This document shows positions 1-64,000 of a stretch of 64,000 nucleotides of DNA, piece after piece. The notes under the pieces were generated by a model, which worked only from the letters and a program-made list of their open reading frames with translations, did no database searches and had not been told where the DNA came from. The DNA comes from Armatimonadota bacterium. Its GTDB lineage: Bacteria; Armatimonadota; Chthonomonadetes; Chthonomonadales; CAJBBX01. Location of the stretch: the NCBI GenBank assembly GCA_026392115.1, contig JAPLCQ010000038.1, positions 20,853 through 84,852 of the forward strand, given 5' to 3'. Position 1 is the stretch's first letter. Each line of letters starts with the position of its first letter. A program made the translations under genes and the position numbers.

Positions 1-2
1 AC

Positions 3-359
3 GTCGATACCGTCCAGCTTGAGCCCGCGCTCGTCAGCGTACAGGTCGACGTCGTCGACAGCGCGGCGGTGAAGACGGTGGTGATCTCCCCGGCGCTCAC
101 AGGTAGGCCGGCGGCGCCGTTCGTCATCGAGGGAGTGACCGTCAGTCCCATGACGGTCACTCTGGCAGGACCAACGGCGGACATTGCCACCGTGACCTCC
201 ATCAGCACGGCGCCGCTATCTGTCGAGGGGACAACGGTCGACGCCACGCGGCAGGTCGCGCTGGTGATCCCGCCGGGGCTTTCTATCGCCGGATCACCGG
301 CCACGGTCACAGTGACCATTCGCCTCAAGGATGCTTCGCGATCAGAGCGCGCTCCGTGA
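3..359 (+). CDS. YbbR/CdaR-like domain protein, C-terminal part (5' end outside window)
   Basis: Frame is open from base 3 (VDTVQLEPALVSVQVDVVDSAAVKTVVISPALTGRPA...); repeated YbbR-type beta pattern (VVISPALTGRPAAPFVIEGVTVSPMTVTLAGP); overlaps next gene start by 4 nt. Confidence 0.65.
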   Translation, partial: VDTVQLEPALVSVQVDVVDSAAVKTVVISPALTGRPAAPFVIEGVTVSPMTVTLAGPTADIATVTSISTAPLSVEGTTVDATRQVALVIPPGLSIAGSPATVTVTIRLKDASRSERAP

Positions 360-1327
360 CGATGCGAGCCGCCACGAACCTGGCTCCGATGTCCCTCAGC
401 GATGTCCTGGATGCGGCGTTCGACCTCTACAAGTCGCACTTCGTCCTCTTCGCGGGGATCGCCGCGGTCGTGGCGGTGCCCGCCTACCTGATCGACCGGC
501 TCGTTTCGCATTGGCTCGGCATTTACCGCCTGATGGAGCGGATCAGCTCCTCCAATCAGCCGCCCGACGCGGCGGCCGTCGGCGCCATGATGCTCTACTT
601 CCTTATGGCCGCCACTGTCATGTCGATCTCCTTCGTGCTCCAGTCGGGAGCGCTCACATCGGCCATCGCCCAGCGCGTTCTGGGGCGGCCCGCGTCGCTC
701 TCGTCGGCCTACCGCTCGGTGCGCAGAGCGTTCTGGCGGCTGCTCGGAGCCTGGTCGTTGGTAGGCGTGGTCTGGTGCGCATTCGCAGGCGCGGCATCGA
801 TTGGTGCGGGCATCATCATCGGCGTCGCCGTTGCGGCGACCGCTGCCGGCGGCACGACCGCCGTGGCGACGGCCGTGTTCGCCGGCGTCATGGCGGGACT
901 GGCCATCGCGGTCGCCATGGCCCTTGTGGCTGTCATGACATCGGTGTTCGTGACGCAGATCGTCATGATTGAGCAGCGTCCGGCCACCGAGACGCTGAAC
1001 CGCCAGTGGGCGCTGGCCAAGGGGCAGGTGTGGCGCCTCGCGGTCGCCTGCATGACTGTATCGCTCGGCTCAGCGCTGCTCGTGGGCACCACCTACGCCT
1101 CCATGGACGCATTGCTCGAGTATGCGGTGTTTCCGGCGCTCCATGTGCCGTACGAGGTTCAGATCACCGCAAGCAGCATCGTATCCACACTGATCGGAAT
1201 GCTGGCGCAGCCCTTCATTTGCACGGCCTTCACGCTGCTCTACTTCGACCAGCGCGTCCGTCGCGAGGGCTTCGACCTGGATGTGTTGAGTCAGTCATCC
1301 CACTGGCACGGGTCCGCCGGATGCTGA
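356..1327 (+). CDS. multi-pass membrane protein (glycerophosphoryl diester phosphodiesterase membrane-domain-like)
   Basis: Long ORF with several hydrophobic segments; MSLSDVLDAAFDLYKSHF N-terminus typical of this family; overlaps both neighbours. Confidence 0.65.
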   Translation: MTMRAATNLAPMSLSDVLDAAFDLYKSHFVLFAGIAAVVAVPAYLIDRLVSHWLGIYRLMERISSSNQPPDAAAVGAMMLYFLMAATVMSISFVLQSGALTSAIAQRVLGRPASLSSAYRSVRRAFWRLLGAWSLVGVVWCAFAGAASIGAGIIIGVAVAATAAGGTTAVATAVFAGVMAGLAIAVAMALVAVMTSVFVTQIVMIEQRPATETLNRQWALAKGQVWRLAVACMTVSLGSALLVGTTYASMDALLEYAVFPALHVPYEVQITASSIVSTLIGMLAQPFICTAFTLLYFDQRVRREGFDLDVLSQSSHWHGSAGC

Positions 1328-2076
1328 AGTGGCTCGTGGCGGTCGCGTTGATCTTCATCGTCTCCTCGCAGGCAGCGGTCGCGCGGACTCCGGTGGCGGA
1401 CAGCGAGCGGCAGTGGGTGCAAGCGGATGTGCGGACTATCCTGGCCCAGCGCGACTACCAGTCGGTCGCGCCCGGCAAGTCGCCCTGGTCTTCGGCCCTC
1501 TCGCGGGCTCGCAGAGCGCTGGCGCCGCTGTGGGACGGCCTGCGGAGGTTGCTGCGGTGGCTCACGCCTTCGCGTAGCCCCGGGGCGTCGTGGCTCTACT
1601 ACGTGGTGCTGGCGGCCTCGCTGGCAGCCCTGGGCTGGGGGCTGGCCGTGGCCGTACGCGCTCTTGTGCGGGGCGCCGCTGTCCGCTCCGCAGCCACCGA
1701 CCGCGCCATGCGCGAGGCGGCCCTGCCCGACGCCCCAGAAGACCTGGCGCCGGAGTCCTGGGCCAAGCACGCCCGGGCCCTGGCTCTTCGAGGCGACCAC
1801 TCGGGCGCCTACCGTGCGGCCTTCACGGCACTCCTATTGGAGCTGGAGCGGCTGAACCTGCTTCGATTCGCCCGCAGCAAGACCGTCGGCGAGTACCTGC
1901 GCGAGGTGCCCCGAAGCCACGCCATTCGGCCGGCATTCGCCGGAGCGGCACGCTCTTTTGAGACCCACGTGTACGGCAACCGCCTCCCCGGCGAACCTGA
2001 CGTGGAGGCCATGCTGGCACACTACGATGGCGCCCGGCAAGAGCCCGAAGTCCACGTGGGTGAGGCGACGACTTGA
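1321..2076 (+). CDS. DUF4129-type membrane protein
   Basis: ATG at 1321 followed by signal/TM MLKWLVAVALIFIVSSQAAVA; one central TM and C-terminal GDHSGAYRAAFTALLLELERLNLLRFARSKTVGEYLREV, typical of DUF4129. Confidence 0.7.
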   Translation: MLKWLVAVALIFIVSSQAAVARTPVADSERQWVQADVRTILAQRDYQSVAPGKSPWSSALSRARRALAPLWDGLRRLLRWLTPSRSPGASWLYYVVLAASLAALGWGLAVAVRALVRGAAVRSAATDRAMREAALPDAPEDLAPESWAKHARALALRGDHSGAYRAAFTALLLELERLNLLRFARSKTVGEYLREVPRSHAIRPAFAGAARSFETHVYGNRLPGEPDVEAMLAHYDGARQEPEVHVGEATT

Positions 2077-2876
2077 TCGACACGCACTGCCACCTGGACG
2101 ACCACCGGTTCGAGGCCGACGAGATACCGAACCTGCTTGCCCGTGCTCACGAAGCCGGAGTTCACACGGCCGTCACCGTAGGCTGCGACCTCGCGTCGTC
2201 ACGCGCATGCCTCGCGCTGGCGCGGGAGCACCATGGCGTCGCGGCCGCGATCGGCGTCCATCCGCATGAGGCCAAGCACTGGGGCCCTGCGACGGCGCGG
2301 ACGATGAGGGAGTTGGCCGCATGTCCGGGCATTGTGGCCTACGGCGAGATCGGTCTGGACTTCCACTACAACCTGTCGGAGCCCGAGGTGCAGTGGGCGG
2401 CATTTCGCGATCAGCTTGAGCTGGCGGGCGATCTGGGTCTCCCCGTGATCATCCACTGCCGCGACGCCTACGACGAGATGCTTCCCGACGTCACGGGCTG
2501 GCTGGAGGCGGGACGCACGGCGATCATGCACTGCTGGGCAGGCACGCCGGAGCAGGCCAGGAGCTACGCCACAGCCGGCGCCTATCTGGGCTTCGGGGGC
2601 ATGGTGACGTTCAAGAGCGCCGATGCCATTCGCCAGGCCTGCGTTGAGACGCCGGACCATCTGCTGTTGCTGGAGACCGATGCGCCCTGGCTGGCCCCTA
2701 TCCCCTACCGCGGCTCGCGCAACGAGCCGCGGCACGTGGCACAGGTAGCTTCTTCGGTGGCCCGGCTCCGTGGCTCCGACGTGGCGGCGATCGACCGGCT
2801 GACCACGGCTAACGCCCTGCGCGCCTACCCGACGTTGGCATCGGCGGCGGAGGCGGGACCCGGCTCGGCCATATAG
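2073..2876 (+). CDS. tatD: TatD family metal-dependent hydrolase
   Basis: MIDTHCHLDDHRFEAD, GVHPHEAK, GEIGLDFHYN, LLLETDAPWLAP motifs; TTG start in TTGA overlap with upstream stop. Confidence 0.93.
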   Translation: MIDTHCHLDDHRFEADEIPNLLARAHEAGVHTAVTVGCDLASSRACLALAREHHGVAAAIGVHPHEAKHWGPATARTMRELAACPGIVAYGEIGLDFHYNLSEPEVQWAAFRDQLELAGDLGLPVIIHCRDAYDEMLPDVTGWLEAGRTAIMHCWAGTPEQARSYATAGAYLGFGGMVTFKSADAIRQACVETPDHLLLLETDAPWLAPIPYRGSRNEPRHVAQVASSVARLRGSDVAAIDRLTTANALRAYPTLASAAEAGPGSAI

Positions 2877-3613
2877 GCATCGACTACCTGGACGGTGGGA
2901 CCGTCGCGAAGCACCAACCCGTCCTGCAACCAGACCACCCGATGCGCCACGCGCCGGACCATCATCATATCGTGCGAAACGAATAGGATGGTTTTTCCGC
3001 GTTCCTGGAACTCCTCAATCTTTTCCAAGCACTTGTGCTGGAATGCCTCATCGCCCACAGCCAGCACCTCGTCGACCAGCAGGATCGCCGGGTAGGTATG
3101 CACGGCGATGGAGAAACCCAGCCGCATCTTCATGCCGTCGGAGTAGTTTCGGAGCGGTGTGTCGATCTTCTCGGCCAGATCCGGCCGGTCGAAGGCGAAG
3201 CGCACGATGGAGTCGAACTGCGCTTGGATCTGGCGTCGGCTCAGGCCAAGGATCGCGCCGTAAAGCTCGACGTTCTCCACCCCCGTCAGGTCGGGGTGAA
3301 AGCCCGCGCCCAGCTCAAGCAACGGGGCCACCGTGCCATTGACGGTGACTTCACCCGATGTAGGCTTGTATACCCGTGCGACCAGAGAGAGCAGCGTCGA
3401 CTTCCCGGATCCGTTGCGCCCCACGATGGCCACCGTCTCGCCGGGCAGGATTTCCAGGTCGATACCCCGAAGCACTTCGCGCCGCTCGAGCCTGGGCGGC
3501 CTGAAGATGCTGAGCATGGCGGCCTTGAGGCTGCCGGCGTGCCGGTGCTGTAGAGTGAAGGTCTTGCGGAGGCTCGCCAGCCGGATGGAGGCCTCCGGAA
3601 CGCCGCCGTTCAT
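2825..3613 (-). CDS. ABC-2 polysaccharide export ATP-binding protein (Wzt/TagH/KpsT type)
   Basis: Walker A GRNGSGKST, ENVELYGAILGLSRRQI, YSDGMKMRLGFSIAVHT, LLVDEVLAVGDEAFQHKC; start overlaps the permease stop (ATGA). Confidence 0.93.
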   Translation of the reverse strand: MNGGVPEASIRLASLRKTFTLQHRHAGSLKAAMLSIFRPPRLERREVLRGIDLEILPGETVAIVGRNGSGKSTLLSLVARVYKPTSGEVTVNGTVAPLLELGAGFHPDLTGVENVELYGAILGLSRRQIQAQFDSIVRFAFDRPDLAEKIDTPLRNYSDGMKMRLGFSIAVHTYPAILLVDEVLAVGDEAFQHKCLEKIEEFQERGKTILFVSHDMMMVRRVAHRVVWLQDGLVLRDGPTVQVVDAYMAEPGPASAADANVG

Positions 3614-4467
3614 GGCCGCTCCACGAAGCGCCACTTGCGCGCGTTGAAGAACGCGTAGCTAAGCACGAGCGCGACGAAAGAGACGCCAAGGATGCCGAGC
3701 ACAGAGCCGGGGTCGAACGGTGACGCGGCATTGCCACCCAGCACCGAGGGGTGCGGCGGCTCAAGCATGCATTTTCGGTAGCCTGATATCAACACGGCCA
3801 GCGGGTTCCACATGTAGATTCGCGCCGCCCAGCCGCCCCATAGGTGGCGCATTGTCGGCGAATGGAGCACCTGCTCCGGCAGGTACATGATGGGCAGTAC
3901 GAAGAGCCCGAGGTTGAACAGAACGGTGACGATGTACTTCACGTCCTCATAGAAGACATTGAGGCACGAGACCACCAGGCTGGCCGCGGTCACCAGGAAG
4001 AACTGGGCCACAACCAGGACCGGGAACCAGACCAGCGTGGGCAGAAGCGGCGCTCGGAGATAGAACACAAGGTAGGCGAAGAAGACCAGCCACGACATCG
4101 CGAAGTGGATGAAGTTCGAGACGCTGGTGGCAAGCGGGATGATCTCCCGGGGCATGTAGACCTTGCGGATGACGCCGTACATCATGAGGATGGACTGGCT
4201 GGAGTCGAGCACGGCCGTCTGGAAGTAGGTCCAGGGGATCATTGCCGCCAGGACATAGGCCGAGTAGCTATCGAACTTCGCCGCAAAAGTGGTAGCGTTC
4301 TTGAAGGCGAACGTGATGCAGGCGACCTGCATCAGAGGAGGGGCGATCGACCAGACAAAACCCAGCTTGGAGTTCTTGTACCGGACCTTCAGGTCGCGCC
4401 TTACGAGCTGCAGGAACAGCGCCCTGAACCGCCAGACCTCCGCCAGTTCGGCCGTCAGTTGCCGCAT
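3610..4467 (-). CDS. ABC-2 type polysaccharide export permease (Wzm/TagG type)
   Basis: RDLKVRYKNSKLGFVWSIAPPLMQ hallmark and six hydrophobic segments; translationally coupled to ATPase. Confidence 0.92.
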   Translation of the reverse strand: MRQLTAELAEVWRFRALFLQLVRRDLKVRYKNSKLGFVWSIAPPLMQVACITFAFKNATTFAAKFDSYSAYVLAAMIPWTYFQTAVLDSSQSILMMYGVIRKVYMPREIIPLATSVSNFIHFAMSWLVFFAYLVFYLRAPLLPTLVWFPVLVVAQFFLVTAASLVVSCLNVFYEDVKYIVTVLFNLGLFVLPIMYLPEQVLHSPTMRHLWGGWAARIYMWNPLAVLISGYRKCMLEPPHPSVLGGNAASPFDPGSVLGILGVSFVALVLSYAFFNARKWRFVERP

Positions 4468-4566
4468 GGGGCCTCCCCAGCGGCCGGCGTCGCCGACCAG
4501 ACGCGAGGCGAGGGCCGTACAAGCGCCGGCGTCACCGTTACGAGCCTGTGCCACTCAAGGAGAGCG

Positions 4567-4779
4567 ATGGCAATGCAGAAGTGGAAGTACCACAGCATGG
4601 TGTGTCGTGATCTATCGATTGTCGATGGCAAGTTGAACGTCGAGGGCGAAAAGGGCTGGGAACTCGTGTCAGTCGTCCCTGTGGACGCGAACACGGCGCG
4701 CGTGTTCTTCAAGCAGCCGATCCCTGAAGAAGCCCCGCTCCCCGAGGAGACCGAGAAGCTGGAATCATCGCCCATGTAG
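4567..4779 (+). CDS. DUF4177-like small protein
   Basis: MQKWKYHSMVCR...LNVEGEKGWELVSVVPVDANTARVFFKQP; GGAG-type SD just upstream. Confidence 0.75.
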   Translation: MAMQKWKYHSMVCRDLSIVDGKLNVEGEKGWELVSVVPVDANTARVFFKQPIPEEAPLPEETEKLESSPM

Positions 4780-4827
4780 CGGGCTTCAGCCGGCGTTTGA
4801 GGCGCACCCCGAACGCCGGCAAGGAAC

Positions 4828-6348
4828 CTACGCAGCAGCCTGCCCGCCTGTGGCGAGGTGCATGATCTTCTCCTGCGTTGCGTCGGCGCGGGAGAGTTCG
4901 CCGGCGATGCGTCCCTCGTGCATAACGAGGATACGGTCGCTCATGCCGAGCACCTCGGGCAGTTCCGACGAGATCATGATGACCGCGGCCCCGCGCGCCG
5001 TCAGCTCGTTCATAAGCTGGTAAATCTCGGTCTTGGCGCCCACGTCGATGCCGCGCGTCGGCTCGTCGAAGATCAGCAGCTTCGACTTTGTGTAGAGCCA
5101 CTTCGCCAGAACGACCTTCTGCTGATTGCCGCCCGAGAGGTTGCGTACGGTCTGCTCCACGCTCGGGGTCCGTATGGTGAGGTCATCGACGTACTTCCGT
5201 GCGACCTCGCGCTCGGCACGGCCGTTGATGAAGTTCAGCGTAGCCAGTTCGCGCAAGTTGGCCAGCGTGATGTTCTCGCGCACCGCCATGCCCAGAACCA
5301 GCCCTTGCCCCTTTCGGTCCTCGGTGACCAGCCCGATACCAAGGGCGATGGCATCCTGCGGCGACCTCACATGGACCGCGGCGCCGTCGATCTTCATGGA
5401 CCCGGAGTCCACGGGGTCAGCGCCGAAGATGGCCCGAGCCAGCTCGGTCCGACCTGCGCCGACCAGGCCGGCGATGCCGAGGATCTCGCCCTGCCGCACC
5501 TGCAGCGTGATGTTGGTCAGCGCGCCCGTACGGCCGAACCCATCGAGCTCCAGCACCGGCTCGCCGATGGGCGCCACCTGCTTGGGGATCATCTGCGTCA
5601 GCTCGCGGCCCACCATCATACGGATAAGGTCGTCGCGGTTCACCGCGTTGACGTCGCAGGTGTCGATCCGCTTGCCGTCGCGCATAACGGTCACGCGGTC
5701 GCAGATCTCGAAGATCTCCTCCAAGCGGTGGCTGATGTAGACGACGGCGACGCCGTCGGCCTTCAGTTGGCGGATCAGGTTGAAAAGGCTGCGTAGCTCA
5801 TGGTCCGTCAGCGTGGCCGACGGTTCGTCCATGATGATGATGGAGCTGCGGCGCGACGTGGCCTTGGCGATCTCGACCATCTGCTGCTGCGCCACTGAGA
5901 GGCGGTTCACCGGCGTGCGCGCATCGAGCTTCACGCCCAGCCGGTCGATTATGGCTTGTGACTCCCGGTACATCGTGCCGAAGTCGACAAAGCCGGGCAC
6001 GGCGGCGCGGGGTTCGCGGCCCAGGAAGATATTCTCTGCCGCGTTCAGGTATGGGACCAGGTTGAACTCCTGGTAGATGATGGAGATGCCCAGGGCCATG
6101 GCCTGCGTGGGGCTGTCCACGTGTACGGGCTGCCCGTTCAGCAGGATGTCGCCGGTATCTCGCGGCTGCGCCCCTGCCAGGATCTTCATCAGGGTGGACT
6201 TCCCGGCGCCGTTCTCACCGACCAGCGCGTGGACCTCACCGGCGCGGACCTCAAGATCCACATCCTGCAGGGCCTGAACGCCGGGGAACGTCTTGGTGAT
6301 GTGGCGCATCTCAAGGACAGGCGCGGAGCCGACTGGCGCAGAACTCAA
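4828..6348 (-). CDS. sugar ABC transporter ATP-binding protein (RbsA/MglA/XylG family, two ATPase domains)
   Basis: GENGAGKSTLMKILAGAQ, SVAQQQMVEIAKA, second LSGGNQQKVVLAKWL, TRGIDVGAK; probable TTG start at 6348 preceded by GGGAGG. Confidence 0.93.
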   Translation of the reverse strand: MSSAPVGSAPVLEMRHITKTFPGVQALQDVDLEVRAGEVHALVGENGAGKSTLMKILAGAQPRDTGDILLNGQPVHVDSPTQAMALGISIIYQEFNLVPYLNAAENIFLGREPRAAVPGFVDFGTMYRESQAIIDRLGVKLDARTPVNRLSVAQQQMVEIAKATSRRSSIIIMDEPSATLTDHELRSLFNLIRQLKADGVAVVYISHRLEEIFEICDRVTVMRDGKRIDTCDVNAVNRDDLIRMMVGRELTQMIPKQVAPIGEPVLELDGFGRTGALTNITLQVRQGEILGIAGLVGAGRTELARAIFGADPVDSGSMKIDGAAVHVRSPQDAIALGIGLVTEDRKGQGLVLGMAVRENITLANLRELATLNFINGRAEREVARKYVDDLTIRTPSVEQTVRNLSGGNQQKVVLAKWLYTKSKLLIFDEPTRGIDVGAKTEIYQLMNELTARGAAVIMISSELPEVLGMSDRILVMHEGRIAGELSRADATQEKIMHLATGGQAAA

Positions 6349-6458
6349 TGGAGCCTCCCATGCACCCCGAGGGTCGGCACGATTGTACCAGACGCGCAAA
6401 CGCCGCTGCCCAGCCAGTGGTTTACGTGAAGGTGACGCGAGCCGCAAAGCGCCTGGCC

Positions 6459-6488
6459 TTGACGGCAGCCCGCGATGCGGGGTATGGT
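6459..6488 (+). promoter_or_regulatory. putative sigma70-like promoter for metK leader
   Basis: TTGACG-N18-TATGGT immediately upstream of the SAM riboswitch. Confidence 0.5.
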
Positions 6489-6503
6489 CTCAGATAGTGT
6501 TTG

Positions 6504-6609
6504 CCTTATCCAGAGTGGCGGAGGGACCGGCCCTACGATGCCACAACAACCACCTCGCTCGCCGGCGAGGCAGGTGCTAATTCCGGGCAGCCAGCGCTGC
6601 GAGATAAGG
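6504..6609 (+). ncRNA. SAM-I (S-box) riboswitch
   Basis: P1 CCTTATC (6504-6510)/GATAAGG (6603-6609), CAGAGTGGCGGAGGGACCGGCCCTACGATGCC core and AGGTGCTAATTCC; located upstream of metK. Confidence 0.95.
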
Positions 6610-6635
6610 GGCAACGGCGACTCACAGACTATGTG

Positions 6636-6667
6636 ATGGCCCCTTTCCTTAGGAGAGGGGCCATTTT
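6636..6667 (+). terminator. intrinsic terminator of the SAM riboswitch expression platform
   Basis: ATGGCCCCTTTCCT-TAGGAGAGGGGCCAT hairpin followed by TTTT. Confidence 0.85.
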
Positions 6668-6721
6668 CGTTCTTGGATCGGGCATCCGGGCGCATGACGC
6701 GCCGGGGAAAGGAGCGGCTCA

Positions 6722-7882
6722 TTGGCCGACATTAAGCTCTTCACATCAGAAAGCGTGACCGAGGGACATCCCGACAAGCTGGCCGACCAGATCAGCGACG
6801 CGGTTCTCGACGCGCTGTTGGCGCAGGATCCCAACTCGCGGGTGGCGCTGGAGACTCTGCTGACCCGCGGTCTCGCCGTCATCGCCGGCGAACTCACCAC
6901 CACGGCCTATGTCGAGATGGCCCAGCTCGTTCGCGACACCATCGTCGAGGTCGGTTACGACAACACCAATGTCGGTTTCGACGGTCACACTACCGGCGTC
7001 ATGCTGGCCATCCAGGCGCAGTCGGTGAACATCGCAGCCGGTGTGAACCGATCAAAGGAAGAGCAAGGAGCCGGCGACCAGGGCATGATGTTCGGCTACG
7101 CGTGCGATGAGAGCGCCGAGCTGATGCCTCTCCCCATCACCATCGCGCACAAGCTCACGGCGCGCTACACGGCCGCCCGCAAGGCCGACAAGTCGCTGGG
7201 CTTCCGGCCCGACGGCAAGTCGCAGGTCACGCTGGTCTACTCGGACGGCAAGCCGGACCACATCGATACCATCGTCTTTGCGGCACAGCACGAAGAGGGC
7301 CTCGCGCGCGAAGAGGTCGAGCGTCGCGTCATCGAGACGGTTGTTGAGCCGGTGCTCAAGGAGTACGGCTCGCTGGTCACCAGCAAGATCAAGTACCACG
7401 TGAATCCGACCGGGCAGTTCGTCATCGGCGGGCCGCAGGGCGACACGGGTGTCACCGGACGAAAGATCATCGTCGATACCTATGGCGGCTACGCCCGCCA
7501 CGGCGGCGGCGCGTTCTCCGGCAAGGACCCCTCCAAGGTGGACCGCTCGGCGGCCTACATTGCACGGTACCTGGCCAAGAACGTCGTTGCGGCGGGCCTT
7601 GCCGGCAAATGCGAGATTCAGTTGGCCTACGCCATCGGCGTAGCCCAGCCTGTGAGCATCTTCGTCGACACGTTCGGCACCGCCACGGTGCCGGAGAGCC
7701 AGATCGCGGCGCGCCTGCAGGACCGGAGCCTCATCGATCTGCGCCCCGCGTTCATCATCGACCGGCTTGGACTGACCGATTCGAGCCGCGTCTGCTACCA
7801 GCAGACCGCAAAGAACGGTCACTTCGGCCATGCGGGTTTCACCTGGGAAGCCACCGACCTGGCGGCCGCGCTCCGCGCCTAG
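6722..7882 (+). CDS. metK: S-adenosylmethionine synthetase
   Basis: [58 protein letters not shown] start with GAAAGGAG SD. Confidence 0.97.
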
Positions 7883-7904
7883 CCACAGAGCATCAGCAGC
7901 AACG

Positions 7905-7934
7905 AAGGGGACGGCCACCGAAGGCCGTCCCCTT
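7905..7934 (+). terminator. strong hairpin downstream of metK, possibly bidirectional
   Basis: AAGGGGACGGCC-ACCGAA-GGCCGTCCCCTT perfect 12-bp stem between metK and the convergent gene. Confidence 0.75.
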
Positions 7935-7975
7935 CTCTGCATCCAGCTTCGCCGTGCCGAATGCCGGGTGGGCGA

Positions 7976-8830
7976 TCAGACCTCCCAGCCCGAGCGCGCC
8001 TTGTTCTGGCGGCCGGCAGAAGCGCGTGCATCCACCAGGTTGAAGATGTAGACTACCGCCGCCATGACCGCGAGGGGCCAGAACGCCGGCCCAGGGCCCA
8101 GGCCGCTCGTCCAGCCGATGCCCGTCCAGCCGAGAAGGTAGACCATGACAAGGGCGAGCAGCAGGAACAGAAGGCCTTTGCTGGTGTCGCCCAGGTACAA
8201 CTGACCGATGCCGGGCATCAGCGCTGATAGCAGCACGGCCACGTGCGCGCCCCTGGGCCCGGCCTCGTTGTAGAGCCCCGGCGGGATCGGGACCTGCTGG
8301 ACCGAGAGCGCCGCGTACTTTCGTTCGGCTCCGGCCCGCCCGGGACCCGCTTTGACCGAGCGCTCGTAGGCCGCCAGGGCGTCATCCACACGCCCCGTGG
8401 CTTGGAGCAGATCGCCGTACATCTCCAGCGCGGCGGCGTCTCCAGGAACCAACTGCAGCGCCGCGCGGACCTCTCCCTCGGCGCCTCGCACATCGCCGCG
8501 GCGTCGAAGGATGTTCGCGTTGAGCAGAAGGCGGTCCGCCTGCTGCTTCTCGTCGTCCGTCGATTCGCGCCACTCGGGGAACTGCACCGTCGGATGCGCG
8601 ACGAACGGCTTCTCCGGCGCCGGCTCAGCGACCGGGCGCGGTGCCTTGGCGACCGGTTTGGCCCCTAGTGCGAGCAGGCGGGCGATCTCGTCAGGCTGGA
8701 CGCCGCGCTTGGCCAGCGCCTCAGCCAGGATGCGGTCATCACCGACGAGCCCCGATGGAGCGCCGCCCCCGGGCTTGGCCTCCGGGTTCGCCGCGGTCGA
8801 AGGATCAGCCGGCCCGGTCGGGTCTGTCAT
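7976..8830 (-). CDS. TPR-containing protein with C-terminal membrane segments
   Basis: TPR-like NANILRRRGDVRGAEGEVRAALQLVPGDAAALEMYGDLLQATGRVDDALAAYERSVKAGP; C-terminal TM2-like LLSALMPGIGQLYLGDTSKGLLFLLLALVMVYLLG. Confidence 0.7.
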   Translation of the reverse strand: MTDPTGPADPSTAANPEAKPGGGAPSGLVGDDRILAEALAKRGVQPDEIARLLALGAKPVAKAPRPVAEPAPEKPFVAHPTVQFPEWRESTDDEKQQADRLLLNANILRRRGDVRGAEGEVRAALQLVPGDAAALEMYGDLLQATGRVDDALAAYERSVKAGPGRAGAERKYAALSVQQVPIPPGLYNEAGPRGAHVAVLLSALMPGIGQLYLGDTSKGLLFLLLALVMVYLLGWTGIGWTSGLGPGPAFWPLAVMAAVVYIFNLVDARASAGRQNKARSGWEV

Positions 8831-8832
8831 GG

Positions 8833-9204
8833 CTACTCCTCGGCGCCCGCCTCCGAGACGACCTCGGCCGCGTCGAGCATGGGCGCGCCCTGCCAGTAGC
8901 TCTCAAGCTGGTAGTACTCGCGTTGCTCGGGGTCCATCACATGCACCACCACGTCGCCGTAGTCCATGAGGACCCAGTGCGCGCCCTCGTACCCCTCAAC
9001 GCGGATGCCGCCCATGCCGGCCTTCTTCATGGATTCCACCACGGCGTCGGAAAGCGTCCTGATGTGCGTGGTCGAGGTGCCGCAGCAGACGACGAAGTAG
9101 TCGGTGACCAGTGTGCGGCCCCGCAAATCCAGTATGGTTAGGTCTCGCGCCTGCTTGGCGTCGGCGGCAGTTACCGCGAGGTTGAGCTTCTCCTCGGCTG
9201 TCAT
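8833..9204 (-). CDS. rsfS: ribosomal silencing factor RsfS
   Basis: DARDLTILDLRGRTLVTDYFVVCCGTSTTHIRTLSDAV...GYEGAHWVLMDYGDVVVHVMDPEQREYYQLESYW. Confidence 0.95.
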   Translation of the reverse strand: MTAEEKLNLAVTAADAKQARDLTILDLRGRTLVTDYFVVCCGTSTTHIRTLSDAVVESMKKAGMGGIRVEGYEGAHWVLMDYGDVVVHVMDPEQREYYQLESYWQGAPMLDAAEVVSEAGAEE

Positions 9205-9263
9205 TATCGTGACTGTATCCTCCAGAGTCGGCGACGACCTACCCCGCTCACGGCAACAGCCGC

Positions 9264-11348
9264 TCAGAGGAAGTGTGCCTCGACCGGTTCAGTATGCGGT
9301 TGGGTCGCCAGTTTGTCAAGTGCCTCTTCTGGGCGCAGGGCCGTCAGAAGGCCCACGCACACCAGCGTCGCCACGGCGGCGGCCACTACGCCGGAGTCAT
9401 TCAGGAGCAACAGCGCGGCGCCGCCGGCCCAGAACGCCGCAGACGCGGCAGGCGCCGGTATGCCTCCAAGTCGCCGCCACAATAGCACAGGGACGCCCAC
9501 CGGGAGGCAAAGCGACCATGGACTGTGCAACGCCAGGTAGCCGTTCATGGCGAGTTTGCGACCGATGATCGCCGCGTAGTCGGCGTTCGCCACCGCCAGA
9601 CCCAGATGACTGGCTCCGTGCGCCGACCGGGCGTCTGCCCAGGCAAGCGCCGCCAGTACCGCCGCAAGCGCTACCAGCGCCGACATCAGCGCAAGCAAGC
9701 GGGTCCGAAGCGGCCGGGCTCCGGTGAGACCCGCCACACCCGCCACAGCCAGGGCCACTCCCCCGCCGGCGTCGGCGCCCAGTCCCGGTGCGGCGGAGAC
9801 GACGGCAAGCCCGAGGGCCACGGAACCGGCAACGCGTGACGGCAGCAGGAGGAAGCCCGCCACCACGCCGGCCAGGATCGCGCCCGACATCTCGTTGCCG
9901 ATGCCGTAGAAGCGGGCGCCCTCCAGCACAGCGTAACCGAACAGGGATCTCTGCATCAGTCGTCCGCCCAGCACGAGATCGCATGCCACCAGCAGCGCCA
10001 GGGCTAGCGGAAGCCTCGCTACGAAACGACAGCCGGTGGCGCCGAGAGCCAGCCGAACCGGTAGCGCCGCAGACACGACGCCAACCAGAGCTGCGAGCGC
10101 CAGTGCGGGCACGCCCGCCGGTGCACTTCCCGCAAGGCAGAGCAGCGCGGGCATCTGGACCAGCCAGGCGCCCAAGCCTCGCACCCATGCAGCCGCCTGT
10201 GGCACGCGCGGCCGCCAAAGCGTCAGACCCAAAGTCGCCAGCAGCACGATGAGTTGGGCCACCGGCCAACCGCCGGTAACGCGTATCCGGGCGGCGTGCG
10301 CGACCACCTCGTCGTCGATGGCGAGCCAAGCGGCAGCGTCCGGGCGAGTTGCGGCATCCACGGACCAAGGCCGTCCCACAAGGCCGCGCGGAGCTGCAAC
10401 GCCGAGCGTGGCAAGCAGGGCCGGCGCTAGATCGGTGTTCAGTACGATGCCGGTACGGCGCGTGGACGGGCCTCGCAGGACGCCGGGCTTCGAACCGAAC
10501 AAGAGAACCGGTCCCAACCGTTGCCTCGCACCGCCGATGGGCGGCGCCGGGAGTCCTATGACCCAGACCTGCATCCGAGCAGGATCCGATCGCATGGCGC
10601 GCGCACGCTCGATGAGGCGCCTCAGCCTGCCGAGGGCGGCGGCCGTATGGGCGTCGGCGGCCTCGGGCGTGCAGACGTCGGCTGACTCCATTGCGCGGGC
10701 CAGGTCACCAAACTGCCAGACGGCCACCCATCGCCGCGACCGCGGAACGCTGTAGGATGCGGCGGCAGACCAGATTCCGCAGGGCGTCGCCGGTTCGCCG
10801 GCCGCGGGCTCGGGACTCACCGAACCGGACCCGATCATGCCGTCCCCGTTGCGGGTCCAGAGCACCGAGGCCGCCCCTCGCGTTGCCTCTGCACCGGCCG
10901 GTTCACCCCACGTCCCCGCCGCGACCCGCGATTGCGCCAGGCATGAACCCAGCATTCCGAGATCGACGCCGTGGTCCGCTCGCGTCCTGTTCAGCCGGAC
11001 CCAGTCCGCGATCGGCGCCGACAGCTGGCCGACTTCCGGCGCCACCGCTCGGGAGCCCGCACCCAGCGAGGCATAGAGGGACGCCTCGGCATCCTGCGCG
11101 CCGGGCACGCGCGCCGCCCGGTGGAGCATCCAGCCTGCGGCGGCATCGGACGCCGCATCGCGAAGCCATGCCATGTCCCGCCGTCGAATCTCGGCTCCGC
11201 TCAGACCCGGCGCCAGCACGAGCAGAACCCGGTCGACCGTCGGATCGTCGGCAATCGACCTTGCGCCGGCCAACCCAAGGCAGCCGACGGCGGCCACCAG
11301 AAGCAGCCGACGGCGCGTGGCGGAGATCAGTTGCTTCGTGGACACCAC
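9264..11348 (-). CDS. large membrane protein: N-terminal alkaline-phosphatase-superfamily-like extracytoplasmic domain plus ~10 TM segments
   Basis: Signal/TM start; VDRVLLVLAPGLSGAEI...GPVLLFGSKPGVLRGPSTRRTGIVLNTDLAPALLATLGVAAP resembles phosphatase-fold C-terminus; hydrophobic C-terminal half. Confidence 0.5.
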   Translation of the reverse strand: MVSTKQLISATRRRLLLVAAVGCLGLAGARSIADDPTVDRVLLVLAPGLSGAEIRRRDMAWLRDAASDAAAGWMLHRAARVPGAQDAEASLYASLGAGSRAVAPEVGQLSAPIADWVRLNRTRADHGVDLGMLGSCLAQSRVAAGTWGEPAGAEATRGAASVLWTRNGDGMIGSGSVSPEPAAGEPATPCGIWSAAASYSVPRSRRWVAVWQFGDLARAMESADVCTPEAADAHTAAALGRLRRLIERARAMRSDPARMQVWVIGLPAPPIGGARQRLGPVLLFGSKPGVLRGPSTRRTGIVLNTDLAPALLATLGVAAPRGLVGRPWSVDAATRPDAAAWLAIDDEVVAHAARIRVTGGWPVAQLIVLLATLGLTLWRPRVPQAAAWVRGLGAWLVQMPALLCLAGSAPAGVPALALAALVGVVSAALPVRLALGATGCRFVARLPLALALLVACDLVLGGRLMQRSLFGYAVLEGARFYGIGNEMSGAILAGVVAGFLLLPSRVAGSVALGLAVVSAAPGLGADAGGGVALAVAGVAGLTGARPLRTRLLALMSALVALAAVLAALAWADARSAHGASHLGLAVANADYAAIIGRKLAMNGYLALHSPWSLCLPVGVPVLLWRRLGGIPAPAASAAFWAGGAALLLLNDSGVVAAAVATLVCVGLLTALRPEEALDKLATQPHTEPVEAHFL

Positions 11349-12370
11349 TCACGAATCTGCGCGAAGGTGCGGCGCGCGTCGTCGGCCGGCTGGGCGGGCA
11401 TGTTGAAGAGCCAGCGCGTGTTGGGTAGGGAGAGGCCCAGGAGGCCCCTCACCGTCTCCAAGTCGCTCCAAGCGACCATGATGACCGCCTTGCCGCTGAA
11501 GTCCCGTACGGTCGGGAGCGGGCCGCGGACGAAGACGCGGTTCACGGCGCGCAGGTTGGGCACGCGGAGGAATGCCGGATGCTGATAGTCCGCATCCGCG
11601 CAGCAGTGGATGAATAGACCGCCGAACGCGTCGGACAGCTCCACCAGCGAGGGCATGCAGAAGCGGTCGAACATGGCAGGTGACATGCATCCGGCTTCGT
11701 CTTCCGACAGCGAGAAGCCCAGTTCGGGAGGCGTCCAATAGTACGGGCAATGTGAGTGGATCGCCTGTGGGAACTCGCGACCGTACTCGGAGACGAACGA
11801 CCCGACCAGTGTCGTGCACTTGGCCACCAGCCGCGCCACTGCGTCGGGTGTGTCATAGATGGCCCGGTACATGTCCTCCTTGTTCCAGACCAGGGCCGCG
11901 ATGTCGAAGGGGCTCTGGTAGTCCGGTCCCGTGATCGGCACATCCGGCCCCAAGCGATCTTGGACAAGGCCCGCGAGTTCCAAGATTCGTCCCAAGGCGC
12001 CTGATGTCGGAGATGGATTCGGCAGGCGATCCGCCTCCTGGGCGGTGGTCACGAGCGGCCTTGCAGCTGCGTTCGAGCCCTCGAAGTCGTGGACCGAGCA
12101 CCCGAACGCCGACGCGAAGACGGCGGTATGGGTGAGGAGCCGGGCGTAGGGCACGGCGTCGTCACCCAGCATCTCGGACCACTGCGCCCTCGCTTCGTAG
12201 TCGCGCAGAACGCCGTCGAGGAAGGCGCGCACCGGTAGCGGCGAAGTCGAGTAGTCTCCGGGAGCCGAAGGCGCCGTCGCAGGCGGGTCCATGATCACGC
12301 CGTGTCCGCGCAAGGGTCCCGCGAACAGGTCGGCAAGGAACCGCTTGTTGGCGTCGACGCGTTGTGGCAT
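11327..12370 (-). CDS. uroporphyrinogen decarboxylase (URO-D) family protein
   Basis: URO-D-fold features (FDIAALVWNKEDMYRAIYDTPDAVARLVAKCT, GLFIHCCADADYQHPAFLRVPNLRAVN); overlaps next gene by 22 nt. Confidence 0.65.
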   Translation of the reverse strand: MPQRVDANKRFLADLFAGPLRGHGVIMDPPATAPSAPGDYSTSPLPVRAFLDGVLRDYEARAQWSEMLGDDAVPYARLLTHTAVFASAFGCSVHDFEGSNAAARPLVTTAQEADRLPNPSPTSGALGRILELAGLVQDRLGPDVPITGPDYQSPFDIAALVWNKEDMYRAIYDTPDAVARLVAKCTTLVGSFVSEYGREFPQAIHSHCPYYWTPPELGFSLSEDEAGCMSPAMFDRFCMPSLVELSDAFGGLFIHCCADADYQHPAFLRVPNLRAVNRVFVRGPLPTVRDFSGKAVIMVAWSDLETVRGLLGLSLPNTRWLFNMPAQPADDARRTFAQIREWCPRSN

Positions 12371-12379
12371 CAGGCCTCC

Positions 12380-13096
12380 CTAGGGCCTCGGCGCTCCGGC
12401 GCTCGGGCCCGGTCCAGGGCCCGTCATCATGCCCTCCTGGGCGCCCTTGGGCGGCACGAAGGTGAAGACCGAGTCGGCGATGGGCGCGTTCAGCTTCTCC
12501 GACGTAACGGTCATCGTCATGTTGAACGCGACGGCCTTGCCCTGCGGGCCTTTCTGCGTGCCCGAGCCCTTGATGAGGCAGAGGCGAGACGTGGACTTGT
12601 CCACGTAGGCCAGAAGGCGCCCGGCGCCCGGACCCGACTGTGGCTTCCCAGGGGTGATTTCCACAACCGTGCAGGCGCGTCCCGACAGCGTCTCCGTCCG
12701 CAGGATGCGCATGTTGGCGGCCTTATCGGCCTTGGCCAGGTCGACCATCTGAATCGCCATCTTGCCGTGTACCGAGGGACCTCGCTGGAAGCGGTTCGCC
12801 ATAGCCGAGTAGAGCACGAGCGACTTGCCGTCATCATATGCGGTCATGTTGATGGGGCTCGTGCGCGACCAGCCCTTGCGGCCCGGCAGCGCCTTGACCT
12901 CGACGGTCATCTTCATACCGGGCGTTCCGGCAGCGCCGATCTGCATCTCGTAGACCGCCTGGTAGGTCTTCGCCGTCTGTATGATCTCCGCCGCCTTCTT
13001 GAGCAGCGCGGCGGCGGCAGGATCGGCAACGGCGGGCCTGGGCGAAAGCGCGGCGACGCCAAGGGCGAGCAGGGCCATACGCGATAACGATGTCAC
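12380..13096 (-). CDS. exported LolA-like protein, copy 1
   Basis: Signal peptide MTSLSRMALLALGVAALSPRPAVA; AKTYQAVYEMQIGAAGTPGMKMTVEVKALPGRKGWSRTSPINM; ends FTFVPPKGAQE, typical of LolA/LppX fold. Confidence 0.65.
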   Translation of the reverse strand: MTSLSRMALLALGVAALSPRPAVADPAAAALLKKAAEIIQTAKTYQAVYEMQIGAAGTPGMKMTVEVKALPGRKGWSRTSPINMTAYDDGKSLVLYSAMANRFQRGPSVHGKMAIQMVDLAKADKAANMRILRTETLSGRACTVVEITPGKPQSGPGAGRLLAYVDKSTSRLCLIKGSGTQKGPQGKAVAFNMTMTVTSEKLNAPIADSVFTFVPPKGAQEGMMTGPGPGPSAGAPRP

Positions 13097-13190
13097 AGAC
13101 AGTGCCTCTTTCCGGGCGCTAAGCGCCCACGGGCGGTACGTACCTGCGGGTGATGCCTAAGCACGGCAGTGCGGCGGGCGCCGGGCCGTC

Positions 13191-13901
13191 CTACGGCTTG
13201 CCGGGCTGCGGCGCCCCGGCGCCGGTCATCGGCGCGGCTTCCCTGGCGCCCTTGGGCGGCACGAAGGTGAAGAGCGACGCGGGTAGCGGGACGTTGAACT
13301 TCTCCGACTTCACCTTCATCAGCATGGAGAAAGGCATGGATTTCCCGTTCGGGCCTGCCTGCCACCCGCTACCCTTCACCTGCACGGTACGCGACGTGGA
13401 CTTGTCGATATAGACCAGCAGCTTGTTCATCTGAGGTCCCTTGATGGCCTTCTTCGGCGTCAGCTCGATCACCGTGCACTTCCTGCCGGCTAGCGCCTCG
13501 GAGCCGACGATGCGCGAGTTGGAGGTGGCATCCGCCTTTCCAACGTCCGCCAACTGCATGGCGGCCTTGCCCTTCATGGAGGGGCCTTTGCGGTACTCGT
13601 TCGCCATCGGGGAGTAGGCGACCATGGTCTTGCCGTCATCCACGGTGAGGATGTTCATGGGGCTCATCTTGGACCAGCCCTTTTCGCCGGGTATCGCCTT
13701 CATATCCACGGTCATGGTCGTGCCGGGCGCGCCCACGACGCCCATCTGGACCTCATAGACGGCCTGGTACGTCTTGGCTGTCCGGACGGCGTCTGACGCC
13801 TTCTTGAGTAGGGCGGCAGCGGCGCCGTCGGCTCGCGCCGGGGCGCACCATCCGAACGCGAGCAATACCGCCAGAGCGCCTCTGCAGCATAGTGTTCTCA
13901 T
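13191..13901 (-). CDS. exported LolA-like protein, copy 2 (paralogue of 12380..13096)
   Basis: Start MRTLCCRGALAVLLAFGWCAPARA; collinear similarity to neighbour (ALLKKASDAVRTAKTYQAVYEVQMG...FTFVPPKGARE). Confidence 0.65.
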   Translation of the reverse strand: MRTLCCRGALAVLLAFGWCAPARADGAAAALLKKASDAVRTAKTYQAVYEVQMGVVGAPGTTMTVDMKAIPGEKGWSKMSPMNILTVDDGKTMVAYSPMANEYRKGPSMKGKAAMQLADVGKADATSNSRIVGSEALAGRKCTVIELTPKKAIKGPQMNKLLVYIDKSTSRTVQVKGSGWQAGPNGKSMPFSMLMKVKSEKFNVPLPASLFTFVPPKGAREAAPMTGAGAPQPGKP

Positions 13902-13947
13902 GATCTCATCCTCGCTGAGCACACCTGCGGCGCGCTCGAAACCCGGG

Positions 13948-14304
13948 CTAGTCGGCAGGCCGCGCCAGCAGGCCGCCGATGGATGGCGCCTCAACGCGGG
14001 CGGTCAGCAGTTCGATGTCGGTGACGCGGACGAACCGCGACAGCGGCCATTCGCGGAGGCGGCCGTAGACCAACTCGAACTGGTCGGCCTCCATCTCCTG
14101 GAGGCCGGTCAGTTCGGTTTCGCTCACCAGAAGCAGCCGCCCGAACTCCTGCAAGTGAATGCTTCGGGCATCAGTCATGCCACGTGAAAACGTGATCTCG
14201 ATATTGTCGCTCAGGCTGATGCGTACCGGGCCGTCGTCGAGGCCGTCGAACCAGGCGCTGAGGCTGTCGTCCCGTTCCGAATAGCTGATGGCGAAACTTG
14301 CCAC
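13948..14304 (-). CDS. hypothetical protein
   Basis: 118-aa ORF with plausible protein composition between the LolA-like pair and darA. Confidence 0.5.
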   Translation of the reverse strand: MASFAISYSERDDSLSAWFDGLDDGPVRISLSDNIEITFSRGMTDARSIHLQEFGRLLLVSETELTGLQEMEADQFELVYGRLREWPLSRFVRVTDIELLTARVEAPSIGGLLARPAD

Positions 14305-14340
14305 AGGCCCGCTCCCTGGTCGTTACGACGACGCAACCCG

Positions 14341-14670
14341 CTAGAACCGCTCGAACCGCTCTACGTCCACCACAAAGACCACGGCGCCGCCCACCAGCAC
14401 CTTCACGGGCGACGGCATGAACGTGCCCACGGGCGCGGCGTCCGGCGGCAGCACGTTGACGAACTGCTCGCGCGTCTTGCAGCTGTCGCCGACGACCCCC
14501 AGGACCTTCTCCACTTCGGCATCGTCCACGCCGATGAGCAGCGTGACGTTGCCCTCGCGGAGGAAGCCGCCGGTGCTGCCGATCTTGGTGAACTTGTAGC
14601 CGTGCCGAAGCAGGGCCTCGGTGATGCGGCTCTTGTCCCGGTCATGCACCACGGTGATGACTAGCTTCAT
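14341..14670 (-). CDS. darA: cyclic-di-AMP receptor, DarA/PstA (YaaQ) family
   Basis: MKLVITVVHDRDKSRITEALLRHGYKFTKIGSTGGFLREGNVTLLIGVDDAEVEKVL...GGAVVFVVDVERFERF matches the family along its length; directly downstream of tmk. Confidence 0.93.
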   Translation of the reverse strand: MKLVITVVHDRDKSRITEALLRHGYKFTKIGSTGGFLREGNVTLLIGVDDAEVEKVLGVVGDSCKTREQFVNVLPPDAAPVGTFMPSPVKVLVGGAVVFVVDVERFERF

Positions 14671-14686
14671 GGCACTTCCTCCCGTG

Positions 14687-15316
14687 TCAACCAGCAGAGC
14701 GCCCCAGTGGGGGCGCCAGATCGCTCAGGGCCGTTTGGATTCGCTCCTCCACCTCGGCCGGCGAGCCCGATGCGTCGACGACGCGGAACCGCTCCGGGCT
14801 ATGGCGGGCCTCGGCCAGGAAGCCCTCGCGAACCCGGGCGTGGAACTCTGCAGGCTCGGCCTCCATGCGGTTTCGATCCATCTGGCGGTTCAGGCCTGTC
14901 TCGGGCGCCAGGTCCAACAGCAGGGTCCTATCCGGCAATACGCCGCCCACGGCGAAAGCGTTCAAGCTGCGTATGGCGCCCACATCCTGCTGCCTGCCCC
15001 AGCCCTGATAGGCCACGCTGGAATCGATGTGCCGGTCACCCAGAACCACCGCCCCGCGCGCCACGGCAGGCGCCACCACGCGCGCCACGACCTGTGCTCG
15101 GGCGGCCAGGAAGAGCAGCAATTCGGCGCGTGCCTCCAGGTCGGAAGCGGTGTCGAGGAGCAGTGCACGGATGCGCTCGGCCATGGGCTCTCCCCCCGGC
15201 TCCCGTACGCAGACCACATCCACGCCGTCAGTCCGAAGGCGGGCCTCCAACCGGGCGATCTGGCTCGACTTCCCGCTTCCCTCAACACCCTCAAAGGTGA
15301 CGAAGAGGCCCCTCAT
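14687..15316 (-). CDS. tmk: thymidylate kinase
   Basis: GLFVTFEGVEGSGKSSQIARLEARL, VREPGGEPMAERIRALLLD, GDRHIDSSVAYQGWGR. Confidence 0.95.
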   Translation of the reverse strand: MRGLFVTFEGVEGSGKSSQIARLEARLRTDGVDVVCVREPGGEPMAERIRALLLDTASDLEARAELLLFLAARAQVVARVVAPAVARGAVVLGDRHIDSSVAYQGWGRQQDVGAIRSLNAFAVGGVLPDRTLLLDLAPETGLNRQMDRNRMEAEPAEFHARVREGFLAEARHSPERFRVVDASGSPAEVEERIQTALSDLAPPLGRSAG

Positions 15317-16911
15317 ACGGGGAGTATCCGTACTCGCCGCTGCGGCTCGTCTCCCACGCTCTCGGAGACCAGGTTCCGTTCCACTACCAACTGATGCTGC
15401 AGACGGCGGTTGTATCCGTTCTGCGGTCGAAGCTCCACGGCGACGCCGGTCTCGGCGACGCGCCGCGTCCCCTCCTCCGCCTCGCGCAGGGCCTCGTCGG
15501 TGTAGCCGCGGTCCAGCGGGCCCATCTGGAAAATCTCGCGGACGGCTGACACCACCTGGGCGTAGGTGTTGCTCTTCACGATATGCGTCGGCAGGTTGCG
15601 CGACTGGGCGTCCCGCATGCGGGCCGGTTCGCGGCGATAGCTGGCTTTGAGCGCGATAACCACATCGGCCTCGCGGATGTCGCGTGCGATGGTGGCCGAC
15701 ACATGGCTCTCCAGGATCGCGCGATCCAGCCGGTTGCGGTTCACGCCGTAAGGGAAGATGCGCAGCACCGAGTTGTTGCGCTTGCGAGTCACCGCGTCGG
15801 GGTGGCGCGGAGCCGGAGCGTGGGCATCGGGCGCGCTCAGGTTCAGCGGCTCCAAGTCGTCGTCCGCCTCGTCGACGACCGGCCGCACTCCGCCCTGGTC
15901 TGACCCCGACCGCTGCACGACCTCGATCTCGCCCTCTGTATTGCGGACGCGAATCTCCGGGCGCGGCGGCGCTCCGCGGAGGAAGCGGTCCACGGTCTCC
16001 TCCACGTTGTGGTGGATCGCCAGCTTGTTGACGTCCATGATCTCGATGACGACCTCGAATGTGGGCGGGGCCTTGCGCTCAAGCACGGTCTTCTGGGTGC
16101 CGCGCCGCTTGGCCTCCTCGTCAGACAGGGTCACCGCCGCGATGCCGCCCACCAGGTCGCTGAGGGTGGGGTTCATCAGCAGGTTCTCGAGGCTGTTGCC
16201 GTGGGCCGTGGCCACCAGCTGCACTCCGCGCTCGGCGATGGTCCGCGACGCGAAGGCCTCCTGCTCGGTGCCGATCTCGTCGATGACGATGACCTCCGGC
16301 ATGTGGTTCTCCACCGCCTCGATCATCACCGCGTGCTGCATGGCCGGCTCGGGCACCTGCATCCGCCGGGCCCGCCCGATGGCGGGATGCGGGATGTCGC
16401 CGTCTCCGGCGATCTCGTTGGACGTGTCGACCACGACGACGCGGCGGCGGTACTGGTCGCTGAGGACCCGGGCCACCTCGCGCAGCTTGGTTGTCTTGCC
16501 CCGCCCCGGCCGGCCCAGCATGAGGATCGACTTGCCGGACTCCACCACGTCGTGGATGATGTCGATGGTCCCGTAGACGGCGCGGCCCACGCGGCAGGTC
16601 ACGCCGATGATCTTCCCTACCCGGTTGCGGATGGCTGAAATCCGGTGGAGCGTGCGCTCGATGCCGGCGCGGTTGTCCTTGCCGAAGCTGCCCACGCGCT
16701 CCACCACATAGTCTATGTCGCCCTGCGAGGCATGCTCGGAGCCCACGTCCACCACGGATTCGGTGTAGCGGGCCTCAGGGACGCGGCCCAGATCGATGAC
16801 GATCTCAAGCAGGCCCTCTTCGGTCTGGACCGCCGCAAGCGCGTCGCGTAGGGTCGGCGGGAGGACCTCCAGTAGCTGGTCGATGTTGTCGGTAATCTGA
16901 TGCTGCTTCAT
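15313..16911 (-). CDS. Ycf45/SpoIIIAA-like AAA ATPase with C-terminal R3H domain
   Basis: GRPGRGKTTKLREVARVL, VVVVDTSNEIAGDGDIPHPAIGRARRMQV, VIVIDEIGTEQEAFASRTIAERGVQLVATAHG; R3H-like C-terminus; start MKQHQITDNIDQLLEVLPP at 16911. Confidence 0.85.
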   Translation of the reverse strand: MKQHQITDNIDQLLEVLPPTLRDALAAVQTEEGLLEIVIDLGRVPEARYTESVVDVGSEHASQGDIDYVVERVGSFGKDNRAGIERTLHRISAIRNRVGKIIGVTCRVGRAVYGTIDIIHDVVESGKSILMLGRPGRGKTTKLREVARVLSDQYRRRVVVVDTSNEIAGDGDIPHPAIGRARRMQVPEPAMQHAVMIEAVENHMPEVIVIDEIGTEQEAFASRTIAERGVQLVATAHGNSLENLLMNPTLSDLVGGIAAVTLSDEEAKRRGTQKTVLERKAPPTFEVVIEIMDVNKLAIHHNVEETVDRFLRGAPPRPEIRVRNTEGEIEVVQRSGSDQGGVRPVVDEADDDLEPLNLSAPDAHAPAPRHPDAVTRKRNNSVLRIFPYGVNRNRLDRAILESHVSATIARDIREADVVIALKASYRREPARMRDAQSRNLPTHIVKSNTYAQVVSAVREIFQMGPLDRGYTDEALREAEEGTRRVAETGVAVELRPQNGYNRRLQHQLVVERNLVSESVGDEPQRRVRILPV

Positions 16912-17175
16912 ATGGATACGGGCGGCGCACGGAGGGGCCTGTTGGGATGGGTTGCATGGCCCGCGCCGGGGGAATGATACCGAATCCAGCGCCACCTTCG
17001 CAGGTCTACTCCAGCACGCCGCCGGTTGGGTCACGTTCGGCTTCCACTCCCGAGCCCCCGCTCGGTGTTCGCGTTCCGGGAACCTGTCCGCTACAGGGCC
17101 CGAGCGCGGAGCCAGGGGCACACACCAGCCGACACCACCTCGTAGTCGGCCGGGGCTTGACTCACTGCAGACCAC

Positions 17176-17364
17176 TTGTTGCAACACTTCCCTGGCTACC
17201 AGTCAGGCATGTTCACCGTCGTCTCGGCCCCAATCGAGCCGGAGTACGACACAAATCAGTACTACGTGCACTTTACCGCCGCTGCCCCGTCCGGGGCAGA
17301 GCTCCCGCAAGGGTGCGTAGTCGTCGTCGAGGAGGATGTGGGCGCGGTTAAGCGGTACGATTAG
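17176..17364 (+). CDS. hypothetical small protein
   Basis: Open frame MFTVVSAPIEPEYDTNQYYVHFTAAAPSGAELPQGCVVVVEEDVG; no recognised family. Confidence 0.35.
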   Translation: MLQHFPGYQSGMFTVVSAPIEPEYDTNQYYVHFTAAAPSGAELPQGCVVVVEEDVGAVKRYD

Positions 17365-17370
17365 CGCTCC

Positions 17371-17814
17371 GTGATGGCAGCCATTAACACATCTCCGGCC
17401 ATTACAGAGTCACAAGTTGTCATGATCGGGCGGAACTGGATCGCGCAGAATGTTGACCCCGATCCCAGCCTCGTCGAACTCAATGCGCCGCGCGACGATT
17501 ACCCGATTCTGTTCAAGGTCGATGTGGATGCGTTCCTCAATCAGGCGCTGGTCTACAAGATCCCTTACGAGGCGATGGCCCTCTACATTGATGCACACAC
17601 GGGCGGCGTGATCGGCACAGACCCATGGGCAGAGGCGGGCACTCGGTCCGGCAAGGGCAAGAAGAAGCCGCTTGCCCCCGCCGAGGTCCTACTGGACGTG
17701 AAGCTGGGTCCCCGGTTCATCGCCATGCATCACGCCGCGGCGCTGCTGCCTCCGGGCCGCGCGTTCGTGTGGCGCCTCCAGGCGGAGGCGCTGGGTGTGG
17801 GTTATTTGGCTTGA
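17371..17814 (+). CDS. hypothetical protein
   Basis: 148-codon ORF with protein-like composition (DDYPILFKVDVDAFLNQALVYKIPYEAMALYIDAHTGGVIGTDPW), just after the previous ORF. Confidence 0.45.
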   Translation: MMAAINTSPAITESQVVMIGRNWIAQNVDPDPSLVELNAPRDDYPILFKVDVDAFLNQALVYKIPYEAMALYIDAHTGGVIGTDPWAEAGTRSGKGKKKPLAPAEVLLDVKLGPRFIAMHHAAALLPPGRAFVWRLQAEALGVGYLA

Positions 17815-18160
17815 GCGGGCGGCCGTTACTCTGGCCTGCAGCGGGCGAGCCGTGCGGCTTCCGCTGGCTCGGTCGCGGCCGACGAGCCCGGGCCTCGTGG
17901 CCTGGATGCGGTCCGGCGCCCTGTACGTGGCCGCCCGCGAAGTCATGCGCCTGACCGGTCGCCTGAGCATAGATGTACGTTAGAGGGTCGTGACCCTTAC
18001 CGGCCCATACGGCCCAGACCGCAAACGCAGGGCAGCGCCAGTCGACCACGGTTCGGCAATAAGTATCGTAAATCTGCTTTATTGAGACAACGGATAGTAT
18101 CCATGACGCAAACCATAGACCCCAAGCATGACTGTGGACAGACGCGCCGAGTTGTCGCCG

Positions 18161-18192
18161 ACCTTGAAGGCGACCGCAGCCGCCTTCAAGGT
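18161..18192. repeat. perfect 11-bp inverted repeat, 10-nt spacer
   Basis: ACCTTGAAGGC-gaccgcagcc-GCCTTCAAGGT in the 17.8-18.26 kb interval. Confidence 0.8.
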
Positions 18193-18260
18193 TGCACCTT
18201 CCGCTACCGTCTCAACCAGCTCACGCCTCTACACCGGCGTCGACGCCGCGTTCCGAACAC

Positions 18261-18794
18261 CTAGTACCCGTATTCGGTCAGGAACTCCGCGAAGCCCTCG
18301 ATCTCGTCATCAGCCAGCGGCGATCCATCAGCGTCCTCGTCGTCCTCCTCGTTGTCATCGCAGCAGGCGCTTCGGAACTCCGACCGCAGGGCCTGGGCGT
18401 ACTCCGAGTCGCCGGAGATCAGGTCGGCCGCCTTGCCGATCCACTCGACCTTGTAGTGGCCGGCGAGGCCGTCATTGTAGAGCTTCTGCGCCACCGGCAT
18501 GGCCGCGTCGCCGGACGGAAGCCCCGGCCGAGCCGCGGCAAGCGCCGCCACGACCTCGGGGCCGCCTTCCCGGGGCGCCATGCAGCTCGCGGCGTCCACG
18601 CAGAGCAGGAAGCCCACCATCTCGTCGGCGGTGTCGAACCATACGAACGCGCCCATGCCGCTGCCGCAGAAGGCGGGCGGCGCATCGCAGTACTGGTAGT
18701 AACCGTAGCGGCCCGGCTCGAACGGACGGCTATGGGCCTCCTCCAGCGGATCGAGCTCAGGACCAACGTCGTTCTGCATCTCACGTCCCTCCAT
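18261..18794 (-). CDS. hypothetical acidic, Cys-containing protein
   Basis: Start MEGREMQNDVGPELDP at 18794 (alternative 18779); upstream extension of the 387-aa ORF runs through tRNA genes and is not credible. Confidence 0.55.
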   Translation of the reverse strand: MEGREMQNDVGPELDPLEEAHSRPFEPGRYGYYQYCDAPPAFCGSGMGAFVWFDTADEMVGFLLCVDAASCMAPREGGPEVVAALAAARPGLPSGDAAMPVAQKLYNDGLAGHYKVEWIGKAADLISGDSEYAQALRSEFRSACCDDNEEDDEDADGSPLADDEIEGFAEFLTEYGY

Positions 18795-19183
18795 AGTGAT
18801 CTGCGGGGCCTTGGCGCCCCTGCTGGCGATGTTACTCGCGCATACCCGCCGAAACCGGAAAGCCGAACGGGCAGTAGTCCGCAGAAACCTGAATCTCCAC
18901 GCAGGGGCTGCCGACTGTTTGGCGTCATGACCGGCGGTCGACGTCAGATGCGCTACACGAGCGACATGCAAGGGCCGCGGCGGTCCTCTCTGCGCACAGC
19001 TTCGTTCGCCGAGGACTGGGTCACGAGCCGGCGCACCCCTCGGCTTGCGTCGGGTCCAACCGTGACCGCCAAACACACGGTATGCCGACCCAGCCGACCC
19101 CATCGCCACCGGGCAGTCGGGTGATGGAGGTCTGTGGTGGGATGCATTGCGCTGCCGGACATGGTATACTCTCCTGTCAGCGC

Positions 19184-19259
19184 GCGCTCGTAGCTCAGCG
19201 GATAGAGCGACAGGTTGCGGACCTGTAGGCCGGGGGTTCGAGTCCCTCCGGGCGCACCA
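19184..19259 (+). tRNA. tRNA-Arg (GCG), CCA encoded
   Basis: Acceptor GCGCTCG/CGGGCGC, TAGCTCAGCGGATAGAGC D-arm, anticodon loop TTGCGGA, GGGGGTTCGAGTCCCTC T-arm, ACCA. Confidence 0.95.
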
Positions 19260-19289
19260 ACCTTGATCCGCCCCACCAGGCGGATGCAA

Positions 19290-19362
19290 GCCCTCGTAGC
19301 TCAGTGGATAGAGCTGGGGCGTCCTAAGCCTTGAGTCGGGGGTTCGACTCCCTCCGAGGGCG
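19290..19362 (+). tRNA. tRNA-Arg (CCT)
   Basis: Acceptor GCCCTCG/CGAGGGC, anticodon loop GTCCTAA, GGGGGTTCGACTCCCTC T-arm; CCA not encoded. Confidence 0.93.
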
Positions 19363-19411
19363 CTTTCACCACATGGCGAGCAGCACGGTGCTGCCGCCAT
19401 GTCTGTGTCGC

Positions 19412-19496
19412 GGAGGGGTCGCATAGTGGTCTAGTGCGCCCGCCTCGAAAGCGGGTAGGCCGCAAGGTCTCGCGGGTTCGAATCCCGCCCCCTCCG
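19412..19496 (+). tRNA. tRNA-Ser (CGA), class II with long variable arm
   Basis: Acceptor GGAGGGG/CCCCTCC, anticodon arm CCCGC-CTCGAAA-GCGGG, long variable arm, GCGGGTTCGAATCCCGC T-arm. Confidence 0.93.
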
Positions 19497-19518
19497 CTCC
19501 CCTTCCCCCGTCGCGTTT

Positions 19519-19539
19519 CCTCGCGTTTCGCGGGGTTCT
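19519..19539 (+). terminator. possible terminator after the tRNA cluster
   Basis: CCTCGCG-TTT-CGCGGGG followed by TTCT. Confidence 0.45.
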
Positions 19540-19583
19540 ACCCCTCTTGGTGAAACCGTCATGCGCGCCTGTGCGTAGGACAA

Positions 19584-19604
19584 CTTGATTCTGGTACACT
19601 CAAG
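19584..19604. promoter_or_regulatory. HAIR-type operator (HspR-binding inverted repeat)
   Basis: CTTGATT-CTGGTAC-ACTCAAG: one mismatch to the published CTTGAGT-N7-ACTCAAG architecture; upstream of dnaK in an operon that encodes HspR. Confidence 0.88.
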
Positions 19605-19711
19605 TCACGCTATACGGCGAGGCTAATACGGCGGCGACCGGAGCCTGTGCGCCTGCACGATCTGAGCGTCGGGTTCCACAACCAATCGCCGCGCCTGGGA
19701 GGAGCATCGAG

Positions 19712-21538
19712 ATGCCAAAGACCGTCGGTATTGACCTCGGCACCACCAATTCTGTTGTCGCGGTCCTGGAAGGTGGCGAGCCCACCGTCATCGCGAACGC
19801 TGAAGGCAGCCGGCTGACCCCGTCGGTCGTCGGCTTCTCCAAGTCCGGCGAGCGGCTCGTGGGAGCAGGCGCCAAGCGCCAGGCGATCGTGAACCCGGAC
19901 CGCACGATCATCTCCATCAAGCGCAAGATGGGCGCCGGCGACACCGTTCGCATCGACGACAAGAGCTACACCCCCGAGCAGATTTCGGCCATGGTGCTGC
20001 AGAAGCTCAAGGCCGACGCTGAGTCCTACCTGGGCGAAACCGTCGACTCCGCCGTCATCACGGTGCCGGCCTACTTCAACGACGCCCAGCGAACCGCCAC
20101 AAAGACCGCCGGCGAGATCGCCGGGCTGAAGGTGCTCCGCATCATCAACGAGCCGACGGCGGCCGCTCTGGCCTATGGGCTCGACAAGAAGAAGAACGAG
20201 ACCATCCTCGTGTTCGACCTTGGCGGCGGCACGTTCGATGTGTCGGTGCTCGAGGTGGGAGATGGCCTCTTCGAGGTGAAGTCCACCGCCGGCGACACAC
20301 GCCTGGGCGGCGACGACTGGGACGCACGGCTCGTGGACTACATGGCTGCCGAGTTCAAGAAGGAGCACGGCCTCGACCTTAGCAAGGACCGCCAGGCCAT
20401 GCAGCGCCTTCGCGAGGCCGCGGAGAAGGCCAAGATCGAGTTGTCGAACGTGGTCCAGGCCAACGTTAACCTGCCGTTCATCAGCGCCTCGCCTGACGGC
20501 CCGGTTCACCTCGACATGAACATCACCCGCGCGAAGTTCGAGGAGCTGACCCGCGATCTGGTTACCCGCTGCGAGGTGCCCTTCAAGCGCGCCCTGTCCG
20601 ACGCGAAGGTGACCCCCGGTCAGTTGGACGAGATCGTGCTCGTCGGTGGCTCAACGCGAATGCCCATGGTTCAGGATCTGGTCAAGCGCCTGGGCGGTGG
20701 CAAGGAGCCCAACAAGAGCGTGAACCCGGACGAGGTCGTGGCCATCGGCGCCGCGGTTCAGGCGGGCGTCCTGGCGGGCGAGGTGAAGGATGTCGTCCTA
20801 CTCGACGTCACTCCCCTCTCGCTGGGTATCGAGACCCTTGGCGGCGTCTTCACTCGGCTGATCGATCGCAACACGACGATCCCCGTCCGCAAGTCCGAGA
20901 CCTTCTCCACCGCCGACGACGGCCAGACCACCGTCCATGTGAAGGTCTTCCAGGGCGAGCGGGAGATCGCGGCGCACAACACCGCCCTGGGCGACTTCGT
21001 CCTGACCGGTCTGCCGCCCGCCCCGCGCGGCGTGCCCCAGATCGAGGTGACCTTCGACATCGACGCCAACGGCATCGTGAATGTCAGCGCCTTGGACAAG
21101 GCCACCAAGAAGCAGCAGTCGATCACGATCACCGGCTCCAGCAAGCTGGACGACCGCGACATCGAGCGGATGGTCCAGGAGGCGGCCGCCCACGCCGAAG
21201 AGGACAGGCAGGCGCGCGAGACCGCCGAGAAGACCAACAAGGCCGACCAGTTGGCCTACCAGACCGAGCGCACCCTGAAGGACTTGGGCGGCAAGGCGCC
21301 CGGCGACGACAAGCTGCGGATCGAGACGATCATCGAGAACCTGCGCGCAGCGATCAAGGAGAACAACCTCCCCGAGATCGAGCGGCTCTCCGAAGAGCTC
21401 CAGCAGGCCAGCTACGCTCTCAGCGAGAAGGCCTACAAGGAGACCGCCGGATCGGCCGGTCCCGACGGCGCCGCCGATGGCGCGGGCTCCGCTCCGCCTC
21501 CCTCCGACGACGTGATCGACGCCGAGTTCAAGCAGTAG
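19712..21538 (+). CDS. dnaK: molecular chaperone DnaK
   Basis: [74 protein letters not shown]. Confidence 0.98.
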
Positions 21539-21543
21539 TCCTG

Positions 21544-21583
21544 CCGCGCGCGGGAGCCGCTCCAACACGGCTCTCGCGCGCGG
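21544..21583 (+). other. intercistronic 16-bp RNA hairpin between dnaK and dnaJ
   Basis: CCGCGCGCGGGAGCCG-CTCCAACA-CGGCTCTCGCGCGCGG, one G-U pair, no U-tract. Confidence 0.75.
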
Positions 21584-21640
21584 GGATGGCCCAGAAGCGC
21601 GCGGCAACGGCCTTTACCGTGCCGGGATGGGAGGCGCCAC

Positions 21641-22642
21641 ATGAACTCGCCTCAGTACAAGGACTACTACGCGATCCTCGGGGTGAGCCGCCAGGCCGAC
21701 GAGAAAGAGATCAAGGCGGCGTACCGGAGGCTTGCCCGGAAGTACCATCCCGACGTCAACCCCGGTGACCAGGCGGCCGAGGAGCGCTTCAAGGAGATCA
21801 GCGAGGCCTACGAGGTGCTGGGTGACGCCCACAAGCGATCCCAGTACGAGAGCTTCGGTGAGCAGTGGAAGCGCGCCAGCCAGTCTGGAGTGCGGCACCC
21901 ACAGGGGGCCGGACCCATGCCGGGCGGGTTCGACCTCGGCTCAGGGCTGTCGGACCTCTTTGAGACCCTCTTCGGCGGCGCCGGCAACGGCCGCGCCAAT
22001 CGCGCCTCGGGTCGCGGCGAGGACGTCGAGTACGCCATCGAAGTCACGCTGGAGGACGCGCTCAAGGGTGTCTTGAAGGAGATTTCGCTGGTGCTGGAGG
22101 ACGTCTGCTCAGGGTGCGGCGGGGTCGGCGCCCCGCGGCGCGGTCGCGGGGCCATCGACATCGGGGGCATTTGCACCCGGTGCCATGGGAACGGGCGCGT
22201 CACCCGGACGCAGCGGATCAACGTGAAGGTGCCTGCCGGCATCGAGGAGGGGCGCCGCCTGAAGCTCGCGGGCCAGGGCGCGTCCGGAGCCGACGGAGTG
22301 CGCGGCGATCTCTACCTGGTGGTGAAGGTGCGTGATCACGCGACCTATGAGCGCAACGGCAAGGATCTGACGACCAACGCGGACGTTCCCTATACGCTGG
22401 CGGCGCTGGGTGGCGAACTCGCCGTGGCGACGCTGCAGGGCTCGCGTACCCTTACCGTGCCTGCAGGTGTGCAGAGCGGGCAGCGAATCCGCATTTCCGG
22501 GCAAGGCATGCCCGGTCAGGACGGGCGCAGCGGCGACCTCTATGTCCGAGTGAAGGTCACCGTGCCGAAGGATCCCTCACCGCGTGAGCGCGAGTTGCTG
22601 AAGCAGCTGGCGGCCCTTCGCGGCGACACTGTGCGGGGCTGA
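21641..22642 (+). CDS. dnaJ: DnaJ co-chaperone with reduced zinc-finger region
   Basis: DYYAILGVSRQADEKEIKAAYRRLARKYHPDVNPGD J domain with HPD; only CSGCGG and CTRCHG Cys motifs; C-terminal substrate-binding domains present. Confidence 0.93.
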   Translation: MNSPQYKDYYAILGVSRQADEKEIKAAYRRLARKYHPDVNPGDQAAEERFKEISEAYEVLGDAHKRSQYESFGEQWKRASQSGVRHPQGAGPMPGGFDLGSGLSDLFETLFGGAGNGRANRASGRGEDVEYAIEVTLEDALKGVLKEISLVLEDVCSGCGGVGAPRRGRGAIDIGGICTRCHGNGRVTRTQRINVKVPAGIEEGRRLKLAGQGASGADGVRGDLYLVVKVRDHATYERNGKDLTTNADVPYTLAALGGELAVATLQGSRTLTVPAGVQSGQRIRISGQGMPGQDGRSGDLYVRVKVTVPKDPSPRERELLKQLAALRGDTVRG

Positions 22643-22649
22643 CGGCGAT

Positions 22650-22967
22650 GTGTCAAAGGTTTGTAATGTGATGTTAAGAGACCAAGACGAACCGGTCTAC
22701 ATGATCAGCATAGCGGCCCAGCTCACGGGACTGCACCCGCAGACCGTGCGCCTCTACGAGCGAATCGGTCTGGTGCAGCCGCGCCGGATCAGCAACAAGA
22801 ACCGCCTGTATTCGGACTCGGACATCCTGCGGCTGCAGCAAATCCGCCGGTTCACGCAGGAGATGGGTGTCAACCTGGCCGGTGTCGAGATCATCCTTGA
22901 GCTTCTCAAGCGCATCGAGAAGCTTCAGGACGACATTGAGGAGATGCGGAGCCGGCAGACGCCATAG
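22650..22967 (+). CDS. hspR: MerR-family heat-shock repressor HspR
   Basis: YMISIAAQLTGLHPQTVRLYERIGLVQPRRISNKNRLYSDSDILRLQQIRRFTQEMGVNLAGVEIILEL directly after dnaJ. Confidence 0.93.
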   Translation: MSKVCNVMLRDQDEPVYMISIAAQLTGLHPQTVRLYERIGLVQPRRISNKNRLYSDSDILRLQQIRRFTQEMGVNLAGVEIILELLKRIEKLQDDIEEMRSRQTP

Positions 22968-23049
22968 CCCCGCCATGTCCGCGGGAGTGCTCAGGGGGCG
23001 GCTACGGGCCATTGACAGGCCTCGTGGCCGCCCCTATTGTATTGGTCCG

Positions 23050-24633
23050 CTAGTGACGGAAGTGACGTCGCCCGGTGTAGACCATGGCGATCCCGCATGC
23101 GTTGCAGAGCTCGATGGTCTCCTGGTCGCGCTTGGAGCCGCCGGGCTGGATAATCGCCTTGATGCTGGCGTCGGCCGCGGCCTGCGGACCGTCGTTGAAC
23201 GGGAAGAAGGCGTCCGACGCCATTACGGCGCCCTGGGCCAGCGCACCCGCCTGCCCAACCGCCAGCCGAACAGACTGCACCCGGTTCATCTGGCCGGCGC
23301 CCACGCCCACCAACCGCCGATCGCGCGAGAAGACGATCGCATTGGACTTCACATGCCGAACGATGCGCCACGCGAAAAGCAGTTCGGATAGCTCCTCGGC
23401 GGTAGGCGTTCTCTCCGTCACGCAGGTGAGGTCGTCGGCTCCGAGAACCACAGTGTCGCGGTCCTGCACCAGAAGGCCACCCACGACCGACCGCATATCG
23501 ACGCCGAACGCGTTGTCTCGCCAACCCTCGAGGCTGCCAAGCTCCAGAACCCGTACATTGGCGCTCCACGCCTTGGCTTCGGTCAGGATCTTGTAAGCGT
23601 CGGGTTCGTAGCTCGGAGCCGCGATCACTTCGAAGAAACTGTTCTTCTCGGTTATGACACTTGCCGTTTCGGCGTCCATGGGCCGGTTGACGGCCAGTAT
23701 CCCGCCGAATGCCGAGACCGGGTCGGCCTCGCGCGCTAGACGGAACGCCTCGGACAGAGTCGGCCGCATGGCCACGCCGCAGGGGTTCATGTGCTTGACG
23801 ATGACCGCTGCAGGCGCCTCGTCGAACTCCTTCACGGCCTCGATCGCTGCGTTTGCGTCGGCCAGGTTGTTGAACGAGAGCTCCTTGCCGTGCAGGACCC
23901 GCGCCCGCGCGACGCAGGGCTCGGAGGCGCCGGGCATTGCGTAGAACGCCGCCGACTGGTGCGGGTTCTCACCGTAACGGCAGATGCGATCCAAAGTGCC
24001 CGAGATGGCGAGTTCGGCGGGGTACTTCGTCTCGGGGTCCAGGCGAGCGCCGAGGTACTGCGAGACCATGGCGTCGTAAGCGCCGGTATGTCGGAAGGCC
24101 TTCACGGCCAGCCGTCGCCGGAGCTCAAGCCCGGTGCGACCCTCGCGGCCGTCCATCTCCTCAAGCACCGCCGCGTAGTCGGCCGGATCTACCACGACGG
24201 TGACGTCGGCATGGTTCTTGGCCGCGCTGCGCACCATGGCCGGGCCGCCGATATCGATGTTCTCGATGGCGTCCTCCAGCGTGCAGTCGGGCCGTGCGGT
24301 GGTCGCCGCGAAGGGGTAGAGGTTCACGCAGACGAGGCCGATGCCGGGGATCCCTGCATCGGCGATGGCAGCCATATGCTCAGGCAGGTCGCGGCGCGCC
24401 AGGATACCGCCGTGTACGGCGGGGTGCAGCGTCTTGACGCGGCCGTCCAGCATCTCGGGGAAGCCTGTTGCCGCACTGACGTCGGTGACCTCCAGCCCGG
24501 CCGCGCGAAGCGCCTTGGCGGTGCCGCCGGTCGAGAGGATCGTCACGCCGCGAGCCGCCAGCCCGGCGGCGAAATCGGCCAGCCCCTCCTTGTCGGAGAC
24601 GCTGATCAACGCCCGGTCGATTCTTCCGTCCAT
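23050..24633 (-). CDS. purH: bifunctional AICAR formyltransferase/IMP cyclohydrolase
   Basis: RALISVSDKEGLADFAAGLAARGVTILSTGGTAKAL, NLYPF, GENPHQSAAFY, KHMNPCGVA, SDAFFPFNDG, AIIQPGGSKRDQETIELCNACGIAMVYTGRRHFRH. Confidence 0.97.
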   Translation of the reverse strand: MDGRIDRALISVSDKEGLADFAAGLAARGVTILSTGGTAKALRAAGLEVTDVSAATGFPEMLDGRVKTLHPAVHGGILARRDLPEHMAAIADAGIPGIGLVCVNLYPFAATTARPDCTLEDAIENIDIGGPAMVRSAAKNHADVTVVVDPADYAAVLEEMDGREGRTGLELRRRLAVKAFRHTGAYDAMVSQYLGARLDPETKYPAELAISGTLDRICRYGENPHQSAAFYAMPGASEPCVARARVLHGKELSFNNLADANAAIEAVKEFDEAPAAVIVKHMNPCGVAMRPTLSEAFRLAREADPVSAFGGILAVNRPMDAETASVITEKNSFFEVIAAPSYEPDAYKILTEAKAWSANVRVLELGSLEGWRDNAFGVDMRSVVGGLLVQDRDTVVLGADDLTCVTERTPTAEELSELLFAWRIVRHVKSNAIVFSRDRRLVGVGAGQMNRVQSVRLAVGQAGALAQGAVMASDAFFPFNDGPQAAADASIKAIIQPGGSKRDQETIELCNACGIAMVYTGRRHFRH

Positions 24634-24673
24634 TCCATTGCTCCTTCCCCGCCGGCCTGCCACAGACGAACAA

Positions 24674-24772
24674 GCGCCCGGACAGCCGCGGTCAACGGTT
24701 GCCCAGGCGCTCGGCAGTCCAAAGCGGGCGCTTCCCCGGGGTCGTCCCCGCTACGCGCCAGTCACGCCCGCC
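24674..24772 (-). ncRNA. ZTP/ZMP (pfl) riboswitch
   Basis: Minus strand GGCGGGCGTGACTGGCGCGTAGCGGGGACGACCCCGGGGAAGCGCCCGC...GCGCCTGGGCAACC...CCGGGCGC: conserved GUGACUGGCG, outer P1 GCGGGCG/CGCCCGC and GCGCCUGGGCAA 3' domain; 40 nt upstream of purH start. Confidence 0.92.
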
Positions 24773-24788
24773 GTTTGTTGTCTGTTCG

Positions 24789-24818
24789 ATTATGGGCAGA
24801 AGCGGCCCCATGCGTCAA
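24789..24818 (-). promoter_or_regulatory. sigma70-like promoter for the ZTP riboswitch-purH transcript
   Basis: Minus strand TTGACG-N18-CATAAT ending ~17 nt before riboswitch P1. Confidence 0.65.
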
Positions 24819-24842
24819 GGCCGACCAGACCCCAAGAGGGTG

Positions 24843-25844
24843 TTACTTTGCCGCCTCCGTCTGGGCGATGAGCGGAGTGATCGCCGCGTCGAGCGCCGCC
24901 TCGCCCGCGCCGATGTCGACCTTGTCAAAGAGGTACCAGCGCTCGACGTACTCGACGGTCGCGCCCGGCGCCAACTTGGTCAACGGGCCCGTGGACTCCA
25001 CCTCCATGAAGGATCCCTTGGTGAAGGTCTCGCAGTTGCAGCCCGAGTCTGGGTACGAGGCGCCCTCCTTGTAGCCAAACCGCTTGACGAAGAGGCGCCC
25101 GGCGTTGGCGTAGGCGGCCCAGCCCTGCTTGTTGGCGATGCCAATCTTCTGCGCGAAGTTCGCCTTGTCGTCCGTCTTAAGGCAGAGGTACTTCTTGCCG
25201 ACGGTCCAGCGTGCGTCCGTCAGGTCGGTGTAGTGCCAGAGCACCATCGGGCGCGCGGGAAGGACATAGTCGTCGTGGGACTTGAAGGGTTCCTGCGGGA
25301 GGATCGTGACGCCGCCGCCCGCCACAATGGTCAGCGCCCAGGGCGCCAGCTCGACGTCCCAGACGCCTGTGTTCGTCAGCCGGTGCGTGACGGTCACCTG
25401 AGTGCCGGTAGCGGCCAACTCCACCTGCATCTCCTTCCGGATGCCTGTGCCGGGCTCGACCTTCTGGGTCAGCTTGATGCCCGTCGCGCCTACCGGGGCG
25501 AAGGCAACGGGGTCGTTGTCCGGAGAGTAGCTGCGCGGCTTGACCTCGGGGGCGTGCCAGAGGCGGTGGCCTCCCAGCGGCTTCCAACTCCCCCACTCGG
25601 TCGTGACGGTATCAGTGGGCATCTCTGCGAAGTTGTTGGGCCCGCCCGCCAGCGCATAGCGGATCACGCGTGGGCCGACGTTGGTGGTGACGATCACTTC
25701 TGCCGTCCCGTTGCTGAGCCGGTAGCAGTCGGGTAAGTTTAGATAGTTTACTTTCTCCAAGGTCACATCTCCTCTGGCTCCTAGAGCCAACACCCCCAGG
25801 CCTACAAGCCCGACCAGTCGTAACGCGGCCACGCCAACGTGCAT
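24843..25844 (-). CDS. exported DUF4380-like protein
   Basis: Signal peptide ...LVGLGVLALGARGDV; CYRLSNGTAEVIVTTNVGPRVIRYALAGGPNNFAEMP...WKPLGGHRLWHAPE resembles aldose-epimerase-fold DUF4380 proteins. Confidence 0.6.
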   Translation of the reverse strand: MHVGVAALRLVGLVGLGVLALGARGDVTLEKVNYLNLPDCYRLSNGTAEVIVTTNVGPRVIRYALAGGPNNFAEMPTDTVTTEWGSWKPLGGHRLWHAPEVKPRSYSPDNDPVAFAPVGATGIKLTQKVEPGTGIRKEMQVELAATGTQVTVTHRLTNTGVWDVELAPWALTIVAGGGVTILPQEPFKSHDDYVLPARPMVLWHYTDLTDARWTVGKKYLCLKTDDKANFAQKIGIANKQGWAAYANAGRLFVKRFGYKEGASYPDSGCNCETFTKGSFMEVESTGPLTKLAPGATVEYVERWYLFDKVDIGAGEAALDAAITPLIAQTEAAK

Positions 25845-25849
25845 CGCGA

Positions 25850-26518
25850 TCAGCCTCCTGGTTCCATCGTGCGCTCGGGCAGTATCCGCACGCGCCCGTC
25901 GGACAGCAAAATCCGTCCAGCCGCGAAGAGCGCCACGGCGCGGGCATAGGCGGCGTGCTCCTGCGGTAGGACCCGAGCGGCGAGCGTCTGCGGAGTGTCG
26001 TCCTCCTCCACCGGCACCGTTGTCTGCAGGACGATGGGACCGTGGTCATACACCTCGTCCACCATGTGGACCGTACAGCCGCTCACCTTCATACCGGAAC
26101 CCAGGACCGCGCGGTGGACATGCTCTCCGAACATGCCCTTTCCTCCGAAGAGAGGCAGAAGCCCCGGGTGCACATTGAGGATGCGGCCCCTGTACGCTCG
26201 GACTACCTCCGCCGGCAGCAAGCGCATATAGCCCGCCAGGCAGACGAGGCCAATCGACTGCGTCTCCAGCGCACCGAGGAGCTGCGCGGCATAGGCCGCC
26301 GGGTCCGACGCAGGACGCACCACCAGGGTCTCGATGCCCTGCTCCCGCGCCCGGACCATGGCCGGAGCCTCGTCTCGGACGCCGAGGACCAGGGCAACCG
26401 CGGCATCCGCCGTCCCGTTGCGGCAGGCATCGATGATGGCCTGCATATTGCTGCCGCGCCCGTGACCGGAGACCATCACGGCGATACGCACGCCGCCCTC
26501 CCGCGGTGAACCCTGCAC
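25850..26518 (-). CDS. purN: phosphoribosylglycinamide formyltransferase
   Basis: RIAVMVSGHGRGSNMQAIIDACRNG, GYMRLL, GRILNVHPGLLPLFGGKGMFG, SGCTVHMVDEVYDHGPIV. Confidence 0.95.
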   Translation of the reverse strand: MQGSPREGGVRIAVMVSGHGRGSNMQAIIDACRNGTADAAVALVLGVRDEAPAMVRAREQGIETLVVRPASDPAAYAAQLLGALETQSIGLVCLAGYMRLLPAEVVRAYRGRILNVHPGLLPLFGGKGMFGEHVHRAVLGSGMKVSGCTVHMVDEVYDHGPIVLQTTVPVEEDDTPQTLAARVLPQEHAAYARAVALFAAGRILLSDGRVRILPERTMEPGG

Positions 26519-26794
26519 TGGCCTGCCCCGTTTCCCAGGCGCTACGCGTGACCACGCCTGCCCGATCCGACCGGATCGCTCCCGCCATTATAGGCCGCTA
26601 CAGCGCCTCAGTCAAGCGTTCCGATGGCCGGGCTCGGCGCTTCCAGGAGCCTCAACACGGGCGCGCGCCTATATATGTGTCGCGCGGGCACGCGATTCTC
26701 GGTGATCGCGCGCGAATCGGTGCAACAAACGGCCCGCCGGATTGTCACATGCACTGTTCGAGACCATCCACCATCCAGTTCGGAGGATCTAGCG

Positions 26795-27790
26795 ATGACG
26801 ACCAACACCAAGCAAGACGACCGACAAGCTGGAACGATCTCCCAGGAGGCAGGAATGGACTGTGACAGAGTGTGGGATCTGCTCTCCGTCTACGCTGACG
26901 GCGAGGCTGATGCCAACGAGACGGCGATTGTCGAAGAGCACATCGCGTGCTGCACGACCTGCGCCCGAGACCTCGAGTTCATGCGGGGCACTTCCGCCGC
27001 CGTGCAGGCCGAGACGCAGGTCGCTCCCCCGGCTGCCATGCGGCAGGCCATCCTCAACGCGACGATCTACAAGCCGACCATGCAGGAGCGCTTCGCTTCC
27101 GCGATCCGCCGCTCCTTCTCCCAGTCGCCCGTACGGTACGGCGCACTGGCCACCGCCGGCGCCGCGGCTGCCCTGACGCTCACCGCGATCCGCCCCGGCT
27201 TCACCCCCGGCCTCATCCCGGCAACCGGTGTTGCGCAGACGCAGGTTGCCGCTGACGCGGAGCCAGGCGTGCTCGAGGGCCTGGGTCTTGAGGATCTGAT
27301 GCCGAACTCAATGCCCGGCATGGCCTCTCGCCAGTCCGGAACCGGCGCCGTTCTCCGCACCCGCCGGACCGCGGTGGCAGCCGCAGGACGCGACGGATCG
27401 ACGCTCATGAGCCGCACCGCCGCGGTCCGCAACGGCCACCCGATGCCGAGTGTGAGCATTCCGGCCGGCACCGGCCTGGATGACGTCGACGTCGACGAGA
27501 GCGCCGCCGGACAGGACGAGATGGCCGCAGTCGCCTCGCCCGCCATGACCGCCGAGCCCTCTCTTGAGCCCGCCGCAGCCCCTGTGAGCGTGCCCACGGT
27601 GACCGCATCGATGGCCCCGCGCATCGTTTTGGCGGCATCCACCGGCGCCGTGAACGCAGGGCAGATCGCCACGCTGGCCGACATGAGGAAGAGCCTGAAC
27701 CGCAGGGCCAACAGTCTGAGCGCGGCCGATCTCCGGCAGCAGGCTCGCGACGGCCAGGTTCGGATCGATCTGATCAAGGGAAGCTTCTAG
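26795..27790 (+). CDS. zf-HC2 (anti-sigma-like) protein with long low-complexity C-terminus
   Basis: MDCDRVWDLLSVYADGEADANETAIVEEHIACCTTCARDLEFMR (H-x3-C-x2-C); Ala-rich segment, then ~180 aa disordered-looking tail; CGGAGG SD. Confidence 0.75.
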   Translation: MTTNTKQDDRQAGTISQEAGMDCDRVWDLLSVYADGEADANETAIVEEHIACCTTCARDLEFMRGTSAAVQAETQVAPPAAMRQAILNATIYKPTMQERFASAIRRSFSQSPVRYGALATAGAAAALTLTAIRPGFTPGLIPATGVAQTQVAADAEPGVLEGLGLEDLMPNSMPGMASRQSGTGAVLRTRRTAVAAAGRDGSTLMSRTAAVRNGHPMPSVSIPAGTGLDDVDVDESAAGQDEMAAVASPAMTAEPSLEPAAAPVSVPTVTASMAPRIVLAASTGAVNAGQIATLADMRKSLNRRANSLSAADLRQQARDGQVRIDLIKGSF

Positions 27791-27846
27791 TTAGCTGCCC
27801 CAGGCTTAGCCCGTTGAGCCTTTCGACCTCGGACGGAGGTTAGACA

Positions 27847-30800
27847 ATGACCAAGAGCATCATCAACAACGCAAACAGGATCCTGGCAGCGGCCCTGGTC
27901 CTTGGAGCCATTCAGACTGCGAGCGCCCAGAGCGCGTCGCGGTTGTTTGACTTTAAGGCTGAGCTCGCCCGGACTTCTCTGAGCCTCGGCCAGAGCCTGT
28001 CCTACATCGACGCAGCCGGGAAGCCCACAGGGCAGACCCGCCTGTTCGTCGAAGCGTTGCGCGGCAACGGAACTCGCTCCGGCTACATGCTGTCTCACGG
28101 CGGCGTGGTGCCCGGCTCCCTGCGAGTGTCTGTAGGCGCGCGGTCCCTCAAGGCGGAGACCGACTACACGGTCGACTTCGCTGGTGGTGGCCTGATGTTC
28201 GTAGAGCCCGTCCGTCCCTACGACAGCATCAGCGTCTCTTACCAGTACGTCGACGGTTACGACGCCTCCCGCAACGTCACCGGCACTCCCGGCGTCGGCC
28301 TGAAGCTTCGCGGCTCAGCGCTGAACCTCGGCTATGCCGTCTCGTCGCTTAACGGCGTCAGCTACACCACCTACGGCCTGGCTCACAACAGCAAGGTTGG
28401 ATCCGGCTCTACGCTCTCCGGACTGCTCTACTTCAGCTCCGGCGCAGCCAGCAACAACAACGCCATCGGTCGCACCAACCAGAACGGCGCCATTCAGCGC
28501 CCCAGCAACGCCAAGCCCGCCAATGATCGCTTGCTCGTCCAGAACTTCCAGGGCAAGTCCGGCAAGGCTACGTTCAACGCTTCGTACCAGGACGTCGGCA
28601 CCCAGTTCGCAGGCTTCAGCGCCATGCGCAACAACCTGACGTCGAACCCCGTAGAGGCCCAGCAGCTCGCGGCGCTCGAGAAGGAGCGCGGCATCAAGCG
28701 CATGAGCTTCGGCGGAGGCCTGGCCACGGGCAAGACCTCGAACCTAGGGCTGAACTGGGACAACATCGGCGACGGCGCCGGCAGTATCGTCAAGCAGGGG
28801 CTGAACTACACCGCGGGCGCTCTGAAGATGCAGTATCAGGGGCAGACCGTTGGTACCAGCTTCCAGCGCTTCGGCAACCTCCGCGACGGAGAGGCCGCCC
28901 AGTGGGCGCGCGAGCGCGGCGTCAGCCGCTCCAACATCTCGCTGGCCTACGCCCCCGCCAAGGGAGGCGCCCTGAGCCTGTCGCAGAACAAGATAGGTGA
29001 TCGGACCGGCGGCCTGAACGGCCTCGGGTTCAACTTCACCGGCAAGAATCAGAACCTCAGCTACAGCTCGAGCAAGGCCGACCAGACCTTCTCGCGCCTC
29101 AACGATCTGAGCGACGCCGACCGGACGGCCATCGCCCTCGGCATCCGCCGGCAGTTCAACGCGACGGCAACCGCAGGCGAAGTCACCGCGAAGGACAAAG
29201 AGCAGGTTGCCCGAGAGGCCGGCCTGTCCCGCACACGCTGGAGCTACGGCTCGGCGCTGGGCAAGCAGTCCACGCTCGGCTTCAACCAGTTCTCGGTCAG
29301 CGACGGTAGCGGCAATATTCAGCGCACGACCCTGAATCTCGCCGGCAAGGGCTTCTCGCTCAACTACCTGGACCAGAACATCTCGCAGAGCTTCGGCAAG
29401 CTGGGCTCCCTGAACGACTTCGAGCGCAGCCAGTACAACAACGAGCTCGGCATGCGGCGTACCGCATTGGGGATGAATCTGACTCTGAGTCGCTCTTCAA
29501 CCCTCAGCTACAACCAGTCCTCGGCTTCGGATTCGGCCGGCTCTATGTCCCGCCAGTCCCTCGCCTACGCCGCCAAGGGCTTTGACGCTCGCGTCAACCT
29601 GGGCACGACGGCTTCTTCTTACGCGCGTGCACGCGATATGGCGTATTTGAACGACGCCGAGCGCGCCGCCATCGAGGGCGAGCGGGGCTTCCGCCGCATG
29701 GACTTCGCGGCGAACCTGACCTCGATCCGCAACCTGACCCTGAGCACCACGGTCTACAACGCCGTGAACTCCGAGCTTTCGCTGACCCGGAACAACTACC
29801 GCCACGCCGCCGGCTGGACCCCGAACAAGGCCACCCGGATCAACTACCTGAGCGACGGTAACTCCTCGACGAAGTCGGGAATCGTGGCCAACGGCACCGC
29901 CCACCAGCTGGTCACCATCGACCAGCAGATGAAGCGCGGCATGAAGTGGAACGCCTTCCGCGACGAGGTGACCACCACCGCCAACGGCGCCACCGCCGGC
30001 CGCACGACCACCAACTTCCTGCACTTCGAGACCGACCGCAGCAAGGCCAACAACCTGGTCGCAGAGACCAAGCGCATCGGCTTCAGCGACGGCCGCTTCG
30101 AGAACACCACCGTGGTCGACATGAACTGGCAGGCCTCCAAGACCATGGGCTTCCACCTGAACCGCAATGCGGTGGATCGTGGTCGCGAGGCTTCGGCAGC
30201 CACCAGCATGCTGGATTGGAAGTGGCAGGCAAGCAAGACCCTGAGCCTGACCGGCCAGATGGGCGCGACGCAGACCAACACCGGTGCGGGTACCACCTTC
30301 CGCGGCCTGACCCTCACCACGCCGGTCTCCGGCATGTTCAGCCTCGCCGGCACCTACTCCGAGGCCGTCGTGCAGGGCAGGAACAATCGCTCGGTGGCGG
30401 GTCTCTCCATCTCGTCGCTCAAGCCCATGAACATCCTGGGCCTCCGCAACGCGTCCGTCACGCTCGGCTACGCCGGTGTGCACGACCAGCAGAAGCAGCA
30501 GACCGAGAACGTCAGCGCCAAGGTGCAGGGCCTTCTCGGCAAGAACACCGTAGCCCTCGAGTACGGCGGCGCTCTGGACGCCAAGGGCAACTCCGGCGTC
30601 TCCCGCGGCTTCAGCTTCGTCAGCGACAGCAACGAAAAGCTCCCGGTTCACTTCAACGTCGCCTACAAGGCACGCAACGTCAACCGCGGCAACATCCAGC
30701 TTGTTCGCAACTACAACCTGGCCCTGCGTCTCTCCAAGACCTCCAGCCTCAGCTACGCCTACAACTCGCTGCCTGAGGATGGCGCACTGAACATGCAGCA

Positions 30801-31143
30801 GCTCAAGAGCTCCGGCTTCACGTTCAAGCAGGCCCTGAACGCCGGTACCGCCCTGTCGCTCGACTACACCACCAGCGAGAACCTGGCCAATCGGCAGGCC
30901 ACCCGCAAGCTCGGCGCATCCCTCATCGGCAAGCTCGACAAGGTTGCATCGTTCCAGGCCGGCTACAGCGTCAACGTCAGCAACATCAACGGCCAGAACG
31001 TCAATGCCCATGCCGTCAGCCTTGGCTACGACCGCCGCATCGATGCCGACCACTCCGTGGCCTTCAACACCGTCTACACGATGAACATGGCCGGCCGCAC
31101 CAACGATGTCCAGGCCAACGTTGAGTTCAAGACCCGCTTCTAA
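27847..31143 (+). CDS. 1098-aa exported repeat-containing protein, probable outer-membrane beta-barrel
   Basis: Signal peptide MTKSIINNANRILAAALVLGAIQTASAQ; dense alternating polar/hydrophobic strands; C-terminal ...NDVQANVEFKTRF with terminal Phe, as in outer-membrane barrel signals. Confidence 0.65.
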   Translation: MTKSIINNANRILAAALVLGAIQTASAQSASRLFDFKAELARTSLSLGQSLSYIDAAGKPTGQTRLFVEALRGNGTRSGYMLSHGGVVPGSLRVSVGARSLKAETDYTVDFAGGGLMFVEPVRPYDSISVSYQYVDGYDASRNVTGTPGVGLKLRGSALNLGYAVSSLNGVSYTTYGLAHNSKVGSGSTLSGLLYFSSGAASNNNAIGRTNQNGAIQRPSNAKPANDRLLVQNFQGKSGKATFNASYQDVGTQFAGFSAMRNNLTSNPVEAQQLAALEKERGIKRMSFGGGLATGKTSNLGLNWDNIGDGAGSIVKQGLNYTAGALKMQYQGQTVGTSFQRFGNLRDGEAAQWARERGVSRSNISLAYAPAKGGALSLSQNKIGDRTGGLNGLGFNFTGKNQNLSYSSSKADQTFSRLNDLSDADRTAIALGIRRQFNATATAGEVTAKDKEQVAREAGLSRTRWSYGSALGKQSTLGFNQFSVSDGSGNIQRTTLNLAGKGFSLNYLDQNISQSFGKLGSLNDFERSQYNNELGMRRTALGMNLTLSRSSTLSYNQSSASDSAGSMSRQSLAYAAKGFDARVNLGTTASSYARARDMAYLNDAERAAIEGERGFRRMDFAANLTSIRNLTLSTTVYNAVNSELSLTRNNYRHAAGWTPNKATRINYLSDGNSSTKSGIVANGTAHQLVTIDQQMKRGMKWNAFRDEVTTTANGATAGRTTTNFLHFETDRSKANNLVAETKRIGFSDGRFENTTVVDMNWQASKTMGFHLNRNAVDRGREASAATSMLDWKWQASKTLSLTGQMGATQTNTGAGTTFRGLTLTTPVSGMFSLAGTYSEAVVQGRNNRSVAGLSISSLKPMNILGLRNASVTLGYAGVHDQQKQQTENVSAKVQGLLGKNTVALEYGGALDAKGNSGVSRGFSFVSDSNEKLPVHFNVAYKARNVNRGNIQLVRNYNLALRLSKTSSLSYAYNSLPEDGALNMQQLKSSGFTFKQALNAGTALSLDYTTSENLANRQATRKLGASLIGKLDKVASFQAGYSVNVSNINGQNVNAHAVSLGYDRRIDADHSVAFNTVYTMNMAGRTNDVQANVEFKTRF
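28580..29760 (+). repeat. about five degenerate protein repeats inside the barrel-like protein
   Basis: Recurring block: (S)F/Y-x2-L-x2-L-x-D-x-E-R...ER/EL-G-x-R/S-R followed by strand pairs and D-x-x-G-S/G motifs; ERGIKR, ERGVSR, EAGLSR, ELGMRR, ERGFRR. Confidence 0.65.
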
Positions 31144-31426
31144 TCAGACCCCTACTCCGCCTCTATCCCATTATCTAGCAAACCTAGCCTCTAGACCAGA
31201 AGTCGAACCAACCGGCAGTACCCGACGGACCTCGACCAGCCTGACCCGCCGAACCCTCCCAAGCCCGACCCGCTGAACCCCCCTTCCCACTCACCCGAAA
31301 CGCCCTTCGTGCGTCTGCCCCATTGCTCGATCCGCGCCTCGTCCCTCACGGTATACTGAAGCGCCGGCCGCCGCAGGACCAGCCCGTGCGCGACCGCATA
31401 CTATATGTATAGGGTGGAGGACTGCC

Positions 31427-32401
31427 GTGGCGTTCGACCATGTAGCCGCCGGCCGCCGGGTGATGTTGCAGGAAGCCGCGGCCATCACCAGCATGGCGGA
31501 AGCTCTGGGAAGCGGATTCGCACAAGCCGCCGAGCTGCTTCTAGCATGCAAGGGCCGGATCGTAACCACAGGGATCGGCAAGGCGGGCGCCGTGGCACGT
31601 AAGGCCGCAGCCACGCTTGCCTCCACCGGGACGCCCGCCCTCTACCTGCATCCCGCCGAAGGCGTCCACGGCGACCTCGGGGCGGTGACACCCGACGATG
31701 TGGTGCTGGCGCTCTCCTACAGCGGCGAGAGCGATGAGGTCTCGCGGATCCTGCCGACCCTCCAGCGGATAGGCGCCCCCATCATCGCCGTGACAGGCAA
31801 CGAGGCGTCCACTCTGGGCGCTGCCGCGGTCCTGGCGCTCGACGTCTCCGTTGAGCGTGAGGCGTGCCCGCTGGGTCTTGCTCCCACGACATCCGCAGTA
31901 GCCATGCTCTCCATGTGCGACGCGCTGGCTATGGCCGTCATGGAGGCGCGCGGCTTCACCCGCGAGGACTTTGCGCTTTACCATCCGGCGGGCGCGCTGG
32001 GCCGCAGGCTCACGCTACGGGTGGCGGATGTCATGCGGTCGGGCGACCAGATGGCGGTGACCGGCCAGAACGTGCTGCTCCGCGACGCCCTCTTCGCCAT
32101 CACGCGAGCCCATGCCGGTGCGGCCTTCCTTATTGATGACGAGGGGAAACTGACGGGACTTCTGACCGACGGTGATGTGCGGCGCGTGATTCTGGCCGAC
32201 CGCGACGCCCTGGACCGCCCGGCGCATACTATTATGAATAGGTCGCCGCTCACCATCGCCGGCAATATCCTGGCTGCCGACGCGCTCTCCATCCTACAGG
32301 AGAGCCCAAAGCGCCCCGGCGAGGCGCCTGTCATCGATGCCGCCGGCCGGCCTGTCGGTCTTCTAATGATCAAGGACTTGCTCCGCTGTGGAATCGTCTA
32401 G
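31427..32401 (+). CDS. kdsD: D-arabinose 5-phosphate isomerase (KpsF/GutQ family, SIS plus CBS)
   Basis: CKGRIVTTGIGKAGAVARKAAATLASTGTPALYLHPAEGVHGDLGAVTPDDVVLALSYSGESDE, FALYHPAGALGRRL, CBS-like C-terminus. Confidence 0.94.
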   Translation: MAFDHVAAGRRVMLQEAAAITSMAEALGSGFAQAAELLLACKGRIVTTGIGKAGAVARKAAATLASTGTPALYLHPAEGVHGDLGAVTPDDVVLALSYSGESDEVSRILPTLQRIGAPIIAVTGNEASTLGAAAVLALDVSVEREACPLGLAPTTSAVAMLSMCDALAMAVMEARGFTREDFALYHPAGALGRRLTLRVADVMRSGDQMAVTGQNVLLRDALFAITRAHAGAAFLIDDEGKLTGLLTDGDVRRVILADRDALDRPAHTIMNRSPLTIAGNILAADALSILQESPKRPGEAPVIDAAGRPVGLLMIKDLLRCGIV

Positions 32402-32951
32402 GTGCTACCTCTTGCCCGAGCGCTTGGTCGCGCGGGCAGCGTCCATTCGGCTACTCGCCATGGATGTCGACGGCGTCCTGACCGATGGGCGCATCATCCA
32501 CGTCGGGGATGACGAGGCCCGGTGTTTCCACGCGCATGATGGGATGGGCCTGCGGCTGGCGGCCGGGGCCGGCCTGCGGATCGCCTGGATCACCGGCCGG
32601 CAGTCGCGCTCGGTGCAGCGGCGCGCCGCCGACCTGGGGGTTGATGACCTCGTGGAGAACTGCGCGCTCAAGGCCGAGGCTCTTCGCCGCCTGTGCGATG
32701 CTCATGGATGCCAGCTGGTCGAGGCTGCCTACATCGGCGATGATGTGAACGACATGCCCGCCCTTTGCATCGCGGGCCTCAGCTTCGCTCCCGCCGACGC
32801 GGCGCCGTGGGTTCGACAGCATGTGGACCACATCACGCCTGCGGGCGGCGGGTACGGGGCTGTGCGCCAGGTCTGCGAGGGCATCATCTCGGCTCAATGC
32901 GGCATGGAGGCGGCCGTGGAGGCCTATCTTCGCGTAGGCGCCGGCAACTGA
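32388..32951 (+). CDS. kdsC: 3-deoxy-D-manno-octulosonate 8-phosphate phosphatase-like HAD protein
   Basis: RLLAMDVDGVLTDGRIIH, HAHDGMGLRLAAGAGLRIAWITGRQSRSVQRRAADLG, YIGDDVNDMPAL; overlaps kdsD. Confidence 0.9.
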   Translation: MESSRCYLLPERLVARAASIRLLAMDVDGVLTDGRIIHVGDDEARCFHAHDGMGLRLAAGAGLRIAWITGRQSRSVQRRAADLGVDDLVENCALKAEALRRLCDAHGCQLVEAAYIGDDVNDMPALCIAGLSFAPADAAPWVRQHVDHITPAGGGYGAVRQVCEGIISAQCGMEAAVEAYLRVGAGN

Positions 32952-32962
32952 CGTCGACGAGC

Positions 32963-33940
32963 ATGGGCACGCGTGACGCAACCAACGGCTCGGTCGAGCC
33001 GATCATCGCCATCGGAGGACCTACGGGAGTAGGCAAGACCGCCGTCGCGGTATGCCTGGCCGAGGCCATCGGCGGCGAGCTTGTCAGCGCCGACTCCATG
33101 GCCGTCTACCGGGGTATGAACATCGGCACCGCGAAGCCGACCGAGGAGGAGCGGCGCCGCGTTCCGTGCCATGTCATCGATGTGGTGGAGCCCGACGCGA
33201 CGTTCAATGCGGCGCTCTTCCAGGAGAGTGCCGCGGCGGCCATTCGTGGAATCCGCGCCCGGGGGCGGCGCCCAATCGTGGTGGGCGGCACGGGTTTCTA
33301 CTTGCGCGCGTTGCTTGACGATCTTGATCTCAGTCACGCGCCAGCGGACGAGGCGGTTCGGAACCGATGGCTCGAGTACGGTCGTATATACGGGAGCGCT
33401 GCACTGCACCTACGGCTTGCGGCGGTGGATTCGGTTGCCGCCCAGCGGCTGCATCCTAACGATACTGTGCGTCTGGTCCGTGCCTTGGAGGTCTTCGAGG
33501 TCACCGGAAAGCCGATGACCCAGGTGCACGCCGACGCGGCCAGAGGGCGGAAGCCCTATCACGCCGTGCGGTATCTGCTGACCATGCCGTTGCCTGCGCT
33601 TGACGAGCGTATCAACGCGCGCGTGGACGCGATGCTGGCCGCTGGTTGGCTGGACGAGGTCCGAGGCCTGCGGCAGAGCGGCTACTCGGCTGACTGCCCC
33701 GGTATGCGGGCGCTGGGTTACATGGATTTGTGCCGAGTGGTTGATGGCGTCTGCACGGTGCAAGAGGCGGCAGAGATGACCAAGCGGGCCACGAGACGGT
33801 TTGCTCGCAGGCAACTGACCTGGTTCCGAAGCGACCAGGGTTGGGAGTGGCTGGATATCTGCGATAGTGCGGCGGATGAAATCGCGCAAGTGATCGCAGG
33901 GCGTATGGTTAACAATAATCCGGCGCGTGCCGCATTTTAG
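32963..33940 (+). CDS. miaA: tRNA dimethylallyltransferase
   Basis: IIAIGGPTGVGKTAVAVCLAEAIGGELVSADSMAVYRGMNIGTAKPT, GGTGFYLRALL, RFARRQLTWFR. Confidence 0.96.
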   Translation: MGTRDATNGSVEPIIAIGGPTGVGKTAVAVCLAEAIGGELVSADSMAVYRGMNIGTAKPTEEERRRVPCHVIDVVEPDATFNAALFQESAAAAIRGIRARGRRPIVVGGTGFYLRALLDDLDLSHAPADEAVRNRWLEYGRIYGSAALHLRLAAVDSVAAQRLHPNDTVRLVRALEVFEVTGKPMTQVHADAARGRKPYHAVRYLLTMPLPALDERINARVDAMLAAGWLDEVRGLRQSGYSADCPGMRALGYMDLCRVVDGVCTVQEAAEMTKRATRRFARRQLTWFRSDQGWEWLDICDSAADEIAQVIAGRMVNNNPARAAF

Positions 33941-33970
33941 GTGCCGCGCCCACCGAGGAGAACTCACACG

Positions 33971-34309
33971 ATGCCTAAGTCGCAATTGAACCTGCAGGAC
34001 GTGTTTCTGAATCAGGTACGCAAAGAGAACATCGGCGTTACCATCTTTCTGGTGAACAGTGTGCAGCTCAGGGGCCACGTCAGAGGATTCGATCCGTTCA
34101 CCGTGCTTCTTGAGATCCCCGGTCGTCCGACCCAGCTTGTCTACAAGCACGCCATCACGTCCATCGTGCCCTCACGGCCTGTGTCCGGTTTCTACAACGA
34201 GGCCCACCGCAGCCCGCAGGCGCCGCCGCCGCCGCCGCGACCCGTCGATGATCCGCCGGTGACCCTCCTTGAGCCGGTGGAGGCAGAGCCGACGGAAGCC
34301 GAAGAGTAG
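33971..34309 (+). CDS. hfq: RNA chaperone Hfq with Pro/acidic C-terminal tail
   Basis: [42 protein letters not shown]...[14 protein letters not shown]; miaA-hfq synteny. Confidence 0.95.
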
Positions 34310-34318
34310 CACCGGAGC

Positions 34319-35194
34319 GTGACTGTGAAGTTCACTAAGATGCAGGGGATCGGCAACGACTTCGTCGTGATCAACTGCCTTGAGAATCCGCTGGCTGAGG
34401 CCGCCTTGCCGGGCCTCAGCCGGCTCATGAACGACCGCAAGTTCGGCGTCGGCGGCGACGGCCTCCTTCTGGTCTATCCGTCCAAGATGGCGGACTACCG
34501 GATGCGGATGCTGAACCCCGACGGGTCCGAGGCCGAGATGTGCGGGAACGGCATACGCTGCTTCGGCAAGTACCTGTTTGATCGTCGCATGGTGTCTGAG
34601 CCGCAGTTCCGCGTGGAGACGCTCGCCGGTGTGAAGCACCTGCGGGTGACAACGCGAGGGGGCAAGGCCGAGATGATCCGCGTCGATATGGGACAGCCGC
34701 GGCTTCGGCGGTCGGAGATACCCATGCGGGGCGACGATACGCCTACCGTGGTTGCCGAGCCGGTGAAGATCGACGGTCGCAAGTTCGATGTGACGGGCGT
34801 CTCCATGGGCAATCCGCACGCCGTTGTCTTTGTCGATGACGTGGCGGCGTTCGATGTAGCCCGATTTGGGCCGCAGATCGAGACGCACAGGCTCTTTCCG
34901 CAACGCACCAACGTTCAGTTCGCCCAGGCGACCTCGTCCAGCGAGATGACCGTTCGAACCTGGGAGCGCGGCGCTGGCATCACGCTGGCGTGCGGCACCG
35001 GCGCTTGCGCCGCGGCGGTGGCCGGATCGCTCACGGAGCGCACCGGGAAGCGCGTCAACGTCCACCTGCCCGGCGGCAGCCTGACCATCGAGTGGATGGG
35101 CGACAATCGGGTGGTGATGACGGGTCCGGCGGCCGACGTATTCGAGGGCTCGCTTGACCTGCCCGCCGCGTTGCCCGAGACGGCGGCCTCGTGA
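34319..35194 (+). CDS. dapF: diaminopimelate epimerase
   Basis: KFTKMQGIGNDFVVINC, GVGGDGLLLV, MLNPDGSEAEMCGNGIRCFGKYL, GAGITLACGTGACAAAVAG. Confidence 0.97.
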   Translation: MTVKFTKMQGIGNDFVVINCLENPLAEAALPGLSRLMNDRKFGVGGDGLLLVYPSKMADYRMRMLNPDGSEAEMCGNGIRCFGKYLFDRRMVSEPQFRVETLAGVKHLRVTTRGGKAEMIRVDMGQPRLRRSEIPMRGDDTPTVVAEPVKIDGRKFDVTGVSMGNPHAVVFVDDVAAFDVARFGPQIETHRLFPQRTNVQFAQATSSSEMTVRTWERGAGITLACGTGACAAAVAGSLTERTGKRVNVHLPGGSLTIEWMGDNRVVMTGPAADVFEGSLDLPAALPETAAS

Positions 35195-36018
35195 CGATGC
35201 GCTTTGCCATCTGCAACGAGACCTTCCAGGGATGGGCTTGGGACGAGACATGCGCCAAGGTGGCCGAACTCGGCTACGATGCTATCGAGGTAGCGCCCTT
35301 CACTCTGGCTGCGGATGTCCGAACGCTGGACGCCGCACAACGGACCGCCATACGGCTGACCGCCGAGGCCAATGGTCTGGCCGTCACGGGCCTTCATTGG
35401 CTCCTTGTGTCTCCGGAGGGGCTCTCCCTCACCTGCGACGATGCCGAGATTCGCGCGGCCACCGGCGCATACTTGGCGTCACTGGTGGACTTCTGCGCCG
35501 ATCTGGGCGGCTCCGTCATGGTGCTCGGATCGCCGAAACAGCGGCGAATAGCTCCGGGGAGCCATCGGGACGAGGCGCTGAGCCGAATGGCAGACGCGCT
35601 CCGAGCCGCCCTCGACCGCGCCGAACGGGCCGGCATTGTGGTCTGTTTGGAGCCGTTGCCTGCGCCGGAGTCGGACCTTGTCCTCACGCTCGACGAGGCT
35701 GCGGCTGTGATCGGTTCCATGTCCCATTCGGCGCTACGTACGATCTTCGACGTGAAGAGCGCCTCCGCTGAGACGCCGCAGCCGTCTGACCTCGCAATCC
35801 GTTACAGCCGATGGATCGCCCATGTACACGCGAACGATGCCAACCGGCGTGGCCCCGGCTTCGGCGACACCGACTTCGGGCCGATCCTCCGCGCGCTTAA
35901 CCAGATCGGCTATGACGGCTATGTCTCGGTGGAGGTGTTCGACTACTCGCCGGACCCGGTCACCATCGCCCGCGAGAGCCTCCGGTACCTACAGGGCTGC
36001 CTCAAGGCCGCCGGCTAA
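35191..36018 (+). CDS. sugar phosphate isomerase/epimerase (AP-endonuclease 2-like TIM barrel)
   Basis: FAICNETFQGWAWDETCAKVAELGYDAIEVAPFTL, VCLEPLPAPESDLVLTLDEA, HVHANDANRRGPGFGDTDFGPILRALNQIGYDGYVSVEVFDYSPDP. Confidence 0.85.
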   Translation: MTMRFAICNETFQGWAWDETCAKVAELGYDAIEVAPFTLAADVRTLDAAQRTAIRLTAEANGLAVTGLHWLLVSPEGLSLTCDDAEIRAATGAYLASLVDFCADLGGSVMVLGSPKQRRIAPGSHRDEALSRMADALRAALDRAERAGIVVCLEPLPAPESDLVLTLDEAAAVIGSMSHSALRTIFDVKSASAETPQPSDLAIRYSRWIAHVHANDANRRGPGFGDTDFGPILRALNQIGYDGYVSVEVFDYSPDPVTIARESLRYLQGCLKAAG

Positions 36019-37739
36019 GGCTCCTGTTCCGCCGGCTCCACCGCCACCTGGGCCCGCATCGGCTGGTGGCGGCATCTGTCGTAGACCTCCACCAGTAGTA
36101 GCTGCGTGCCCGGCTCGTAGGTATCCACCTGCGGCAGCGGGACCCACGGCTGCACGGCCGTCGGACGGGCCAGGAGCGCCCGCGCTTGCTTCAGCGAGGC
36201 CCGGACCTCTGTGTAGGCGCCCAGACAGCCACTCACCGATGCCGCCGCCACGGTCCGCAGCATCATCAGCCTCGAGCCTATGACGAAGCCCTGCTCGACG
36301 CCATCGCACAGTGCCGCCGCGGCGAAGGTGGCGCCAGCAGCCGTGGAGGGGTTCAGCGCCACGTCGACGCCGAGCAGCGACTCTCCCAGTTTGCGCGCCA
36401 ACGACGAGCGGAACAGGCGCACCACGGTCCGGATGCCGCTGTTCCGTAGCGCCGCCTTGTGGGCGACGCGCAGGTTCACCATGTCGTCATCGGTAACCGC
36501 CAGGACCACGCTCGCACGAGAGATGGCTACCTGCTCCAACACCTCGTCAGAGGTGGCGTCGCCGCGCACGACGTGCAGTTCGGATGGCCAATCGTCGGCT
36601 ATTTCGGCGCGGGCGTCCGGGTCAATGGCCACCACGGAGCGCCCCATCTGGTGCAAGCGGAGGGCCACGCGCGTGCCGAGATGCCCGAGCCCCACCACGA
36701 CCGTGTGGCCCGACAGTACGCTTCGAGGCGCGCCGAGCACGCGCTCTACCCGCAGTGTGACGAGGTACTCCGTCAACACGCCGAAGACGACGGCCAGAAG
36801 CGAAGCCCCTCCCAACATCATCACGCATCCGAAGAGCTTCAGGCCCAGTGAGGCGTGGCGCAGACTGAAGTCGCCGAACCCCACCGTGGTGACAATGGTC
36901 ACCGTGAAATAGAACGCATCGATAGGCGAGAGACCCATGGCGAAGTGGAAGACGAGGCTTCCCGCCAGTACCACCACGGCGCTGACCACGGCCGCCGCGC
37001 GGAGTAGCGGCGAGGCGCTCTTCCAGACGCCCCGCACCGCGGCAAGCGAAGCGCCATAGGTCACCCAGGTCCGCCGCTTCCGGTCGCCCGACCTCGCCGC
37101 CGCCGGTTGCACCGAGGCTGTGACCAGAACGTCGCCTACCTGCAGGCTGCCCGCGTCGGTGGCGCCGTCTTCGGATGCGGCGCCCCGTCGAACGGCCAAC
37201 GGTACGACACCCAACGCGTCGCTCAGCGCCTCGGGCGCTTGGCCGGCGCCGGTAGCGGGGTCGCAGACGCGGTGCTCGGCAACGATGACGAAGGCTCCCC
37301 CCACCTGGAACGCGCGCACGAGGTCCTGTCCGAGGGCCGCCGCCACGAAGGCCGGGGCAGCCAGTCGGGCCGAGTTGAGCACGGCCTGCAGGCTCATGTC
37401 CCGGCACGCACGGTCCGCCAGGTCGGCATCCAACAGGCGCAGCACAACGTGGATGTCTGGGTTTAGCCGCTGCGCGTCGATGGCGACCTCGAGATTGGTG
37501 AGATCATCGTCAGTGGCGATGATGATGGCCCGAGCCCGCTCCACCTCGGCCCATCTCAGGGCGCTCTCATCGCGGGCATCCTCGTGCAGCAGGCGCGCCG
37601 CAGCCACCTCGGCTCGGCGCGCCCACTCGGGAGAGACATCACGGGCGATAACCACCACCTGCTCGCCCTGGTCTTTGAGGATTTCCAGCGCCGAGATGCC
37701 GACCTTGCCCTGGCCGCAGATGATGATGTGGCCCCTCAT
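36015..37739 (-). CDS. potassium-channel-like protein: RCK - pore (TVGFGD) - RCK
   Basis: N-terminal HIIICGQGKVGISALEIL, TVTIVTTVGFGDFS selectivity filter between hydrophobic segments, second Rossmann HTVVVGLGHLGTRVALRL; ATGA coupling to cca. Confidence 0.85.
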   Translation of the reverse strand: MRGHIIICGQGKVGISALEILKDQGEQVVVIARDVSPEWARRAEVAAARLLHEDARDESALRWAEVERARAIIIATDDDLTNLEVAIDAQRLNPDIHVVLRLLDADLADRACRDMSLQAVLNSARLAAPAFVAAALGQDLVRAFQVGGAFVIVAEHRVCDPATGAGQAPEALSDALGVVPLAVRRGAASEDGATDAGSLQVGDVLVTASVQPAAARSGDRKRRTWVTYGASLAAVRGVWKSASPLLRAAAVVSAVVVLAGSLVFHFAMGLSPIDAFYFTVTIVTTVGFGDFSLRHASLGLKLFGCVMMLGGASLLAVVFGVLTEYLVTLRVERVLGAPRSVLSGHTVVVGLGHLGTRVALRLHQMGRSVVAIDPDARAEIADDWPSELHVVRGDATSDEVLEQVAISRASVVLAVTDDDMVNLRVAHKAALRNSGIRTVVRLFRSSLARKLGESLLGVDVALNPSTAAGATFAAAALCDGVEQGFVIGSRLMMLRTVAAASVSGCLGAYTEVRASLKQARALLARPTAVQPWVPLPQVDTYEPGTQLLLVEVYDRCRHQPMRAQVAVEPAEQEP

Positions 37740-39130
37740 GGAGCTTCGCCCCCTGCCTCGGCCCGGCGCCAACGGACGGCGGCCTTGCGGGCTCCGTCGG
37801 TATCGTCCGGCGCCAACGAGCCGTCGAGGACCAGCTCGACCAGATGCGCCTTAGCGCGTCCCACATCACGCCCCGGCGGCAGACCCAGGAGGTCCATCAA
37901 CTCGCGTCCTGTCAGCGGGCTACCGACCTTGGCCGCGTTGTACTGCCCGTTGACTTCATCGATCCGAGCGCGAAGTGCGCGCAGGTCGGTTACCGGCGCC
38001 TCCGGGTTCATGGCCGCCAGATCGCACGCCGCCACATCGAAGAGGCTCTGCAGCTCGTCGCCGGTGTCGCGGACGAGGCGGCGGATCGCCGCATCCGACC
38101 ACTCCGGCCGCGCCTCGCCCAGCCTCATGTGCTGCTTCACGAGGGTCGTCACGCGCTCGGTGTCGTGCGTGGAGAAGCGGAGGCGGTGCAGGAGGCGACC
38201 CGCAAGGTCGGCGCCCACGGTGGGATGCTCGTAGAAGTGGATACCGCGTTCATCCGAGCCGCGGGTAGGCGGCTTGCCCACATCATGAAGCAGGACCGCA
38301 ATTCGGACATCCAGGTCCGCATCAGGCGCGACGACCGCAAGCGCCGCCAGTGTGTGCGACCAGACATCGTGGATGTGCCAGGAGTTTTGCGTAACGCCCA
38401 CCATGGCCGATAGTTCCGGGGCGAATGCCGCCAGTAGGCCGCACTCCATCAGCAACGCGAGGCCGCGGCTCGCGTTCGGGAGCATCAGCGTCTTGCAGAA
38501 CTCGTCACGAATGCGCTCGGCGCTCACTACGGGTCGGTCGCAGAGCAGGTCCAGGCGGCTCCACTCCTCCCGCATGGCCTGCCATGTTGCCGGCTCTATG
38601 GTGAAGCCGAAGCGCACCGCGAATCGTACGGCGCGGAGCATCCGAAGCGGGTCATCGTAGAAGGTCAGCCTCGGCTCCAACGGAGTGCGTATTTCGCCGG
38701 CGCGCAGATCGGCGAGCCCCCTGCCGGTCAAGTCCAGCGTCTCGCCGGAATGCAGCCCTTCCATCAGGGTGTTGATGGTGAAGTCGCGGCGAAGGGCGTC
38801 CGCCATGAGGCCGGCACGACGGACGTTGGGCTTGCGGCTACCGGCGTCGTAGTTCTCAGCACGAGCGGTTACCAGCTCCACCGCGCAACCGGCAAGGGTG
38901 AGGCGCGCCGTGCCGAAACGCGGGTAGACCACCGGGGCGTGCTCCGAGAGTGGGCTCCGGTGCAGAAGCTGCGCCAGGTCGAGAGCGTCCAGGTCCGTCA
39001 CCAGGTCCACGTCGTCGGCGACGGGCAAGCCCAGCAGGCGGTCGCGCGGAACCCCTCCTACGAGGAACAGATGGTCCTCGAACGGTGTCCCCCGCGTGGC
39101 ATCCCTTACGGCGGCGATGGCGTCTGACAT
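37736..39130 (-). CDS. CCA tRNA nucleotidyltransferase/poly(A) polymerase family with HD domain
   Basis: HLFLVGGVPRDRLLGLPVADDVDLVT, RRDFTINTLMEGLH, DDPLRMLRAVRFAVRFGF, AVLLHDVGKPPTR. Confidence 0.93.
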   Translation of the reverse strand: MSDAIAAVRDATRGTPFEDHLFLVGGVPRDRLLGLPVADDVDLVTDLDALDLAQLLHRSPLSEHAPVVYPRFGTARLTLAGCAVELVTARAENYDAGSRKPNVRRAGLMADALRRDFTINTLMEGLHSGETLDLTGRGLADLRAGEIRTPLEPRLTFYDDPLRMLRAVRFAVRFGFTIEPATWQAMREEWSRLDLLCDRPVVSAERIRDEFCKTLMLPNASRGLALLMECGLLAAFAPELSAMVGVTQNSWHIHDVWSHTLAALAVVAPDADLDVRIAVLLHDVGKPPTRGSDERGIHFYEHPTVGADLAGRLLHRLRFSTHDTERVTTLVKQHMRLGEARPEWSDAAIRRLVRDTGDELQSLFDVAACDLAAMNPEAPVTDLRALRARIDEVNGQYNAAKVGSPLTGRELMDLLGLPPGRDVGRAKAHLVELVLDGSLAPDDTDGARKAAVRWRRAEAGGEAP

Positions 39131-39197
39131 ACGGCTATTATGGCCCAGCGAGCGCGGGTCTCGCGGCGAGTCGGGGTTCGGGGGCCCCGGACGCAAA

Positions 39198-39227
39198 GAG
39201 GAGGCACAGCATATGCTGCGCCTCCTC
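39198..39227 (-). terminator. terminator hairpin downstream of tRNA-Pro
   Basis: GAGGAGGCACAGCAT/ATGCTGCGCCTCCTC near-perfect palindrome; minus strand continues with TTT. Confidence 0.8.
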
Positions 39228-39231
39228 GGCA

Positions 39232-39305
39232 TCGGGGTGCGCGGACTTGAACCGCGGGCCTCCTGGCCCCCATCCAGGCACTCTACCAAACTGAGCTACA
39301 CCCCG
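39232..39305 (-). tRNA. tRNA-Pro (GGG)
   Basis: Minus strand CGGGGTGTAGCTCAGTTTGGTAGAGTGCCTGGATGGGGGCCAGG...GGTTCAAGTCC...CACCCCGA; anticodon loop ATGGGGG. Confidence 0.95.
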
Positions 39306-39317
39306 CTGGCAAGGGGT

Positions 39318-39345
39318 ATTATACTCCATCCCATGGTCATTTCAA
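39318..39345 (-). promoter_or_regulatory. sigma70-like promoter of tRNA-Pro, overlapping mutY start
   Basis: Minus strand TTGAAA-N16-TATAAT, 12 nt upstream of the mature tRNA 5' end. Confidence 0.65.
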
Positions 39346-40487
39346 CCTCCGGCTCCGCAGCCAAGCACGCGCAATCGCGCTCCGGCCCGACCAACTCCGA
39401 GCGCCCGTCGCGATCGGCCACGGCCGCGCTGTTGGCGTGGTTCCGTGCGAGCCGGCGACCGCTGCCATGGCGTACCGCGTGGCGCGACCCGTATCGCGTG
39501 CTGGTCTCCGAGGTCATGCTGCAGCAGACGCAGGTCGCCGCTGCCGTGCCCTACTACCTGCGCTGGGTTGAGCGCTTCCCAACGCTTGAGGCGCTGGCTG
39601 CGGCAGACGAGGCCGAGGCGCTGGCCCTTTGGTCTGGGCTGGGCTACTACGGCCGCGCCCGAAGGCTGCACGCTGCGGCGCGCGCCGTGGTTGCCTCGGG
39701 ATCACCGGGTCTGCCCGCCGACCTTGCAGGTCTGCGCGCACTCCCCGGCATAGGCCCCTACACGGCCGGCGCCGTAATGGCTTTGGCCCACAACCAGCGC
39801 GCTCCGGCGATCGACGGCAATGTCATCCGGGTGCTGTCGCGCGTCGACGCCCTGGAGGAGGGCGGCAAGGCCGCGGGACTCCGTTCGGTGGAGGCCGCCT
39901 GGTTGCGCCTCGCCCCGCGCCGGGCCATGCGCCACTATGCTGAAGCCCTGATGGAGCTTGGCGCGACCGTCTGCAGCCCAACAGGTCCCGATTGCGGTCG
40001 GTGCCCGCTGAAGGTCGTCTGCCTGGCCGGTATCCGCGGCAACGCCACGGCCTACCCCGTCCCATCAAAGCGCCCCGCTGTTACGGCCGTCGCCCATGCC
40101 TGCGCGCTGGTGCGGGGTGATGATGCCGTGCTGCTGGTGCGGCAGACGGAGGCCGGCCTCTGGCAGGGCATGCTGGAGATGCCGCGGGCGGAGGTTCAAG
40201 CCGCCGAGGCGCCGCAGGATGCCGCCGTCCGGGCGCTACTGGCTGTCACGGGCCTGCGGGGCGACCTCATCAGGGCCTGGCCGACCGTGCGGCACTCCGT
40301 CACGCGGTACCGGGTGACGTTGCACCCCTTTGAGTTCTCTCTGCCGGACCGGTGGCGCGCGTCCGATGCTCTTGAGGCGCAGTGGGTGCGCGTCTCCTCG
40401 CTGGCGTCGGCGCCGCTACCGGCTGCGCAGCGTCGCGCATTGGTATCAGCCTTTGGATCGGCAGCGAGGGGCGCCAATGCCGGCTAA
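39333..40487 (+). CDS. mutY: A/G-specific adenine glycosylase
   Basis: RRPLPWRTAWRDPYRVLVSEVMLQQTQVAAAVPYYLRWVERFPTLEALAAA, GLGYYGRARRL, ALPGIGPYTAGAVMALAH, C-x6-C-x2-C-x5-C Fe-S motif. Confidence 0.96.
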   Translation: MVISTSGSAAKHAQSRSGPTNSERPSRSATAALLAWFRASRRPLPWRTAWRDPYRVLVSEVMLQQTQVAAAVPYYLRWVERFPTLEALAAADEAEALALWSGLGYYGRARRLHAAARAVVASGSPGLPADLAGLRALPGIGPYTAGAVMALAHNQRAPAIDGNVIRVLSRVDALEEGGKAAGLRSVEAAWLRLAPRRAMRHYAEALMELGATVCSPTGPDCGRCPLKVVCLAGIRGNATAYPVPSKRPAVTAVAHACALVRGDDAVLLVRQTEAGLWQGMLEMPRAEVQAAEAPQDAAVRALLAVTGLRGDLIRAWPTVRHSVTRYRVTLHPFEFSLPDRWRASDALEAQWVRVSSLASAPLPAAQRRALVSAFGSAARGANAG

Positions 40488-42882
40488 CCGGCCCGCCCAG
40501 GGGCATATCACGCCACGTTCTCTCATGGAGGTCCGTACGCCGCTGACGCCTCGGATCAGCCCCGACGGAACGCGGGTCATCTTCGTGGTGCTCGAGGCCG
40601 ACTTCCAGGACAGCCGATGGGTTCCCCACCTCTGGATCGCCGACCTTCCGGATGGCGCGCCCCGCCAGGTCACCTACGGCTACGACGGGGAGCACACGCC
40701 GGCGTGGTCGCGCGACGGGAAGCAGATCGCCTTCCTATCGGCGCGCCCCGACCCCTCCGACGGCGAGGGCGACGGTCCCGACGACGGTGAACCGCTGCCG
40801 GCCGAGCAGATCTGGGTGCTTCCCGCGCACGGCGGCGAGGCCCGTCGCATCACCCGAACCAGGGACGGCATCCTTCGCTACCAGTGGAAGCGCCGGTCGG
40901 ACGAGCTCATCTACCTTGCCCTTGAGCCGCGCCAACCCGCCCTCAGGGCGCCGCTTGAGGACCGCCGACGACGCCGGAACGACCCGATCCTGGAGCATGA
41001 GGAGCTTCCCCGACGCCAGCTCTGGCGCGTGGGACTGACCGACACAACGCCAACGCTGATCTGCCCAGGCGACCCGGGCATCATGGAGTTCGACCTCTCG
41101 CCCGACGACCGACGCCTGGTCTATTCAGGCAACCGAACCGGCGAACCGAACGACTTCCACCTCTTCGACCTCTTCATACTGGAGCTGCAGGGCAATACAC
41201 CGCCCCACCCGCTGGTGCGCACACCGGGCGCCAAGTACCATCCTCGCTGGTCGCCCGACGGCAAGACGCTCGCCTATCTCGGGCCGATCAATCCCCACGT
41301 ATCGTTCTCGCAGGAGTGCGTCTGGACCGTTGCGCGCGGGCAATCGCGGCCCTCGAACCGTCTGACCGGATCGCGCTACGAGGCCCACGAGATCGAGTGG
41401 GGCCGCAGCGGCGGAGGTCTCCATGCCATCGTGGCCGACGGGACGCGCGCGCCGGTAGTACGGATCGCGAAGGGCGATGCGGCGCCGCTGGACGGCATGA
41501 CGCCGGACTCCGAGTGCCTCGACTTCGACGTCCACTCCGCGGACCTGGCGGTGGCGGTCATTGAGCACAGTGATAGGCCTGCCGAGCTCTACCTGCTGAA
41601 GCCGGGCGCCGAGCCCAAGCCGCTCACCGCCCTGAACGACGACTGGGTCGCGAGGCACCGGATGCCCGTCACACGGGTCACTTCGTGGCAGTGTGATGGA
41701 CATACCATCGAGGCGCTGCTCGTCCGGCCCGACGGCGAACCCGTGGGCCCGTTGCCCATGGTCGTGGATGTCCACGGCGGCCCCAACGGCCGGTGCGCGG
41801 CGGCGATCCGCAGCTACGTGGAGCCCGCCCTGTGGGCTTCGCAGGGCTACCTTGTGCTGCGCCCAAACTACCGGGGCAGTGAGGGTTACGGCGCGGCCTT
41901 CGCCGTCGCGAGCCGGCATGATCTGGGCGGCGGAGACTACCGCGACATCATGGCCGGTATCGACAAGATGGTGACGGACGGCCTGGCGGACCCCAAGCGC
42001 ATCGGCATCATCGGTGGCTCCTATGGTGGCTTCATGGTGAACTGGGCCGTTACCCAGACGGACCGTTTCGCAGCGGCCGTCTCCATGTTCGGTATCTTTG
42101 ATCTGCGGTCCGACTACGGCAACTCCGAGATGCCGCGTTGGGAGGCCGAGTACCTCGGCGGCCCGTACTGGTCGGCTCCAGAGGCATACAATAGGATGTC
42201 GCCGGCGACCTACGCGGACCGCATCAAGACGCCCATGCTCATCATTCACGGCGACTCGGATATGAACACGTTCGTCTCCAACTCGCAGGAGCTCTATACC
42301 GCCCTCAAGCACAGGGGTGTCGAGGCGCAGTATGTCAGGTATCCTCGGGAGGGGCACGGCATCCAGGAGCCCAATCACCGCATAGACGAGTTGCAGCGGT
42401 GCCTCGATTGGTTCGGGCGGCATCTGTGTGACGGTCTGGAGGCCGGGGTTCGGCGTAGCCAGGAGCCGGTACGGGCCCGGGGGTTCAAGGTGCAGCTCCT
42501 GCGCTGCGAGGACTTCGAGCCCGACAGCGCGGGGCCCGGCGGCGCCCGGCTGGTGGAGGTTCAGTTCGCCGCCACTAGCATGGCTTCCATGAAGGAGCCT
42601 TGGCGGTTTCGTGCCTCGGCCGGTCTGTTGCGGTTCGACAACGGCCAGGAGCGTGAGCCGGTTGCTGTCATCATCGACTGCCAGTCGGGCCGGTATCTGC
42701 TCAAGGGCGCCGACCTCGTGATCGAGGCGCGCCCGGACCGCGACACCGGGGTCTGCGGCGCGGTGGTGAGCCTGCTGTACGAGGCGCCGGAGCATGGCGG
42801 ACCATTCGCCTGGCGTCTGCTTGACCTTCCGGCCCTGGCCGGATGCCTGGCGTCGCACCCGGCGCCCCCTCGGGGCGCCTGA
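40477..42882 (+). CDS. S9 family prolyl oligopeptidase/acylaminoacyl-peptidase with C-terminal extension
   Basis: WD40-like SPDGTRVIFV/WSPDGKTLAYLGP; GIIGGSYGGFMVNWAVTQTDRFAA catalytic Ser; C-terminal HG in YPREGHGIQEPNH; ~130 aa follow the hydrolase domain. Confidence 0.92.
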   Translation: MPANRPAQGHITPRSLMEVRTPLTPRISPDGTRVIFVVLEADFQDSRWVPHLWIADLPDGAPRQVTYGYDGEHTPAWSRDGKQIAFLSARPDPSDGEGDGPDDGEPLPAEQIWVLPAHGGEARRITRTRDGILRYQWKRRSDELIYLALEPRQPALRAPLEDRRRRRNDPILEHEELPRRQLWRVGLTDTTPTLICPGDPGIMEFDLSPDDRRLVYSGNRTGEPNDFHLFDLFILELQGNTPPHPLVRTPGAKYHPRWSPDGKTLAYLGPINPHVSFSQECVWTVARGQSRPSNRLTGSRYEAHEIEWGRSGGGLHAIVADGTRAPVVRIAKGDAAPLDGMTPDSECLDFDVHSADLAVAVIEHSDRPAELYLLKPGAEPKPLTALNDDWVARHRMPVTRVTSWQCDGHTIEALLVRPDGEPVGPLPMVVDVHGGPNGRCAAAIRSYVEPALWASQGYLVLRPNYRGSEGYGAAFAVASRHDLGGGDYRDIMAGIDKMVTDGLADPKRIGIIGGSYGGFMVNWAVTQTDRFAAAVSMFGIFDLRSDYGNSEMPRWEAEYLGGPYWSAPEAYNRMSPATYADRIKTPMLIIHGDSDMNTFVSNSQELYTALKHRGVEAQYVRYPREGHGIQEPNHRIDELQRCLDWFGRHLCDGLEAGVRRSQEPVRARGFKVQLLRCEDFEPDSAGPGGARLVEVQFAATSMASMKEPWRFRASAGLLRFDNGQEREPVAVIIDCQSGRYLLKGADLVIEARPDRDTGVCGAVVSLLYEAPEHGGPFAWRLLDLPALAGCLASHPAPPRGA

Positions 42883-42920
42883 CCGGGTCCAAGAACCCTG
42901 GCTACGGAAGGGGATCGTAA

Positions 42921-44360
42921 GTGAAAGAACTCGCACAACTGGCGCTGGACACGGCCATGGCTCGCGGCGCCACCTACGCGGACGTCCGCTTCGTTCGCCA
43001 ACTTCGGCAGGAGATTTCGGCCGAAGACGACAGGCTCCGCTCCTTCAGCGACCTCGAAGACGCCGGCATCGGCGTCCGCGTAATCGCAGACGGGGCCTGG
43101 GGCTTTGCCGGTACCAGCGACCTGACCCGCGAGGGCGCCATGAAGGCGGCGGCTACAGCCGTTGCCATCGCGCGGGCAGGCGCTACCGCCAACGCGGCCC
43201 CGGTGCGGTTGGCCCCCGAGCCGCCTGCGCGGAGCTCATTCAGGACCGCCGTTGCGGTCGATCCCTTCGCGGTGCCCGTGCAGGAGAAGGTGGCGCTGCT
43301 GCAGACCGTGAACGAGCGGCTCCGGAAGCACAACGGCATCACCAAGGCCGAGGGCTTCATGTCCCTGCGCAAGGACGAACGCCTCTTCCTTAGCAGCGAG
43401 GGATCGGAACTGGACAGCGCGGTTGTAACTACGGCGGCAGGCTACCAGGCCACAGCCGTAGGAGGCGGCGACGCAAAGTCGCGCACCTACTTCCCTCCCC
43501 CGCGCACCAGCGGATATGAGAACGTCCGTGCCGACGACCTTCTGGCCAACACCGACCGCGTCGCGGAGCAGGCTCTGGAGCACCTCTCGGCCGAGGAGGG
43601 CCCTGACGGCATGCTGGACCTGATCCTCGACCCGCAGAACCTGTCGCTGACCATCCACGAGTCCGTCGGGCATGCCACCGAGCTGGACCGCGCGCTCGGC
43701 TACGAGGAGTCGCTGGCCGGGCGGTCGTTCGCCACGCCCGAGAAGCTGCGGAACCTGAAGTACGGGTCGGACCTGATCAACTTCGTCGCCGACAACACCT
43801 TGACCGGCGGTCTGGCGACCCATGGCTTCGACGACGACGGCGTGGTCGGGCAGCGGTGGCACATCGTAGAAGATGGCCTCTTCGTCGGATACAGCACCGG
43901 CCGCGAAGTGGCCCCGGTCATCGGCTGGGAGCGCAGCGTCGGCGGCTGCCGAGCAGACAGCTGGGCCAGCATACCCATCGTCCGCATCCCGAACCTCTCT
44001 CTCATGCCCGGCCGCGAACCCCTCTCCCTTGAGGAGCTGATCGCCGATACCAAGGACGGCATCTACATCGAGGGGCGCGGCAGCTTCTCGATCGACCAGA
44101 TGCGCTGCAACTTCCAGTTCGGCGGCGACGCCTTCTGGCGCATCCGCGACGGCAAGCTGGCCGGCATGCTGCGCAATGTCACCTACCAGAGCATCACGCC
44201 GCAGTTTTGGAACAGCTGCGACGCCATCTGCGACTCGCGGTACTGGGTCCCCGATGGCGTACTGAACTGCGGCAAGGGCGACCCCATGCAGATTTCGCAG
44301 ATGACCCACGGAGCGGCCCCGGCACGGTTCCGCACCGTCCGCGTGGGTGCGGCGCGCTAG
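42921..44360 (+). CDS. TldD/PmbA-family metalloprotease (TldD-like)
   Basis: HESVGHATELDRALGYEES (HExxxH), ADNTLTGGLATHGFDDDGVVGQRWHIVEDG. Confidence 0.92.
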   Translation: MKELAQLALDTAMARGATYADVRFVRQLRQEISAEDDRLRSFSDLEDAGIGVRVIADGAWGFAGTSDLTREGAMKAAATAVAIARAGATANAAPVRLAPEPPARSSFRTAVAVDPFAVPVQEKVALLQTVNERLRKHNGITKAEGFMSLRKDERLFLSSEGSELDSAVVTTAAGYQATAVGGGDAKSRTYFPPPRTSGYENVRADDLLANTDRVAEQALEHLSAEEGPDGMLDLILDPQNLSLTIHESVGHATELDRALGYEESLAGRSFATPEKLRNLKYGSDLINFVADNTLTGGLATHGFDDDGVVGQRWHIVEDGLFVGYSTGREVAPVIGWERSVGGCRADSWASIPIVRIPNLSLMPGREPLSLEELIADTKDGIYIEGRGSFSIDQMRCNFQFGGDAFWRIRDGKLAGMLRNVTYQSITPQFWNSCDAICDSRYWVPDGVLNCGKGDPMQISQMTHGAAPARFRTVRVGAAR

Positions 44361-45331
44361 CCCCGCTCCCGTCCCGACAGCCCGAGGTAGGAGAAGAGCG
44401 CAACGGCCGAGCCGGCGGCGAAAAGGTACTTCCAAGCCGCCGGCATAGCCGAGTGCGATATGAAGGCCTCGACGAAGCCGGCGAAGATGAGCAGCGTGAT
44501 GGTTCCCAGCACCAGCACGGCCGAGTCGCGCGCGGCGCACACCACGGCGTCGCGGCGGCGGTGGCCCCCAGGCGCCAGTACGGCCCATCCCAAACCCAAT
44601 CCAGCCCCTCCGGCGATGAAGATAGCGGTCAGCTCCGTGATGCCGTGCGGCAGGATGCCCGGCCAGAAGGTGGCGTGGCCATGGACGTGGTTCATCATGC
44701 CGGAGAAGGCTCCCAGGATCAGGCCGTTCTGGAACAGGACGATCACAGTGGGCGCCCCGAGCAGCACCCCTGACGCGAAAGCCAGGAACGAGACGCGGAT
44801 ATTGTTCGTCATCAACGTGCCCGCAAAGAGGCCCGAGAGGGCGTGTGGCGTAGGCTTGCTCACCTGGCCGGCCATCCACTGGTCCAGCGACGCACGCATG
44901 GGGCTGCCTGGAGGCACGAACAGATCAATGTTGCCCCTCGCGGAGCTAACGAGCGCGTAGGCCGCCAGGGCGCCGGCCGCAGTTGCCGCGAAGGCCGCCA
45001 GGATGAAGCCCACCCGCCGGCGCACGGTGGCCGGGAAGTCGCGCAGCACCAGCGTCCCGACCCCTCCCCACTCGCGCGTGGCAGGGGCGTACAACAACGC
45101 GAACGCCCGCGATACCAGCAGGTTGAGGTGCGCGATCAGGCTGGTGTTGGCGTCCTGGGCACGGGCGTAGGCCAGGTCGGCGGCGGCGCGGCGATAGAGC
45201 GGCCCAATCTCGCGGACAGAGCCTCGCGGCAGCCCTCGAAGAGATCGACCGGCGCGCTCCGCCTCCGTGAGCAGTTGCTGTAGCCGCTCCCATGTGGCTC
45301 TGCGGTTCTCGACGAATGCGCGCTCATCCAT
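44357..45331 (-). CDS. SpoIIM (stage II sporulation protein M/DUF95) family membrane protein
   Basis: ERAFVENRRATWERLQQLL, DLAYARAQ, GMMNHVHGHATFWPGILPHGITELTAIFIAGGAGLGLGWA. Confidence 0.88.
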   Translation of the reverse strand: MDERAFVENRRATWERLQQLLTEAERAGRSLRGLPRGSVREIGPLYRRAAADLAYARAQDANTSLIAHLNLLVSRAFALLYAPATREWGGVGTLVLRDFPATVRRRVGFILAAFAATAAGALAAYALVSSARGNIDLFVPPGSPMRASLDQWMAGQVSKPTPHALSGLFAGTLMTNNIRVSFLAFASGVLLGAPTVIVLFQNGLILGAFSGMMNHVHGHATFWPGILPHGITELTAIFIAGGAGLGLGWAVLAPGGHRRRDAVVCAARDSAVLVLGTITLLIFAGFVEAFISHSAMPAAWKYLFAAGSAVALFSYLGLSGRERG

Positions 45332-45375
45332 GGCGTGGGGTAACCTGAGCAGCATACCAAGCCGAGAAGGAACCC

Positions 45376-46164
45376 ATGAGCAGGACCATCAGGCTGACAA
45401 CCCCCGAAGGCGTGGAAGTGGACTATGAGCTTGCGGGACTCGGGTCCCGCTCGGCGGCAGCGGCGCTGGACCACCTGATCCAGTTGGGCCTGCTTGTTGT
45501 ACCCTCCATCGGGGTCCTTGCCATAGCCGGCGCGTTGAATGGGCTCGCGGCCGGCCGTCTCTCCGACGCACCGATCTGGGCTTCCGCGGTGGTTGTCGTC
45601 TGGTCGTTCCTCGTCTTCTTTGGATACCATGCGTTCTACGAAGTGGCCTGGGCGGGCCAGTCACCGGGCAAGCGACGGTTGGGGTTGCGTGTGATCCGCA
45701 TGGGCGGGCGCCCGCCCGATGTCTTGACGGCCACGATCCGCAACCTCGTTCGCATGGTCGACCTTATGCCGCCGTTGTACGGCATCGGGGCGCTCTCCCT
45801 GCTCTGGACCAAGCGCTACCAACGGCTGGGCGATCTGGCGGCAGGCACCCTCGTGATCAAGGAGCGTGGCCTCGGCGATGCACTGGGCGGTCGACTGCAG
45901 CCCGCGGGCCCGGCAGTGGCCGTGTACATGGAGGCGCTGCCGGAGCCGCTGGACCTCCGGCATGATGAGTTCCTGGGCCTTCTCCGGTTCACCGAGAGGC
46001 GATCTGAACTTGCCATTGTAGTTCAGGCGCATGTGGCTATGCGCCTGTGCCTGCCCGTACTGCAACGGTTGGAGCTGGACCTCCCGGTCAACGTACAATG
46101 GGACTACGCCGACATCGCGGAGGCCATGGCGCGTAGCCATGTGAAGCAGAAGGGCATGATCTAG
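45376..46164 (+). CDS. RDD family membrane protein with C-terminal extension
   Basis: TPEGVEVDYELAGLGSRSAAAALDHLIQ, YHAFYEVAWAGQSPGKRRLGLRVIRMGG; divergent partner of SpoIIM-like gene. Confidence 0.88.
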   Translation: MSRTIRLTTPEGVEVDYELAGLGSRSAAAALDHLIQLGLLVVPSIGVLAIAGALNGLAAGRLSDAPIWASAVVVVWSFLVFFGYHAFYEVAWAGQSPGKRRLGLRVIRMGGRPPDVLTATIRNLVRMVDLMPPLYGIGALSLLWTKRYQRLGDLAAGTLVIKERGLGDALGGRLQPAGPAVAVYMEALPEPLDLRHDEFLGLLRFTERRSELAIVVQAHVAMRLCLPVLQRLELDLPVNVQWDYADIAEAMARSHVKQKGMI

Positions 46165-47423
46165 CCGATCGCCAGGAGGCAGGCCGCCGTGGCGTCGTCG
46201 GCGGTCTCCGACGTCGCGACGAGTTCGCGCCACAGCGCTCCGGCTACCTCGTCGGCGAAGTTCCGCTCGGCGAATCCATCGGGGTTCACCAGCACCACCC
46301 GCGTCCCTGCCTTTGCCGCAGCCAGGGCGATGCGCAGGTTCGCCACGTTGCCGTGCCCGATTGCAACATCGGTGACGATCAGCGCGTCGGCCTTGAGTGC
46401 GAGCAACCTGCCCGCCGCCTCGGCGTCGGGGCCAATGGCAGAGAAGGGCTGCTCGGTGACATGCTCGATGCCCAGCGCCGCGGCGGTCGCCTGGTCGCCG
46501 TCCAGCAGGTTGAGGACGCCCGCCGTCACCTCCGCGCCCTGCCGCCACAACGCCGACAATGTGGCCGCGCCGCTACCGCCGCCGCAGATGACGTGGACCC
46601 GCCTGCTCCGGTCGCTCTGCCCGCGCGAACGAGACTGCGCCGATACGAGCGGCGTGCCGTAGAAGGGGCTTCGAGCGACGAGCATGGAGGCCCCATAGGC
46701 GGTCCCAAGCGTCTCGGGCGTCAGGACCTGCTCCGGCGGCCCGTCGGCTGCCAGTGCGCCCCGGACCATCAGCAGCAACCGGCTGCAGGCGGCGGCGGCG
46801 CTGTTGAGGTCGTGCATGGCCGCGATGACGAGGGCGTTGGCCGACCGCGACACCCCGCTCAGGGTCTCCAGCACCTCGCGCTCATGGCTGATGTCGAGGT
46901 TGGCCGTCGGCTCGTCCAGCATCAGGATGGGCGCCTCCTGAGCCAGCGCCCGCGCGATGAGCACGCGCCGATGCTCACCACCGGAAAGGGCGTTGGCCCG
47001 CCGATCCGCCAGGTGCAGGATATCCATCGCGGCCAGGGCGCGCCGGACGGCCCGGGCATCACCGTTCGCATCGGAGCGCTTCAGGCTGCGCAGCGCGTGC
47101 CGTCCCATCCAGACAACCTCCTCGACCGTGAAGTCGAAGAGCGCTGGTTCGGACTGGGGCACGAACGCAAGTAGCGTGGCAAGCTGGAGAGACGAGTAGG
47201 AGCGCAGCGGCTTGCCCGCCAGCGTCACGGAGCCGGACCGAAGCGGCAGCGCCCGCGTGAGGGCGCGCAGCAGCGTGGACTTGCCGGCGCCGTTGGGGCC
47301 GATGAGGCCCACAACCTCGCCGGCGGATGCTGCAAAGGTGACCCCGGCGACTACGGGATGTGGCCCATAGCCCGCTGACAGGTCTTCAACGTCGATGAGC
47401 CGTCCGTCTGTCGGTGCGTTCAC
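46161..47423 (-). CDS. FecCD/BtuD-type ABC ATPase fused to an additional ~150-aa C-terminal domain
   Basis: GPNGAGKSTLLRALTRALPLRSGSV, LSGGEHRRVLIARALAQEAPILMLDEPTANLDISH; C-terminus VHVICGGGSGAATLSALWRQG...ALIVTDVAIGHGNVANLRIALAAAKAGTRVVLVN. Confidence 0.88.
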   Translation of the reverse strand: MNAPTDGRLIDVEDLSAGYGPHPVVAGVTFAASAGEVVGLIGPNGAGKSTLLRALTRALPLRSGSVTLAGKPLRSYSSLQLATLLAFVPQSEPALFDFTVEEVVWMGRHALRSLKRSDANGDARAVRRALAAMDILHLADRRANALSGGEHRRVLIARALAQEAPILMLDEPTANLDISHEREVLETLSGVSRSANALVIAAMHDLNSAAAACSRLLLMVRGALAADGPPEQVLTPETLGTAYGASMLVARSPFYGTPLVSAQSRSRGQSDRSRRVHVICGGGSGAATLSALWRQGAEVTAGVLNLLDGDQATAAALGIEHVTEQPFSAIGPDAEAAGRLLALKADALIVTDVAIGHGNVANLRIALAAAKAGTRVVLVNPDGFAERNFADEVAGALWRELVATSETADDATAACLLAIG

Positions 47424-47449
47424 TGCGTGTTCCGCCTGTGGCGAGGCGG

Positions 47450-48676
47450 CTATCCGCCATCGACCTTGACGAACCGGCGGCTGCCCACTCGGACCACGGC
47501 TCCGAGCAGGTCGGCCACCGCGATCTCCTCGGCTGCGTCGGTCACCTTGCGGTCTTCAATCTGCACGCCGCCCTGCTGCACCAGCCGCCTGGCCTCGCCC
47601 GTGCCCGAGGCCACGCCCAGCGCGACAAGCAGGCGGCAGACCCAGATGGCGCCCTGCTCCAGGGCCTCGGCGGGGAGCGGCTTGGTGGGGATTTCCTGCG
47701 GCCTCTGCTTCTCCGAGTAGACGCGCCGGAACTCCTCGTCGGCGGCCTCGGCGGCCATGGCATCGTGGTAGATCGTCACGATCTCGCGGGCCAGGCGCCG
47801 CTTCACGTCGCGCGGGTTCGCGGTTCCCTGCTCGGCGCCGGTCACCAGCGCCTCGACCTCGGAATCGGGCACGTCGGTCGTCAGGATGAAGTAGTCTCGC
47901 AGCAGGCGGTCAGGGATCGACATGACCTTGCCGAACATGGTGTTGGCCGGCTCGGTGATGCCGATGTAGTTCCCCAAGGACTTGGACATTTTCTGGACGC
48001 CGTCGAGGCCCACCAGCAGCGGCATGAAGAGGCCGATCTGCGTGTCCTGGCCGTACTGCCCTTGCAGCGCGCGGCCGGTCATGATGTTGAACATCTGGTC
48101 GCTGCCGCCCATCTCCACGTCGCTCTCGAGCACCACGGAGTCGTAGGCCTGGCAGAGCGGATACATGAGCTCGTGGAGGCCGATGGTCTGGTTCTCCCGG
48201 AACCGCCGGGCGAAGTCGTCCCGCTCCATGATCTGCGCCACGGTGGTGCGGCCGGCGAGCATGATCACCTCGTGGAAGTTGAGGGAGCCGAGCCACTCGC
48301 TGTTGAACCGCACCGACGTCCTGGAGGCGTCGAGGATTCGGCAGTACTGGTCGGCGTAGGTGCGGGCGTTGGCATCGACATCTGCCCGGCTCAGCTGCTT
48401 GCGCGTCTCGCTCCGGCCTGAGGGGTCGCCGATCATGGCCGTGAAATCGCCGATCACCACGGTGACCTCATGGCCCAGGTCCTGAAACTGGCGCAGCTTG
48501 CGCAACACGACGGCGCTGCCGAGGTGGATGTCCGGCGCCGTGGGATCGAGGCCCAGCTTGATGCGCAGGGGCTTACCGGTCTTCTCCGCCTTTTTCAGCT
48601 TTTCGAGCAGGCCGTCCTCGGGCTTGATGTCGGTGGCGCCACGCTTGAGGAGCGCGAGTTGCTGGGCGATGTCCAT
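47450..48676 (-). CDS. tyrS: tyrosyl-tRNA synthetase
   Basis: LRIKLGLDPTAPDIHLGSAVVLRKLRQFQDLGH, GGSDQMFNIM, KMSKSLGNYIGI, C-terminal S4-like domain. Confidence 0.96.
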   Translation of the reverse strand: MDIAQQLALLKRGATDIKPEDGLLEKLKKAEKTGKPLRIKLGLDPTAPDIHLGSAVVLRKLRQFQDLGHEVTVVIGDFTAMIGDPSGRSETRKQLSRADVDANARTYADQYCRILDASRTSVRFNSEWLGSLNFHEVIMLAGRTTVAQIMERDDFARRFRENQTIGLHELMYPLCQAYDSVVLESDVEMGGSDQMFNIMTGRALQGQYGQDTQIGLFMPLLVGLDGVQKMSKSLGNYIGITEPANTMFGKVMSIPDRLLRDYFILTTDVPDSEVEALVTGAEQGTANPRDVKRRLAREIVTIYHDAMAAEAADEEFRRVYSEKQRPQEIPTKPLPAEALEQGAIWVCRLLVALGVASGTGEARRLVQQGGVQIEDRKVTDAAEEIAVADLLGAVVRVGSRRFVKVDGG

Positions 48677-48740
48677 GTGCCGGCAGGACCTCCTGTGGTG
48701 CCCGGACATGCCCGCGAGAGGGGCTCCGCCGGGGAGGCAG

Positions 48741-48770
48741 AGTATAGCAGAGGGGCCAATCAGCGGTCAA
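48741..48770 (-). promoter_or_regulatory. sigma70-like promoter upstream of tyrS
   Basis: Minus strand TTGACC-N18-TATACT. Confidence 0.6.
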
Positions 48771-48812
48771 ACGCGGCCCAGCCCGGGCATGAGCCGGGCC
48801 GCGTCCGAACTC

Positions 48813-51800
48813 CTAGTCGCTCAAGCGCAGCCGGATCGTTACAATCTGGAATGGCTTGATATCGAACTGAATGTCGCCGTCCTCCACCGTGAGCTCGGCG
48901 CCCTCGCGCTCCAGCAGGTCCACGAGATGGGCCTGCGCCACCGGAAGCGTCGTCGATATGGTCACCGGGCCGCGGGTATTGTAGGCCTCGTAGAGCCGCA
49001 CCAGGATCGCGTCCTCGTCCTCAGCCTTCTTGATGGCTTCAATGATGACGCCCTCTCGGCTGACCGCGAAGAACGTCTGCTCCGCAGGCAAGGGGCCCTG
49101 GCTTACGGGAGCCAGGCACGCCCGCGGCGGGCTGTTGAGCCGGTAGGCTTCCTCGACCACGCCGCCGCGGCGGAAGTCGCTGTAGTGCGGTACGAGGGCG
49201 TACGTGAACGTGTGGCGGCCCATGTCGGCTTCAGGATCCGGCGCCTTGGGCGAGCGGAGCAGTGTCAGGCGTAGCGTGTTGCCGCTGACGTCGTGGCCGT
49301 ACTTGCTGTCGTTCACCAGCGCCACGCCGTAGTCGCCTTCGCTCAGGTCCACCCACTTCTGGGCGGCGACCTCGAACCGCGCGGTATCCCAGCTCGTGTT
49401 GGCGTGCGTCGGACGCTCCACGTGGCCGTACTGGACCTCGAAGGTGGCCCGATGGCTATTGACCGCAACCGGGAACGCGGCCTTGAGGAGCTTGTGGCTC
49501 TCGTGCCAGTCGACCTCGGTGACAAACTCGATGCGGTTTCGGTCGCGGGCCAAGCGCACGGTCTGCGTGATGACCGACTGCCCGAAGCTCCGCCTGAACC
49601 GCAATGCACCGCGCACCGGGCCGGCCTCGACCACCTCCACGCTGTCAAGCTCCGTGATGACGCGCCCCTTCTCCTGGTAGAACGGGTCGATGTCCCAAGC
49701 GTCCCAGAAGAGCGGGCGATCATCGAAGAGTTGGAGCTGGTTGCCCGTTGCGCCCGGCTCCATTACCTCGCGGTCTTGCAGGCGGTCGTAGATGCGGGTG
49801 ATCAGCCCGTCTGCGCCGAACTCCACGCGGATGAAGCCGTTGTCCAAGGTCTCCGGCGTGGCCGTGATGGTGTTGACCTCATCATACGCATCGGCGCGCA
49901 GATGGTAGACGGTGTAGCCCTGACCCTCCTCGGCCGAATGGTCGGAGAAGAGGGCCACGGGTGCGCCGTCCTCGACGCTCTGCTGCACGGGGCCGACGCA
50001 GACGTCGCCGCGCCAGGCCGTGGCGGCATTCCATTCCCCCGGCACGGGCACGGTGACGACCTCGCCCATTGCGCGGTGTCCGTAGTTGCGCACCACGAGC
50101 GCCGGCGCGCCTTCGCCGGTAGTGTCGACCGATGCGGCCAGCGACTGAAGCGCGGCATCCGCAATGGGCGCCACCGTGTCATGCACGGCTTGGTAATCGC
50201 GGTCCGAGTCCTCGTAGACTTCTCGAACCGAGGAGCCGGGGATAATGTCGTGGAACTGGTTGGTCAGCACGGTCTTCCAGGCGCGCTCCAGGGCGTGCGC
50301 CGGGTAGGCCGACAGCCCGCGCGGGTCCACCGCCGCCAGGAACTCCGCGTCGCGGAGCAGGAACTCGCACTTGCGGTTCCACCACTTGTTGCGCGCCTGG
50401 GTGGTGTAGGTGCCGCGGTGCAGTTCGAGGTAGAGCTCCCCTACCCAGACCGGCACGTCCTTGGCCTCGGCCATGGCCTTCTCGAAGAAGTCGCAGGCCC
50501 TCTCCAACTGGACCCGCGGCAGCCCCTCGGTGTTGCCCAGCCGGGCGGCGTTCTCCAGCATCTCGACCGTTGGGCCGCCGCCGCCGTCGCCGTACCCGAA
50601 CACGTAGAGCGAGCGAGACGAGCGGTCGTGGTCGCGGAAGTTGCGCACGTTGAACGCGAGTTCCCTCGGGCTCATGTCGCCGTTGTAGGTGTCGGCCGGC
50701 GGGAAGTGCGTGAAGATGCGCGTGCCGTCGATTCCCTGCCAGTAGAAGGTGTGGTGCGGGAACTTGTTGGTCTGGTTCCAGCTGATCTTCTGGGTCAGGA
50801 AGCGGTCGACACCGGCAGTCTGCAGGATCTGCGGCAGGCTGGCGGCATACCCGAAGACATCGGGCAGCCAGAGGTCGCGGGTCTCGACACCGAGCTCCTG
50901 CATGAAGAAGCGCTTGCCGTAGAGCACCTGGCGTACCAGCGACTCGCCGCCGGTGATGTTGCAGTCGGCCTCGACCCACATGGATCCGGCCACTTCCCAC
51001 TGGCCCGTGGCGATCTTGGCCTTGATGCGCTCGAAGAGCTTCGGCGCCATCTCCTGGATCCACTCATACTGCTGGGCCTGCGAGCAGACAAACTTGTAGT
51101 CCGGATAGGCGTCCATCAGGCGCGTGGCGGTGGCGAAAGTGTGGATGCACTTCTGCCTCGTGCGCTCCAGCGGCCAGAGCCAGGCGGTGTCGATGTGGGC
51201 ATGTCCGATGGCGCTGATATCGTGCGCCGTGGCGGTCGCGGGAGCCGCCAGCAGGGCCGCAAGGCCTGCGCGGCATCGGGACACCGACTCGGCGTCGCCC
51301 GTCACAAACTGGTTCACGACCTCGTTGAGGCCGTAGAGCAGGGCGCCCCGGCGCGGGCTGGTCTCAGGCGTCTCGTGCAGCAGGCCCAGGCAGACCTTCA
51401 CGTCGCGGTGGAGGCCCCAGACTTCGGGGTCGATTCGCGCGAGCTCGGCGCACCGGAACGTGAACGGCGTTGTTGAAGGCTCCACAGGGGCGCTGTCGCA
51501 GCTCACGTTGGGGTTCATGCCCGTGGCCTGGATGGTCAGCGATACCTCGGCGCCGGCGTCCGCCGCGGCTGAGATCATGAAGTCGGCGTGGTTGCCGTCG
51601 ATGCCCTGCAGGGGATCATCGCCGTCCCATAGGATCGACTCGGCTCCGCAGTCGATGCGTGCGAGCACCGTGCCGCCGGCCCACGCGGCGGGAACGGAGC
51701 CGCTGAGGCGGAACCATGCGTCCGACCAGATGGGGCCCCAGGCGAATCCGGGGCTCACCGGGGCGTACTCGAGCCCGGCGGCATCAGCAGGCGGGATTCC

Positions 51801-51920
51801 CTTGGGTGGGCGGGCCACTTCGGCGCGGAGGGGCACGGGATTCTGCCAGAGCAGGGGCGTCAGCTCGTTGCGGAGGAAACGGTCGATCCGTGCGATGGTC
51901 AGGCCGGGGTGTTTCTGCAT
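48813..51920 (-). CDS. alpha-mannosidase, glycoside hydrolase family 38
   Basis: GHAHIDTAWLWPLERTRQKCIHTFATA, GSMWVEADCNITGGESLVRQ, LWLPDVFGYAASLPQIL; C-terminal beta domains. Confidence 0.95.
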   Translation of the reverse strand: MQKHPGLTIARIDRFLRNELTPLLWQNPVPLRAEVARPPKGIPPADAAGLEYAPVSPGFAWGPIWSDAWFRLSGSVPAAWAGGTVLARIDCGAESILWDGDDPLQGIDGNHADFMISAAADAGAEVSLTIQATGMNPNVSCDSAPVEPSTTPFTFRCAELARIDPEVWGLHRDVKVCLGLLHETPETSPRRGALLYGLNEVVNQFVTGDAESVSRCRAGLAALLAAPATATAHDISAIGHAHIDTAWLWPLERTRQKCIHTFATATRLMDAYPDYKFVCSQAQQYEWIQEMAPKLFERIKAKIATGQWEVAGSMWVEADCNITGGESLVRQVLYGKRFFMQELGVETRDLWLPDVFGYAASLPQILQTAGVDRFLTQKISWNQTNKFPHHTFYWQGIDGTRIFTHFPPADTYNGDMSPRELAFNVRNFRDHDRSSRSLYVFGYGDGGGGPTVEMLENAARLGNTEGLPRVQLERACDFFEKAMAEAKDVPVWVGELYLELHRGTYTTQARNKWWNRKCEFLLRDAEFLAAVDPRGLSAYPAHALERAWKTVLTNQFHDIIPGSSVREVYEDSDRDYQAVHDTVAPIADAALQSLAASVDTTGEGAPALVVRNYGHRAMGEVVTVPVPGEWNAATAWRGDVCVGPVQQSVEDGAPVALFSDHSAEEGQGYTVYHLRADAYDEVNTITATPETLDNGFIRVEFGADGLITRIYDRLQDREVMEPGATGNQLQLFDDRPLFWDAWDIDPFYQEKGRVITELDSVEVVEAGPVRGALRFRRSFGQSVITQTVRLARDRNRIEFVTEVDWHESHKLLKAAFPVAVNSHRATFEVQYGHVERPTHANTSWDTARFEVAAQKWVDLSEGDYGVALVNDSKYGHDVSGNTLRLTLLRSPKAPDPEADMGRHTFTYALVPHYSDFRRGGVVEEAYRLNSPPRACLAPVSQGPLPAEQTFFAVSREGVIIEAIKKAEDEDAILVRLYEAYNTRGPVTISTTLPVAQAHLVDLLEREGAELTVEDGDIQFDIKPFQIVTIRLRLSD

Positions 51921-51978
51921 TGCGGTGCCTTTCGAGTGGTCTGTGGTCAGCCGAGCGGCGCCGCAGGGGCGCCCGCCC

Positions 51979-53046
51979 TTACGTGTCGATGCGAACGCCG
52001 CTGTCGACCGAAACGGTGAATGGAATTCCGCCCTGCCGACGAATGGCCTCGGCCACCTCGTCCTGGCAACCCGGCGCATAAGCGAACATGCATCCGCCGC
52101 CGCCCGATCCGTTCACCTTGCCGCCGAGAGCTCCGGCCTCCATGGAGGCGTCGAGCATCCGCTCCAGCTTGTCGGTCGAGAGATTGAGACCATCGCGGAG
52201 TTGCTCGTGGTGGGCATAGAGGAGCGGACCCAGCTCGGTCAGGTCGCCGGCTTCCATGGAAGCCTCGGCTGTGCGAGTCAGTTCGCGGTTCACCAGGTTG
52301 GCCCGAACCCGCCGGGCCAGGAGCGGTTCCAAGGCTGCAAGATGCGGCTCTGCTTCCGCCAGGGGCGTTTCGCGCAAGCTGAAGCTGGGCATATCCCGCT
52401 GGATGCGCCGGACGCCCTCGGCAACGTCAGCCCGCCGTGAGCGGAGCATCTCAACGGTGGCCTTGGGCTGCTGCGAATGGCCAAGCACGAGGCCGTCCAG
52501 AGGCACGTCCCACTGCTTGGCCCCGTAGGGCGCCACCGTGTCGATGCTCAGGATGCCGCCCATGCCCGCGCAATAGTGGTCCATCATGCCGCCGGGCTCG
52601 CCAAACTCGGTCACCTCGGCTTGATGGCCCAGTCGCGCCAAGTCCTCGCCGTTGTACTCGCCGAAGCGGCCTGCCATGCCCAGAAGGAAGCCGAGCCACA
52701 TCACGACCATGGCCGATGAGCTGCTGACCCCCGCATTGATGGGGATCGTGCTGCGCATCTCGAGGTCGCCGCCTAGTTCCCAGCGGAGGCCCATGCGGCG
52801 CAGAACGTTGACGGATGATCGGAGATAGTCCCGGCCCACCACGTAGCTCTGATCGCCGCCGAGGTCGAGTTCCAAGCTCTGGTCGATGTCCGGCATCCTG
52901 AGCCGCAGCGTGGAGCCGGCCGTCAACTCGCCCTTGATACCGATTCGGAGGTTCACCGCAGCCGCCATGACAGGGAGGCCGAGATAGTCCTGATGCTCGC
53001 CGAAGAGGCAAATACGGCCGGGCGCACTCACACCTAGTGCTTTCAT
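51979..53046 (-). CDS. GHMP-family sugar kinase (galactokinase/mevalonate-kinase-like)
   Basis: APGRICLFGEHQDYLGLPVMAAAVN, PINAGVSSSSAMVVMWLGFLL, GGKVNGSGGGGCMFAY. Confidence 0.9.
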   Translation of the reverse strand: MKALGVSAPGRICLFGEHQDYLGLPVMAAAVNLRIGIKGELTAGSTLRLRMPDIDQSLELDLGGDQSYVVGRDYLRSSVNVLRRMGLRWELGGDLEMRSTIPINAGVSSSSAMVVMWLGFLLGMAGRFGEYNGEDLARLGHQAEVTEFGEPGGMMDHYCAGMGGILSIDTVAPYGAKQWDVPLDGLVLGHSQQPKATVEMLRSRRADVAEGVRRIQRDMPSFSLRETPLAEAEPHLAALEPLLARRVRANLVNRELTRTAEASMEAGDLTELGPLLYAHHEQLRDGLNLSTDKLERMLDASMEAGALGGKVNGSGGGGCMFAYAPGCQDEVAEAIRRQGGIPFTVSVDSGVRIDT

Positions 53047-53097
53047 GCGCCCATTATGGCATAGGGTAACCGCCGGACCCACCAGGGAAATCGCCTC

Positions 53098-53126
53098 TTG
53101 CGGTCCGGCCCCGCCCGTGCTATGAT
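53098..53126 (+). promoter_or_regulatory. sigma70-like promoter for TPR-YfhO operon
   Basis: TTGCGG-N17-TATGAT. Confidence 0.55.
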
Positions 53127-53220
53127 TGACTAGGCGTGGAGCGGCGCGCGCCGGTCGGCGGTTGCGTGCCCGAGCCACGAGTGGCTGGGCCAACGCACCA
53201 CGCTAAGGAGAATCGGCGGC

Positions 53221-53571
53221 ATGCCAGACCCGAACCCGCACTTGCTTCGCGCCATACAGCTCAAGCAAGATGGGCAGTACGAGCCTGCCATGGACGAGAT
53301 CAGGCTTGCTCTGCAGGATTCGCCCGACTGCCCGGAGGCCCTCCACCAGATGGGCCTCATCCAGGGCTTCACCGGCGAGTTCGATGAGTCAATCGCAACG
53401 CTGGCCCAGGCCGTCCAGGCCGATCCCCGAAGCGTAAAGTACCGGCTCGACCTCGCGCTGTCGTACAGCATGCTCGGCATGGTGGATGAGGCCAAGCAGG
53501 AGTTCAACGGCGTGTTGCTGCTCGACCCGGGCAATGACACGGCCACCAAGAACCTCGCCTTCTTTGATTGA
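53221..53571 (+). CDS. TPR repeat protein
   Basis: AIQLKQDGQYEPAMDEIRLALQDSPDCPEALHQMGLIQGFTGEFDESIATLAQAVQADPRSVKYRLDLALSYSMLGMVDEAKQEFNGVLLLDPGN. Confidence 0.85.
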   Translation: MPDPNPHLLRAIQLKQDGQYEPAMDEIRLALQDSPDCPEALHQMGLIQGFTGEFDESIATLAQAVQADPRSVKYRLDLALSYSMLGMVDEAKQEFNGVLLLDPGNDTATKNLAFFD

Positions 53572-55843
53572 CACGCCACCCCATCGACGACTGAGCCGGG
53601 CTCTTCTGGCTGCGGGCGCCCTATATGCGGCGCTGGCCTTCCTCTACCTGGCGCCTGCCGTGGCGGGCGGGCGCGTCCTGTTGCCGTGGGGCCTTGCCGC
53701 CCGCTTTGAGCCCTGGGCGTCGGAGCGCCCCGACGTGAAGCCGGAGCCCTGGGACCCGCTGGTCTATGACGGCATCGGCCAGTTCTACCCGTGGCGCGCC
53801 TATGGTTTCGGGCAGATGCGGCAGGGCCGGATCGCGCTCTGGAACCCCTACCAGATGTGTGGGCAGCCGTTTCTTGCCAACGGGCAGTCGGCGCTTCTTT
53901 ATCCCGGCAACGCCGCCTTCTGGTTCATGCCGACGGGAAAGGCCTTCGCCGCGACGGCTTGGCTCCATCTGGCTCTGGCGGGCCTGTTCGCCTTTGGGTT
54001 ACTCCGCAGGCTGGGTGCGTCTGTCGGAGCATCGGTGGCCGCCGGGATCGTCTTCGCCTTCTCGAACTGGCAGGCGGCTTGGCTGCACCTGCCCACGTTC
54101 CTCTGCACTTCGGCGTGGATGCCCGCGGCGATGTGGGCATCGGTCAGCCTGGTTCGCGACCGCTCGCGCGCCGCGTGGCTCGGACTGACCTTGGCGATGG
54201 CCATGGCGATGTTGGCCGGCCATCTGCAGGTAGCTGTGTACGTGGCGATGGCCGCCGCAGCCGCGGCGCTCTATGCTGCCCGAGGGATGGTCCCGCGGCG
54301 GGCCCTGGGTGGATGTGTGCTCGCCGTCACGGCCATGTTGCCGGCCGCGCTGGTCGCGTCGCCGCAGATCTCGGCCACGCTGGACCTGGCGCGCCGCTCC
54401 CACCGGTCAGGCGGCGCGACCGCGGCCGGCTACGCCTCCTATACCGCCTACGCCGTGGCGCCGGCCGGGTTGATGGGCCTCGTCTCACCGGGCCATGCGG
54501 GAGTGCCCACCGACCCGCAGAGCCCCTACTCAGGCGTCACGCGGGGCGGGATGCTCTTCAACTACGCCGAGGGCGCATGCTATGTCGGCCTGTTGGCGTT
54601 TCTGCTGGGCGGCGTCGGGATCGCGGCCGGACGCGGCAGGTTCCTGGGGCTGCTGGGCGGGCTGGCGTGGGCTGTGGCGCTCGGCACGCCTGTGGCCGCC
54701 GCGCTCTACTTTGGCGTGCCGGGCTTCTCCGGATCCGGCTCGCCGGGGCGCATCCTCGTCATCTGGTCGCTGGCCGCGGCCGGCCTCGTCGCCGCCGGCA
54801 TCGACGCCGCTGTTCGCGGTATCTCACCCAAACGGCTGGCCGCGGGACTGGCTGGATCGTTGGTGGTGGCCGTTCTTGCGTACGCCTCGGCGTGGCGCCT
54901 GGCCGGCGAGCTGCAGACATCCGTCAACTGGGGGCAGGCGCCTGCCATGGCCGCGCTTGCGGCAGTCGGGCTCGGCGCACTACTCGCCGGCGAACGCCTA
55001 TCCTTGGGGCTACGCCACGGAGTCGTGTGTGCCGTACTGGCAGCCGACCTGTTCGTCGCCGGTGTGCCGCTCTACCACACGGCTCGCGAGGAGGCGGTCT
55101 ATCCGGCCTCCCATACGGTCGAGGCCGTCAAGGCGGGGGCGGGGCACGACAGGGCGGCCGCCCTCAACGCCTCATGGTCCTTTGCCGGCCCCAGAGCCGC
55201 CTTGCCGCCCAACGCAGCCATGGTCTACGGATACCGCGACGTTCAGGGCTACGACTCGCTGATGCCTGCCGCTGTGAAGCGCACGCTGACCGAGGCGACA
55301 GGCGCCGATCCAAGCCCGCCCGAGGTCGGCAACATGGTCTTCCTGCGGCCCGAGGCGGCCTCGCGCGCCGCGAACCTGGGAGTCGGCTTGCTGTTGACCC
55401 GCACCGACGCCCCCTCGCCGGCCGCGCCGGAGGCACCGACCGCTGCCCTTGGCGCGCTGATCGGAGCCTCTGTGGCTGGGGGACGTCGGTGCGTGGTGAC
55501 GGGTGCCTCCGGCGCCGTCACGTGGCTGGCGGACACACCCTCCGTTGTGACCCTCGGTGTACGGCCCGCGGGCCCCGCGACGCTCACCCTCCGCGATACG
55601 CCCTACCCCGGATGGCAATGCACGGTTGACGGGGCGCCGGCGGCCTGGAAGCCGGCCGGCCTCTCCCGCACCGTGGCGCTCCCCGCCGGATCACATCGCG
55701 TGACCTTCCGGTTCGCACCGGAGCTCTTCCAAGTGACGCTCTATCTGGGGCTGCTGGGCATCGGCCTGCTCTGCGGCGTGGCGGCGGTCGGCGCTATCGG
55801 AGGCGGATCACGCGCTCCTCGGTCCGGAGCTGCCGGTCCTTGA
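53564..55843 (+). CDS. YfhO-like multi-pass membrane protein (GT-C-like)
   Basis: PWDPLVYDGIGQFYPWRAYGFGQMRQGRIALWNPYQMCGQPFLANGQSALLYPGNAAFWFMP typical YfhO start; C-terminal LTLRDTPYPGWQCTVDGAPAAWKPA; probable TTG start at 53564. Confidence 0.85.
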   Translation: MIDTPPHRRLSRALLAAGALYAALAFLYLAPAVAGGRVLLPWGLAARFEPWASERPDVKPEPWDPLVYDGIGQFYPWRAYGFGQMRQGRIALWNPYQMCGQPFLANGQSALLYPGNAAFWFMPTGKAFAATAWLHLALAGLFAFGLLRRLGASVGASVAAGIVFAFSNWQAAWLHLPTFLCTSAWMPAAMWASVSLVRDRSRAAWLGLTLAMAMAMLAGHLQVAVYVAMAAAAAALYAARGMVPRRALGGCVLAVTAMLPAALVASPQISATLDLARRSHRSGGATAAGYASYTAYAVAPAGLMGLVSPGHAGVPTDPQSPYSGVTRGGMLFNYAEGACYVGLLAFLLGGVGIAAGRGRFLGLLGGLAWAVALGTPVAAALYFGVPGFSGSGSPGRILVIWSLAAAGLVAAGIDAAVRGISPKRLAAGLAGSLVVAVLAYASAWRLAGELQTSVNWGQAPAMAALAAVGLGALLAGERLSLGLRHGVVCAVLAADLFVAGVPLYHTAREEAVYPASHTVEAVKAGAGHDRAAALNASWSFAGPRAALPPNAAMVYGYRDVQGYDSLMPAAVKRTLTEATGADPSPPEVGNMVFLRPEAASRAANLGVGLLLTRTDAPSPAAPEAPTAALGALIGASVAGGRRCVVTGASGAVTWLADTPSVVTLGVRPAGPATLTLRDTPYPGWQCTVDGAPAAWKPAGLSRTVALPAGSHRVTFRFAPELFQVTLYLGLLGIGLLCGVAAVGAIGGGSRAPRSGAAGP

Positions 55844-57416
55844 GCAGGTCGTGCACCGTAGCACACAGCCACCGTTCCTTGTCCACCGTGAAATCGACGC
55901 GCAGGCGCGCCTGCGGGCCCTGTCCCGGCGGAGCCAGACGCAGCGCATCGCCCTCGTTCAGGGTGTAGACGCACTCGGCCTCTTCATCGGCCGTGGGCAG
56001 CCAGTAGTCGGCGCCGTTGGTCCTGCGCCGCCATGCGATGCCCAGCCGCCCGGCGTACCCTACCTCGCAGACGGGAAGGCTGAACAGCTGCTGCCGCGGC
56101 GCCACCGAGTAGTATCGCGTCTGGTATCCGACGGGCGTTGGATACGGTGTGCCGCGCCGAATGAGGAGCTCGTACTCCGCCTTCTGCTCGGTGTCCGAGA
56201 AGACGCGGATGGCGTAGTCGTGGTGGATGATCTGGTCGACGTAGAAGCCGGCGCCGTAGATGGCCGCGCCCTTGGCCACCGCCTCGAAGGGCTCCCAGTA
56301 GTGGACCCTCGAGGCGCCCATCAGCCGCTCCATCGTCTCGCGGACGCCGGGCAGGAGCGTGGAGCCGCCCACGAGCAGCACGGCCTCCAGATCGGCCACC
56401 GAGATGCGATGCCGTGCATCCTCCAGCGTGGCAGTCACAAGCTGCTCGATGGAGCGGTAGAGCCCCCGCTCCTCCAGCACCGCGAGGAAGTCGCGCCGGG
56501 AGATGGAGATGGGATCGATGCCGGGAAGGCGGGCCACCGTCTCATCCGTAGTGAGCACCTTGCCCGAAAGCTCCTTCTTCATCAGCTCGGACATGGTCAT
56601 AACGGTGGGGCGCAGGCGCTCCGCGGCCGATCCCAGACGCGCGGTCACCATCTCGGTGACCCAGCCGTCCACCGTCTCGCCGCCCAGGTCCATACCCCGG
56701 GCCGCCACGACCTCGGCCTTGCGGTGCCCGGCGGACTGCGCCAGGGCGGTCCGAACGATGGCGATGTCCAGTGTTCCGCCGCCGAAGTCGACGACCATTA
56801 GGAACCGCTCTTCGCTGAGGTCGACGCCATAGCCCAGCGCGGCGGCCACCGGTTCGTCGAGCGTTCGGAAGCGCTGCACTCCCAGCTTCCGCGCTATGCT
56901 GCTCAGCTCCATGCGGTACGGCTCGAAGCTCTCGACGGGCACGGTAACCGTGAGGTCGTTCACAAGGCCTTCGCGCCGAATCCATGAGATCAGCCGTCGA
57001 GGCAGGTTCCATGCCGGGATGGAGTGCGCCGTCAGGGAGCGCTCCTGCTCTGAAGCCCTGGCGAGCAGCTCCCGCATGAAGACCTGAGCGCACTGTCGAG
57101 CCGTGATGGCTTCCCCGGATGCCTCGGCGACCTGGCGGCGGCTGTCTCGAGCGAGCACACGTTTGAAGGATCGCGCGAGCGGCGTGAACCGCCCGGAAAA
57201 GGCTGCCGCGAGAAGCTCCTGCGCAGCCCTTGCCTCCATGCCGATAAACCCGCGGTTGGCGTCCTCGAAGCAGACGACCGTGGGAATGAGGGGCGTGTGC
57301 CACGCGGGCTCGTACTCGCAGAGCGGTTCGATCGCGACGGTCTCGGCGTGCGTGCCCGCCCACCGCGCGACCAGCGTATTGGTTGTCCCAAGGTCTACGG
57401 CCCAGTGTGTTTGCAT
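55794..57416 (-). CDS. divergent Hsp70/DnaK-like ATPase
   Basis: HWAVDLGTTNTLVARWAG, FLMVVDFGGGTLDIAIVRTAL, AVLLVGGSTLLPGVRETMERLMG; actin-like ATPase followed by short beta-rich C-terminus. Confidence 0.88.
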   Translation of the reverse strand: MQTHWAVDLGTTNTLVARWAGTHAETVAIEPLCEYEPAWHTPLIPTVVCFEDANRGFIGMEARAAQELLAAAFSGRFTPLARSFKRVLARDSRRQVAEASGEAITARQCAQVFMRELLARASEQERSLTAHSIPAWNLPRRLISWIRREGLVNDLTVTVPVESFEPYRMELSSIARKLGVQRFRTLDEPVAAALGYGVDLSEERFLMVVDFGGGTLDIAIVRTALAQSAGHRKAEVVAARGMDLGGETVDGWVTEMVTARLGSAAERLRPTVMTMSELMKKELSGKVLTTDETVARLPGIDPISISRRDFLAVLEERGLYRSIEQLVTATLEDARHRISVADLEAVLLVGGSTLLPGVRETMERLMGASRVHYWEPFEAVAKGAAIYGAGFYVDQIIHHDYAIRVFSDTEQKAEYELLIRRGTPYPTPVGYQTRYYSVAPRQQLFSLPVCEVGYAGRLGIAWRRRTNGADYWLPTADEEAECVYTLNEGDALRLAPPGQGPQARLRVDFTVDKERWLCATVHDLLKDRQLRTEERVIRLR

Positions 57417-57580
57417 ATCCCTCTTCCGGCGCCCCTATTTCGACCCGAACGGCCCAGATTCCTTGGTCTCGATGCGACGACGGGGCATTGCACCGATGGC
57501 GGACTGCCGCTCCGGCGCCCTGGGGAGGCGGTCTGAACACCTAATCGGTGCCATTCGCCGCCGAAAGGGCGTCCATCCAC

Positions 57581-57609
57581 TTGCAGTCGGGCGGTCTTTC
57601 CTCTATAAT
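57581..57609 (+). promoter_or_regulatory. sigma70-like promoter for the Ig-repeat protein
   Basis: TTGCAG-N17-TATAAT. Confidence 0.7.
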
Positions 57610-57677
57610 GGGCACTGGCTTCTCCATTACCCATGCAAGGGGGTGTCTCACTGATGGTGGGTAGAAAGGACTGCACG

Positions 57678-60600
57678 ATGCGCAGGCACGTACGAGCGCC
57701 GGGCATCCTGCTGTCCGGAGCTGTTCTCCTCGCGGCCTCATTGATCCCGACCACAGCGTTGGCGGGACAGGGCCGAAAGGGCGAGGTCGTTTCGCCCGGA
57801 TCCAGGCCGTTCACCGACACCTGGGAGAGGATGATTCTCCGCGACAAGCAGATGGGGCGCGAGATTCAGGCGGGCAATATGTCCGCGCCAACGCCGGTTC
57901 AGCTCATGCCGTCTGGCCAAAGCGCCATGAGCCGGGCCGCGATCAGCGACAGCGCTGAGTACTACATCACGCCTTCGTATGCCGGCAAGGCAGGCAAGAT
58001 CGCCGGCCCGCTGAGCCCGCAGGGCCTCGGCGCCAACTTCGCCGGCGTGAACCTGCAGAACCAGATCGACGCAGGTTGGCCGAACTATCCGCCGGACACC
58101 GCCGGCGCCATCGGCCCGGACCATTTCGTACAGGCGACCAACGGCTCCGCGGTGGTCTTCGACCGCGCCGGCACCCCGTTGGCGCACGTCAGCCTGGCCT
58201 CATTCTTCGCCACCGGGGCTTACCCTCGCGGCGGAGCCAAGCAGCCCAGGATCATCTATGATCGCCGCTCAGGCAAGTGGTTCGCCTCCGTCATCGAAGG
58301 CGTCGCCACGGAGAACCAGATCATTCTGGCCGTCTCCCGCACCACCAACCCGTTCGGCACGTGGGACAAGTATGTCCTGAACACCGCGACGGTCGGCGCC
58401 CGCACCGATGCCAACGCCCTCGGCGTTGACGACAACGGCGTCTACTTCGCGCACAACGTGGTCGGCGGTTCTACCACCGCCACGATCGCGGCCACCCGCA
58501 AGGCGACCCTCGTCGCGGCAACGCCGAGCCTGGGCCCCCTGTACCGGTGGTCGGGCATCACGGACATGTTCGCGCCGCAGCCGGTCTTCAACATGAGCGG
58601 CATCGGCGCCACCGTCCCGATCTACTTCTTTGCCACGCACCCGACGGCCCTTACCGGCCTCTACTATCGATACATGATCTGGCCGGACGCGCCCGCCATT
58701 CCGACGCTCCCGGTCACCGCCAACCTGGCCACCGCCGCCTACGCGACGCCGGTCTCGGCGCCCGCGTTGGGCAGCACGACCAACATCGATACCGGTGATG
58801 ATCGCCTCTCCGCCGTGCACGCTCGCAGCAGCGTGGCGTGGATGGCGCACAACGTCGGCGTGAACGCGACGGGCGGCGCAACCGGCGCCGACCGAACCGG
58901 CATCGAGTGGATCGCCGTCGATATCAGCGGCATCGTTCCCGGCATCACCCAGCGCGGTCGCGTCTATGACAACGCCGCCCAGACCCCGCGCAGCTACTAC
59001 TACCCCGGCATCAGCGTCAACGGTCAGCTCCATGTCGCCATGGGCTTCTCCGGCAGCAAGGCCGGCGAGTGGGTAGGCGCGTACACCTGCGGACGTTGGA
59101 GCAGCGATGCGGCCAACACCATGCAGGCGGTTACCCAGATCAAGGCCGGCGAGGCCGACTACAACCTCCTCGTCAGCGGCAAGAACCGCTGGGGCGGTTC
59201 CAGCGCCACCAGCCTTGACCCGAACGACAACATCACCCTCTGGACCGTCCAGGAGTATGCCGCGAAGTCGGCGGCCAACCCCGTCAACATCTGGGGCACC
59301 TGGATCGCCGCCCTTCTGGCTCCGGCTCCGACGATCAACAACCCGGCCGCAAGCGCGGTGCAGGGCGTGGTCGGCGTGACGTTCAACGTCACCGGCGCCA
59401 ACTTCTACTATGGTGGCGCGGCATACCGCAACACCATCAACATCACCATCTCCGGCGACGGGATCAGCAACAAGACCGTCACCTACGTGAACACCACCAC
59501 CGCCACCGTGAAGTTCGACCTCGCGACCACGGCCACCATCGGCCCGCGCGACGTCACCTTCACCGCCGTGGATGGTCAGACCGCAACCGCGGTGGGCGGC
59601 TTCACCGTCATCCGCGCCATCCCGACCCGCGTTGAGGTCGATAACAAGACCTCGCAGATCGGTGCTGTCGCGGCGCTTACCGCAAAGCTGGTCAACGAGG
59701 ACACCTCGGCCGGCATCGCGGGGAAGACGCTCAGCTTCAAGGTCGGCGGCACTGCGGTCGGCTCCGGCGCCACCGACGCCTCCGGCATCGCCACGGTGAA
59801 CTACACCGTGCCCGAGTTGACCGGCATCGGCGACCGGGTGATCGACGTTGCTTTCCTGTTCGACGGCACCAACGCCGCCAGCGCGGGTTCCGGCACGTTG
59901 ACCGTTGTCCAGACACCGACCAAGCTCTACGCGCCGGATCGCACCGGCATCATCGGCGCCACCACGGCTCTGAAGGGCTACCTCTTCAGGACCACGGACA
60001 GCGGACCGATCACCGGCCGCACGATCACCTTCACGGTGGACGGTACCGCAGCCGGTTCTGGTACGACCATCGCAACCGGTGAGGCAACCGCCAACTACGC
60101 CGTGCCCGAGGGCGTCGGCGCCGGCGTTCGTCCCATCGGCGTCGCCTTCGCGGGTGACGCGAGCTACAACAGCAGCGCCGGCACGGCAAAGCTCACCGTC
60201 GGCAAGGCGAACACCACCCTGTTCGGCTTCGACCGCACGACGACCACCGGCGGCATCGCGGACCTGAAGGCCTTCCTCCGCCGCACCACCGACCTCGCCT
60301 ACCTCGCCGGCCGGACCGTCAACTACAAGGTCGACGGCACCGCGGTGGGTTCGGCGGTCACCAACGGCGCCGGCCTGGCCTCCTATATCTACACCGTCAC
60401 CCAGGGACCGGGCCAGTATGAGGCCAGGTACGACTTCGGCGGCGACGGCGCGTACAACGCCGGCACCGGCGCGAACACCCTGACTGTGACAGGTACGACC
60501 GCCCTGGTCGTGGCGAACGCCTCCGGCCAGATCGGTTCTACGGTTACCTTGGCAGCAACGCTGACCCGGAACTACGATTCGACCGTTCTGGCCGGCAAGA

Positions 60601-62531
60601 CCGTCTCCTTCAAGGTTGACGGCGCCGCGGCTGGTACGGGCGTGACCGATGCCGCCGGCATCGCCACCGCGTCGTACGTCATTCCCGCCGGCTTCGTGGG
60701 CGACAAGCCCATCACCGGCGCCTTCGCCGGTGACGTGGTCTACGGCGCCTCCAACGGCGCAGGCGTCCTCACCAGCGAGAAGGCAGACGTAACGGTCACC
60801 GTGCCCGACGTTGCGGGCAAGATCGCCGAGACCGTGGCACTGACGGCCACGGTCAAGCGCAACAGCGACAGCGCCGCCCTCGCCGGTCTGAGCGTGGCGT
60901 TCGACCTTAACGGCACCGGAGTCGGCTCGGGCGCCACCAACGCATCCGGCGTTGCCGGCGTCGACTACGTCCTGCCTGAGCCCGCTGGCGCGGCGACCAT
61001 CACGGCCGCTTTCGCCGGCGACGGCGAGAACAATGCCAAGTCCGGCACCGGTACCCTGACCATCAACAAGGCCCCGACCGCCCTCACGGTCAACAGCCCC
61101 GCCGGCGTGGCCGGCACGTCGGTGGACATCACCGGTAGCCTCACTCGGACGCTCGGCTCCGCGGCGCTCGCCTGCAAGTCGATCGACATCACGGTCGACG
61201 GCACTGCCGCCGGCTCCGCCGTTACCAACGGTAGCGGCGCCTACACGCTGTCCTATGCCATCCCGGCGTCGGACGCCGTCGGCGCCCACGCCATCGGCGC
61301 GGCGTTCGCGGGCGACGTGAGCTACGAGGCCGCCACGGCCACCGGTACGCTCACGGTCAGCGTCCACACCACGGTCACCGTGGCTCCCGCCTCCGGCACC
61401 CCCGGCGGCGCGGCGGCTTCGGTTTCGGCCACGCTCACCCGCAACAACGACGGCGCGGGCTTGGCCGGCAAGTCGGTCGCGTTCAAGGTTGACGGCACCG
61501 CCGTCGGCTCCGCTACCACCGATGCCACCGGCAAGGCCAGCGTCACGAAGACCGTCGACGACACCAAGGCGTCCAGCACCATCGATGCTTCGTTCGCCGG
61601 CGACGCCGACTACCTGGCCAGCTCCGGTTCCGGCACCCTGACGACCGTCAAGGCCGCCACGTCGGTCTACGTACCGGATCGCACCGGCCACGCGACGGAG
61701 ACCGTGCTCCTGCGCGGTTACCTGAAGCGGACCACCGACAACGCCTGGCTTACCGGCAAGACGCTCACCTTCAAGGTGGACGGCACGGTGGCCGGTACCG
61801 GCGTCATGGCTGGGGCTTCGGGCGCCGGCTACACCTGGACCATTCCCGGTGTTGCAGGCACTCGCACGATCACCGCGGAGTTCGCGGGCGACGTCGGCTA
61901 CAACGCGAGCACCGGCTCCGGCAAGCTGACCGTGACAGGCGGCACCGCCACCAAGGTGTTCGTGGTCGACCGCACTGCCAAGATCGCCACGTACACGGTG
62001 CTCAAGGCCTACCTCTACCGCATGGATAACTCACCGGTAGCGGGCAAAACCATGAGTATCTCGATCGACAGCACCCTGATCGGCACCGACGTGACGCGGC
62101 CCTCGGGCTACGTCCAGTTGGGCTACACGGTTCCTGAGGGCGCCGGCCCCGGTATCCGCGTCATCCACGGCGTGTGGGCTGGCGACGGTGGCTACAACGC
62201 TGCCAACAACACCGGCAAGCTCACGGTCCAGAAGGCCCCGTCGTACCTGTACGCTTACCCGCGCACGGGCCGCCAGGGCGCAACCGTAACCCTGATGAGC
62301 TACCTGCGGCGGCTTCCCGACTACGCCAAGCTGGGCGGCAAGACCATCGACTACACGCTCGACGGTTCGGCCATCGGCAGCGCAGTCACCGGCGCAGACG
62401 GTATCGCCAACCTGACCTACGCCATCCCGGCGACTCTGTCCATCGCCAACCATACCATCGGGACCTCGTTCGCAGGGGACATCTCCTACGATCCGTCGGC
62501 CTCGACCGGTATCCTGAAGATGATCCCGTAG
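57678..62531 (+). CDS. ~1617-aa exported protein: propeller-like N-terminal domain, TIG-like domain, ten Ig-like (Big_3-type) repeats
   Basis: AAAGGA SD then MRRHVRAPGILLSGAVLLAASLIPTTALA signal peptide; PPDTAGAIGPDHFVQATNGSAVVFDRAG; ten repeats with GKTxxFKVDGTAVGSxxTDxxGxAxxxYxxP...FAGDxxYxxSxGxGxLTV. Confidence 0.88.
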   Translation: MRRHVRAPGILLSGAVLLAASLIPTTALAGQGRKGEVVSPGSRPFTDTWERMILRDKQMGREIQAGNMSAPTPVQLMPSGQSAMSRAAISDSAEYYITPSYAGKAGKIAGPLSPQGLGANFAGVNLQNQIDAGWPNYPPDTAGAIGPDHFVQATNGSAVVFDRAGTPLAHVSLASFFATGAYPRGGAKQPRIIYDRRSGKWFASVIEGVATENQIILAVSRTTNPFGTWDKYVLNTATVGARTDANALGVDDNGVYFAHNVVGGSTTATIAATRKATLVAATPSLGPLYRWSGITDMFAPQPVFNMSGIGATVPIYFFATHPTALTGLYYRYMIWPDAPAIPTLPVTANLATAAYATPVSAPALGSTTNIDTGDDRLSAVHARSSVAWMAHNVGVNATGGATGADRTGIEWIAVDISGIVPGITQRGRVYDNAAQTPRSYYYPGISVNGQLHVAMGFSGSKAGEWVGAYTCGRWSSDAANTMQAVTQIKAGEADYNLLVSGKNRWGGSSATSLDPNDNITLWTVQEYAAKSAANPVNIWGTWIAALLAPAPTINNPAASAVQGVVGVTFNVTGANFYYGGAAYRNTINITISGDGISNKTVTYVNTTTATVKFDLATTATIGPRDVTFTAVDGQTATAVGGFTVIRAIPTRVEVDNKTSQIGAVAALTAKLVNEDTSAGIAGKTLSFKVGGTAVGSGATDASGIATVNYTVPELTGIGDRVIDVAFLFDGTNAASAGSGTLTVVQTPTKLYAPDRTGIIGATTALKGYLFRTTDSGPITGRTITFTVDGTAAGSGTTIATGEATANYAVPEGVGAGVRPIGVAFAGDASYNSSAGTAKLTVGKANTTLFGFDRTTTTGGIADLKAFLRRTTDLAYLAGRTVNYKVDGTAVGSAVTNGAGLASYIYTVTQGPGQYEARYDFGGDGAYNAGTGANTLTVTGTTALVVANASGQIGSTVTLAATLTRNYDSTVLAGKTVSFKVDGAAAGTGVTDAAGIATASYVIPAGFVGDKPITGAFAGDVVYGASNGAGVLTSEKADVTVTVPDVAGKIAETVALTATVKRNSDSAALAGLSVAFDLNGTGVGSGATNASGVAGVDYVLPEPAGAATITAAFAGDGENNAKSGTGTLTINKAPTALTVNSPAGVAGTSVDITGSLTRTLGSAALACKSIDITVDGTAAGSAVTNGSGAYTLSYAIPASDAVGAHAIGAAFAGDVSYEAATATGTLTVSVHTTVTVAPASGTPGGAAASVSATLTRNNDGAGLAGKSVAFKVDGTAVGSATTDATGKASVTKTVDDTKASSTIDASFAGDADYLASSGSGTLTTVKAATSVYVPDRTGHATETVLLRGYLKRTTDNAWLTGKTLTFKVDGTVAGTGVMAGASGAGYTWTIPGVAGTRTITAEFAGDVGYNASTGSGKLTVTGGTATKVFVVDRTAKIATYTVLKAYLYRMDNSPVAGKTMSISIDSTLIGTDVTRPSGYVQLGYTVPEGAGPGIRVIHGVWAGDGGYNAANNTGKLTVQKAPSYLYAYPRTGRQGATVTLMSYLRRLPDYAKLGGKTIDYTLDGSAIGSAVTGADGIANLTYAIPATLSIANHTIGTSFAGDISYDPSASTGILKMIP
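59622..62531 (+). repeat. ten tandem ~97-aa (~291-nt) Ig-like repeats
   Basis: Repeat units begin PTRVEV, PTKLYA, NTTLFG, TALVVA, DVTVTV, PTALTV, TTVTVA, ATSVYV, TATKVF, PSYLYA. Confidence 0.9.
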
Positions 62532-62544
62532 GACTGGCCCACTC

Positions 62545-62570
62545 GGAGGCGGCGCTTCGGTTCCGCCTCC
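62545..62570 (+). terminator. hairpin downstream of Ig-repeat gene
   Basis: GGAGGCGG-CGCTTCGGTT-CCGCCTCC followed by ATTCTC. Confidence 0.6.
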
Positions 62571-62587
62571 ATTCTCCGTACTAGGAG

Positions 62588-62617
62588 ACAGCCCTTCCCG
62601 GCAACGGGAGGGGCTGT
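62588..62617 (+). terminator. second hairpin before the SRPBCC gene
   Basis: ACAGCCCTTCCCG-GCAA-CGGGAGGGGCTGT followed by TCCTTC. Confidence 0.6.
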
Positions 62618-62625
62618 TCCTTCAG

Positions 62626-63087
62626 GTGAACAGCATGCCGAGGATCGAGCTGGTTCGCGACGTAGCCGCGCCGCCGCAGCGGGTGTATGAGATCGCCCGC
62701 AAGGTTGAGGACTTCCCCACTTTCATGGAAGACCTGCAATCCATCACCATCCTGGAGACGAGCGCCGACGGGCAGACGACGCTCAGCGAGTGGGTGGGTC
62801 TGATCCGCGACTTCAGGATGACGATCAAGTGGGTGCAGGAAGATGCCTGGGACGCTCAGCAGCTGATCGACACGTTCCGCATGGTCCGCGGCGACATGGA
62901 CGCCATGTCGGGCGAGTGGCGTTTCGAGCCTGTCGGCACCGGCACGCGGTTCGTCTCAGTCTTGGAGTACGAGTACAACGTGCCGCTGATCGGCCCCATG
63001 ATCAAGGCGCTCATACGCAAGAAGATGGAGGGGAACTTGGCGGCCCAGATGCAGGCCATCAAGGAGCGGGCGGAACAGCCTGCGTGA
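62626..63087 (+). CDS. SRPBCC (START-like/COQ10-type) protein
   Basis: RIELVRDVAAPPQRVYEIARKVEDFPTFMEDLQSITILE...GEWRFEPVGTGTRFVSVLEYEYNVPLIGPMIKALIRKKMEGNLAAQMQAIKERAE. Confidence 0.88.
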   Translation: MNSMPRIELVRDVAAPPQRVYEIARKVEDFPTFMEDLQSITILETSADGQTTLSEWVGLIRDFRMTIKWVQEDAWDAQQLIDTFRMVRGDMDAMSGEWRFEPVGTGTRFVSVLEYEYNVPLIGPMIKALIRKKMEGNLAAQMQAIKERAEQPA

Positions 63088-63097
63088 TCGGTATCCG

Positions 63098-63655
63098 CTA
63101 GATGATCGCGTTGGGGCTGACGGTTGTGTCGACGACGGAGGCCTCGTGGTTGGCCTGTCGTGCCCAGGCAAAGAGCAGGTCGGAGAGCCGGTTCAGGTAC
63201 TGCGCCGCGGCGGGGCTCAGCTCCCCGGCCCGGATCAGCCCGGCGAGGGAGCGCTCGGCGCGGCGGCATACCGTTCGAGCCATGTGCAGGTGGCATGCCG
63301 TCGGCGTGCCGCCCGGAACGATGAAGGCCGTCAGGGGCGGCAACGCGCTCCAGGACTGGTCGATCTGCGCTTCCAGGTCCGAAACCCATCCATCCGGCAC
63401 CCGGCAGGCGGAATGCGGCGCGGAGTTGGTCGTGGCGACGTCTGAGCCGACCACAAAGAGCTGGTGCTGGATGGCGAGGATGGCGTCGGCGAGCGGTCCT
63501 CCTCCTTCCGCGTAGCGGGCCAGCGCCAGCACGGCGTTCAGTTCGTCAACGTCGCCGCACGCGGCAACCCTCGGGTCATCCTTGAAGACGCGCTCACCCG
63601 AGTAGAGGCCGGTGGCCCCTGTATCGCCTGATCGAGTGTAGATGCGGTCCGCCAT
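63098..63655 (-). CDS. PduO-type ATP:cob(I)alamin adenosyltransferase
   Basis: RIYTRSGDTGATGLYSGERVFKDDPRVAACGDVDELNAVLALAR, FIVPGGTPTACHLHMARTVCRRAERSL. Confidence 0.93.
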   Translation of the reverse strand: MADRIYTRSGDTGATGLYSGERVFKDDPRVAACGDVDELNAVLALARYAEGGGPLADAILAIQHQLFVVGSDVATTNSAPHSACRVPDGWVSDLEAQIDQSWSALPPLTAFIVPGGTPTACHLHMARTVCRRAERSLAGLIRAGELSPAAAQYLNRLSDLLFAWARQANHEASVVDTTVSPNAII

Positions 63656-63683
63656 GGGTGTCTTCGCCTGTCTGGAAAGCAGA

Positions 63684-63709
63684 GGGCGCAACCTCGATGG
63701 GTTGCGCCC
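63684..63709 (-). terminator. hairpin between ferredoxin and adenosyltransferase genes
   Basis: GGGCGCAACC-TCGATG-GGTTGCGCCC. Confidence 0.6.
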
Positions 63710-63739
63710 GATCGGATTCGACGCCGCCAGCGAGTCCTA

Positions 63740-64000
63740 CTAGCCGTGAGCCGCCGCGTTGCGCTGGATGAACGCTTCCCACTGCGCCGGCACGTCGCTG
63801 TCGGCATAGATCGCGTTCACAGGGCACTCCGGCTCACACAACCCACAATCGATGCACTCGTCCGGATTGATGAAAAGCATATCGAACGAATTGCCGTCGG
63901 CATCCGTGTACACTTTGTCGGCGAAGCAGTCTACGGGACAGACTCCGACGCACGCCTTGTCCTTCACGCCGATACAGGGCTCACACACCACGTAGGCCAT
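63740..64000 (-). CDS. 7Fe/8Fe-type ferredoxin
   Basis: [25 protein letters not shown]...[23 protein letters not shown]; start codon is exactly at the window edge. Confidence 0.93.

Follow-up and report, generated by a model that had tools for sequence, protein, structure and literature searches.

Encoded in succession on the forward strand of the window (the whole 64,000-nucleotide stretch of Armatimonadota DNA analysed here) are an anti-sigma-like inner-membrane protein with a zf-HC2 domain and a giant exported protein predicted to form an outer-membrane barrel, preceded by an ECF-type promoter 48 nt ahead of the zf-HC2 start codon (Table 1). The two genes are separated by exactly 56 nt (27791–27846) with no terminator-like site and a fold that is not unusual (z of −0.89), in agreement with the hairpin-free gap of about this length described in the original prediction. 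No description of the pair was found in the literature.

Table 1. Features of the zf-HC2/barrel locus, in coordinates of the window.
Feature	Position	Strand	Basis
ECF-type promoter TGCAAC-N16-TGTC	26721..26746	+	Retained ahead of the orthologous genes in families f1, f2, f3 and f13
zf-HC2 anti-sigma-like membrane protein, 331 aa	26795..27790	+	PF13490, E 4.9e-8; 52 orthologous loci upstream of barrel
zf-HC2 domain, residues 23–57	26861..26965	+	PF13490 match
Single transmembrane helix, about residues 115–131	27137..27187	+	Hydropathy maximum in 52/52 orthologues; AF2 helix 115–131, low confidence
Disordered periplasmic arm, about residues 136–293	27200..27673	+	AF2 pLDDT <50 over residues 136–288
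C-terminal tail, strand-like pattern, terminal Phe (...QVRIDLIKGSF)	27749..27787	+	Comparison of orthologues
Giant outer-membrane barrel (predicted), 1098 aa, ~50 strands	27847..31143	+	AF2, Foldseek, phylum profile
N-terminal small β domain, residues 66–145	28042..28281	+	Weak strands in AF2; these genomes encode further barrel-like exported proteins that share it
Five repeat units, residues 257–660, each a short helical segment and four strands	28615..29826	+	Self-alignment, AF2

The zf-HC2 protein scores 33.4 bits against PF13490, above the curated Pfam cut-off of 22.2, and its zinc ligands (H-x3-C-x2-C) are intact, which together with the E-value bears out the assignment originally made. 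zf-HC2 is the only significant Pfam domain of the protein, with no FecR or STN domain. In a single-chain AF2 prediction residues 20–70 are modelled as a helical zf domain (pLDDT ~90), and no structure is given for the tail. The zf-HC2 domain is cytoplasmic; beyond the membrane helix, the arm is 165–277 residues long across all orthologues and poorly conserved in sequence. In the orthologues of family f3 the zinc ligands are gone, while the fold motif and the terminal Phe are kept.

Downstream of it, the 1098-residue protein begins with a signal-peptide-like N-terminus and ends in NVEFKTRF, as described for the exported, Phe-terminated protein of the original prediction. Its AF2 model consists of ~50 antiparallel β-strands (pLDDT 79.3, pTM 0.48, at which closure and the exact strand count are uncertain), and Foldseek matches it to the outer-membrane barrels LptD, SprA and TonB receptors (TM score normalised to the query of 0.26 for SprA and 0.17 at best for LptD). 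No soluble fold is predicted; the model and its matches support a probable outer-membrane barrel, which would be among the largest predicted. The protein has no Pfam match at E ≤ 1, its profile matches no PDB sequence, and sequence homology to SprA was found in neither collection; neither gave a full-length match to a known family, in line with the original prediction, which recognised no named family. Self-alignment bears out the repeats, resolving five units of 72–101 aa with pairwise z-scores of up to 14 against shuffles, one of the ten pairs failing, and the number of repeats varies between homologues. Near the N-terminus, residues 41–138 share 31% identity with a 1011-codon frame at G000:C56:41223. 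The barrel is far more than a chance reading frame, since its counterparts in other genera of the family are 44–50% identical to it along nearly their entire length; its profile is present in 177 of 291 genomes of the phylum.

The pair is conserved in at least 15 Armatimonadota families, and the two genes are held together across most of the phylum, the pairing being lost in a few lineages; Fimbriimonadaceae-like genomes retain the barrel alone. As originally stated, no sigma gene adjoins the zf-HC2 gene in the window's neighbourhood, and none was found near the pair in the window's own family, f1. Adjacency to a sigma gene is usual for zf-HC2/ZAS proteins, not strictly defining (in a sample of 36 zf-HC2 proteins from relatives, 27 have a sigma gene within the locus). 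Pairs of ECF and zf genes do lie within 3–4 kb in two genomes (G024, locus L037; G049, locus L047), and one divergent ECF/zf pair adjoins it at L110/L245. These pairs are not conserved, and the idea of a hidden sigma nearby was rejected.

At the end of the arm is the Phe-terminated tail. Terminal Phe is found in 47 of the 52 barrel-paired orthologues (48 end in an aromatic residue) versus none of 38 sigma-adjacent zf-HC2 proteins (Fisher p 3e-20, which overstates independence as the loci are related); the background rate of C-terminal Phe is 5/251. A PF13490 search blind to the tails returned Phe-ending proteins in 0 of 26 sigma-adjacent versus 8 of 9 sigma-less cases. The pair is kept with the aromatic tail absent in family f28 and one f29 genome. 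Conservation reaches position −10 in a strand-like pattern, hydrophobic at −1, −5, −6, −8 and −10 and weakly so at −3 (29%) and −4 (15%). The β-signal of Escherichia coli reads zeta-x-G-x-x-Phi-x-Phi (PMC10945584); with −3 so seldom hydrophobic and −6 hydrophobic instead of Gly, the tail is ruled out as a strict BAM β-signal. The partner barrels are themselves hydrophobic at −3 in just 43%, and share −1 and −5 with the tail, whose inner register is off by one. Phe tails also occur in another class of zf-HC2 proteins without a sigma neighbour (L147–L150); these adjoin exported proteins of quite different kinds, three of them together with a zinc-uptake-like operon.

The promoter is rare. In its strict form, TGYAAC-N16-TGTCWC, it is found a single time in the window genome and is unique to the zf-HC2/barrel operon in six genomes, and TGYAAC-N16-YGTC lies within 300 nt of just one non-zf gene among 422 upstream regions. 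An ECF sigma gene is found directly upstream of bamA at 49 of 49 loci (30/30 and 19/19) throughout the phylum, also in genomes that lack the pair, and no zf-HC2 gene adjoins it there. In family f3, this sigma–bamA operon has the same rare promoter class as the zf gene: TGTAACAW-N14-YGTC, with 1–6 occurrences per genome, is present at sigma–bamA in 11 of 12 genomes and at the zf gene in 3 of 12, and the 30 loci read include no further sigma gene. Genome G040 of family f13 has TGCAACTTTTC...CCGGTTGTCTGA and TGAAACTTTTC...CGGGTTGTCTAA as its two promoters. The operon in f1 sits behind a tamB-like gene, and a search up to that gene gave no matching promoter. For f6, f8, f19 and f16 the zf promoters are ECF-like and the regions upstream of sigma–bamA hold no match; the zf promoter of f6 has a different −10 (ATCTAA), absent from the f6 sigma. 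The most informative features, namely the Phe tail of the zf-HC2 protein, the promoter and the sigma–bamA operon elsewhere in the genome, had all been missed in the original prediction.

An envelope-sensing or envelope-building module, whose anti-sigma may control the barrel, had been proposed for the two genes, and this is borne out in part, as the predicted outer-membrane barrel, the conserved pairing and the ECF-type promoter are those expected of one. We lean, at somewhat less than an even chance, towards the pair being an outer-membrane assembly reporter, a disconnected sigma/anti-sigma system with an OMP-like tail. From the conserved parts we infer a sigma partner, a tail receptor and a mechanism as follows. 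The zf-HC2 protein would be the anti-sigma of the bamA-linked ECF sigma, and its disordered arm would span the periplasm. The tail could be captured at the outer membrane by β-strand addition, with either the BAM machinery or the partner barrel as its receptor, and its occupancy would decide between stability and proteolysis of the anti-sigma. The cell may thereby match sigma activity (bamA, skp and the barrel) to assembly load. In favour of this reading are the pairing across many families, the Phe tails of sigma-less zf-HC2 proteins, the rare promoter and the adjacency of sigma and bamA. Counting against it are the missing promoter match at the sigma–bamA operon of f1 and the differing −10 of f6, the departure of the tail from the E. 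coli β-signal, the pairs of f28 and one f29 genome that lack the aromatic tail, and the presence of sigma–bamA in genomes that lack the pair. More tentative is the phylum-wide form of this proposal, in which the anti-sigma's own OMP-like tail would let the bamA-encoded ECF sigma read BAM or the barrel as a gauge of assembly capacity.

Less likely is a dedicated pair akin to cell-surface signalling, in which the tail would dock solely on the adjacent barrel, perhaps to complete or plug it. The anti-sigma would then serve another, unlinked ECF sigma with this operon as its main target, BAM taking no part. In cell-surface signalling the C-terminal domain of the anti-sigma touches the outer-membrane transducer (PMC11637429), the barrel always adjoins where the tail is kept, and the strict promoter is confined to the operon in the six genomes above. 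However, the tail is not specific to the giant barrel, because the L147–L150 proteins adjoin quite different exported proteins, and the f3 promoter is common to the zf gene and sigma–bamA.

The tail might instead be a PDZ ligand: a site-1 protease of the HtrA, DegS or Ctp type would bind its free C-terminus and set off regulated intramembrane proteolysis of the anti-sigma. DegS or AlgW is activated by the tails of OMPs; the ligand would here be part of the substrate. Such a role suits a membrane-bound anti-sigma-like protein whose C-terminus is free and hydrophobic, and for it the AlgW PDZ domain, binding the C-termini of OMPs and MucE, is a precedent (PMC8545111), but strand-like conservation to −10 exceeds the needs of a 3–4-residue ligand, position −3 is not consistently hydrophobic, and the tail is missing from those membrane zf-HC2 proteins that adjoin a sigma gene in the same genomes, making this reading improbable. 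Least probable of all is a structural tether, no longer an anti-sigma, that anchors the giant barrel or the outer membrane to the inner membrane. The long arm with its conserved tail, the absence of an adjacent sigma and the loss of zinc ligands in f3 would suit it; yet the anti-sigma-like helices and a PP..LR..I motif stay conserved without zinc, with which other anti-sigma domains also dispense (PMC7406223), the ECF promoter is kept, and the arm is disordered and poorly conserved.

The pair looks to work like cell-surface signalling or sigmaE–RseA while being a member of neither. With cell-surface signalling (FecI–FecR–FecA, FoxI–FoxR–FoxA) it shares an adjoining gene for a (here predicted) outer-membrane barrel and an ECF promoter; unlike those systems, it has no FecR/STN domain and no sigma in the operon, the barrel has no match to a TonB-dependent receptor with its plug and signalling domain (no Pfam match at the threshold given above), and a disordered arm with a short Phe tail stands in place of a folded STN-like periplasmic domain. 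Common to it and E. coli sigmaE–RseA–DegS are an ECF sigma tied to BAM genes, here directly upstream of bamA, and a signal presumed to lie in the C-terminal motif of OMPs, whereas here the anti-sigma-like protein itself carries such a motif, the proposed sigma and anti-sigma genes are unlinked, and zf-HC2 replaces RseA_N. ZAS, or class I, anti-sigma factors (PF13490) likewise combine zf-HC2 with H-x3-C-x2-C and a single transmembrane helix, but differ in the adjoining sigma and in lacking the long disordered arm with its aromatic end. The SprA barrel of the type 9 translocon has 36 strands. It and LptD resemble the giant barrel in size and in Foldseek matches, and differ in having no sequence relationship to it and in its larger predicted strand number, with four-strand repeats of varying number.

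Sensing of OMP assembly is understood mainly in proteobacteria, and in the poorly known phylum Armatimonadota the locus seems to provide a so far unrecognised route by which the genes are informed of outer-membrane assembly, the proposed envelope-stress circuit being wired differently from both sigmaE–RseA and cell-surface signalling. The reading is open to specific tests in the cultured genus Chthonomonas, and the barrel of four-strand repeats, their number varying by species, is a natural experiment on barrel growth. If an assembly reporter is the right reading, Armatimonadota would have the anti-sigma itself carry a client-like signal and the sigma embedded with bamA, and BAM occupancy would be a direct transcriptional input.

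The zf-HC2 gene and the barrel gene are separated by 56 nt that hold no terminator, in keeping with the hairpin-free gap of about that length in the original prediction, which also recognised no named family for the 1098-aa protein; Pfam gives zero matches for it. The genome, of 5.72 Mb, belongs to the order Chthonomonadales of the phylum Armatimonadota, and MAGs named 'uncultured Chthonomonas sp.' carry loci whose barrel is 95–96% identical to that of the window. On one flank of the pair are a purN-like and a DUF4380-like gene on the opposite strand. The putative KdsD-like and KdsC-like genes beside the barrel, assigned from domain composition, presumably have a role in KDO/LPS synthesis.

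Coordinates of the pair and of related loci (window positions for the first three rows)
Feature	Locus	Positions	Remarks
zf-HC2 gene	window	26795-27790	331 aa; clear PF13490 match
Barrel gene	window	27847-31143	1098 aa
KdsD-like (SIS plus CBS) and KdsC-like (HAD) genes	window	31427-32951	directly downstream of barrel; kept in near relatives
ECF sigma-bamA	L276 (window genome, contig C116)	12582-15074	no zf-HC2 gene beside it; also L168-L197, L206-L225, throughout Armatimonadota
Second exported barrel-like protein	L061 (window genome, contig C56)	6157-9138	993 aa; C-terminus DADLGLNF
Double zf-HC2 protein, family f16	L056	7404-8450
Double zf-HC2 protein, family f16	L057	3903-4925
Second sigma-less zf-HC2 class	L147	3867-4874
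Second sigma-less zf-HC2 class	L148	3575-4780
Second sigma-less zf-HC2 class	L149	9648-10718
Second sigma-less zf-HC2 class	L150	4879-5862

The barrel profile matches in 177 of 291 Armatimonadota genomes. Comparison across relatives shows that the two genes stay together: a zf-HC2-type gene lies directly upstream, in the same orientation, in the 52 loci examined, from at least 15 families (f1, f2, f3, f6, f8, f13, f16, f18, f19, f28, f29, f30, f35, f36 and f37). In the Fimbriimonas-like family f14 (including genome G100) the barrel is present with no zf-HC2 gene upstream. The f16 orthologues encode an anti-sigma-like protein with a tandem double zf-HC2 domain.

Comprising the bulk of the large protein (residues 157 to 1096) are about 50 strands, counted in an AlphaFold2 model built from an alignment of 16 homologues (pLDDT 79.3, pTM 0.48). 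Helices are short and confined to five sites, after residues 250, 335, 411, 512 and 588, so that one follows each set of four strands; by strand parity from both ends, these insertions would lie outside the cell. Five repeat units span residues 257–660, and their number varies among homologues. Foldseek against the PDB returns LptD, SprA, TonB receptors, porins and VDAC, plus ApoB. Given the low pTM, both the closure of the predicted outer-membrane barrel and its exact strand count are tentative. Ahead of the barrel is an N-terminal β domain also present in further exported, barrel-like proteins encoded by these genomes; the second such protein of the window genome shares only this domain.

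Each of the 52 zf-HC2 proteins has one hydrophobic segment followed by 165–277 residues, a stretch modelled as disordered in the window protein. The terminal residue is Phe in 47 and Tyr in one; the remainder, from three f28 genomes and one f29 genome, have no aromatic end. When 24 orthologues are aligned, mean column identity is 21% and only four columns are invariant, the terminal Phe among them. The zinc ligands are not invariant, and their loss in f3 does not exclude function, as anti-sigma domains without zinc are common (PMC7406223). Hydrophobic residues occupy tail positions −1 (100%), −5 (90%), −6 (94%), −8 (88%) and −10 (65%) and almost never −2, −7, −9, −11 or −12, whereas barrel C-termini, aligned on the last Phe, are hydrophobic at −1 (100%), −5 (100%), −7 (89%) and −11 (87%). 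By this comparison the final five residues of the tail resemble an OMP end, and the part before them is strand-like with a register off by one; the tail does not qualify as a canonical E. coli β-signal. Among 36 zf-HC2 proteins collected by PF13490 with tails disregarded, a Phe end occurs in 0 of 26 cleanly read sigma-adjacent proteins (L145 left out) and 8 of 9 without a sigma gene; in the enlarged set the counts are 47/52 barrel-paired versus 0/38 sigma-adjacent (p = 3e-20, indicative only because the loci are related).

Upstream of the zf-HC2 gene is an ECF-type promoter, TGYAAC-N16-TGTC, exact in 17 of 32 loci and near-exact in most remaining f1–f3 loci. The strict form TGYAAC-N16-TGTCWC occurs once each in genomes G000 (the window's), G001, G002, G008, G013 and G015, always at this gene, and TGYAAC-N16-YGTC in 1 of 422 upstream regions outside zf-HC2 genes. 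Related elements precede the gene in f13, f16, f19 and f8. The f6 gene has a different −10, ATCTAA; in L109, L111, L113, L114, L116 and L117 a conserved TGAAAC-N~16-ATCTAA lies downstream of a conserved element resembling ACAAAT...TTGTCAAA.

The window genome has 24 Sigma70_r2 genes. Six of its zf-HC2 genes adjoin a sigma gene and two do not, one on contig C21 and that of the pair, as originally noted. Directly upstream of the single bamA, in the order lipA-like, tamB-like, ECF, bamA, is an ECF gene; this adjacency holds in 30/30 loci and in another 19/19, most of them in different families (one more locus, at a contig edge, is outside the count). Related genomes add a Skp-like gene; in several genomes tamB lies upstream and the Skp-like gene downstream. 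The f3 sigma-bamA promoter, TGTAACAW-N14-YGTC, has 42 matches in 12 f3 genomes, and the reversed control has 23. Of the 42, 11 fall before sigma-bamA and 3 before the zf-barrel pair; the 30 loci read include no further sigma gene. In G040 (f13) the two promoters are nearly identical. Chiefly on this indirect ground, the promoters shared in f3 and G040, we propose the bamA-linked sigma as the partner of the zf-HC2 protein; the window's own family lacks the matching promoter at sigma-bamA.

The second sigma-less class has tails resembling LDFIKTRF. Downstream are exported proteins of 440–634 aa, which in three cases, L147, L149 and L150, have SHSHPL-type ends, with zinc-uptake-like (ZnuA/ABC; znuABC-like) genes after them. 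As this Phe-tailed class adjoins other exported proteins, the tail may be a general device, not confined to the giant barrel.

No published description of the pair was found in open-licence full text. In its working the pair resembles cell-surface signalling, in which the anti-sigma C-terminal domain touches an outer-membrane transducer (PMC11637429), but fails that system's defining domains; it also resembles the DegS/AlgW logic, in which PDZ domains read OMP C-termini (PMC8545111), but differs in anti-sigma and gene order. We propose that an ECF sigma, most likely that linked to bamA, is kept at the inner membrane by the zf domain; that the disordered arm has the length needed to span to the outer membrane; and that the Phe tail would be caught there by strand addition, via BAM or the partner barrel. 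Tail occupancy, and with it anti-sigma stability, would then change with assembly load or damage. Of this scheme, the architecture, the conservation, the promoter and the sigma-bamA linkage are observed, and which sigma is held, what receives the tail and which way the signal runs are proposed. In f28 (L226-L228) the pair is retained with a zf-HC2 protein lacking both zinc ligands and aromatic tail, and this tail-less pair offers a natural test of the tail's role.
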